In this document: positions 1-34,055 of the stretch, one piece after another
Numbering within the stretch: position 1 is the stretch's first letter
How the letters are laid out: each line of letters begins with the position of its first letter
DNA from: Rhodovibrio sp.
GTDB taxonomy: Bacteria > Pseudomonadota > Alphaproteobacteria > Kiloniellales > Rhodovibrionaceae
Direction: 5' to 3'
NCBI GenBank assembly: GCA_007127165.1
Contig: SKZV01000003.1
Location: 1-34,055 of the forward strand
Length of the DNA: 34,055 nucleotides
The notes under the pieces: generated by a model
Databases searched by the model: none
What the model saw: the letters and a program-made list of their open reading frames with translations, nothing else
Told to the model about the DNA's origin: nothing
Translations under genes and position numbers: made by a program

Positions 1-1059
1 ATGATCGCGGCGCTCTTCGCGGCAGCGTTGTGGATTAACATCGCGACCTTGATCGGCGCCCCGGTGTCGACGACCCACTCGGTCATTGGCGGCGTGCTGG
101 GCGCCGGGGTGATGGCGGCCGGGTTCGGGGCTGCAAACTGGTCGATGGTCATGCAGATCGTTGCAAGTTGGGTGATTTCGCCAGTCTTCGGCGGCGTCGT
201 GGCAGCGGTCTTCTTGGCGTATATCGAGCGCAGCATCCTGAACGCGCACGACAAAGTCGCTGCGGCACGCGTGCGGGTGCCGATCCTCGTGGGGATCATG
301 GCGGGCGCGTTCGGAACGTACCTGCAAATGAAGGGCCTCTCGCAGCTTATGCCGGTGCCTTTCTGGCTCGCGTTGACGATCGGTGCGTTGATCGGCGTCC
401 TGTTTTGGTTGTTGTCGCGCCCCTACGTCGGACAACGCGTTCAGATAATGGAGAACCATAAGAATTCCATAGGGTCGCTATTCACGATCCCGGTTATCGG
501 TGGGGCCGCACTTCTCTCGTTTGCGCACGGCTCCAACGACGTCGCCAATGCCGTTGGCCCGCTTGCCGCGATCTATGCGGCAGTCGCCGAAGGGGGGTGG
601 GGCCAGGAAGTCGAGTTGCCCTTCTGGATCCTCCTGATCGGGGCGTTGGGAATCGCTGTCGGCCTGTTGCTTTACGGGCCGAAACTGATTCGGACGGTGG
701 GGTCGAAAATCACGAAGCTGAATCGTGTGCGGGCATTCTGCGTCACGCTTTCGGCCGGAATCACGGTCATCATCGCTTCGGCTCTCGGTCTTCCGGTGAG
801 TTCCACCCACATTGCGATCGGTTCGCTTTTCGGCGTGGGATTTCTCCGAGAGCTCCTCGTGAACTGGAGTTTGTCGAACTCGCGCACGCAGACCAATGTA
901 AACGGCGACCCGGAGAAGCTGAAGCGGCGGTATCTGGTCCGGCGTTCTCACATGTTCACGATCATCGCCGCCTGGCTGATCACCGTTCCCGCCACCGCGG
1001 CAATCGCAGCGGTGATCGCTTTCGCCCTCGGGTTAACGGGCTGGATCGACTTCGTATAA
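1..1059 (+). CDS. pit: PiT-family inorganic phosphate transporter, 5' end cut by the window
   Basis: This is an inner-membrane, low-affinity phosphate permease (PHO4/PiT family). The open frame runs to the window edge, and the first GANDVAN-type signature expected near the N-terminus of the first half is absent, so the ATG at position 1 is probably internal and the gene starts upstream. The visible part holds the end of the first repeat (GAPVSTTHSVIGG, about residues 19-31), the second-half signature SFAHGSNDVANAVGP (about 173-187) and the paired GLPVSSTHIAIG motif (about 263-274). Hydrophobic segments fill most of the length. The gene converges on the antiporter gene that follows. No PhoU-like partner is visible on this side. 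Confidence 0.9.
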   Translation: MIAALFAAALWINIATLIGAPVSTTHSVIGGVLGAGVMAAGFGAANWSMVMQIVASWVISPVFGGVVAAVFLAYIERSILNAHDKVAAARVRVPILVGIMAGAFGTYLQMKGLSQLMPVPFWLALTIGALIGVLFWLLSRPYVGQRVQIMENHKNSIGSLFTIPVIGGAALLSFAHGSNDVANAVGPLAAIYAAVAEGGWGQEVELPFWILLIGALGIAVGLLLYGPKLIRTVGSKITKLNRVRAFCVTLSAGITVIIASALGLPVSSTHIAIGSLFGVGFLRELLVNWSLSNSRTQTNVNGDPEKLKRRYLVRRSHMFTIIAAWLITVPATAAIAAVIAFALGLTGWIDFV

Positions 1060-1126
1060 GCAGCTGCTCCGCATGGTCGAGCCGATTACAGCGTGTGCTC
1101 CTCCTTTTTTTCTTGCGGCACAGAAC

Positions 1127-3034
1127 TCAAGCGCGCGGCCGAGGCTCCAGTTCTTCTTCCTTGCTGCGCTTTTCGTCCACCTGCTCCGGGCTAGAGCGGC
1201 GGAAAGCGCGGAGTTTGCAGAACGGCAGGGCAAGCCGCTGCCACAGATGCCGCCACCAGACGTAAAGCAGATCCCGGCGAATGATGGGCAACGCGGTCGG
1301 CTCAAGTTCGATACCCACCTGTGATATCCGGCCGCTATCGAGGTTGCGGACGATCAATTCTACTTCGCCGAGGCGCAGACGGTCCCCCTCGACCGGCCGG
1401 TCCCGAAGGTGCCTGCGCATGAACATGTCGAGCGAGAGGTCCTTGTCCTGCGCTGGAATAGGCAGGTCGTATGCGTCCTTCAACTCCCCGATCTTGACGC
1501 TGCCGGAAAAGGTGAATTCGCCGAACACCGCTTCGGCGCGGCTTTGCTGCTCGGGTTTGGCGGCAATGCCGAATATGCGGTCCAGTTGCGCCATCTGCTC
1601 CGGCGGTGCGATCAGGACCAGGTAGTCGCCGGGTAGAAGCGCGCCGATTTCCCGCATGCTGCGCATCGCGCCGTCCCGGATGACCGAGATGATGTCCACC
1701 TCAGCGCTCAGTGGCAGATCCGCTGGGCGACGGCCTACGGCAAGGCTGGTTTCCTGGATCGTATAGGCGGCCATGTCGCGCCCAACGTCCGAGGGAAGGT
1801 CGACGTCGAATCGCGGCGAGGGGGCAGGCTCCGGAGGCAACGCCAGGTTCAGCCGCCGTGCCGCGACATTGATCGTCCACCCCTGGATCAGGAGCGAGGT
1901 GAGGACAACGACAAAGGCGATCTCGAAGTACACCATCGCGTTCGGCAATCCCGCCAGAACCGGCACAGTTCCAAGGAAGATCGGCACGGCGCCGCGCAAG
2001 CCCACCCAGGAGACGAACGCCCGCTCCCGCCACGTAAAGCGGAACGGCAGGAGGCAGATCGCCACGGCCAGCGGACGGCCGAGGACGATCAAGAAGAGCG
2101 CGATCCCGAGCGCGGGCAACAACGTGTCGAGAAGGCGCGACGGCGTGACCAGCAGCCCGAGCATCAGGAACATCACGATCTGGCTTAACCAGGCCACTCC
2201 GTCCTGGAATCGGTCCACGATCTGCGTGGCGCGATGGCGCTGGTTGCCGAGCACGAAACCGGCCAGATAAGCGGCCAGGAAGCCGCTGGCACCGACATTC
2301 TGCGCCCCTGCAAAGATCAGCAACGCGCCCGAGAGTGCAAGGATCGGGTAGAGGCCCGTCGCGAGCCGCGTGGCGTTGATCAACCAGACGAGCGCGAAGC
2401 CGCCGACGATGCCGATCACTGCACCGCCCAATATCTGTACGGCAAAGCTCGCCAGCAATTGAAGCGCGGCGGCCCAGGTCAGAAGGAACTCGTCGGCTCC
2501 AGCCCGGAGCAGTTCGACGCAGGTAATGGTCAGGAAAACGGCCATCGGGTCGTTCATCCCCGATTCCGCCTCCAGAATCGCACGCACGCGCTTGACCAGA
2601 TTGGTCCCGCGCAGGTGCAGCAGGAAGAAGACGGCCGCGGCGTCGGTAGACGCAACGATGGAGCCGACCAGGAGCGACTCCAGCCATGCGAGTCCGAAGA
2701 TCGCCCTCGCGGCCAGCCCGGTCAGGATCGCAGTGAGCAAAACTCCCACAGTGGCAAGAGTCAGGGCGGGCCACGACGCATGACGGAGAGTTTCTCTGTG
2801 GGTGCGCAATCCGCCGTCGAAGAGGACGATAGCAAGCGCCGTCGCCCCGATCGTGAAAGCCACTCCGAAATCGTCGAATTCCAGTCCGCCCGGACCGTCC
2901 TTGCCCGCCAGCATGCCGAGCCCCAGGAAGACAAGCAGCAAGGGGGCGCCGATGCGTGAGGAAACCAGCCCCGCGAAAATGCTGATGAACACCAGCCCGG
3001 CGCCAATCAGAATCAGTTGATTCCCGGCATCCAT
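1127..3034 (-). CDS. nhaP2: Potassium/proton antiporter, CPA1 family (NhaP2/CvrA type)
   Basis: A 635-residue monovalent cation/proton antiporter. The N-terminal ~390 residues are a multi-span CPA1 exchanger domain with the LFDGGLR segment near residue 72 and ESGMNDPMAVF near 157, the latter carrying the conserved transport Asp. After the membrane part comes a soluble region resembling RCK-C/TrkA-C (about 410-490) and then a CorC/HlyC-like domain (about 510-595). This order matches NhaP2/CvrA K+/H+ antiporters rather than simple NhaP Na+/H+ antiporters. The soluble domains suggest control by a cytoplasmic ligand. The gene stands alone, 114 bp downstream of the crcB pair on the same strand. 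The ion choice (K+ over Na+) is inferred from domain layout. Confidence 0.88.
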   Translation of the reverse strand: MDAGNQLILIGAGLVFISIFAGLVSSRIGAPLLLVFLGLGMLAGKDGPGGLEFDDFGVAFTIGATALAIVLFDGGLRTHRETLRHASWPALTLATVGVLLTAILTGLAARAIFGLAWLESLLVGSIVASTDAAAVFFLLHLRGTNLVKRVRAILEAESGMNDPMAVFLTITCVELLRAGADEFLLTWAAALQLLASFAVQILGGAVIGIVGGFALVWLINATRLATGLYPILALSGALLIFAGAQNVGASGFLAAYLAGFVLGNQRHRATQIVDRFQDGVAWLSQIVMFLMLGLLVTPSRLLDTLLPALGIALFLIVLGRPLAVAICLLPFRFTWRERAFVSWVGLRGAVPIFLGTVPVLAGLPNAMVYFEIAFVVVLTSLLIQGWTINVAARRLNLALPPEPAPSPRFDVDLPSDVGRDMAAYTIQETSLAVGRRPADLPLSAEVDIISVIRDGAMRSMREIGALLPGDYLVLIAPPEQMAQLDRIFGIAAKPEQQSRAEAVFGEFTFSGSVKIGELKDAYDLPIPAQDKDLSLDMFMRRHLRDRPVEGDRLRLGEVELIVRNLDSGRISQVGIELEPTALPIIRRDLLYVWWRHLWQRLALPFCKLRAFRRSSPEQVDEKRSKEEELEPRPRA

Positions 3035-3148
3035 TCGACTCTGCCTCGACGGATTATGTAGCCCTTCTCAGGTCGCGAGTGATAGCACGATCCGGAGGTC
3101 CTGCCTTGCAGGCAATAGGCACTTTCGCTGCGCAATTGTTGGGCTTTC

Positions 3149-3544
3149 CTACCGGCCTGCACCTTTCAAGCGATCTCCCCAGAGGCTGCCCGCCCAGACG
3201 GCAACGAGGCACAGCGCCAGGGAAAGCGCGATGTTGGCGCCGGCCATCGTTGTGTTTCCTGCGAGGAGTAGTTCCAGTGTTTCCTGGCTGAGCACCGAGA
3301 ACGTGGTAAAGCCGCCGCACAGTCCTACGGTGACGAAGATCTGAGTCGAAACGCTCACGCGAAGCTGTCCGTCCGCCGCGGTAAGCGCTGCGAACAAGCC
3401 GATGACGAAGGACCCGGTGACGTTTACGAACGCGGTGCCCCAGAGCGGCGCGAGGCCAAGCACCTCGACCGCCAGTTGGCCGCAGAGGAAGCGCAGCGCG
3501 CCACCGATGGCAGTTCCCAGGGCAACGGCGAGGGCGGCCTTCAT
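3149..3544 (-). CDS. crcB2: Fluoride ion channel CrcB/Fluc, second of a coupled pair
   Basis: A 131-residue, four-helix fluoride exporter subunit. It carries the family motifs NVTGSFVIG (about residues 41-49) and CGGFTTFSVLSQET (about 76-89), the Na+-site and pore-Phe region of Fluc channels. Its ATG overlaps the stop of the upstream crcB copy (ATGA at 3541-3544), so the two are translationally coupled. Charges: Lys2 and a basic C-terminus (R125, K127, R131), against a net-negative loop 3 (E88, E91). This predicts an N-in/C-in orientation, opposite to its partner. Function is well supported by the family; the heterodimer is an inference. Confidence 0.88.
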   Translation of the reverse strand: MKAALAVALGTAIGGALRFLCGQLAVEVLGLAPLWGTAFVNVTGSFVIGLFAALTAADGQLRVSVSTQIFVTVGLCGGFTTFSVLSQETLELLLAGNTTMAGANIALSLALCLVAVWAGSLWGDRLKGAGR

Positions 3545-3933
3545 ACCATTGCGCTCCCCGCCAAATAACCGCCCCACGCTCCGACAAGGCACAGCGCAAC
3601 CGACAGCGCCACGTTGGCAGCCGCCAAGGCGGTTTCGTGCCTGCGCGCCAGCGTCAGAGTTTGCAAGCTGAAGGAGGAGACCGTGGTGTAGCTGCCGAGG
3701 AAGCCGAAGACGAGGAGTTGGCGCACGCCGGACTCGAGGCCGCTCAACGATCCTTCGCCGAATCGCGCTACGACGAAGCCGATGGCGACGGCTCCACTGA
3801 CGTTCACCGCGAGCGTCCCCCAGGGAAACCGTACACCCAGCCGCCCGGTTATCGCCGCGCCCAGCCAATAGCGCGCCAATCCTCCCAGAGCGCTGCCGAG
3901 CAGGACCCAGAGATAAGCCGTTGCCGATACCAT
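3541..3933 (-). CDS. crcB1: Fluoride ion channel CrcB/Fluc, first of a coupled pair
   Basis: A 130-residue Fluc subunit with NVSGAVAIG (about residues 44-52) and FLGSYTTVSSFSLQT (about 78-92). I chose the ATG at 3933 because homologous sequence starts there and the earlier in-frame ATG (3999) lies inside an inverted repeat and candidate promoter. Loops 1 and 3 are basic (R21, R31, R35; R97, R98), while N- and C-termini carry no charge, predicting N-out/C-out topology. The copy downstream shows the opposite bias, which fits a two-gene antiparallel heterodimeric channel. I found no sequence matching the fluoride riboswitch core in the leader. Confidence 0.88.
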   Translation of the reverse strand: MVSATAYLWVLLGSALGGLARYWLGAAITGRLGVRFPWGTLAVNVSGAVAIGFVVARFGEGSLSGLESGVRQLLVFGFLGSYTTVSSFSLQTLTLARRHETALAAANVALSVALCLVGAWGGYLAGSAMV

Positions 3934-3969
3934 TGTCAGGCTCGAAGCTCCCCCATCACGCGCCGTGCC

Positions 3970-4020
3970 CTGATAGACGCATCTGCCAAGAGAGTTCAAC
4001 CGCGGAGATCGCTCTTGGCA
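3970..4020 (-). promoter_or_regulatory. Candidate crcB promoter overlapped by a 9-bp inverted repeat
   Basis: On the minus strand TTGAAC (3994-3999) and TATCAG (3970-3975) are separated by 18 bp and lie 37 bp upstream of the crcB1 ATG, a plausible sigma70-type promoter (4/6 matches each). A perfect inverted repeat, TGCCAAGAG (3984-3992) with CTCTTGGCA (4012-4020) and a 19-nt spacer, brackets the -35 element. That placement is typical of a repressor operator. The region is shared with the divergent gspK gene. The repeat is seen directly; promoter and operator roles are inferred. Confidence 0.4.
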
Positions 4021-4071
4021 AGGGCGCTGCCATGCAGCAACCTCACAAAAGACGACGAAGGGCAGGGGCGG

Positions 4072-5031
4072 ATGACAGTGATGGATCGCGGCGGTAAGCG
4101 GCGACTACGCCAGCGCGGTATCGCGCTGGTGATGGTGCTTTGGATTCTGGTGCTGTTGTCGCTCATCGCCGCGGCATTCCTCAGCGAGACCCGGACGGAG
4201 GCCGTCGCCACGCACAATCGTGTCGCGGCGGCGGAATCGGAAGCGCTCGCGGAGGCAGCCGTGAACTGGGCGATATGGCGGCTCATCCAGGAAAGCCCGG
4301 GCGGTTCGCTGACGGATCGTGACGCGGAACAGAGGTTGCCGGCGGATGGCCGACTCGTGCGCTGGCGTCACGGCGGCGGCGTTGTCCTGCTGAGCGTGCG
4401 CGATGAAGCGGGTAAGCTGGACATCAACACTACGCGGCCGGAAATCCTTGGAAGGCTTCTGTATGCCATGGGGGTCGAGCGCGACAGATCCAGGGTTCTG
4501 GCAGCGCGTATCGCGGATTTTCGTGACATCGACGACGTTGCGCGGGCCGAAGGGGCGGAGGCAACGGAGTACCGCGCGGCCGGGCTCGACTACGGCCCGA
4601 AAAACGCGCCCTTCGAAGCGGTGGACGAGCTTGGGCAGGTGCTTGGTCTATCCTCGGATCTGGCCGAACGGCTGCGGCCCCACACCACTGTCGCCACCGG
4701 CGCCGGAACCGTCGATCCCGAGTTTGCCAGCGTCGAAGCGCTCGCCGCCTTGCCGCAACTGGAGTTCGACACGGCAGTGAACTTCGTACGGGAGCGCAGC
4801 GCCAGCCCTCCCGGCATGGGGCCCAGCGCCCCCAGCGGAAGCACTTTCGCCGTTTCACCGCGTACCGCATACACGATAACCGCCGAGGCGCACGGCCCGA
4901 ACGGGGGAATTTTCGTGCGCGAGGCGATGGTCCGCCTGCAACGGCGCGATCCGGTGAAACCTTACGACATCTGGGTCTGGCGGCAGTCGCCCCGGCGGTT
5001 AAGCGACGGCGGCGAAGTCAGCTCCCCATAA
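4072..5031 (+). CDS. gspK: Type II secretion minor pseudopilin GspK
   Basis: A 319-residue protein with a type IV-pilin-like N-terminus: basic residues (KRRLRQR), then a Gly just before IALVMVLWILVLLSLIAAAF, a prepilin peptidase site followed by one long hydrophobic helix. As usual for GspK, the Glu at mature position 5 is lacking. The motif DEAGKLDINTTRPEIL (about residues 111-126) and the following helix-hairpin-helix-like region are typical of GspK. GspK caps the pseudopilus with GspI and GspJ. No other T2SS gene is nearby apart from the convergent prepilin peptidase. ATG 4081 is an alternative start; the AGGGG at 4064-4068 is rather close to 4072. Confidence 0.82.
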   Translation: MTVMDRGGKRRLRQRGIALVMVLWILVLLSLIAAAFLSETRTEAVATHNRVAAAESEALAEAAVNWAIWRLIQESPGGSLTDRDAEQRLPADGRLVRWRHGGGVVLLSVRDEAGKLDINTTRPEILGRLLYAMGVERDRSRVLAARIADFRDIDDVARAEGAEATEYRAAGLDYGPKNAPFEAVDELGQVLGLSSDLAERLRPHTTVATGAGTVDPEFASVEALAALPQLEFDTAVNFVRERSASPPGMGPSAPSGSTFAVSPRTAYTITAEAHGPNGGIFVREAMVRLQRRDPVKPYDIWVWRQSPRRLSDGGEVSSP

Positions 5032-5776
5032 TCGGCCCAAAGCTCCATACCAGCCAGATACCCAGCGCCAGGAATGGGCCGAAGGGCAGGGCGGTGTCTG
5101 CCTTTGGCCTGTGGGGCGATGCCCGCAAGGAGAGCAGTCCAGCGGTTGCGAGACCTCCCAGCGCGGCATAGAGCAGCACACTCGGCAGGCCCGCCAAGGT
5201 AGTCCAGGCGCCCGCTGCGGCGAAGAGCTTCGCGTCTCCCAGACCAAGCCCCTCGCGTCGGCGCAGACGCCCGTACAGCCACCGCACACCCGCTAGTAGC
5301 AGGAACCCCGCCACCGCTCCGATCGCTGCCATGGCGATCTGCTGCGGAGCCCACACCCACACGACCGCGAGCCCCGCCGGAATCAACGGCAGCACCAGGA
5401 CATCCGGCAGATAGAAGTGCCGCCGGTCGATCTCCGCCAGCGTCAGCAGAGTCCAGCCGAGTCCCGCACTGACCCAGGCAAGCGCTCCGGGGAACACGGC
5501 GATGCTCCAAACCGCGACGGCTAGCGAGGCAAGCTCGATGGCCGGGTAGAACAGGCCGAGCGGCGCGCCGCAGTGGCGGCATCGGCCCCAGCTCGAAATC
5601 CAACTGAAAATCGGAACGAGATCGCGAACGGCGAGCGTGGCGTTGCATGAGGGGCAGCGGGAGCGCCCCGCGACCACCGGCTCGCCGTCCGGCAAGCGCA
5701 GCACCAGCGTTCCCAGGAAGCTGCCGATGGCGGGCGCGGCCAGCAAAAGTATAATATCGCCGGGCGCAAGCGCCAT
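5018..5776 (-). CDS. pilD: Prepilin peptidase / N-methyltransferase (A24 family)
   Basis: A 252-residue inner-membrane aspartic peptidase that cleaves prepilin leaders and N-methylates the new terminus. It has two CxxC zinc pairs in the first cytoplasmic domain (CPSC 41-44, CRHC 66-69), the first catalytic Asp in LAEIDRRHFYLPD (D117) and the second in GLGLGDAKLF (D181, the GxGD motif). Length and about eight hydrophobic segments fit the full bifunctional form. Its 3' end overlaps the 3' end of gspK by 14 bp. Linkage to gspK suggests the GspO role, but the enzyme may also serve type IV or Flp-type pilins encoded elsewhere. Confidence 0.9.
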   Translation of the reverse strand: MALAPGDIILLLAAPAIGSFLGTLVLRLPDGEPVVAGRSRCPSCNATLAVRDLVPIFSWISSWGRCRHCGAPLGLFYPAIELASLAVAVWSIAVFPGALAWVSAGLGWTLLTLAEIDRRHFYLPDVLVLPLIPAGLAVVWVWAPQQIAMAAIGAVAGFLLLAGVRWLYGRLRRREGLGLGDAKLFAAAGAWTTLAGLPSVLLYAALGGLATAGLLSLRASPHRPKADTALPFGPFLALGIWLVWSFGPIMGS

Positions 5777-5888
5777 GCTTCACTCCCCTTTCCCCTTGGC
5801 TGCGGCTTTCATGGGCTGCAAATATCACAACCGTGGCCGCAGCGCAGGATTATCGGCTAGGGTCGGACAAGAAGTGGAGATGCATCAG

Positions 5889-6143
5889 ATGAGGGCGGCG
5901 GGGCTTTTCGTAGGGCTGTTGTTCTATGTGGCGGCGGGGTTGGCGTACCACTTGATCGTCTATGGCGAAGTCCTGTGGTCAGGAGCCTTCGTCTATGTCG
6001 TCATGGCGTTCTGGCCGATTCTCCTTGCCTGGGAAATCCTGAAGGTACTCCTGATCCTTCTCATCATTGTCCTTGCCGGACTGGGTCTCTATTGGTTGGT
6101 TCGCAGCCTGATCACGCGCCTGAGCGGGCGGGGGTCGAGATAA
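5889..6143 (+). CDS. Small membrane protein, unknown function
   Basis: An 84-residue protein with two or three hydrophobic segments (about residues 5-22, 30-46 and 46-66) and a basic tail ending in RLSGRGSR. I chose ATG 5889 because GGAG at 5876-5879 sits 9 nt upstream; ATG 5880 lies directly against that site and is less likely. I do not recognise the family. It precedes the oligopeptidase B gene by 25 bp on the same strand and may be co-transcribed with it, but nothing in the sequence links their functions. Confidence 0.6.
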   Translation: MRAAGLFVGLLFYVAAGLAYHLIVYGEVLWSGAFVYVVMAFWPILLAWEILKVLLILLIIVLAGLGLYWLVRSLITRLSGRGSR

Positions 6144-6168
6144 AGAATCAAGATATAACGGAGTCGCA

Positions 6169-8262
6169 ATGACCACCCCGCCACCTGTTCGAATCGTCGA
6201 TACCTTGCGCCGCTACCACGATCTCGAATTCCCGGATCCCTACGCGTGGATGCGCTCCGACCACTGGCAGGACGCGCTGCGCGACCCTTCGTGCCTCGAA
6301 ACCGAAATACGCGAGCACCTGGAGGCGGAGAACGCCTACGCCGATTCGGTCTTGGAGCCGGTGGCGGATCTACGCAGGAGGATCGAGAGCGAGTTGCGCG
6401 CCCGCTTGCCGGAACAGGACGCTTCCGTGCCGCTGCCCGACGGTCCTTACGAATATTACCGGCGCTATCCCGACGGGCTCCACCATCCGCTGTACTGTCG
6501 CCGCCGTCTTGGCGAAACAGCGGGCGAGGAAGAGGTGCTGCTGGACGGCAACCGCGAGGCCGAGGGCCACGAGTTTTTCCGGGTAGCGGCGACGGCACAT
6601 GCGCCCGATCACCGCTGGTTTGCCTACACCGTCGATTTGACGGGCAGCGAATACCACCGCCTGCGCGTACGGGACCTGACCACCGGCGAAACATGGGACA
6701 GCGGAGCGGAGGGTCTTCAGGGCGATGTGGTTTGGGCTGGCGACTCACGGACGTTGTTCTACACCGCGCTCGACGACAACCACCGCCCGTCGCGGGTTTA
6801 CCGCTGCGACAGGCAGACCGCGCGCCATGATCTCGTTTATACCGAATCCGACCCGGCGTTCTATCTGGATCTCGGCCAAAGCCTGAGCAGGCGCTTCATC
6901 GTCATAAAGGGCGCGGATCACTCGGAGACGGGGGAACTGCGCCTGATCGACGCGCAGCGGCCCGAGGCGCCGCCGAAGCTGCTGTTCGAGCGTGAAAGCG
7001 GAGTGGATTATACGCTGGAGGAGCGGGACGGGAGCCTGATCCTGCTGACCAATGCGCAAGGCGCGGAAGACAACAAGATCGTCACCGCACCGGTGGAAAA
7101 TCCGGATCCAAGCAGGTGGCGCGAGCTCGTTCCGCACCGCCCAGGCATCCTGATCCGCCGCATGTTTGTGTTCCGGGACTATCTCGTGCGGCTGGAACTG
7201 GCCGAGGCAAAGCCGAGGATCGTTATTCATGCCTTTGCGGACGGCAATGTGCGGGTCCTCGAAATTCCCGACGCCGATCCGGCGCACACCTTGGCCCTGG
7301 TGCCGGGATTCGAATTCGAGAGCGGCGCACTGCGCTTTTTGTACAGTTCGCCGAGGCATCCCGAGCGCACCTACGACTGCGATCTGCGCGACGCGGCGCT
7401 GACGCTGCGTAAGGAGGAAGTCGTCCCAAGCGGCCATCTGCCCGGAAACTACACGGTGGAGCGGCTGTGGGTGGCCAGTCACGACGGCGCGGAGGTGCCG
7501 GTGACCTTGCTCTACCACAAGGAGAAGCCGCCGCAGCCGAACCGGCCGCTCCTGCTCTACGGGTACGGCGCGTACGGGATGGCGATTCCCGACGGTTTTT
7601 CTCCGCATCGATTCTCGCTCGTGGACCGTGGCGTCATTTATGCCATCGCCCACGTTCGCGGCGGCAGCGAGCGCGGCCGCCGCTGGTACCGCGAGGGTAA
7701 GCTGGAGCGCAAAACCAACACGTTCCGCGACTTTCTGGCCGTGGCGGATCATCTTGTCGCGTCGGGGTTGACCGGCGCGGAGCACTTGGTCGCAAACGGG
7801 CGCAGCGCGGGCGGGATGCTGATGGGCGTGGTCGCGAACTGGCGCCCGGAGCTGTTCCGCGCGGTCGTCGCGGAAGTTCCCTTTCTCGATGTGTTGAACA
7901 CGATGTCGGATGACAGCCTGCCTCTGACGCCGCCCGAATGGTCGGAATGGGGGAATCCGGTTGCCGATCGCGAAGCCTGCCGACGGCTCGCCACCTATTC
8001 GCCCTACGATAACGTCGCGCCGCAAGACTATCCCCACGTCCTCGCCACTGCGGGAATCGCCGATCCGCGCGTGACGTATTGGGAGCCCGCGAAATGGGTG
8101 GCCCGGCTACGCGCCAACACGACAGGGGATGGCAAGATACTTCTCCATACCAACACCAAGGCCGGTCATGCGGGCTCGGCCGGGCGGTTCGGGCGACTGG
8201 CGGAGTTGGCGCTGGTGCAAGCCTATATCCTGATGGTTTGCGGCATGGCGGACAGAAGCTGA
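6169..8262 (+). CDS. ptrB: Oligopeptidase B, S9 prolyl-oligopeptidase family
   Basis: A 697-residue cytoplasmic serine peptidase expected to cut short peptides after Arg or Lys. The N-terminal part (about 1-415) is the beta-propeller gating domain, beginning with the typical YHDLEFPDPYAWMR segment. The C-terminal alpha/beta-hydrolase domain holds the triad: Ser546 in GRSAGG, Asp632 in GIADPRVTYWEP and His667 in TKAGHAG. YGYGAYG and AHVRGGSERGRRWY are also typical. Length matches the family (about 680-720). Start ATG 6169 follows a GGAG with short spacing. No signal peptide is present. Confidence 0.93.
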   Translation: MTTPPPVRIVDTLRRYHDLEFPDPYAWMRSDHWQDALRDPSCLETEIREHLEAENAYADSVLEPVADLRRRIESELRARLPEQDASVPLPDGPYEYYRRYPDGLHHPLYCRRRLGETAGEEEVLLDGNREAEGHEFFRVAATAHAPDHRWFAYTVDLTGSEYHRLRVRDLTTGETWDSGAEGLQGDVVWAGDSRTLFYTALDDNHRPSRVYRCDRQTARHDLVYTESDPAFYLDLGQSLSRRFIVIKGADHSETGELRLIDAQRPEAPPKLLFERESGVDYTLEERDGSLILLTNAQGAEDNKIVTAPVENPDPSRWRELVPHRPGILIRRMFVFRDYLVRLELAEAKPRIVIHAFADGNVRVLEIPDADPAHTLALVPGFEFESGALRFLYSSPRHPERTYDCDLRDAALTLRKEEVVPSGHLPGNYTVERLWVASHDGAEVPVTLLYHKEKPPQPNRPLLLYGYGAYGMAIPDGFSPHRFSLVDRGVIYAIAHVRGGSERGRRWYREGKLERKTNTFRDFLAVADHLVASGLTGAEHLVANGRSAGGMLMGVVANWRPELFRAVVAEVPFLDVLNTMSDDSLPLTPPEWSEWGNPVADREACRRLATYSPYDNVAPQDYPHVLATAGIADPRVTYWEPAKWVARLRANTTGDGKILLHTNTKAGHAGSAGRFGRLAELALVQAYILMVCGMADRS

Positions 8263-8364
8263 CCGAAATCAACGCATATCTTGCTAATCCGATGACTTTC
8301 ATCCTACTGTAGCTTACTACGTTGGAATTCGGTGAGGCCATTAGGTACAAGGGCAAGATAAGCC

Positions 8365-9015
8365 ATGCAGGCCATTGGACGGCGACTTCTCGTAACAACG
8401 ACTTTTCTTGCGGCATTTGCCATGCCCGCGCTCGATAGGACCTCCGGCACGCCGCTGAGCGAAAGCACGATCCTCATAACGAGCAGCGCCGTGGCGGGGT
8501 CTCATGGCCGCGGCAAGGGTCCGCCTGATCATGCTCCCGCGCACGGCTACCGCGCGAAGCAGGGCAAGGGCCACGCCCACCAAACAGCGGTTCCGAGCTT
8601 TGGCATTCTCGACGGTCACTGCAATCGGGAGCTTCTCGGACAAGTTTTGGGTGGCGCTGCCGGTGCGGCGGCCGGATCGCAAATTGGCGGTGGTTCCGGT
8701 CAAACCATCGCAATTATCGGGGGTACGCTGCTTGGCGTGCTGATTGGCGGCGAGATCGGTCGGAGCATGGACGCCGTGGACCAGCATTGCGTGGGACAGG
8801 CGCTCGAACACGCGCCGCAAGGGCAGCCGGTTGAATGGCGGAATCCGGATCAGGACGCCGCCTATACGGTCGTGCCACGGGAGACCTATCAGCGTAACGA
8901 CGGCCGTTATTGCCGCGAATACACGACCGAAGCCCGCGTTGGCGGGCGGAGTCAAGAGGCCTACGGAACCGCCTGCCGCCAACCGGATGGAAGCTGGGAG
9001 ATCGTCTCGGGCTAA
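8365..9015 (+). CDS. Exported glycine-zipper 2TM protein, rickettsial 17-kDa surface antigen type
   Basis: A 216-residue envelope protein. The N-terminus (RRLLVTTTFLAAFAMPA) looks like a signal peptide without a lipobox. A low-complexity His/Gly/Lys region (about 45-75) leads into a glycine-zipper hairpin (about 90-135; GGAAGAAAGSQIGGG, GGTLLGVLIGGEIG). The C-terminal ~65 residues (YCREYTTEARVGGRSQEAYG and following) match the small beta domain found after glycine zippers in 17-kDa-antigen-like proteins. These proteins are generally placed in the outer membrane or periplasm and often have structural or stress roles. No clear Shine-Dalgarno precedes ATG 8365. The upstream 102 bp hold no other gene. 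Confidence 0.75.
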   Translation: MQAIGRRLLVTTTFLAAFAMPALDRTSGTPLSESTILITSSAVAGSHGRGKGPPDHAPAHGYRAKQGKGHAHQTAVPSFGILDGHCNRELLGQVLGGAAGAAAGSQIGGGSGQTIAIIGGTLLGVLIGGEIGRSMDAVDQHCVGQALEHAPQGQPVEWRNPDQDAAYTVVPRETYQRNDGRYCREYTTEARVGGRSQEAYGTACRQPDGSWEIVSG

Positions 9016-9073
9016 TGCGGGGCCGGTTTGGTGTGATGGAGCCGGCCGCTCGAAGCGGCTGGCGTGCAAACCG

Positions 9074-9448
9074 TCAGTAACTCTCGCAGGGGAAGGCTTG
9101 CTGGAGGGCGTGCACGGCGATCCGCGACATCTGGATGCCTCCCGCCCAGGCTTCGCCCGACGAAGGATCGGCGATCTCGCCCAGAAGGACTTCTTCAAAG
9201 CGCGTGCCCTGCGCCAACTCATCGCCATCCGGACAAAACGTCGGCGCTACGTCTTGATGCTCCGCAAGCGCATCCTGATATTCGACAATCCCATCGCGAA
9301 GGCCGCCAAGATAGCTGCGGACCAGAGGGGTCCCACCCGGCATCGTCGAATAGTTGCGGAACTGATTGAGCGTCATGTCCGCCTGTGCCGGTACGGCCGG
9401 AATCAGCAGGGCGAGCGCGGTGGCGCAGGTGGCAGCGAATCTCAGCAT
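9074..9448 (-). CDS. Rap1a/Tai-family small exported protein
   Basis: A 124-residue protein. The start at 9448 gives a good signal peptide (MLRFAATCATALALLIPAVPAQA); a longer reading from 9502 adds an unlikely 18-residue basic extension. The mature part, with YLGGLRDGIVEYQDAL, a Cys in APTFCPDGDEL and a Cys near the C-terminus (AFPCESY), resembles the Rap1a/Tai fold known from type VI immunity proteins and many orphan periplasmic proteins. No effector gene is adjacent, so an immunity role is not supported here. The two Cys could form a disulfide in the periplasm. Confidence 0.65.
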   Translation of the reverse strand: MLRFAATCATALALLIPAVPAQADMTLNQFRNYSTMPGGTPLVRSYLGGLRDGIVEYQDALAEHQDVAPTFCPDGDELAQGTRFEEVLLGEIADPSSGEAWAGGIQMSRIAVHALQQAFPCESY

Positions 9449-9550
9449 GTGAGAAGACCTTTTCGAGCGAGGGAGTCGTTGAGTGCGAGCCAAGATCCGC
9501 ACGCTACCACTTTTTTCCGAAACCGGAAATCGCGTGTGGCGTGTCCCGCG

Positions 9551-9772
9551 TCAACGCCCGGCCCCGTCGTCGTGACCGCTGCGGCTGGAGTAGAATAGCA
9601 GCGCCATAAGGCCGCAGCCGACCACTAGCGCAAGGATCACGCCCGCTACCAATGCGAGCATCCCGGAGAGCGGTATGTCCACCGGCCCGATGTTCGTCCA
9701 AGCCTGGACCATCAAACCGATCACGACCGCCGCCGCTGCTATGAGCGATGCTGCAATCAGCCCGGATTTCAT
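9551..9772 (-). CDS. Small two-helix membrane protein, unknown function
   Basis: A 73-residue protein with two hydrophobic helices (about residues 4-24 and 36-61) joined by a short loop and ending in a polar tail (SSRSGHDDGAGR). An A-rich purine stretch (GAAAGGCAC) precedes the ATG. I do not recognise a named family; its shape is similar to small LapA-like membrane proteins. It lies about 100 bp upstream of the Rap1a-like gene on the same strand and might share a transcript. Confidence 0.5.
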   Translation of the reverse strand: MKSGLIAASLIAAAAVVIGLMVQAWTNIGPVDIPLSGMLALVAGVILALVVGCGLMALLFYSSRSGHDDGAGR

Positions 9773-9898
9773 GCTTTGTGCCTTTCGATTGTTCGCCTTA
9801 CAAGTCGTATCGCGGTTGTATCTCCGTCAAGGGCCGGGAAAAATCAAAATCCGCTCTTGCACCGCCGCCTTGGCTACGATACATGACTGCGCACCAGG

Positions 9899-9911
9899 GG
9901 ACGTGACGTCC
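9899..9911. promoter_or_regulatory. 13-bp perfect palindrome upstream of the tRNA-Leu pair
   Basis: GGACGT-G-ACGTCC is a perfect inverted repeat with a one-base centre, 68 bp upstream of the first tRNA-Leu, in a gene-free stretch of about 207 bp (9773-9979). It could be a protein-binding site. No promoter could be assigned with confidence around it. Confidence 0.2.
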
Positions 9912-9979
9912 ACTGCCTCGTGATCGAAGTTGCTTTCGGGCGGAGGCGTGGCAAGCCAACCTGTTGATGATTCGGACTC

Positions 9980-10066
9980 GCGGCTGTGGCGGAATTGGTA
10001 GACGCGCAGCGTTGAGGGCGCTGTGGAGGTAACTCCGTGCAGGTTCAAGTCCTGCCAGCCGCACCA
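9980..10066 (+). tRNA. tRNA-Leu (anticodon GAG)
   Basis: An 87-nt class II tRNA. The acceptor arm GCGGCTG pairs with CAGCCGC (10056-10062), followed by discriminator A and an encoded CCA. The anticodon stem CAGCG/CGCTG (10007-10011 with 10019-10023) encloses loop TTGAGGG with GAG at 10014-10016, reading CUU/CUC codons. A long variable arm and a TTCAAGT T-loop are present. Confidence 0.95.
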
Positions 10067-10118
10067 ATCGCTTTCTTAAAAGCGGGAGGAACGGTCCGAA
10101 AGAAGAAGATGGTGCCGC

Positions 10119-10206
10119 GCGGCTGTGGCGGAATTGGTAGACGCGCTAGCTTCAGGTGCTAGTGGGCAGTATGCCCGTGGGGGTTCGAGTCCCTCCAGCC
10201 GCACCA
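10119..10206 (+). tRNA. tRNA-Leu (anticodon CAG)
   Basis: An 88-nt class II tRNA with the same GCGGCTG/CAGCCGC acceptor stem and encoded CCA. Its first 28 nt are identical to those of the tRNA-Leu 52 bp upstream. The anticodon stem CTAGC/GCTAG (10146-10150 with 10158-10162) encloses TTCAGGT with CAG at 10153-10155, reading CUG, the main Leu codon in high-G+C genomes. The two tRNAs are probably co-transcribed. A hairpin (10069-10084) sits in the spacer. Confidence 0.95.
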
Positions 10207-10252
10207 TCTTTCTTGCTTCCTAGTTTTCAGTGTCTCCGCATGGCGACCCTGT

Positions 10253-10768
10253 CTATCGTCCTTTTGCCGTCACCCGGGAGGCGAGCGCGTTCTCCTCAAC
10301 CCGAATTCGATGCGCAAGGACTAGAAGGTTCGCCGCTCCGAACCCCAGCGCCAATTCCCACGCCGCGAAAGCCAGCGGCAACAGCGGTATTTCCAGCGCC
10401 ACAATCGCGTAGTTCGGATGACGCATGAACCGGTAGGGGCCGCGCCGTACGAGCGGTGCGTGCGCGAGGGTCACGACTCGCGTGGTCCAGTACCGCCCCA
10501 GGCTCGCAATCGTCCAGACGCGCGCCGCCTGCAACAGCAGGTAAGCCCCAAGCAGCGTCCAAACGACGGGTGCATCGATGGGTACGGCGAAGAAAATCGC
10601 CGCCAGCCAAGCCGCATGCAGCCCCACGATCAGCGGATAATGCCGCGCACCGTGCTCCGTCGCTCCTTCGGCGAAGAGGCGGCGTGTGTTGCGTTGCGCA
10701 TAAGCCACTTCGGCCAAGCGCTGTACCGCGACCAGCAAAACGACGATCTGCGCGATCCCGATACTCAT
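10253..10768 (-). CDS. Isoprenylcysteine carboxyl methyltransferase (ICMT)-family membrane methyltransferase
   Basis: A 171-residue membrane methyltransferase with about five hydrophobic helices. The conserved C-terminal SAM-binding block GPYRFMRHPNY (about 110-120) and a following HRIRVEE motif mark the ICMT/PEMT superfamily. Its ATG overlaps the stop of the type III PKS gene (ATGA, 10765-10768), so the two are translationally coupled. In bacteria such ICMT-like genes next to type III PKS genes are taken to O-methylate alkylresorcinol or alkylpyrone products. Methylation of the PKS product is inferred from this linkage, not from substrate-specific residues. Confidence 0.82.
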   Translation of the reverse strand: MSIGIAQIVVLLVAVQRLAEVAYAQRNTRRLFAEGATEHGARHYPLIVGLHAAWLAAIFFAVPIDAPVVWTLLGAYLLLQAARVWTIASLGRYWTTRVVTLAHAPLVRRGPYRFMRHPNYAIVALEIPLLPLAFAAWELALGFGAANLLVLAHRIRVEENALASRVTAKGR

Positions 10769-11832
10769 GCCGCCATGTCCGGTTCAAGCACGGCGAATCC
10801 AGCGGTAAAGCCCGGACCGAGCGCCGAGGCCAAAATCGGCCCCCGCGGCCTCTCCGCCAGAACGTCTCGTAGCACGAACAGCACCGTCGGCGCGGACATG
10901 TTGCCGTAGTCGCGCAAAATTCTCCGCGCTGCCGTCATGCCGCCCTCGGGAACATCCAAAACGTCCTCAAGCGCCGCGATCACCTTGGCCCCACCCGGGT
11001 GGCAGGCGGTCGCCGCCAGATCCAGGCGCGTCATCCCCTCGCGCTCCAGAAACCGAGTCATGACCGGTGCATAATCCTCTCGCACGAGGTTTGGAATATT
11101 GCTGGAGAACAGGACGCCCAGACCGTCGTCTTCGACCTGCCAGCCCATCACGCCGAGGCTGTCCGGCCAAGTGTATTCACCCTCTGCCCGAAGAACCGGG
11201 CCCCGGTCGCCTGGCACGCTGCTGATCAGGGCCGCCGCAGCCCCGTCGCCGAACAACGCCGTTGCCACGACGTTGCTTTTCGACAGATCTCGGGGCCGGA
11301 ACGTCAGCGCGCAAAGCTCCACGACAAGCAACAGCACGCGCCGACCGGTCCGCGCCCGCGCCATCTCCGCAGCGCGGCCGAGCCCCAGCACCCCGCCGCA
11401 GCAACCCAGCCCAAAGACGGGCAGCCGAACGGCGTCGCGCCGGAACGGGAGGCGCTCCATCAGTTGCGCGTCCAGGCTCGGGGTCGCAATGCCAGTGGTC
11501 GAGACCGTTACGAGGGCATCCACCGCGCCTGCCTCGATCCCGGCTTCGGAAAGGCATTGCCGCGCCACCTGCTCCAGAAGGTCGAGCGCGTGGATCTGGT
11601 AGAGTGCATTGCGCTCCCGCCAACCCGTTTCGCGGCCGTACCACTCCAGCGGCATGGCGGAGTAACGCCTTGCGATTCCGGCGTTGTCGAACACGGGGAG
11701 CAGCCGGTCGAGCCCTGCGTCGTGCCTCTGAAACAACCGCCGGGCGCGCTCACGCACGGCCCCCTGATCCAGCGCGTGCGGCGGAACCGCCGTCGTTAGT
11801 GCGGTGAGGCGGGGAAGAACATCCTGGGACAT
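10765..11832 (-). CDS. Type III polyketide synthase (chalcone/stilbene synthase family)
   Basis: A 355-residue iterative ketosynthase of the CHS-like family, expected to extend an acyl-CoA starter with malonyl-CoA to an alkylresorcinol, alkylpyrone or related phenolic or pyrone lipid. With the start at 11832, the triad is Cys144 (in FGLGCCGG), His278 (ACHPGG) and Asn311 (DYGNMSAPT). I chose 11832 because GAGGTGA lies about 9 nt upstream; the ATG at 11886 would add 18 residues without family similarity. Having Cys-Cys at the active site (often Cys-Ala) is a small oddity. It is the first gene of a two-gene operon with the ICMT-like methyltransferase. Confidence 0.92.
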   Translation of the reverse strand: MSQDVLPRLTALTTAVPPHALDQGAVRERARRLFQRHDAGLDRLLPVFDNAGIARRYSAMPLEWYGRETGWRERNALYQIHALDLLEQVARQCLSEAGIEAGAVDALVTVSTTGIATPSLDAQLMERLPFRRDAVRLPVFGLGCCGGVLGLGRAAEMARARTGRRVLLLVVELCALTFRPRDLSKSNVVATALFGDGAAAALISSVPGDRGPVLRAEGEYTWPDSLGVMGWQVEDDGLGVLFSSNIPNLVREDYAPVMTRFLEREGMTRLDLAATACHPGGAKVIAALEDVLDVPEGGMTAARRILRDYGNMSAPTVLFVLRDVLAERPRGPILASALGPGFTAGFAVLEPDMAA

Positions 11833-11934
11833 TGCGGGTGTCACCTCTATGCTGCGCCTGACGGACGAAGTAGCCCAGCCTATCATGAGGAAAAGTGGCG
11901 CGAATGCCGCCCGCTTTCATGGGGCTGGGCGGAA

Positions 11935-11951
11935 ACTTCTAGTGTAGAAGT
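11935..11951. promoter_or_regulatory. 17-bp inverted repeat in the divergent PKS / DUF502 promoter region
   Basis: ACTTCTA-GTG-TAGAAGT is a perfect 7-bp inverted repeat with a 3-nt centre. It lies 102 bp upstream of the PKS start and 66 bp upstream of the DUF502-fusion start, in the only non-coding stretch between the two divergent genes. This fits an operator for a dimeric regulator, or a small hairpin. No regulator gene is adjacent. Confidence 0.35.
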
Positions 11952-12017
11952 ACGTTCCAGTTCACGAAATGGCTGGCTCCCCGCTGTTCTTGGTGGCGGG
12001 GACTCCCTATATCAACA

Positions 12018-13592
12018 GTGCATTACGACGCGGAGCATTCACTTAAGCCCATGCCAGGACATCGAGAGCGGGAAGCGCGGACCGCCCCGGAGGGGAGCGG
12101 GCCGTCGTTGCATGACTCCCTCCTGACGCCGCCCCACGAAGCCGGACTGGGCGCGCGCCTGCGGAATTATTTTCTCGCGGGCCTGCTCGTCGTGGCGCCG
12201 ATCTCGATCACGCTCTGGCTGATCTGGCAGTTCGTCGCTCTCGTCGACGGTTTCCTGAAGCCGCTTATCCCTGTCGTATGGCGGCCGAACTATTACCTCC
12301 CCTTCGATCTTCCCGGGCTGGGGCTGATCATCGCGATCGTCGGCTTGACCTTGATCGGCATGCTGGCGACCGGATTGATCGGCAAGCTGATCATGCGCTC
12401 TGCCGAACACCTTGTTGACCGCGTTCCTGTCGTGCGCTCGGTCTACGGCGCGACCAAGCAAATTCTCGAAACCGTGCTGGCGCAGCGTTCGGTGGCGTTT
12501 CGTCAGGTGGTGCTGGTGGAGTTTCCGCGCCGCGGGATCTGGGCCCTCGGCTTCATCACCGGAACCACGGAAGGGGAGGTTCAGACGATCACCGACCAGA
12601 CGGTCGTGAACGTCTTCGTCCCGGCCACGCCCAATCCGAGCACCGGCTTTCTGATCTTTGTTCCCAAAAGCGAAGTGCGGCTTCTCGACTTGGACATGGA
12701 GTCGGCGGCAAAGCTTTTGATGTCCGGCGGTATCGTCTCACCGCCGGAAAACGGCGAGCCGCCGGAGAGGCTGCTGCCGGAGCGTGAGGCAAACCCGAAG
12801 ACGAGCGGCACGTCCGAATCGAGCAGGATTGGTCCGGCTGGTGCAGGTCCGGCTGGTGCCGGGGGCGAATATCATCCGCATCGCTTTAGCCTGATGGCCC
12901 GCCTGCGTAACTACTTCTTTGCTGGAGTTCTCGTAGCCGCACCGATCTCGGTCACGATCTGGCTGACCTGGAACGTCGTCGCTTTCGTGGATGCGCGGGT
13001 CACGCCAATGCTTCCGGAGAGTTGGACACCAGAGGCGTATCTGCCGTTTTCGGTCCCCGGAATCGGGGTGCTGATCGTTGTGGCGGCGCTCACGCTGGCG
13101 GGGATGCTGGCGACCGGAATCGTGGGCCGCATGATTACGAGGACCTACGAGCAGGCGATGAACGCCGTGCCGGTGATCCGTTCGCTTTACGGCGGCATCA
13201 AGCAAATCTTCGAGACGGTGCTGGCGCAGCGTTCCAAAGCATTCCGCGAGGTCGTGCTGGTGCAGTATCCACGCGAGGGGGCATGGTCGCTCGCGTTCAT
13301 CACCAGCGAGACGAAGGGCGACGTTCGCCGCAAGGGACCGGACGACAGCATCAACATCTTCCTGCCGACGACGCCGAATCCGACCTCCGGATTCCTGCTC
13401 TTCGTGCCGCGCGCGGAGCTTCGGTTGCTCTCGATGACGCCGGAGGAAGGGCTGAAGATGATTATTTCCGGCGGTATAATCACCCCGCCGGAAAGGGGCG
13501 AACCCGAGGTCGACACGCGGCCTCCGGAGGTCGAGGATGCCCGTGCGGTCGCCGCTGGAGGCTGGACCGGCCGTCGTGGTCCTGGGAATTGA
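12018..13592 (+). CDS. Tandem fusion of two DUF502 membrane domains
   Basis: A 524-residue protein with two full DUF502 domains in one frame, whereas DUF502 proteins are normally single-domain (about 200-250 residues). Domain 1 spans about 43-248 and domain 2 about 292-496. Each repeats the same landmarks: ARLRNYF-AG, VAPIS-T-WL, LPF--PG-G, GMLATG, VP-VRS-YG--KQI-ETVLAQRS, P-TPNP--GF and GGI--PP. Each copy has two hydrophobic helices and a soluble C-terminal part. A Gly/Pro/Ala linker (about 272-283) joins them. The role is unknown; plant DUF502 (COV-like) proteins are membrane proteins tied to vascular patterning. The start is GTG 12018; ATG 12051 is an alternative and loses only polar residues. 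Confidence 0.85.
   Translation: MHYDAEHSLKPMPGHREREARTAPEGSGPSLHDSLLTPPHEAGLGARLRNYFLAGLLVVAPISITLWLIWQFVALVDGFLKPLIPVVWRPNYYLPFDLPGLGLIIAIVGLTLIGMLATGLIGKLIMRSAEHLVDRVPVVRSVYGATKQILETVLAQRSVAFRQVVLVEFPRRGIWALGFITGTTEGEVQTITDQTVVNVFVPATPNPSTGFLIFVPKSEVRLLDLDMESAAKLLMSGGIVSPPENGEPPERLLPEREANPKTSGTSESSRIGPAGAGPAGAGGEYHPHRFSLMARLRNYFFAGVLVAAPISVTIWLTWNVVAFVDARVTPMLPESWTPEAYLPFSVPGIGVLIVVAALTLAGMLATGIVGRMITRTYEQAMNAVPVIRSLYGGIKQIFETVLAQRSKAFREVVLVQYPREGAWSLAFITSETKGDVRRKGPDDSINIFLPTTPNPTSGFLLFVPRAELRLLSMTPEEGLKMIISGGIITPPERGEPEVDTRPPEVEDARAVAAGGWTGRRGPGN
12831..12860 (+). repeat. 15-bp tandem duplication in the linker of the DUF502 fusion
   Basis: GGTCCGGCTGGTGCA is followed directly by GGTCCGGCTGGTGCC (one mismatch in 15). 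It encodes GPAGA-GPAGA in the flexible linker between the two DUF502 domains and suggests slippage or recent duplication of the linker. Confidence 0.85.
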
Positions 13593-13595
13593 GCG

Positions 13596-13622
13596 AAAAA
13601 CAAAGCGCTAGCCGCAGGCGCT
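13596..13622 (-). terminator. Probable Rho-independent terminator of the DMSP-lyase-like gene
   Basis: On the minus strand, a stem AGCGC / GCGCT (13618-13622 with 13604-13608) with a 9-nt loop is followed by TTGTTTTT (13603-13596). It begins at the stop codon of the cupin gene and lies in the 29-bp gap to the convergent DUF502 gene. The stem is only 5 bp, so strength is uncertain. Confidence 0.5.
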
Positions 13623-14239
13623 CAGGACTTGCTGCGCGGTCTCGAAAACTCCATCCCGGGTTCTGCCAGACGCTCCGGTGGCCCCGTCCAGGCGTACGCC
13701 AAAAGGCAGGGTTCGCGGTTGCCCACGGTGATTCGGTGCTCCTGCCCCGAGCGGTTGAGGATCAGCGAACCGGGCGCATAGACCGCGCCATCGTTCTCCG
13801 ACCATGCGCCGGCCATGGAGATGTAGCTTTCCTCGATATCGTGGTGGCTGTGCTGCGGATAGGTCGTTGCAGGCGCGAAAAGCACTAGGCCGAGGATCAG
13901 CGAATCCGCCACCACCGGTCCGCGCGGGCCCACGATTTCGCTATAGGCATAACGCTTGGCCAGGTCCTTCGAAATGCGGGAGTAACCCCACTCCCACGCC
14001 AGATGCTGGTGAATTCGGTGGAGGGCGCGGGCCATCCCGGCGAGCGGCCCTTCCACGGCCAAATCGAACGCCCGGCCCAGATGATCCAGCACCGGTTTCG
14101 CCTCCGACTCCCGCAACAAGATTGGCGGATCGGCTCGCACGATTCGGCTCAGCGAGTGCCGGACCTTGCGTTGATGGCTGCGGATCACACCACTCCCGCC
14201 CGCCGACCCGAGGCGGTAGACCACGTCGAACTCCCGCAT
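13622..14239 (-). CDS. DMSP lyase-like cupin (DddL/DddQ family)
   Basis: A 205-residue protein (from ATG 14239) with a C-terminal cupin. The stretch RYAYSEIVGPRGPV, then LGLVLFAPATTYPQHSHHD, matches my recall of the DMSP lyase family. Cupin motif 1 is intact as HxH-x4-E-x6-G (H130, H132, E137), Tyr139 follows, and motif 2 supplies H168 in SGQEHRITVG. LLAYAWTG near the end is also typical. Such enzymes cleave dimethylsulfoniopropionate to dimethyl sulfide and acrylate using a bound metal ion. A GTG at 14299 would give 225 residues and cannot be excluded. The gene lies 83 bp downstream of the dsbA-like gene on the same strand. Activity is inferred. Confidence 0.65.
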   Translation of the reverse strand: MREFDVVYRLGSAGGSGVIRSHQRKVRHSLSRIVRADPPILLRESEAKPVLDHLGRAFDLAVEGPLAGMARALHRIHQHLAWEWGYSRISKDLAKRYAYSEIVGPRGPVVADSLILGLVLFAPATTYPQHSHHDIEESYISMAGAWSENDGAVYAPGSLILNRSGQEHRITVGNREPCLLAYAWTGPPERLAEPGMEFSRPRSKS

Positions 14240-14322
14240 CAAATAGCCCCACTCAGGATGCGCGCTGAGGGGGCCTAAGAATGACACGCGCTTGCTCACC
14301 AATTGCGTGGATTTTCTGGCGG

Positions 14323-14967
14323 TTAGGAGGTGGCTTCCTTGCTCTCTTCGCGCGCCACGTCGAAGAGTTGGAACAGCACTTCCGGCTCTTGCGCGCCGGA
14401 TAGCGAATAGCGGCCGTTCAGGATAAAGGTCGGCACACCCTGGATACCCGCCCGCCGGGCCTGCATGTCCTCGGCCTGCGCGGCCTCTAGCCCGGTGTTG
14501 TTCGCAAGGCACTTACGCGCAGCATCGGAGTCGAGCCCACTGTCGGCAGCCGCCTGAATCAGCACCTCCGGATCGCCGATGTCCGCGCCTTCGAAGAAGT
14601 AGAGGCGGAACAACTGCTCCACCAGAGGGTCCTGATCCCCGGCGTCCCCGGCAAAGGCGATGAGTTGATGGGCGGGCAGGGTGTTCGGGGTGCGGCGAAT
14701 GCGTTCGAAGTCGAACGCGATCCCTTCCTGCGCTCCGGCCTGCTGAATGGCGTTGTAGACCCGCGCCGCGTTTTCCCTACCGCCGAATTTCCGGTCAAGG
14801 TAGGTCGTCCGGTCCATACCCTCCATCGGCATGTCGGGGTTGAGTTGGAAGGCGCGCCAGCGCACACTCAGGCTTGGCTGCGGACGCTCCACCAGCGCAC
14901 GTTCCAGGCGGCGCTTGCCGATGAAGCACCAGGGGCAAATTACGTCCGAAAAGATGTCGATATGCAT
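14323..14967 (-). CDS. DsbA-family thiol oxidoreductase, FrnE-like
   Basis: A 214-residue thioredoxin-fold protein with a helical insertion. The redox motif CPWC is at residues 11-14, straight after the first strand (MHIDIFSDVICPWC), and the cis-Pro loop GVPTF is near 177-181. No signal peptide is present, so it is cytoplasmic, as for FrnE-type proteins rather than periplasmic DsbA. An AGGAGG Shine-Dalgarno (14975-14980) lies 7 nt upstream. The gene is divergent from the CoA-synthetase operon, sharing a 98-bp promoter region, and is followed by the DMSP-lyase-like gene. The substrate is unknown; 2-hydroxychromene-2-carboxylate isomerase relatives share the fold but usually lack CxxC. Confidence 0.85.
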   Translation of the reverse strand: MHIDIFSDVICPWCFIGKRRLERALVERPQPSLSVRWRAFQLNPDMPMEGMDRTTYLDRKFGGRENAARVYNAIQQAGAQEGIAFDFERIRRTPNTLPAHQLIAFAGDAGDQDPLVEQLFRLYFFEGADIGDPEVLIQAAADSGLDSDAARKCLANNTGLEAAQAEDMQARRAGIQGVPTFILNGRYSLSGAQEPEVLFQLFDVAREESKEATS

Positions 14968-14980
14968 AAGCTTTCCTCCT

Positions 14981-15003
14981 AGCCCATTAGCTTGGGCTTG
15001 ACC
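14981..15003 (+). promoter_or_regulatory. Inverted repeat and -35-like box before the acyl-CoA operon
   Basis: AGCCCA-TTAGCT-TGGGCT (14981-14998) is an inverted repeat with 6-bp arms, directly abutting TTGACC (14998-15003), a 5/6 match to a sigma70 -35 box. No clear -10 was found at 16-18 bp, so the promoter call is weak. The site is the main candidate for an operator in the divergent region between dsbA-like and the five-gene operon. No regulator gene is linked. Confidence 0.35.
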
Positions 15004-15065
15004 CGGCGCGTGTGCAACCGAAGGATACCATCAAAACCAAGTGAACGCCCACTGGGGAGAGCGCC

Positions 15066-16694
15066 ATGTCCGCACCGTCGATCTTTGAGCGCGATCTCGC
15101 TCGCAATGCCGCCAACTACGTGCCGCTCTCTCCTCTGAGCTTTCTACGACGGGCAGCGGCGGTCTATCCGGATAAGCTGGCGGTGATCCACGGCAGCGGC
15201 CGCACCACCTACGCTCAGCTTTACGAGCGTTGCCGCAGGCTGGCCAGCGCGCTGGCGGCACGTGGCGTCGGGCAGGGCGATACCGTTGCTGTGCTGGCCC
15301 CGAACGTCCCGGCTTTGCTGGAGGCGCACTATGCGGTGCCGATGTTGGGTGCGGTCCTTAATGCCATCAATGTGCGACTGGATGCGAAGACGGTGGCCTT
15401 TGTCCTCAAGCACGGCGAAGCCAAGGCACTCATCGCCGACACTGAGCTTGCCGCCACCACAAGGGACGCGCTTGCCGAGGGAAGGAGCGCCCTTCTTGTG
15501 GTGGATTATGACGACCCCCAAGGTCCAGGCGGCGCACGCTGCGGCACGATCGAGTACGAGGAGCTGCTGGCCGAGGGCGACAGGTCCTTTGCGTGGTCGT
15601 TGCCGCAGGACGAGTGGCAGGCGATCTGCCTCAACTACACCTCGGGCACCACGGGCAACCCGAAAGGCGTCGTGTATCACCATAGGGGCGCCTACCTGAA
15701 CGCGGTGGGCAACCTCGTTACCTTTGGCCTGGACGGCGCGACACGCTATCTCTGGACCCTGCCGATGTTCCACTGCAACGGCTGGACCTTCACCTGGGCG
15801 GTGACGGCGGCCTGTGGCACCCACGTCTGCTTGCGGAAGGTCGACCCGGCGCTGATCTTCCCGATGATTCAGGAGCATCGTGTGACGCATCTCTGCGGCG
15901 CGCCTATCGTGCTCAACATGCTCGCGCACGCACCGAAGGAGGTGAAGATAGCCTTTGACTGGCCTGTCAAGCTCGCAACCGGCGGCGCCGCTCCGCCCTC
16001 GACAGTAATTCGGAAGATGGAGGAATTGGGATTCGAGGTGCAGCACCTCTACGGGCTGACAGAGACTTACGGGCCGTCGGCCGTCTGCGCCTGGCAAGAC
16101 GAATGGAGCGAACTGCCGCTGGAAGAGCGTGCGGCGAAGATGGCTCGGCAAGGTGTCTCTCTGGTGACGATGGAAGACACCTGCGTGCTCGATCCCGCGA
16201 CGCAGGAGGCGGTTCCCGCCGACGGCGAGACCATCGGTGAGATCGCCCATCGCGGCAACACTGTCATGCGGGGCTATCTGAAAAACCCCGAGGCCACCCA
16301 AACGGCCTTTGCCGGCGGTTGGTACCATACCGGCGATCTCGCCGTAGTCTATCCCGACGGCTATATCGAGGTGAAGGATCGTTCGAAGGATATCATCATT
16401 TCCGGCGGAGAGAATATCTCCAGCCTTGAAGTTGAAGAGGTCCTGTACAAGCATCCCAAGGTGATGGAGGCCGCCGTTGTGGCGCGGCCGGACCGGACGT
16501 GGGGCGAAACGCCCGTGGCCTTCGTGACGCTGGCGGAGGGGAAGACCGCGGAAGCGCAGGACATCCTCGACTATTGTCGGGAGCATCTAGCACACTTCAA
16601 GGTGCCGAAGTCGGTGGTGTTCGGTGTATTGCCGAAGACCTCCACGGGCAAGATACAAAAGTACGTTCTGCGGGACCGCGCAAAGGAGACGTGA
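15066..16694 (+). CDS. AMP-forming acyl-CoA synthetase (LvaE-like)
   Basis: A 542-residue ANL-family ligase that activates a carboxylic acid to its CoA thioester by way of an acyl-adenylate. The ATP-binding motif YTSGTTGNPKG is at 191-201, YGLTETYGP near 334, the hinge-region motif YHTGDLA at 420-426 and the catalytic Lys in TSTGK (K529). Overall it matches the medium/short-chain acyl-CoA synthetase group common in alphaproteobacteria. GGGAGAG lies about 5 nt before ATG 15066. It is the first gene of a tight operon whose other members correspond to LvaD, LvaC, LvaA and LvaB of the P. putida levulinate pathway, which makes the LvaE role likely. Substrate chain length cannot be read from the sequence. 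Confidence 0.9.
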   Translation: MSAPSIFERDLARNAANYVPLSPLSFLRRAAAVYPDKLAVIHGSGRTTYAQLYERCRRLASALAARGVGQGDTVAVLAPNVPALLEAHYAVPMLGAVLNAINVRLDAKTVAFVLKHGEAKALIADTELAATTRDALAEGRSALLVVDYDDPQGPGGARCGTIEYEELLAEGDRSFAWSLPQDEWQAICLNYTSGTTGNPKGVVYHHRGAYLNAVGNLVTFGLDGATRYLWTLPMFHCNGWTFTWAVTAACGTHVCLRKVDPALIFPMIQEHRVTHLCGAPIVLNMLAHAPKEVKIAFDWPVKLATGGAAPPSTVIRKMEELGFEVQHLYGLTETYGPSAVCAWQDEWSELPLEERAAKMARQGVSLVTMEDTCVLDPATQEAVPADGETIGEIAHRGNTVMRGYLKNPEATQTAFAGGWYHTGDLAVVYPDGYIEVKDRSKDIIISGGENISSLEVEEVLYKHPKVMEAAVVARPDRTWGETPVAFVTLAEGKTAEAQDILDYCREHLAHFKVPKSVVFGVLPKTSTGKIQKYVLRDRAKET

Positions 16695-17462
16695 GTGCAA
16701 GAGAATCCCTTCGATCTGACCGGCAAGAACGCCATCGTCACCGGCGCGTCCAGCGGCCTGGGCCGACATTTCGCGCGCACCTTGGCGCTCAGCGGCGCGA
16801 AGGTCGCCATCGCCGCACGGCGCAGCGACAAGCTGCGCGATCTGGAGGCGGAAATCGAAGGCTTCGACGGCCGCGCCATGCCGATCACTCTCGACGTCAC
16901 TGATCAACACAGCGTCCGGGAGTGCGTGACCGCCGCTGAAACCGAACTCGGGCCGATTTCGATCCTGATCAATAATGCCGGGGTCGCAACCACCGGCGAA
17001 GCGCTAAAACTCTCCGAGGCCGATTGGGACTCGGTGATCGAGACGAACTTGAAAGGCGCATGGCTGATGGCTCAGGAAACGGCCAAGCACATGGCGGACC
17101 TCGGCCATGGCGGCAGCATCGTGAACGTCGCCTCGATCCTGGGTTTGAGCGGCCTGGCGCAAGTCCCGGCTTATGCCGCCAGCAAGGGCGGACTCATCAA
17201 TCTGACGCGCGCACTGGCGGTGGAATGGGCGCGCCACGGTATTCGTGTGAACGCACTGGCGCCCGGATATGTGAAGACCGAATTGAATCGCGATTTTCTG
17301 GAAAGTCCGGCAGGAGAGAAGCTGAAGAAGCGCATCCCGCAGCGGCGCTTCGGTGTGCCGGAAGACCTCAACGGGCCGCTTCTTCTGCTGGCGAGCGACG
17401 CGTCGGCGCATATGACCGGAACCGTTCTGACCATAGACGGCGGCCAATCGGCATCTCTTTGA
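16695..17462 (+). CDS. Short-chain dehydrogenase/reductase (LvaD-like)
   Basis: A 255-residue classical SDR: cofactor motif TGASSGLG (16-23), NNAG (93-96) and the triad Ser147, Tyr160, Lys164 (in AYAASKGG). ARR after the second strand suggests preference for NADP(H), though this is uncertain. The GTG start directly follows the TGA of the acyl-CoA synthetase with no gap, so translation is coupled. In this operon the expected step is interconversion of a 4-oxoacyl-CoA and a 4-hydroxyacyl-CoA, as for LvaD. SDRs are diverse, so the family call is firm and the substrate is inferred from context. Confidence 0.9.
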   Translation: MQENPFDLTGKNAIVTGASSGLGRHFARTLALSGAKVAIAARRSDKLRDLEAEIEGFDGRAMPITLDVTDQHSVRECVTAAETELGPISILINNAGVATTGEALKLSEADWDSVIETNLKGAWLMAQETAKHMADLGHGGSIVNVASILGLSGLAQVPAYAASKGGLINLTRALAVEWARHGIRVNALAPGYVKTELNRDFLESPAGEKLKKRIPQRRFGVPEDLNGPLLLLASDASAHMTGTVLTIDGGQSASL

Positions 17463-17491
17463 TTTCCCGCGGGTTAAAGGATCGTTTTACC

Positions 17492-18694
17492 ATGGATTTC
17501 AGCCTGTCTCCTGAGTTGGAAGACCTGCGAAAACGGGTCGCCGCCTTCGTCGCGCAGGAGGTTTTGCCGCTCGAAAGCGATCCGGAAACCTATGACGACC
17601 ACGAGAACATCCGCCTGGATCTGCTGCATACGCTCCAGGAGAAGGCGAAGGGTGCCGGACTCTGGGCGCCACAGATGCCGAAGGCGCGCGGCGGGCTTGG
17701 CCGCTCGGTGGCGGAGATGGCGGTGCTCTACGAGGAGATGGGGCGTTCGATCTTCGGGCCGGTCTGCTTCAACTGTGCCGCGCCCGACGACGGAAACATG
17801 ATCCTGCTGGAGAAGGTGGGAACCGAGGACCAGAAAGCCCGCTGGCTCCAGCCGATCGTGGACGGGAAGGTTCGCTCCGCCTTCGCGATGACCGAGCCCG
17901 CTCCCGGCGCTGGTTCCGATCCTTCGGCAATGCTCACCACGGCCGAGAAACACGGCGAGCATTGGGTCGTCAATGGCCGCAAGTGGTTCATCACCGGGGC
18001 GGGCGTGGCGGAACACTTCATCCTCATGGCCCGAACCTCCGACGACACCCGCAAGGGTCTCACTGCCTTCCTCTTTGAGCGGGACCGTCCCGGCTGGGAG
18101 ATTGTCCGCCGCATTGCGATCATGGGACCGGAAGAGCACGGTGGGCATTGCGAGCTAACCTTCGACGGACTTGAGATTCCTGATGAAAATCGATTGCTAA
18201 ACGTCGGAGACGGCTTGAAGGTCACGCAGATTCGCCTTGGCACGGCGCGCTTGACGCACTGCATGCGCTGGCTCGGCATGGCGAAGCGGTCGCTGGAGAT
18301 CGCCCGCGATTATGTCGGCGAGCGCCAGTCCTTCGGTTCGACCCTGGCCGAGCACGAGGGCGTGCAGTGGATGCTGGGCGAGGCGGCGATGAGCATCGAA
18401 CTGGGCCGTCTGCTGACGATGAAGGCGGCGGTGGCGCTGGACTCCGGCAGTTTCGCCCGCAAGGAAGTCTCGATGGCGAAGATCCAGGTGGCCGACACGC
18501 TGCACAAGGCTGTCGATACCGCAATTCAACTTTGCGGAGCACGGGGCTACTCCGGGGATACGCCGCTGGAGTGGATGTACCGCTACGCCCGGCAGGCGCG
18601 TCTTGTGGACGGAGCTTCGGAGGTCCACAAGATGGTGCTTGCGCGACACCTAATGCAGGAAGGGCAGGATTTCTGGACATGGAAAACCGATTAG
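17492..18694 (+). CDS. Acyl-CoA dehydrogenase, ACAD10/11 type (LvaC-like)
   Basis: A 400-residue FAD-dependent acyl-CoA dehydrogenase-fold protein. Typical blocks are FAMTEPAPGAGSDP (131-144), NGRKWFITGAG (161-171), GERQSFGSTLAEHEG (276-290), QLCGARGYSGDTPLE (346-360) and LVDGASEVHKMVLARH (371-386). Where short- and medium-chain dehydrogenases carry the catalytic Glu in a YEGT motif, this protein has Asp373 in VDGASEVH, a change I recall from the ACAD10/11 and LvaC group. Those enzymes act on 4-phosphooxy-acyl-CoA, removing phosphate to give an enoyl-CoA. AAAGGA (17475-17480) lies 11 nt before the ATG. The 3' end overlaps the kinase gene by 16 nt. Confidence 0.9.
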   Translation: MDFSLSPELEDLRKRVAAFVAQEVLPLESDPETYDDHENIRLDLLHTLQEKAKGAGLWAPQMPKARGGLGRSVAEMAVLYEEMGRSIFGPVCFNCAAPDDGNMILLEKVGTEDQKARWLQPIVDGKVRSAFAMTEPAPGAGSDPSAMLTTAEKHGEHWVVNGRKWFITGAGVAEHFILMARTSDDTRKGLTAFLFERDRPGWEIVRRIAIMGPEEHGGHCELTFDGLEIPDENRLLNVGDGLKVTQIRLGTARLTHCMRWLGMAKRSLEIARDYVGERQSFGSTLAEHEGVQWMLGEAAMSIELGRLLTMKAAVALDSGSFARKEVSMAKIQVADTLHKAVDTAIQLCGARGYSGDTPLEWMYRYARQARLVDGASEVHKMVLARHLMQEGQDFWTWKTD

Positions 18695-19716
18695 CCGAAG
18701 GCAAACCGGCGCTGGAGGAGTACCTGCGCGAAGCCGCAGGGGCGGAGCAAGCGGAGGTGCTCCAGGCCAAGCCGCTGTCGGGAGGTGCGATCCAGGAAAA
18801 CTGGTTGCTCGATATCTGGTTGGAGGGTGGTTCGCGGCCGGGACGGCAGGCGCTCGTGCTACGCACGGACTCGGCGTCCGGAGTGGCCGTCAGCCTGGGA
18901 CGCGCGCAGGAGTACAAAGTTTTGCGCGCGGCCTTTCAGGCAGGCGTGAGCGTGCCGGAGCCCCTGTGGCTCTGTGAGGACGCGGCGGTCCTCGGACGGC
19001 CCTTCTACCTGATGCAGCGGGCTTCCGGCGTTGCGCTCGGCAACCGAATCGTAAAGGACGCCACGCTCGGTGGTGATCGCCGGAAGCTGGCGGAGCGGCT
19101 GGGAGCCGAGATGGCGCGCATCCACTCTATCGAGCCACCGCGCGAAGACCTTGATTTCCTTGAAATGCCAGAGGGTAATCCGGCGCTGTACACGGTCCAA
19201 CGCAACCGCGCGTATCTGGATCAGCTTGGCATGCCCCGCCCGGCGCTGGAGTGGGGCTTGCGCTGGTGCGAGCGCCATGCGCCGGACTCGCGGGAGATTG
19301 TGCTGGTGCATCAGGACTTCCGAACCGGCAACTATATGGTGGACGAGGAGGGTCTGACCGCCGTTTTGGACTGGGAGTTCGCGGCCTGGGGCGATCCGAT
19401 GAGTGATCTCGGATGGTTCTGCGCGCGGTGTTGGCGCTTTGGCCGGGACGAGTTGGAGGCTGGCGGGATCGGCGCGCGTGAGGACTTATATCGTGGCTAC
19501 ACCGAAGCTTCCGGGCGTGAGGTCGACGACAAGGCCGTGCGCTATTGGGAGGTGATCGCCCATATCCGCTGGGCAGTGATCGCCTTGCAGCAGGGCGCAC
19601 GCCACGTGTCCGGCGCCGAGCCGTCTCTGGAACTGGCGTTGACCGGCCGCCGCACACCGGAGATGGAGTTCGACATTCTCGAAATGACGCCACCAAGTGC
19701 TTGGGAGGAGAGGTGA
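18679..19716 (+). CDS. APH-fold phosphotransferase (LvaA / ACAD10-11 kinase-domain type)
   Basis: A 345-residue aminoglycoside-phosphotransferase-fold kinase. The catalytic loop is HQDFRTGN (211-218; base Asp213, metal ligand Asn218) and the metal-binding DWE motif is at 231-233 (VLDWEFAAWGDP). The set of neighbours argues against antibiotic resistance: homologous kinases linked or fused to ACADs phosphorylate the 4-hydroxyl of 4-hydroxyacyl-CoA. In LvaA this works together with the small protein LvaB. The start overlaps the end of the ACAD gene by 16 nt, and its stop overlaps the next ATG (TGATG), so stoichiometric synthesis with both is likely. Confidence 0.88.
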   Translation: MENRLAEGKPALEEYLREAAGAEQAEVLQAKPLSGGAIQENWLLDIWLEGGSRPGRQALVLRTDSASGVAVSLGRAQEYKVLRAAFQAGVSVPEPLWLCEDAAVLGRPFYLMQRASGVALGNRIVKDATLGGDRRKLAERLGAEMARIHSIEPPREDLDFLEMPEGNPALYTVQRNRAYLDQLGMPRPALEWGLRWCERHAPDSREIVLVHQDFRTGNYMVDEEGLTAVLDWEFAAWGDPMSDLGWFCARCWRFGRDELEAGGIGAREDLYRGYTEASGREVDDKAVRYWEVIAHIRWAVIALQQGARHVSGAEPSLELALTGRRTPEMEFDILEMTPPSAWEER

Positions 19717-20111
19717 TGCGCGACCGGCCCGGAGGCGCGGAACTGCTGTGGCAGGCGCGCGAGGTCGTGCTGCGGGAACTTCTGCAGCACCTGCCCGAGG
19801 AGAAAAAATACGACGGCCTGATGATCGGTGCGGCGATGGCGACCGCCGCGCGTGAATTGGAGGCCGGAGAAGCGCCGCTGCGCCGTGCCCACGCCGACCT
19901 CTCCGAGGTCTACGGCGAGAGCGCCATGCAGCCGAGCGAGGCGGTAGCGCTGGAAGAAGAGTTGCTGCAACTGTTTTCCCGGCTCGCTCAAGACATTCGG
20001 GCAGGCAGGCTCGACGCCGATGGCAGGATGCATGCCCTGCTGCGCGACCTCACGATCGACAAGCTGCGCGAGAGCAATCCGAAGCTTCTGACGGCACGGG
20101 AGATCCCTTGA
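19716..20111 (+). CDS. DUF6285-like small protein (LvaB-like kinase partner)
   Basis: A 131-residue, probably all-helical cytoplasmic protein. The N-terminal block DRPGGAELLWQAREVVLREL and the region around residues 35-52 (IGAAMATAARELEAGEAP) match my recall of DUF6285, a family found beside APH kinases and acyl-CoA dehydrogenases. In P. putida the corresponding small protein LvaB is needed with LvaA for hydroxyacyl-CoA phosphorylation. The ATG overlaps the kinase stop as TGATG, and it ends the operon. It has no catalytic motif I can see. The function as a kinase subunit is inferred from linkage and known biology. Confidence 0.75.
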   Translation: MRDRPGGAELLWQAREVVLRELLQHLPEEKKYDGLMIGAAMATAARELEAGEAPLRRAHADLSEVYGESAMQPSEAVALEEELLQLFSRLAQDIRAGRLDADGRMHALLRDLTIDKLRESNPKLLTAREIP

Positions 20112-20120
20112 TGCACAGGC

Positions 20121-21353
20121 TCACCCGCCGACGCCGGCAGACCTAAGCGTCTTCACCCGAAGCGTCGGCAGCATGAAAAACAGCACGGCGCTGGCAACCA
20201 GGATGTATGCGGCGCAGGCGAGCGAAATTCCCGCAAAGCCGACTCCAAGGTCCAGCAATGAGCCGAAGAGCAGCGGCGAGGCGGCGGTGGAGAACACCAT
20301 GAGCGCCTGCACGAGCGCCCGAATCGCGCCGAGCCGCGCGGTTCCGTAAAGGTCGGCCCAAAGCGCGCCCATCACGGTGTGGCTTCCTCCGGCGGTCAGC
20401 CCCGCCAGCGCCAGGTAGAGTGTGGCCGAAAGCCAGTGGTCGAAACTCGCGATAACCAATGCGCCGCCTGCAAGCGGCAGCATGTAGACCGGCAGCATCC
20501 GCGCGGTCCCGAACCGGTCCACCGCGGCACCCGAGACGAGACCGGCACACACCTGCGCAATTGCGAAGGCGATGAAGCTGCTCGCCAGCCAGGAAAGGCT
20601 CCATCCCTTGCTCTCCGCCAACGCCGCTTGATGAAAAAACAGCCCTGTTACGATGAACGAGGGCGCAAGCATGCACGTGACCAAAATGTAGAACACCGGA
20701 TCGCGGCCCAGACGGACGGGCGGCTTGCGCTCGCTCGATCGCGCCGGAGCGGTTCGTACGCTGGTCGCCTCCTCGCTCTGGCCGAGTAGGGCCAGCATCA
20801 TCGGCGTCAGTCCCGCCAGCAAGACCAGCCCTATCACGAGCCACGCGGTACGCCAGTCCATAACCGCGAGCAGCGCGATCGCGATCAGTGGCAACAGCGC
20901 TTCGCTGATCGGATAGCCAAAGGCGGCGAGGCTGACAGCCTTGCCACGGTCGCGCACGAACTGCCGCGCCATCGCGACGGTCGAAAGATGGCTGAGTAAA
21001 CCCTGTCCGGCGAGTCGCAGCCCGAAGTAGGCCAGGACCAGCATCCAGGGCGCCTGCGCCGCCGCCATGGCGAAGCAGGCCAGGACCAGCCCGGCGCAGA
21101 TCCCCGCCGTATAGCGCCACAGCGCCACGCGGTCCACCAGCCGCCCAAGCCAGATCAGCAGGACACCACTCGCCAGCGTCGCCCCCGAATAGATCGCGCC
21201 GAGCCCGCCATGCCCCAGATCGAAGGCCACCCGAATCTCGCCGCCGAAGAACGCGAGGAAAAACGTCTGGCCGAAACCGGAGAAGAAAGCGGCCAGGAAT
21301 CCGAACGCCAGAAAGCGCGGGTTCGCCGCAAGAAAGGGCAGGTAGCCCCACAT
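20121..21353 (-). CDS. MFS transporter
   Basis: A 410-residue major facilitator with about twelve hydrophobic helices in two halves, separated by a polar basic loop (about 196-214, SVRTAPARSSERKPPVR). The A-loop between helices 2 and 3 reads LGRLVDRVALWR, a degenerate MFS motif. No signature assigns a substrate; the closest impression is of small-anion or monocarboxylate-type members. It converges on the CoA operon with only 9 bp between stops and lies 24 bp downstream of the rhomboid gene on the same strand, so it may be transcribed with the latter. A role in importing the operon's substrate is possible but unsupported beyond proximity. Confidence 0.82.
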   Translation of the reverse strand: MWGYLPFLAANPRFLAFGFLAAFFSGFGQTFFLAFFGGEIRVAFDLGHGGLGAIYSGATLASGVLLIWLGRLVDRVALWRYTAGICAGLVLACFAMAAAQAPWMLVLAYFGLRLAGQGLLSHLSTVAMARQFVRDRGKAVSLAAFGYPISEALLPLIAIALLAVMDWRTAWLVIGLVLLAGLTPMMLALLGQSEEATSVRTAPARSSERKPPVRLGRDPVFYILVTCMLAPSFIVTGLFFHQAALAESKGWSLSWLASSFIAFAIAQVCAGLVSGAAVDRFGTARMLPVYMLPLAGGALVIASFDHWLSATLYLALAGLTAGGSHTVMGALWADLYGTARLGAIRALVQALMVFSTAASPLLFGSLLDLGVGFAGISLACAAYILVASAVLFFMLPTLRVKTLRSAGVGG

Positions 21354-21377
21354 AATCCGTTTACACCATCTGGATGG

Positions 21378-22073
21378 TTATTCGCGCGGTCGGCGGCGGC
21401 GCAGCCCGATGGTGAAGAGGTCGAAGAACAGAAGCCCCACCAGGAAACCGCCGATATGTGCGGCCCAAGCGATTTGTGCTTCCCCCGTACCCGGCATCCC
21501 GGTGAAGCCCACGACGACGGAAATCCCAATCCAGATCACCGCTACGGGCAGGATACGGAGAAATCCGCCCGCGCCCCCTCGCAACGCCATGAGCCGCAGA
21601 ACCGCTCCGAACAGTCCGCTGATCGCGCCTGACGCGCCGACCACCGGCACGGTCGACACCGGATAGAACAGCCAATGGGCGAATCCTCCGGCAATCCCGC
21701 TGATGAAGTATAGGAACAACATCCTGCGGGTCCCCAGCACCCGCTCCACACCGCTGCCGAAAGCCGCCAGCATGACCATGTTGACCAGCAGATGAACGAC
21801 GCCGCCATGGAGAAACTGGTGCGAGAGCGGCGCGGCGAGGGCCGTCCAGTCGAATGCTCCGGCCACGGAGTACTTTGCCGGAACGAAACCGAGGTTGAGT
21901 ATCGTCCAGATTTCCCACGACCAGGGAATCGCCGCGACCACGACATAAATCCCGACGTTGGCCACCAGCAGCCAACCCACCGCGCGTGGCAGGTTGATTG
22001 CCCGCTGCGAGCCGCGATTGGGGGGGCGTGGCGGTGGTGGCGGGGGTGCAGAATAGGCTTGGTTGAAACTCAC
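21378..22073 (-). CDS. Rhomboid-family intramembrane serine protease
   Basis: A 231-residue polytopic protein with a proline-rich cytoplasmic N-terminus (residues 9-18). The catalytic dyad is present: Ser148 in GASGAISG and His206 in AWAAHIGGFLVG; the HGGVVHLLVNM block (89-99) of the oxyanion region is also intact. About six hydrophobic helices fit the basic rhomboid core. The start is a GTG at 22073, as no in-frame ATG lies near. It probably heads a two-gene unit with the MFS transporter, 24 bp downstream. Substrates cannot be predicted. Confidence 0.9.
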   Translation of the reverse strand: MSFNQAYSAPPPPPPRPPNRGSQRAINLPRAVGWLLVANVGIYVVVAAIPWSWEIWTILNLGFVPAKYSVAGAFDWTALAAPLSHQFLHGGVVHLLVNMVMLAAFGSGVERVLGTRRMLFLYFISGIAGGFAHWLFYPVSTVPVVGASGAISGLFGAVLRLMALRGGAGGFLRILPVAVIWIGISVVVGFTGMPGTGEAQIAWAAHIGGFLVGLLFFDLFTIGLRRRRPRE

Positions 22074-22095
22074 CGACGAGGCTTTCCCGGATGAT

Positions 22096-22241
22096 GGACG
22101 CGCCTCGTCAAGATGGCGAAGCCGCCAGAGTCTTGCAAGCGCACCGCGGATTTTTGGACGCGAAGCGTCGGGGCTGGACTTTTGGCCGCGCAGAACCGGA
22201 GCCGTGGCCTTTGGACGCGCAGGACTGGAAAAGCGGACGCG
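22096..22241. repeat. Spaced GGACGCG repeats in the rhomboid / ubiquinone-hydroxylase intergenic region
   Basis: The 7-mer GGACGCG occurs at 22096, 22156, 22213 and 22235, with a variant GGCCGCG at 22184, all in the same orientation. Three copies (22156, 22184, 22213) are preceded by a run of T (TTTTGG or TTTGG). The stretch also forms an open frame upstream of the hydroxylase gene, so it may be an untranslated leader or an eroded coding segment. No known element is recognised. Confidence 0.35.
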
Positions 22242-22264
22242 AACGCGTCACTGTGTCCGCTATC

Positions 22265-23506
22265 ATGTCAAAGACCGAATCTCTCTCCTGCGACATTGCG
22301 ATCATTGGCGGCGGCATAGCAGGCCTTACCGCCGCCGTCGCGCTTGGTTCCCTCGGTTTCGAAGTGACCTGTGTGGACGCGCAGCCGCCGCAGCCCGAGA
22401 AGGCACCCGAACTCGACGGCCGCACGACGGCACTGCTGCAAGGGTCCGTTCGTGCGCTCGCGCTCCTCGACGTCTGGCCGCGCTGCGAGGCAGCGGCCGA
22501 GGGGCTGTGGGTCATGCGTATCGTCGACGAGAGCGGGCGGAGGGAGCCGGGCACCGTCACCTTCGATTCGCGCGAAATGGAGGAAGCCCCCTTCGGCTAT
22601 AATGTTCCCAACGCCGCTTTGCGACAGGCCCTGCTGGCCCGCATCGCCGGGATGAAGGGCGTCCGCCACCTCGCGCCGGTCAAGCTCGAGACCCTGCGAT
22701 TCGAAAGCGCGCAGGCGGTCGCGGAACTCGCCGATGGCCGATCGCTCTCGGCCTCGCTTGCCATCGGCGCGGACGGACGAAACTCGCGCAGCCGAGAGGC
22801 CGCCGGGATAGTCGTCAAACGGTGGACCTACGGCCAAACCGCCATGGCTTTTTCGCTCAGTCACAGCCACCCGCACGAGGGTGTGTCGACGGAATTCCAC
22901 CGCACAAGCGGACCCTTCGTGCTCGTCCCAATGCCGGGCAACCGCTCGTCGGTCGTATGGGTGGAGCGCGAGCGCGCCGCGCCGGGGTTCCTCGCCCTGG
23001 ACGAGGGGTCGTTCCGCCATGCGGTGCAGGAGCGCACCCGTGGTGTGCTGGGGACCGTCGAGCAGGTGGGGCCGCGCTTCTCCTATCCCGTCGGCACCTT
23101 GTTGGCGGAACGCTATGCCGCCCATCGCCTCGCGCTGATCGGTGAGTCGGCGCACGCGCTGCCGCCGGTCGGCGCTCAGGGCCTGAACCTCGGTATCACC
23201 GACGTCGCGACACTGGCGGAGGTGCTGGTGGAGGCGCGCCGGGCAGGGCAGGACGTCGGCGCGGAAGCGGTGCTCGAACGCTATGAGTCCCGCCGCCGCC
23301 CCGACGTGGTGGCACGCGTCTTCGCCATAGACGGCCTGAACCGGGCAGTCAAAACCCGGTTCCCCCCGTTCCAGGCACTGCGCCACCTTGGCCTCGCGGC
23401 GGTGGAGCGCGTACCGGGCCTGAAAGCCACGCTGATGCGCCAGGGAATGCAGCCCGTGGGCGAGGTGCCGAGCCTGATGCGTGGAATCCCGTTGCGGCCG
23501 CTGTAG
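22265..23506 (+). CDS. FAD-dependent ubiquinone biosynthesis hydroxylase (UbiH/COQ6 family)
   Basis: A 413-residue aromatic monooxygenase. The dinucleotide fold IAIIGGGIAGLTAAVAL is at 11-27, a DGRTTALLQGS block near 50 is typical of the UbiH/UbiF/UbiI/COQ6 group, and the second FAD motif GESAHALPPVGAQGLNLGITD lies in the C-terminal third. These enzymes hydroxylate the quinone ring at C1, C5 or C6; the position cannot be assigned here. I chose ATG 22265 because the family begins a few residues before the FAD motif, although the frame stays open to 22091. GTG 22253 is possible. The gene is divergent from the rhomboid gene. Confidence 0.9.
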   Translation: MSKTESLSCDIAIIGGGIAGLTAAVALGSLGFEVTCVDAQPPQPEKAPELDGRTTALLQGSVRALALLDVWPRCEAAAEGLWVMRIVDESGRREPGTVTFDSREMEEAPFGYNVPNAALRQALLARIAGMKGVRHLAPVKLETLRFESAQAVAELADGRSLSASLAIGADGRNSRSREAAGIVVKRWTYGQTAMAFSLSHSHPHEGVSTEFHRTSGPFVLVPMPGNRSSVVWVERERAAPGFLALDEGSFRHAVQERTRGVLGTVEQVGPRFSYPVGTLLAERYAAHRLALIGESAHALPPVGAQGLNLGITDVATLAEVLVEARRAGQDVGAEAVLERYESRRRPDVVARVFAIDGLNRAVKTRFPPFQALRHLGLAAVERVPGLKATLMRQGMQPVGEVPSLMRGIPLRPL

Positions 23507-23527
23507 AAGGGAAGCCGCCGCCAAGCA

Positions 23528-24103
23528 CTATTCTTTCAGGACGTCCGCGATCCTGCTCCGGTGAGGCGCAACGGCATCCCGGTCCTCCTGGGGCACATCG
23601 TCCAGCACCTCCATCATCGGCACCATCGTCTGCTCGATCATCTTCAGCGCCATATCGCGCTGTTCCTGCGACATGCCCGGCGCTTCCTGAATCTGGGCGC
23701 GCGTTTGCTCCAACTCCGCCCGCAGGTCGGGAGTCTCCTCCTCGATCTCGAGCGCCGTGAAGGCTCTCAACACCCGATCGCCGGTGACGGCCCAGCTTTC
23801 GACGTCGGCAAATCCATGCTCGCCAACGATCCGCTGCACATCGCCAAACGCTTCGTGGTCGCGCATCTGGTCGAGTTGGCTCGACATCGGGGCGCGCATG
23901 ACCTGCACGAACTCCTCGGGTTCCTCAGGCTCGTCGAGATCGAAGGGATTTTCATCTTCGTAAGCGTGAAGCGCTTCCATGCTCGCAGTAAAGCGCTCGA
24001 CCGCGTCCGAATCCAGCGCACTTGCGGACCCGGTTCCGGCTATCGCCAGAACCCCGGCAAAAAGAAGTGCGGCCAAGCTTTGTGCCGATGAACGGAATGT
24101 CAT
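23528..24103 (-). CDS. Acidic exported protein, unknown function
   Basis: A 191-residue protein with a clear signal peptide (about residues 1-30, hydrophobic core SLAALLFAGVLAIAGTGSASA) and a very acidic mature part, including an NPFDLDEPEEPEEF stretch. The second half is helical and amphipathic, rich in Gln, Glu and Met (about 120-170). I chose ATG 24103 because AGGGGG lies just upstream; the ATG at 24133 adds ten unlikely residues. I do not recognise the family. It converges on the ubiquinone hydroxylase gene. Confidence 0.7.
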   Translation of the reverse strand: MTFRSSAQSLAALLFAGVLAIAGTGSASALDSDAVERFTASMEALHAYEDENPFDLDEPEEPEEFVQVMRAPMSSQLDQMRDHEAFGDVQRIVGEHGFADVESWAVTGDRVLRAFTALEIEEETPDLRAELEQTRAQIQEAPGMSQEQRDMALKMIEQTMVPMMEVLDDVPQEDRDAVAPHRSRIADVLKE

Positions 24104-24211
24104 CGCTAATCCCCCTAAAACAAAAGAACACATTCATTAAACGCTTCTATCGTCCTGCCGCACCTGTACGCAAGCCATAGCCTGCTCACGCGAGATAAAA
24201 GCGGGGGATCC

Positions 24212-24301
24212 TGGCGGAGGGGGTGGGATTCGAACCCACGGAGGGTGTGAACCCTCGCCGGTTTTCAAGACCGGTGCATTCGACCGCTCTGCCACCCCTC
24301 C
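24212..24301 (-). tRNA. tRNA-Ser (anticodon UGA)
   Basis: A 90-nt class II tRNA on the minus strand. Acceptor GGAGGGG pairs with CCCCTCC, then G and an encoded CCA (24212-24214). The anticodon stem CCGGT/ACCGG encloses CTTGAAA, giving anticodon TGA (complement at 24265-24267). A long variable arm (GAGGGT-TCAC-ACCCTC) and GGTTCGAATCC T-arm are present. Confidence 0.96.
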
Positions 24302-24479
24302 ATAGACTGCATCGCCGCTGCGTGCTTCGGGGACTTTTAGCCTCATTACCGGACGGCTTTCAAGGCAGCCGTGGCATTCATGGTGATTGTGCGGACGTTT
24401 ACCTTGTGGCAGAAGCCGTAAAGGCGATGGAGCGGCGGAGCGTCACAGGATTCGTTGCGCGGCGTGAGGGAGGCGGTGC

Positions 24480-25766
24480 ATGAGGGTGCTGAGCGGGACG
24501 ATGCGGGCGGGCAGGAATTGGCGGTGCCTCTTGGGCGCGGCTGCGATGAGTATGGCGCTGCCGTTCTCGGTCTTGAGCGGAGACGTGTTGGCAGACGCGC
24601 CAAACGACGCTGCGGCCGAGGTTGCCCAAGAGGATCGAGCGTTCCTCGATTGGCTGAAGGAACTGCGTGCGGAGGCGCGCGGCGAAGGGATTTCGGAAGG
24701 CACGCTGGACTCGGCGCTGCGTGACATTGCGCCGATCGTACGGGTGGTCGAACTCGACCGCCGCCAACCGGAGTTTACTCAGACCTTCTGGACCTACATC
24801 GACCAGCGCGTCAACGAAGAGCGCGTCGAGCGTGGCCGCGAACTTCTGGACCGGCACGGCGCGCTGCTCAATGAGATTCATGCGGAATACGGGGTGCCGC
24901 CGCGCTACCTCGTGGCTTTCTGGGGCCTGGAAACGAACTTCGGAAGCTACCTGGGCAGTTTTCGGGTAATCGATGCGCTTGTGACTCTGGCTTACGACCC
25001 GCGCCGGGGGCAGTTTTTCCGGACACAGTTGCTGGATGCGCTGCGCATCGTGGACGAAGGCCATATCGAGCCCGACGCGATGATGGGCTCCTGGGCCGGA
25101 GCGATGGGGCACATGCAGTTCATTCCCACCACATTCACGGGCCACGCCGTGGACCACACCGGGGACGGCCGCAAGGACATCTGGAGCAGCTTGCCGGACG
25201 CCTTCGCGTCAGCGGCGAACTTCCTTACGAACATCGGTTGGCAGGAAGGCGAAATCTGGGGTCGGGAAGTGCAAATTCCGGAGGATTTCGACCTGACGCT
25301 GGCGACCTTGAGCCAAAGGAAGACTCTGGCCGATTGGGCAGCGCTCGGCGTGCGGCGAGCCGACGGCGGGGCGTTGCCTCAGGCCGACATGGAGGGCTCC
25401 GTCATCCTGCCGCAGGGACATGCCGGACCGGCTTTCCTGGTGTATGAGAACTTCCGGGCGATCATGCGCTGGAACCGCTCAATCAACTATGCCATCTCCG
25501 TCGGCACCCTCGCGGATCGTCTTGCCGGTCTGCCGCCGCTTTCCACGGGACGCGACGCGGAGCATCCGCCGCTTTCGCGTGAGGATGCTGAGGAGATGCA
25601 GCAGCTTCTCAACCGCCTCGGCTTCGACGCCGGGCCGGAGGACGGATTGCCCGGATCGCGCACCCGGGCCGCGATCCGGGCCTTCCAGGAGGAGCTTTCC
25701 TTGCCCCCCGACGGCTACCCGGAACCCGCCGTCTTGCAGCGGCTGCGCGCGCACGCCGGGGGCTGA
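24480..25766 (+). CDS. Lytic murein transglycosylase, MltB-like, with PG-binding domain
   Basis: A 428-residue periplasmic enzyme that cleaves the MurNAc-GlcNAc bond with formation of a 1,6-anhydro end. An N-terminal signal segment (hydrophobic about 15-33) carries no lipobox. The GH103/SLT_2 catalytic domain spans about 50-350, with catalytic Glu151 in FWGLETNFG and the conserved GAMGHMQFIPTTF block near 203-215. A C-terminal peptidoglycan-binding domain 1 (about 360-425, QQLLNRLGFDAGPEDGLPG) follows. GGGAGG lies about 8 nt upstream of the ATG. It precedes rlpA and dacC, two more peptidoglycan genes, on the same strand. Confidence 0.92.
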   Translation: MRVLSGTMRAGRNWRCLLGAAAMSMALPFSVLSGDVLADAPNDAAAEVAQEDRAFLDWLKELRAEARGEGISEGTLDSALRDIAPIVRVVELDRRQPEFTQTFWTYIDQRVNEERVERGRELLDRHGALLNEIHAEYGVPPRYLVAFWGLETNFGSYLGSFRVIDALVTLAYDPRRGQFFRTQLLDALRIVDEGHIEPDAMMGSWAGAMGHMQFIPTTFTGHAVDHTGDGRKDIWSSLPDAFASAANFLTNIGWQEGEIWGREVQIPEDFDLTLATLSQRKTLADWAALGVRRADGGALPQADMEGSVILPQGHAGPAFLVYENFRAIMRWNRSINYAISVGTLADRLAGLPPLSTGRDAEHPPLSREDAEEMQQLLNRLGFDAGPEDGLPGSRTRAAIRAFQEELSLPPDGYPEPAVLQRLRAHAGG

Positions 25767-25859
25767 CAAACGGATGATTGGCTGCAAAGGCAAGGTTGCG
25801 CCGGGGTGAGGAGGGCTTTATCCTCTGGTGTGGGTTAGGGCAGGAGGGGAGCTTTCCAG

Positions 25860-26828
25860 GTGTTGCAAGCTTGTTCACTATGGCGTTGGGGAATGATCGG
25901 CGCGCTTTCGCTTGCTGTCGCCGCCTGTAGCGTGCCCGGATTCGCTACGCGCTCCACACCTGACCCGCGGCCGGTGACCAGCGAAAGAGCCCCTGGGCAA
26001 CCCGGCGCTTTCAAGGTTGGCGAGCCCTATCAAATCAATGGCGTCTGGTATCACCCGGCCATTGATTACGATTACCGCGAGACCGGTATCGCATCATGGT
26101 ACGGGCCGGGGTTTCACGGCAATCAGACCGCCAACGGCGAGATCTACGACCAGAACCTTTTAACGGCCGCGCACCGCACCCTGCCGATGCCGAGTTTCGT
26201 TAAGGTCACGAACCTGGAGAACGGCCGACAGGTGGCCCTGCGCGTGAACGACCGTGGTCCTTTTGCGCGCGGACGCATCATCGACGTTTCGTCACGCGCG
26301 GCGGAGCTTCTGGACTTTAAGACGCAGGGCGTGGCCCGCGTCCGTGTGGAGATTTTGGAAGAGGAAAGCCGCCGCCTCGCCGCCAATGCCGACGCCGGGG
26401 AGGGCAGGGCCTCGGTCGCCGCTTCCGGCAACACAGGCGCGAGTAGCGGGGGCGGTGTGAGGCTTGCAAATACAAGCGCGAGCACAGCTGTGCGTGCGGC
26501 CGCGACCACGGGTGGTGGTGCGGAAACCGGCGTAGCTTCCGGGATCGGCGCTAGCCTCCCGCAGCCCGATGAAAGCGTTACCTTCACCGCCGTCGAATCG
26601 ACCGATATTTACGTTCAGGCTGGATCGTTTGTCGACTACGAGAACGCAACGCGGCTTCAGGAAACGCTTGACCGGATTGCGCGAGCCTCAATCGAGCCTG
26701 CCTCCGTGCATGACCGCCGATTTTATCGGGTTCGGCTGGGTCCGCTCAAGGATGTGGGAGAGGCTGATCGTCTGCTCGACCGGCTGTTTCGGGACGGGCA
26801 TCATGACGCGCGCGTCATTGTGGACTGA
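25860..26828 (+). CDS. rlpA: RlpA septal peptidoglycan lytic lipoprotein with SPOR domain
   Basis: A 322-residue lipoprotein. The signal peptide ends in LAVAAC with lipidation Cys23. The double-psi beta-barrel domain (about 75-168) has GIASWYGPGFHGNQTANGE and LRVNDRGPFARGRIIDVS; Glu94, His105 and Asp131 have the same spacing as the E120/H131/D157 set I recall for the P. aeruginosa enzyme. A low-complexity Ala/Gly/Ser linker leads to a C-terminal SPOR domain (about 245-322) that would bind denuded glycan at the septum. RlpA cleaves glycan strands lacking stem peptides. The start is taken as GTG 25860 (AGGAGGGG upstream), because the ATG at 25893 leaves too short a signal peptide. Confidence 0.92.
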   Translation: MLQACSLWRWGMIGALSLAVAACSVPGFATRSTPDPRPVTSERAPGQPGAFKVGEPYQINGVWYHPAIDYDYRETGIASWYGPGFHGNQTANGEIYDQNLLTAAHRTLPMPSFVKVTNLENGRQVALRVNDRGPFARGRIIDVSSRAAELLDFKTQGVARVRVEILEEESRRLAANADAGEGRASVAASGNTGASSGGGVRLANTSASTAVRAAATTGGGAETGVASGIGASLPQPDESVTFTAVESTDIYVQAGSFVDYENATRLQETLDRIARASIEPASVHDRRFYRVRLGPLKDVGEADRLLDRLFRDGHHDARVIVD

Positions 26829-26981
26829 GCCGAAGTTCTATGTTCGCGGGAAGTGGTCACGCACCATGCGATCCTTGCTTTTAGCCAAATTCTACCCTAT
26901 GCGGTTGAAAAACGATTGTACGGCCCTCTTCGAATCGGCTAAAGATCAAGCATTCGTACCCACAAGAGCTTTGGACGTATC

Positions 26982-28118
26982 ATGTTGCGACAAGTCGTGC
27001 GAACTGGTTTCATGCTTCTTCTCGCCGTCTTCGTTGTCGTTCGCTCCGCGGAGGCACTGGAAACCCCGGCGAACGGCGCATTCCTAATGGACGCGGAGAC
27101 CGGAGCGATCTTGATGGCGAAGAACCCCGACGCGCAGGTTCCGCCAGCTTCCATGAGTAAAATCATGACCGCCTTCATGGTCTTTGAGCGATTGAAAGAT
27201 GGCCGGCTTGCGCTGGACGACACTTTCCATGTATCCGAGAAAGCTTGGCGCAAGGGCGGCTCCAAGATGTTCGTGGAGATCGGCAAGGAGATCCGGATCA
27301 AGGACCTGCTGCGGGGCGTCATCATTCAGTCGGGCAACGACGCCTCCATCGTGCTAGCCGAGGGTATCGGCGGGACCGAGGAGGCGTTCGGCGATATGAT
27401 GACGCAGCGAGCGAAGGAAATGGGGGTCACGAACTCCACCTTTCGCAATGCAACCGGCTGGCCTCATCCCGAACATCGCACGACGCCTCGAGATCTTGCC
27501 ACCATCGCGAAGTACCTGATCCAGGAATTCCCCGAGTTCTATCACCTCTATTCGGAGCGGGAATTCACTTGGCACGATATCACGCAGTACAACCGCAATC
27601 CGCTGCTCGGCCGCACAAACGGCGTCGACGGATTGAAGACCGGTTATACCCGGGAAGCGGCCTACGGCTTGACTGCGTCGGCGGAGCGCGACGGACGCCG
27701 CTTAATTCTCGTCGTCAGCGGACTGGATACGGCGGAGCAGCGCGCGTCGGAATCGGCGCGTTTGCTGGAGTGGGGTTTTCGGGAGTTCGACAATCTGCGG
27801 CTCTTCGAAGCAGGTGAAACGGTCGAAGAGGCGCCTGTATGGCTGGGCGATCTCGGTCGCGTGCCGCTTGTCGCCCGCGAGGATCTGGTGTTCACCGTCC
27901 CTCGCAGCTTTGAGCGCGAAATGAAGGTCACCTTGACCTATGACAGCCCCATCCCCGCGCCGATCAGGAAGGGCGATGCACTCGCGACCTTGCGCGTGGA
28001 AGGGACGGAGATAGAGACGATCGAGGTTCCGCTGGAGGCCGGTGAAGATGTCGAGCAACTTGGCGCGATCGGGCGGATCGTCAGCGGAATGCAATATCTC
28101 GTCTTCGGCGCACCCTAG
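26982..28118 (+). CDS. dacC: D-alanyl-D-alanine carboxypeptidase (PBP5/6 type)
   Basis: A 378-residue low-molecular-mass penicillin-binding protein that trims terminal D-Ala from stem peptides. A signal peptide covers about 1-25. The three active-site motifs are SMSK (57-60), SGN (117-119) and KTG (219-221). The C-terminal ~100 residues form the PBP5-type second domain. A final amphipathic membrane anchor is short or absent. The 153-bp gap after rlpA (26829-26981) holds no other gene that I can see and may carry its own promoter. In alphaproteobacteria this gene commonly sits upstream of tmk. The symbol (dacA/dacC/dacF) is a naming choice. Confidence 0.92.
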   Translation: MLRQVVRTGFMLLLAVFVVVRSAEALETPANGAFLMDAETGAILMAKNPDAQVPPASMSKIMTAFMVFERLKDGRLALDDTFHVSEKAWRKGGSKMFVEIGKEIRIKDLLRGVIIQSGNDASIVLAEGIGGTEEAFGDMMTQRAKEMGVTNSTFRNATGWPHPEHRTTPRDLATIAKYLIQEFPEFYHLYSEREFTWHDITQYNRNPLLGRTNGVDGLKTGYTREAAYGLTASAERDGRRLILVVSGLDTAEQRASESARLLEWGFREFDNLRLFEAGETVEEAPVWLGDLGRVPLVAREDLVFTVPRSFEREMKVTLTYDSPIPAPIRKGDALATLRVEGTEIETIEVPLEAGEDVEQLGAIGRIVSGMQYLVFGAP

Positions 28119-28159
28119 TAGAGGCGTGTAAGCCGATACACCATGAGCAACGGGACACC

Positions 28160-28798
28160 ATGACCATTGGGCGCTTCATCACCTTCGAGGGCGGAGAGGG
28201 TGCCGGGAAGACGACCCAGATTGCCCGGCTCGTGCGCGTTCTGCGCGCTCGCGGGGTTGAGGTGGTGCAGACCCGGGAGCCCGGTGGCAGCCCCTCCGCC
28301 GAGGCTGTTCGGGACCTGCTGCTGCACGCGGATCACGGCTGGGAGCCGCTGAGCGAAGCGCTGCTGCACTACGCCGCTCGCTGCGAACACTTGACCGCGA
28401 CGATCCGGCCCGCTTTAGCGCGCGGCGCTTGGGTCGTGTGCGATCGCTTTTCCGATTCGACACGTGCTTATCAAGGCTTCGGGCTTGGCCTCGATATCGG
28501 CACTCTCGAGGCGCTGGAACACATGGTCGTCGGCAGCACGCGGCCAGACCTGACGCTGATCCTCGACCTCCCGCCAGAGGTTGGGCTGGGTCGCGCCACC
28601 GGTCGTAAGGCGGCGGCGGATCGATACGAGCGGATGAGCGAGACCTTCCACAGCCGTTTGCGCGAAGGCTTCCTGGCCATTGCCGCCCGCGCGCCGGAAC
28701 GCTGCGCGGTAATTGACGCCGAGCCGGGCGAGGAGCAGGTTGCCGAAGCAGTTTTCCGCGCGGTTCGTGAACGTTTGGGAGGGCCTGCGGCGGCATGA
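28160..28798 (+). CDS. tmk: Thymidylate kinase
   Basis: A 212-residue dTMP kinase that makes dTDP for DNA synthesis. The P-loop GGEGAGKTT is at 11-19, TREPGG at 38-43 (phosphate/nucleoside contact) and the DRF motif with DSTRAYQG at 95-106. The basic, Arg-rich LID (GLGRATGRKAAADRYE) lies near 146-161. Its TGA overlaps the holB ATG (ATGA, 28795-28798), a conserved coupling. It is preceded by dacC with a 41-bp gap. Confidence 0.96.
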   Translation: MTIGRFITFEGGEGAGKTTQIARLVRVLRARGVEVVQTREPGGSPSAEAVRDLLLHADHGWEPLSEALLHYAARCEHLTATIRPALARGAWVVCDRFSDSTRAYQGFGLGLDIGTLEALEHMVVGSTRPDLTLILDLPPEVGLGRATGRKAAADRYERMSETFHSRLREGFLAIAARAPERCAVIDAEPGEEQVAEAVFRAVRERLGGPAAA

Positions 28799-29922
28799 GC
28801 AATCGCACCTCTCCGAGAAAGTCAAAGTCGGCGGAAATGCCGGAGGCAGAGAAGGGCCCGCCACACCCGCGCCGCGTAACTGGCCTACAGGGTCACGAGG
28901 CGGCGGAGCGGACCTTGTTGAACGCGTGGACATCGGAGCGGCTGCCGCATGCGTGGCTGCTGACGGGACCGCGCGGCATCGGCAAGGGAACGCTCGCGTA
29001 TCGCTTTGCGCGTTTCGTGCTGGACGGCGGCGGCAGCGGCGGACTGTTCGGAGAGGGCCCGGACAGTTTGGAGATCGACCCGGAGAGCGCGACGGCGCGG
29101 CAGGTCTCCGTCGGCAGCCATCCGGATTTCTTCGTCCTGGAGCCTGGCTTGCCCAACCCCGCGACAGGGCGGCCGAGTAAGGAGATCCTGGTCGGGCATA
29201 TTCGCAAGGCGGTGCATTTCTGCTTCATGACACCCTCGCAGTCGCGCTGGCGCGTCGTGCTCGTCGATCCGGCCGACGCGATGAATCCAAATGCGGCCAA
29301 TGCGTTACTCAAGGTTCTTGAGGAGCCGCCGCCACAGGCGCTGCTGCTGTTGGTCAGCCACGCCCCAGCCGCTTTGCTGCCGACGATCCGATCGCGCTGT
29401 GCCCAGCTTGCCATGCCAGGACTATCCGAGGACATCGTCCGGACGCAACTCAATGCCTACGACCCGAACATCGATGACCTGGATGCGCGGGCACTGGCCC
29501 GGCTGGCGGAGGGCAGCCCTGGACGGGCGATCTCGCTTCACGACGCGGGCGGACTGGACCTTTACCGCGAGATGGTCGCTCTCCTCGACGCACTGTCACG
29601 CGGCGCGGGCGGGGACTTGCATCGCTTTTCTGAGCGGCTGTCGCAGAGCGGCGAGGGCGGCAGCTTCCAAGTCGGCGGCGAATTGCTCTCCTGGTGGCTG
29701 GCCCGGCTGGCCCGCGCTCGGGCGGAAGGCCGGCTGCCGCCCGAAGCGATCACCGGTGAAAGCGAAACGATGGGGCGCTTGCTGGAGCGGGGCAGCCTTG
29801 AACAGTGGCTTGAGCTGTGGGAAAAGATCACCCGCCTGTTCGGCGGCGCCGAGCGCGGCAATCTAGATCGCAGACAGGTGACGCTGACGGCCCTGCTGGA
29901 GATTGAGGCGCTGACCGCCTGA
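28795..29922 (+). CDS. holB: DNA polymerase III subunit delta'
   Basis: A 375-residue clamp-loader subunit of the AAA+ fold. GLQGHEAAERTLLNAW near residue 30, the P-loop-like GPRGIGKGTLA (about 59-69), VVLVDPADAMNPNAANALLKVLEEPP (Walker B and sensor region, about 155-180, recognised by its parts) and TIRSRCAQL (about 199-207) are the family landmarks. It joins DnaX and HolA in loading the beta clamp. Its start overlaps tmk by 4 nt. It is followed by metG after a 33-bp gap. Confidence 0.94.
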   Translation: MSNRTSPRKSKSAEMPEAEKGPPHPRRVTGLQGHEAAERTLLNAWTSERLPHAWLLTGPRGIGKGTLAYRFARFVLDGGGSGGLFGEGPDSLEIDPESATARQVSVGSHPDFFVLEPGLPNPATGRPSKEILVGHIRKAVHFCFMTPSQSRWRVVLVDPADAMNPNAANALLKVLEEPPPQALLLLVSHAPAALLPTIRSRCAQLAMPGLSEDIVRTQLNAYDPNIDDLDARALARLAEGSPGRAISLHDAGGLDLYREMVALLDALSRGAGGDLHRFSERLSQSGEGGSFQVGGELLSWWLARLARARAEGRLPPEAITGESETMGRLLERGSLEQWLELWEKITRLFGGAERGNLDRRQVTLTALLEIEALTA

Positions 29923-29955
29923 AAGACTGCTGGCAAGCCCCGAAGGGAGATGTTC

Positions 29956-31527
29956 ATGGCCGGTGCGGAAAACCTTGGCAAAGCACCGTACTATATTACG
30001 ACGCCGATCTACTACGTGAACGACAAGCCGCACATCGGCCACGTCTATACCACGCTGGCCTGCGATGTACTGGCGCGCTTCATGCGGTTGGATCGCCGCG
30101 AGGTGTTTTTCCTGACCGGCACGGACGAGCACGGGCAGAAGGTCGAGCGCTCGGCGCTGGCGCAGGGCATGGAGCCGCAGGCGTTCACCGACGTGATGTC
30201 GGGGAATTTCCATGATCTCTCCGCCGCTTGGCAGTTCAGCAACGACGACTTCATCCGCACGACCGAGGCGCGCCACGTGAAGGCGGCGCAGGCGCTGTGG
30301 CGGAAGTTGCAGGAGAACGGTGAGATCTATCTCTCCAGCTATGCAGGCTGGTACGCGGTGCGCGACGAGGCCTTCTATGCCGAGGACGAACTAGCACAGG
30401 GAGAAGACGGGCGGAAGTACGCGCCCTCCGGTGCGCCGGTGGATTGGGTGGAGGAGCCCAGTTATTTCTTCCGCCTTTCGGCGTGGCAGGATCGCCTGCT
30501 CGACTTCTACCGGACGAACCCGGACTTCGTGGGCCCGGAGGGGCGGCGGAACGAGGTCGTCAGCTTCGTCAAGTCGGGGCTGCGCGATCTCTCGATTTCG
30601 CGCACGACCTTCAAGTGGGGCATTCCCGTGCCCGGCGACCCCGACCATGTGATGTACGTCTGGCTGGACGCCTTGACGAACTACATAACCGCCGTCGGCT
30701 ATCCCGATGAAAACGCGGAGTCTTATCGGAAGTTCTGGCCCGCCGACCTGCATATGGTGGGCAAGGACATTCTGCGTTTCCATGCGGTCTACTGGCCTGC
30801 CTTCCTGATGGCGGCCGGGGTGGAGCCGCCAAAGCGGGTCTTCGCCCATGGCTGGTGGACCAGCGAGGGGCAGAAGATCTCCAAATCCGTAGGCAACGTG
30901 ATCGACCCCTATGAGTTGATCGACACCTACGGACTAGATCAGGTGCGTTATTTCCTGCTGCGCGAGGTGCCCTTCGGCAACGACGGGGACTTCTCTCACC
31001 GCGCGATGGTCAGCCGGATGAACAACGATCTGGCGAACGATTTCGGCAACCTGGCACAGCGCGTGCTGTCGATGGTACACAAGAACTGCGACGGGCGGAT
31101 ACCGGAGCCGGGGCGCCTCATGGCGTCCGACGAGTCCATGCTCGCGGCGGCGACGGCGGTGCTTCCGAAACTGCGCAGCGAGTTGGCGGTGCAGGCGTTC
31201 CATCGCGCGCTCGAAGCGATCTGGACCGTCGTCGGGCAGGCAAACCGCTACGTCGACGAGATGGCTCCCTGGGCCTTGCGTAAGACGGACAAGGCACGGA
31301 TGGAAACCGTACTCTTCGTGCTGGCGGAGGTCGTGCGCCAGCTCGCAATCTTGACCCAGCCGTTCATGCCGAACGCACCCGCGAAGCTGCTCGATCAGAT
31401 GGGCCAGCCGCAGGAGGCGCGCGACGTGGCGGCGCTGGACCAGCCGCTGGAGCCGGGCAGGGCGATCGAAAGGCCGCAGGGCGTCTTCCCGCGCTATGTC
31501 GAGGAAGCGAAACAGGACGCCTCATAA
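29956..31527 (+). CDS. metG: Methionyl-tRNA synthetase
   Basis: A 523-residue class I synthetase that charges tRNA-Met. The HIGH motif is in DKPHIGHVYTT (HIGH at 26-29) and the KMSKS loop reads KISKS (307-311, in SEGQKISKSVGN). The C-terminal ~150 residues form the helical anticodon-binding domain; no C-terminal EMAP/dimerisation domain is present. I prefer ATG 29956 because GGAG (29946-29949) lies 6 nt upstream, whereas ATG 29950 directly abuts that site. Its TAA overlaps the tatD ATG (TAATG). Confidence 0.96.
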   Translation: MAGAENLGKAPYYITTPIYYVNDKPHIGHVYTTLACDVLARFMRLDRREVFFLTGTDEHGQKVERSALAQGMEPQAFTDVMSGNFHDLSAAWQFSNDDFIRTTEARHVKAAQALWRKLQENGEIYLSSYAGWYAVRDEAFYAEDELAQGEDGRKYAPSGAPVDWVEEPSYFFRLSAWQDRLLDFYRTNPDFVGPEGRRNEVVSFVKSGLRDLSISRTTFKWGIPVPGDPDHVMYVWLDALTNYITAVGYPDENAESYRKFWPADLHMVGKDILRFHAVYWPAFLMAAGVEPPKRVFAHGWWTSEGQKISKSVGNVIDPYELIDTYGLDQVRYFLLREVPFGNDGDFSHRAMVSRMNNDLANDFGNLAQRVLSMVHKNCDGRIPEPGRLMASDESMLAAATAVLPKLRSELAVQAFHRALEAIWTVVGQANRYVDEMAPWALRKTDKARMETVLFVLAEVVRQLAILTQPFMPNAPAKLLDQMGQPQEARDVAALDQPLEPGRAIERPQGVFPRYVEEAKQDAS

Positions 31528-32324
31528 TGCTGATCGATTCCCACTGCCACCTGGACATGGTGGCGGAGCGCGAGGACCTGGACGAGGTGATCGCGCGTGC
31601 CCGCCGCGCGGAGGTCAGTGGCATGCTGACGATCTCCACGCGTCTTTCGACGTTCCCGAGAGTGCGGGAGATTGCGGCGCTCTACGAGGGTGTCTGGTGC
31701 ACCGTCGGCATCCACCCGCATCAGGCGGGCGAGGAGGGGCAGGAGAGCCCCGAGCGGTTGGTGGAGCTTGCGGCGGACCCGCTGGTCGTGGGGATCGGTG
31801 AGAGCGGGCTCGACTATTTTTACGATTCCTCGCCGCGCGACGTGCAGGCGCAGAGTTTCCGCGCCCACATTCGCGCGGCTCAGAAAACCGGCCTGTCGCT
31901 GGTCGTCCATGCGCGCGACGCCGATGAGGACGTAGCCGCAATTCTGCGCGAAGAATACGAGGCTGGCGGCCCTTACGGCTGTGTGATGCACTGCTTCTCT
32001 TCGGGGCGCGGGCTTGCCGAGGCGGCGCTGGCATTGGGCTTTTACATTTCGTTCTCTGGTATCGTGACCTTCAAGAACTCGCACGAGCTACGCGCCATCG
32101 CAAGCGACGTTCCACTCGAACGCTTGCTGATCGAGACCGACGCGCCCTACCTTGCGCCGGTGCCCAAGCGCGGCAAGCCGAACGAGCCGAGCTACGTCAG
32201 CTACACAGCCGACTTCCTGGCGGAGCACCTCGGGATTTCGCGGGCGGAACTGGGACGGCGAACGCGAGAGAACTTCTTCCGGCTGTTCGATCGAGCCCAG
32301 TTGCCGCGACAAAGTGCGCCATGA
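31527..32324 (+). CDS. tatD: TatD-family metal-dependent hydrolase
   Basis: A 265-residue TIM-barrel hydrolase of the amidohydrolase superfamily, with metal ligands His6 and His8 (DSHCHLD), Glu92 (GIGESGLDY), His128 (VVHARDA), His155 (VMHCFSSG) and Asp205 (IETDAPYL). Members act as DNA exonucleases or D-aminoacyl-tRNA deacylase-like enzymes; its position after metG is conserved in many bacteria. Starts with an ATG overlapping the metG stop and ends overlapping the next gene (ATGA). Confidence 0.95.
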   Translation: MLIDSHCHLDMVAEREDLDEVIARARRAEVSGMLTISTRLSTFPRVREIAALYEGVWCTVGIHPHQAGEEGQESPERLVELAADPLVVGIGESGLDYFYDSSPRDVQAQSFRAHIRAAQKTGLSLVVHARDADEDVAAILREEYEAGGPYGCVMHCFSSGRGLAEAALALGFYISFSGIVTFKNSHELRAIASDVPLERLLIETDAPYLAPVPKRGKPNEPSYVSYTADFLAEHLGISRAELGRRTRENFFRLFDRAQLPRQSAP

Positions 32325-33097
32325 AGGTGACGGTCCTTGGCTGTGGCGGCTCCGGCGGGGTGCCGCTGGTGGGACCGGTTTGGGGCGAGTGCGATCCGTC
32401 CAACCCGAAGAATCGACGGTTTCGCCCGTCGATTCTGGTGGAGGAGGATGGCCGGCGCCTTCTTGTGGATACCTCTCCAGACCTGCGCCAGCAACTTCTG
32501 GCGAGCGAGATCGATTCGCTGGATGCGGTTCTCTTCACCCATTCACACGCTGACCACTGCCACGGCATCGACGACTTGCGACCGCTGATCTACAAACAGG
32601 GTAGCCCGATCAATGCCTATAGCGACGACGAAACGCTGAATGCGCTTCGCCATCGTTTTGCCTATGCCTTCGAAAGCAGTCGCCAGAGCGGCAGCTTTTA
32701 TGGCGCGCTGCTGTGCGACCACACGATCAGCGTTGGTGAACCTTTTGAAGCGGCAGGATTTACCTGCACCGCCTTCACGCAGACACATGGCAAATGGATC
32801 ACTCTCGGCTTTCGTATCGACGCACTGGGATATTCGCCGGACGCGGCGGAAATCAGCGAGGCCGGGCTTGAGACTCTGAAGGGCGTGGACTGCTGGATCG
32901 TCGACTGCCTGCGCTACGAGCCGCACCCCAGCCACGCGCACTTTCGCCGCGCGCTAGACTGGATTGAGCGTATCGCACCCCGCAGAGCGGTTCTCACACA
33001 CATGAACCATACGCTAGACTATGCTGACCTGGCTGTCCGCTGCCCCGAAGGCGTGGAGCCCGGGTACGACGGTCTGGTTATCGACGTTTCGAATTAG
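32321..33097 (+). CDS. MBL-fold metallo-hydrolase, PhnP-like
   Basis: A 258-residue metallo-beta-lactamase-fold phosphodiesterase-like protein. The metal motif HSHADH is at 74-79, with further His at QTHGK and THMNH (late third). The N-terminus (GCGGSGGVPLVGPVWGECDPSNPKN, read as two shorter blocks) resembles PhnP and related cyclic phosphodiesterases. No phn genes are nearby, and this gene belongs to the metG-tatD run, so a housekeeping nucleotide role is more likely than phosphonate use. The start overlaps tatD by 4 nt. Confidence 0.9.
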   Translation: MKVTVLGCGGSGGVPLVGPVWGECDPSNPKNRRFRPSILVEEDGRRLLVDTSPDLRQQLLASEIDSLDAVLFTHSHADHCHGIDDLRPLIYKQGSPINAYSDDETLNALRHRFAYAFESSRQSGSFYGALLCDHTISVGEPFEAAGFTCTAFTQTHGKWITLGFRIDALGYSPDAAEISEAGLETLKGVDCWIVDCLRYEPHPSHAHFRRALDWIERIAPRRAVLTHMNHTLDYADLAVRCPEGVEPGYDGLVIDVSN

Positions 33098-33106
33098 AAG
33101 ACGCTG

Positions 33107-33523
33107 ATGCTGCTCGATTTCGCCAAAATTCCGGCCACGCGGCGGCCGAATGCCTGTCTGGCCTGTCCGCCGCATTGGAACCGCAGTGACGGGGATCCGG
33201 TGTCTCCTGTTTTCAAGGCGCCGGTCGAGCGTCTGCGCGAAGTCCTGGTCCGGATCGCCGCGCAGGAACTGAGGACGCATCTGTTGTGTCTGGACGTCCA
33301 ATCACGTCAGGCCGAGTTCGAGCAACGCTCCCGAATATTGCGCTTCCCGGACACGACCACCGTGGCATTCGAACCAATGGGCGGCAACCGGTCGAGCCTC
33401 GCGATCTTCAGCCGCGCCCGCTACGGCTACTGGGACTTCGCAGTCAATCGGCGGCGGGTCGAGCGCTGGCTGAAAGCCTTGGGAGAGTCGCTAGGTCCGA
33501 CGGACAACGCGTTTGCGCCATGA
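33107..33523 (+). CDS. DUF1499 domain protein
   Basis: A 138-residue protein of unknown function. RPNACLACPPHW near the N-terminus and FSRARYGYWDFAVNRRRVERWL near the C-terminus (read as adjoining short blocks) are the DUF1499 landmarks. No signal peptide is evident in this copy. It starts 9 bp after the metallo-hydrolase and its TGA overlaps the NUDIX ATG (ATGA), so it is part of the same operon. Confidence 0.82.
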   Translation: MLLDFAKIPATRRPNACLACPPHWNRSDGDPVSPVFKAPVERLREVLVRIAAQELRTHLLCLDVQSRQAEFEQRSRILRFPDTTTVAFEPMGGNRSSLAIFSRARYGYWDFAVNRRRVERWLKALGESLGPTDNAFAP

Positions 33524-33948
33524 CGCGTCCAGTTGCCGCTGTCATTGCCGTGACTTGGCGCGGGGAAGAGGTCCTGCTGGTGCGCCGCCACAATCCGCCC
33601 AACGCCGGGCTTTGGGGCTTTCCAGGAGGTAAGGTCGAGTTTGGCGAGCCGATCCTGGTGGCCGCCGAGCGAGAGCTTCTGGAGGAAACGGGCGTCCGGG
33701 GCGAGGCGCGCGCCGCTTTCGATGCGGTGGATGTGATCGGCGAGCGCGGTGGTCACGTCCCAGGATACCACTATCTGCTGGTCGCGGTCCTGGTCGACTG
33801 GCGTTCAGGCGAGCCAGTCGCCGACGACGATGTCGACGAAGCCGCGTGGTTCCGCTGGGACGCTTTGCCGGACGGGCTTCTCGCGAACGTCGTGCGCGTG
33901 GGCGAGCGGGCGCGAAGCCTCTTTGCACCGGATACGGCTCGGCGATAG
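33520..33948 (+). CDS. NUDIX hydrolase
   Basis: A 142-residue nucleotide-diphosphate hydrolase. The full NUDIX box GX5EX7REUXEEXGU is present (G37 to V59; E43, R51, E52, E55, E56). The N-terminal strand VAAVIAVTWRGEEVLLVRR and LWGFPGGKVE are typical of MutT-like and ADP-ribose pyrophosphatase-like members; the exact substrate is unknown. I chose ATG 33520, which overlaps the DUF1499 stop, rather than the open frame extending back to 33286. It is the last gene of the run. Confidence 0.92.
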   Translation: MTRPVAAVIAVTWRGEEVLLVRRHNPPNAGLWGFPGGKVEFGEPILVAAERELLEETGVRGEARAAFDAVDVIGERGGHVPGYHYLLVAVLVDWRSGEPVADDDVDEAAWFRWDALPDGLLANVVRVGERARSLFAPDTARR

Positions 33949-34000
33949 CGGCTACAGAGACCGCGACCTCGCTGCCGCCGACGACCGGACTTTTATTGCT

Positions 34001-34016
34001 CATAATATGCATTATG
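34001..34016. promoter_or_regulatory. AT-rich inverted repeat at the window end
   Basis: CATAAT-ATGC-ATTATG is an inverted repeat with 6-bp arms in the only strongly AT-rich stretch of the last kilobase (33991-34016). It follows the NUDIX gene by about 50 bp and may be a promoter/operator for a gene beyond the window. CATAAT is a good -10-like hexamer. No gene could be called after it. Confidence 0.3.
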
Positions 34017-34055
34017 CGCGCAAAAGGAACCAACTCGAGTGTTGTCATAACGGGC

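Follow-up and report, generated by a model that had tools for sequence, protein, structure and literature searches.

A tandem DUF502 protein is the standard form of the family in one bacterial order

DUF502 proteins and a gene carrying two copies of the domain

Bacterial and archaeal DUF502 proteins are for the most part single-domain proteins of about 200–300 aa, and to our knowledge no biochemical activity has been described for any of them. The plant protein CONTINUOUS VASCULAR RING (COV1) and the COV-like membrane proteins, which we take to belong to the same Pfam family, are not known to be other than single-domain, unlike the protein described here, and we know of no molecular mechanism of COV1 that could be transferred to DUF502. 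Those passages of the literature in which we found the family mentioned give no function for DUF502. COV1 itself is described as a trans-Golgi network (TGN) protein that is needed for vacuolar protein sorting and takes part in the association of TGN and Golgi (PMC7752856, which cites Shirakawa 2014). As a putative family member, COV1 may serve as the nearest lead to a DUF502 role.

The window, by which we mean the whole 34,055-nt stretch of DNA analysed here, is the entire contig C93 of a draft genome (353 contigs, 91.9% completeness). One of its genes forms a single open frame of 524 codons without internal stops (Table 1), and the only Pfam family found in its product is DUF502 (PF04367), which matches twice along the chain and scores 223.8 bits (cut-off 23.8, E 2.8e-67). 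Scored singly, the two cores reach 117.7 and 116.0 bits, so that both copies separately exceed the curated Pfam score of 23.8 bits, and each core spans the profile completely, from position 1 to 107 of 107. The original prediction, that two complete DUF502 domains sit in one uninterrupted frame, is thus borne out, and the frame is intact across 12780-12890, the stretch singled out there for checking. Aligned over their full length (residues ~43-248 against ~291-496), the two copies form a gap-free alignment of 206 aa with 55% identity (BLASTP E 5e-90), which excludes a chance likeness between them.

Each half of the tandem protein matches the complete DUF502 profile, and it does so with transmembrane (TM) helices, an amphipathic helix and a beta-domain in the same order and with the same invariant Gly, Pro and Tyr positions. 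What sets the tandem protein apart is the presence of two copies in one chain, a set of fixed residue differences between these copies, and a linker that spans 24-64 aa in its relatives (measured from the conserved P242 to R295) and is rich in A, E, R and P.

Table 1. Positions of the tandem DUF502 gene, its parts and neighbouring features in the window
Feature	Coordinates	Strand	Remarks
Tandem DUF502 gene	12018-13592	+	524 aa; GTG start; alternative in-frame ATG at 12051
N-terminal DUF502 copy	12144-12764	+	residues ~43-249: TM1 (44-83), TM2 and following helices (101-155), beta-domain (163-235); Pfam core at 12327-12644, residues 104-209; Pfam, BLASTP, AlphaFold2
Arg171 (YPR motif, N copy)	12528-12530	+	Arg in 11/42 N halves, 42/42 C halves and 53/56 single-domain proteins; Arg retained in the window
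Ala203 (N copy)	12624-12626	+	Ala in 41/42 N halves; Thr in 41/42 C halves and 54/56 single-domain proteins
Linker	12765-12887	+	residues 250-290; predicted disordered (AlphaFold2 model)
C-terminal DUF502 copy	12888-13511	+	residues ~291-498; elements ordered as in the first copy; Pfam core at 13071-13388, residues 352-457; Pfam, BLASTP, AlphaFold2
Asp435 (C copy, GEV motif)	13320-13322	+	Glu in 42/42 N halves, 45/56 single-domain proteins and 0/42 C halves
Type III polyketide synthase	10765-11886	-	upstream of the tandem gene; Pfam
Polyketide synthase gene, then ICMT-family methyltransferase gene	10253-11886	-	likely phenolic-lipid pair
DMSP-lyase-family cupin	13622-14512	-	downstream, convergent with the tandem gene; Pfam DMSP_lyase, 135 bits; start codon uncertain
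tRNA gene	9980-10063	+	
tRNA gene	10119-10203	+	
tRNA gene	24215-24301	-	
Run of genes	26982-33523	+	PBP5-type D-alanyl-D-alanine carboxypeptidase, thymidylate kinase, DNA polymerase III delta-prime subunit, methionyl-tRNA synthetase, TatD, metallo-beta-lactamase-fold protein

Distribution and genomic setting of the tandem form

Within the order to which the window belongs, DUF502 was found in 60 of 61 genomes, and both domains lie in one frame in 58 of the 61. The genome without DUF502, G002, is 100% complete and belongs to the window's own family; it is the only member of the order in which no match was seen at E <= 0.001, an apparent loss. The two other exceptions, G036 and G430, are incomplete genomes with one DUF502 copy each: the copy in G036 begins 233 bases from a contig start, and the genome of G430 is 77% complete. 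The one-contig G001, a member of the window's family that has the fusion, also carries photosynthetic reaction-centre genes. Outside the order the picture is reversed. In a sample of the class (190 genomes), 128 genomes outside the order carry DUF502, nearly all of them as a single domain in a frame of ~200-370 aa; only one (G140) has the tandem form, and seven carry two separate DUF502 genes. A sample of the phylum (200 genomes) yielded no tandem protein among 88 DUF502-positive genomes outside the order, and every complete named relative that we fetched from Gammaproteobacteria or another phylum has a single domain. G140 belongs to an order of two genomes, and the other member, G431, has the tandem form as well (2/2). 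One order thus has the tandem form as its standard, a small second order has it too, and elsewhere in these samples it is rare. The statement that DUF502 is normally single-domain holds for most of the lineages sampled, and the architecture is indeed unusual outside the order (1/128 and 0/88); inside the order, and in the second one, it is the rule, so that tandem DUF502 proteins being already common, which had been named as grounds for giving up the idea of an exceptional protein, is the case there and nowhere else in the samples.

Two members of the order carry two tandem DUF502 genes each, namely the genome of L132 (G037:C60) and G032 (C241 and C376), for which contamination or a second paralogue are possible sources; the C half of L132 sits on a long branch in the tree. 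In two proteins of genus g23 (L129 and L030), the match to the C half falls into two parts, the first ending around domain residue 60, which suggests a local insertion or divergence.

Most of the neighbourhoods fetched, for tandem and single-domain genes alike, share a downstream order of an opposite-strand gene of ~700 aa, a small gene and a same-strand gene of ~1180 aa, and Pfam scans of representatives name these neighbours as RecG, Sdh5/SdhE and Mfd. DUF502/recG/sdhE/mfd is an ancestral locus common to both versions, as also seen for single-domain DUF502 in Alphaproteobacteria, and this shared neighbourhood indicates that the tandem gene replaced a single-domain gene in place. Beyond recG/sdhE/mfd, no operon partner was found in the fetched neighbourhoods.

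In the window this context has been lost, and the tandem gene instead lies between a polyketide synthase and a cupin. The polyketide synthase is followed by an ICMT-family methyltransferase gene, and its cluster recurs close to the DUF502 gene of L118, L119, L130 and L133 and to the single-domain gene of L151. The cupin received no NCBIfam name, and among these window neighbours we saw no sign of a functional link of tandem DUF502 with either the polyketide synthase or the cupin. The window further holds three tRNA genes, the first two close together near the polyketide synthase region, and a run of genes whose order is common in bacteria (Table 1).

Age of the duplication and asymmetry of the halves

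In a tree of 180 DUF502 domains, every tandem domain falls on one side of a starred branch, and 43 N halves form a group (94% SH-aLRT) separate from the C halves. Among 42 tandem proteins, N and C halves of the same protein are 46-64% identical (median 55%), and the same half compared between proteins gives medians of 0.62 (N-N) and 0.61 (C-C), a pattern to be expected if the duplication is old and its copies have not undergone gene conversion recently. Both the trees, in which the halves group apart, and the identities agree with the age assigned to the duplication in the original prediction, and to judge from the sequences a single old in-frame duplication is likely, with moderate support.

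The second order bears on how often this happened. In the 180-domain tree the N and C halves of G140 paired with one another, each on a very long branch, as would be seen if G140 had undergone a second duplication of its own; once G431 was added, in a smaller tree, the N halves of this order took a place within the N group (97/83), which makes an independent event less likely. In the same tree the N halves of all tandem proteins form one group (83/76), and a constraint holding all four halves of the second order together was not rejected (p-AU 0.225). A single group of C halves was neither resolved nor rejected there (p-AU 0.236), so the duplication may have a nested origin or have occurred more than once. 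The simplest account, with moderate support from these comparisons, would be one duplication that was shared by descent with the second order or transferred to it.

We compared the 42 tandem proteins with 56 single-domain proteins at the 48 positions that are at least 80% conserved in the latter. At 43 of these the conserved residue is kept in both halves, four are eroded in the N half only (Arg171, Thr203 to Ala, Ser209 to Thr, and Met225), one in the C half only (Glu at 435) and none in both. All five asymmetric positions lie in the beta-domain, while the membrane part is free of such sites. Position 209 is Thr in 40 of 42 N halves and Ser in all 42 C halves, and Met225 is relaxed in the N halves; the corresponding figures for positions 171, 203 and 435 are given in Table 1. 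Asp224 is present in every N half, which does not hold for the C halves; in single-domain proteins its conservation is only about one half. As the 42 sequences are related, these counts do not represent independent events, and what they record is that the sampled families of the order share these states. A comparable pattern is seen in the second order, where the N halves have Ala203 and Thr209 and the C halves retain Thr; in G431, for example, the N half reads PATPNPTTGF with YPH and the C half PTTPNPTTGF with YPR. The protein of the window itself shows the asymmetry weakly, with Arg in both halves and Asp at 435.

Predicted structure and readings of the fusion

The AlphaFold2 model of a single-domain relative (pLDDT 88.7) consists of a long helix 1, helices 2 and 3, an amphipathic helix and a small five-stranded beta-domain. 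In the model of the tandem protein this secondary structure is repeated, with helices at 44-83, 101-135 and 137-155 and strands within 163-223 in the N half, and helices at 292-331, 349-383 and 385-403 and strands within 412-464 in the C half. The DUF502 layout of two TM helices followed by a beta-domain is thus found in the models of the single-domain relative and of both halves, with the cytosolic side assigned from charge only. The tandem model has a mean pLDDT of 71.9 and a pTM of 0.54, with most TM helices at 60-82 and the linker at 42-48; its N-terminus and linker are disordered. Given this pTM and the disordered linker, the packing of the halves against each other is not predicted with confidence, and modelling of the full protein, one of the checks initially proposed, supports the repetition of elements and leaves their mutual arrangement at low confidence.

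Basic residues lie on the N side of TM1 and after TM2, with an acidic loop between them (5.9 K/R against ~2.5 D/E after TM2, and 1.3 K/R against 2.5 D/E in the TM1-TM2 loop). By the positive-inside rule, and together with the models, we infer that the protein probably has an N-in/C-in topology with both beta-domains in the cytosol; since each copy contributes two TM helices, the second copy would be oriented like the first.

A sequence search for a solved homologue, which could show the oligomeric state of single-domain DUF502, found none, and Foldseek returned no structural match at E <= 0.001. The mechanosensitive channel MscS resembles DUF502 loosely in layout only (TM helices, then a small beta-domain): its entries appear far down the Foldseek list for the tandem model (E 0.9-1.5), and hhalign gave a probability of 3.7% with the alignment falling outside the beta-domain, which gives no profile support for kinship with MscS. 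VIA-align matched SH3/Tudor-like barrels to the beta-domain only, with Z scores of 5-6.6, below the level that indicates kinship.

We consider it probable, with moderate confidence, that the gene encodes an inner-membrane DUF502 protein made of two fused parallel copies, which arose by in-frame duplication, is equivalent to a tethered dimer and has specialised beta-domains. In the ancestor of the order, a duplication at the DUF502/recG/sdhE/mfd locus would have joined two subunits through a flexible linker, each contributing a pair of TM helices, an amphipathic helix and a small beta-domain of five strands, which is predicted to be cytosolic. The product would be a 4-TM protein with both copies in the same orientation. 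After the fusion, both copies would have stayed under strong constraint while their beta-domains specialised, the C half keeping the Arg, Thr and Ser of the family and the N half changing them and keeping Glu. A covalent, asymmetric pseudo-dimer is our best reading, put forward as a hypothesis; it fits the topology, in which two TM helices per copy give both the same orientation, and the asymmetry may reflect a division of labour between the halves.

The same protein could also be nothing more than two ordinary subunits tied together, if chance fixed the duplication in a single ancestor and the halves were then retained through mutual dependence, with no new function. Such a neutral fusion would agree with the 43 of 48 family-conserved positions that are intact in both halves, with a locus that is the same as that of the single-domain gene, and with a linker that is long, variable and disordered. 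At the same time, differences fixed across the families of the order at sites otherwise conserved in DUF502 (Ala203 in 41/42 N halves, Glu absent from position 435 in 42/42 C halves) suggest that the divergence of the halves is relevant, although fixation in a single ancestor followed by entrenchment could produce them neutrally as well. We regard a neutral origin as a possible but doubtful account.

A more specific form of the pseudo-dimer, which we advance tentatively and think rather unlikely as it stands, is an obligate asymmetric one with a functional site shared across the interface, to which the C half would contribute Arg419, Thr451 and Ser457 and the N half Glu187 and Asp224. Improbable, in our judgement, is a division into an active and a modifying half, in which the C copy would keep the functional centre (YPR, PTTPNPTSGF) and the N copy would have become its partner in a regulatory or structural role. 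The N copy does carry four of the five asymmetric changes, and three of these four affect the two best conserved motifs of the beta-domain; the second order shows a similar pattern; against this, the N copy is conserved as well as the C copy overall (median 0.62 vs 0.61), and it keeps Glu187 and Asp224, which are absent from the C copy, and so is not degenerating. Finally, a join of two adjacent single-domain genes by assembly or annotation, for which only the draft state of the source genome (353 contigs) would speak, is rejected as extremely improbable, because the frame is intact and the same fusion recurs in a further 57 genomes of the order, the one-contig G001 and G006 among them, and in the one-contig G431 of a different order, with halves too diverged (55% identity) to resemble a repeat collapse.

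Tandem DUF502 is thus a normal inherited feature of its order rather than an oddity. What the present analysis adds is its clade-wide distribution, a likely single origin and an asymmetry of residues fixed between the halves, and with these the idea of a pseudo-dimer can be put to the test. DUF502 is a widespread membrane family for which no solved homologue is detectable by sequence; the five positions with a fixed N/C difference name residues to mutate, and the tandem protein is a naturally fused construct with which structural studies could address the assembly of DUF502. If the reading with a shared site is true, the clade would be a natural experiment showing that DUF502, and by extension plant COV1, works as a dimer.
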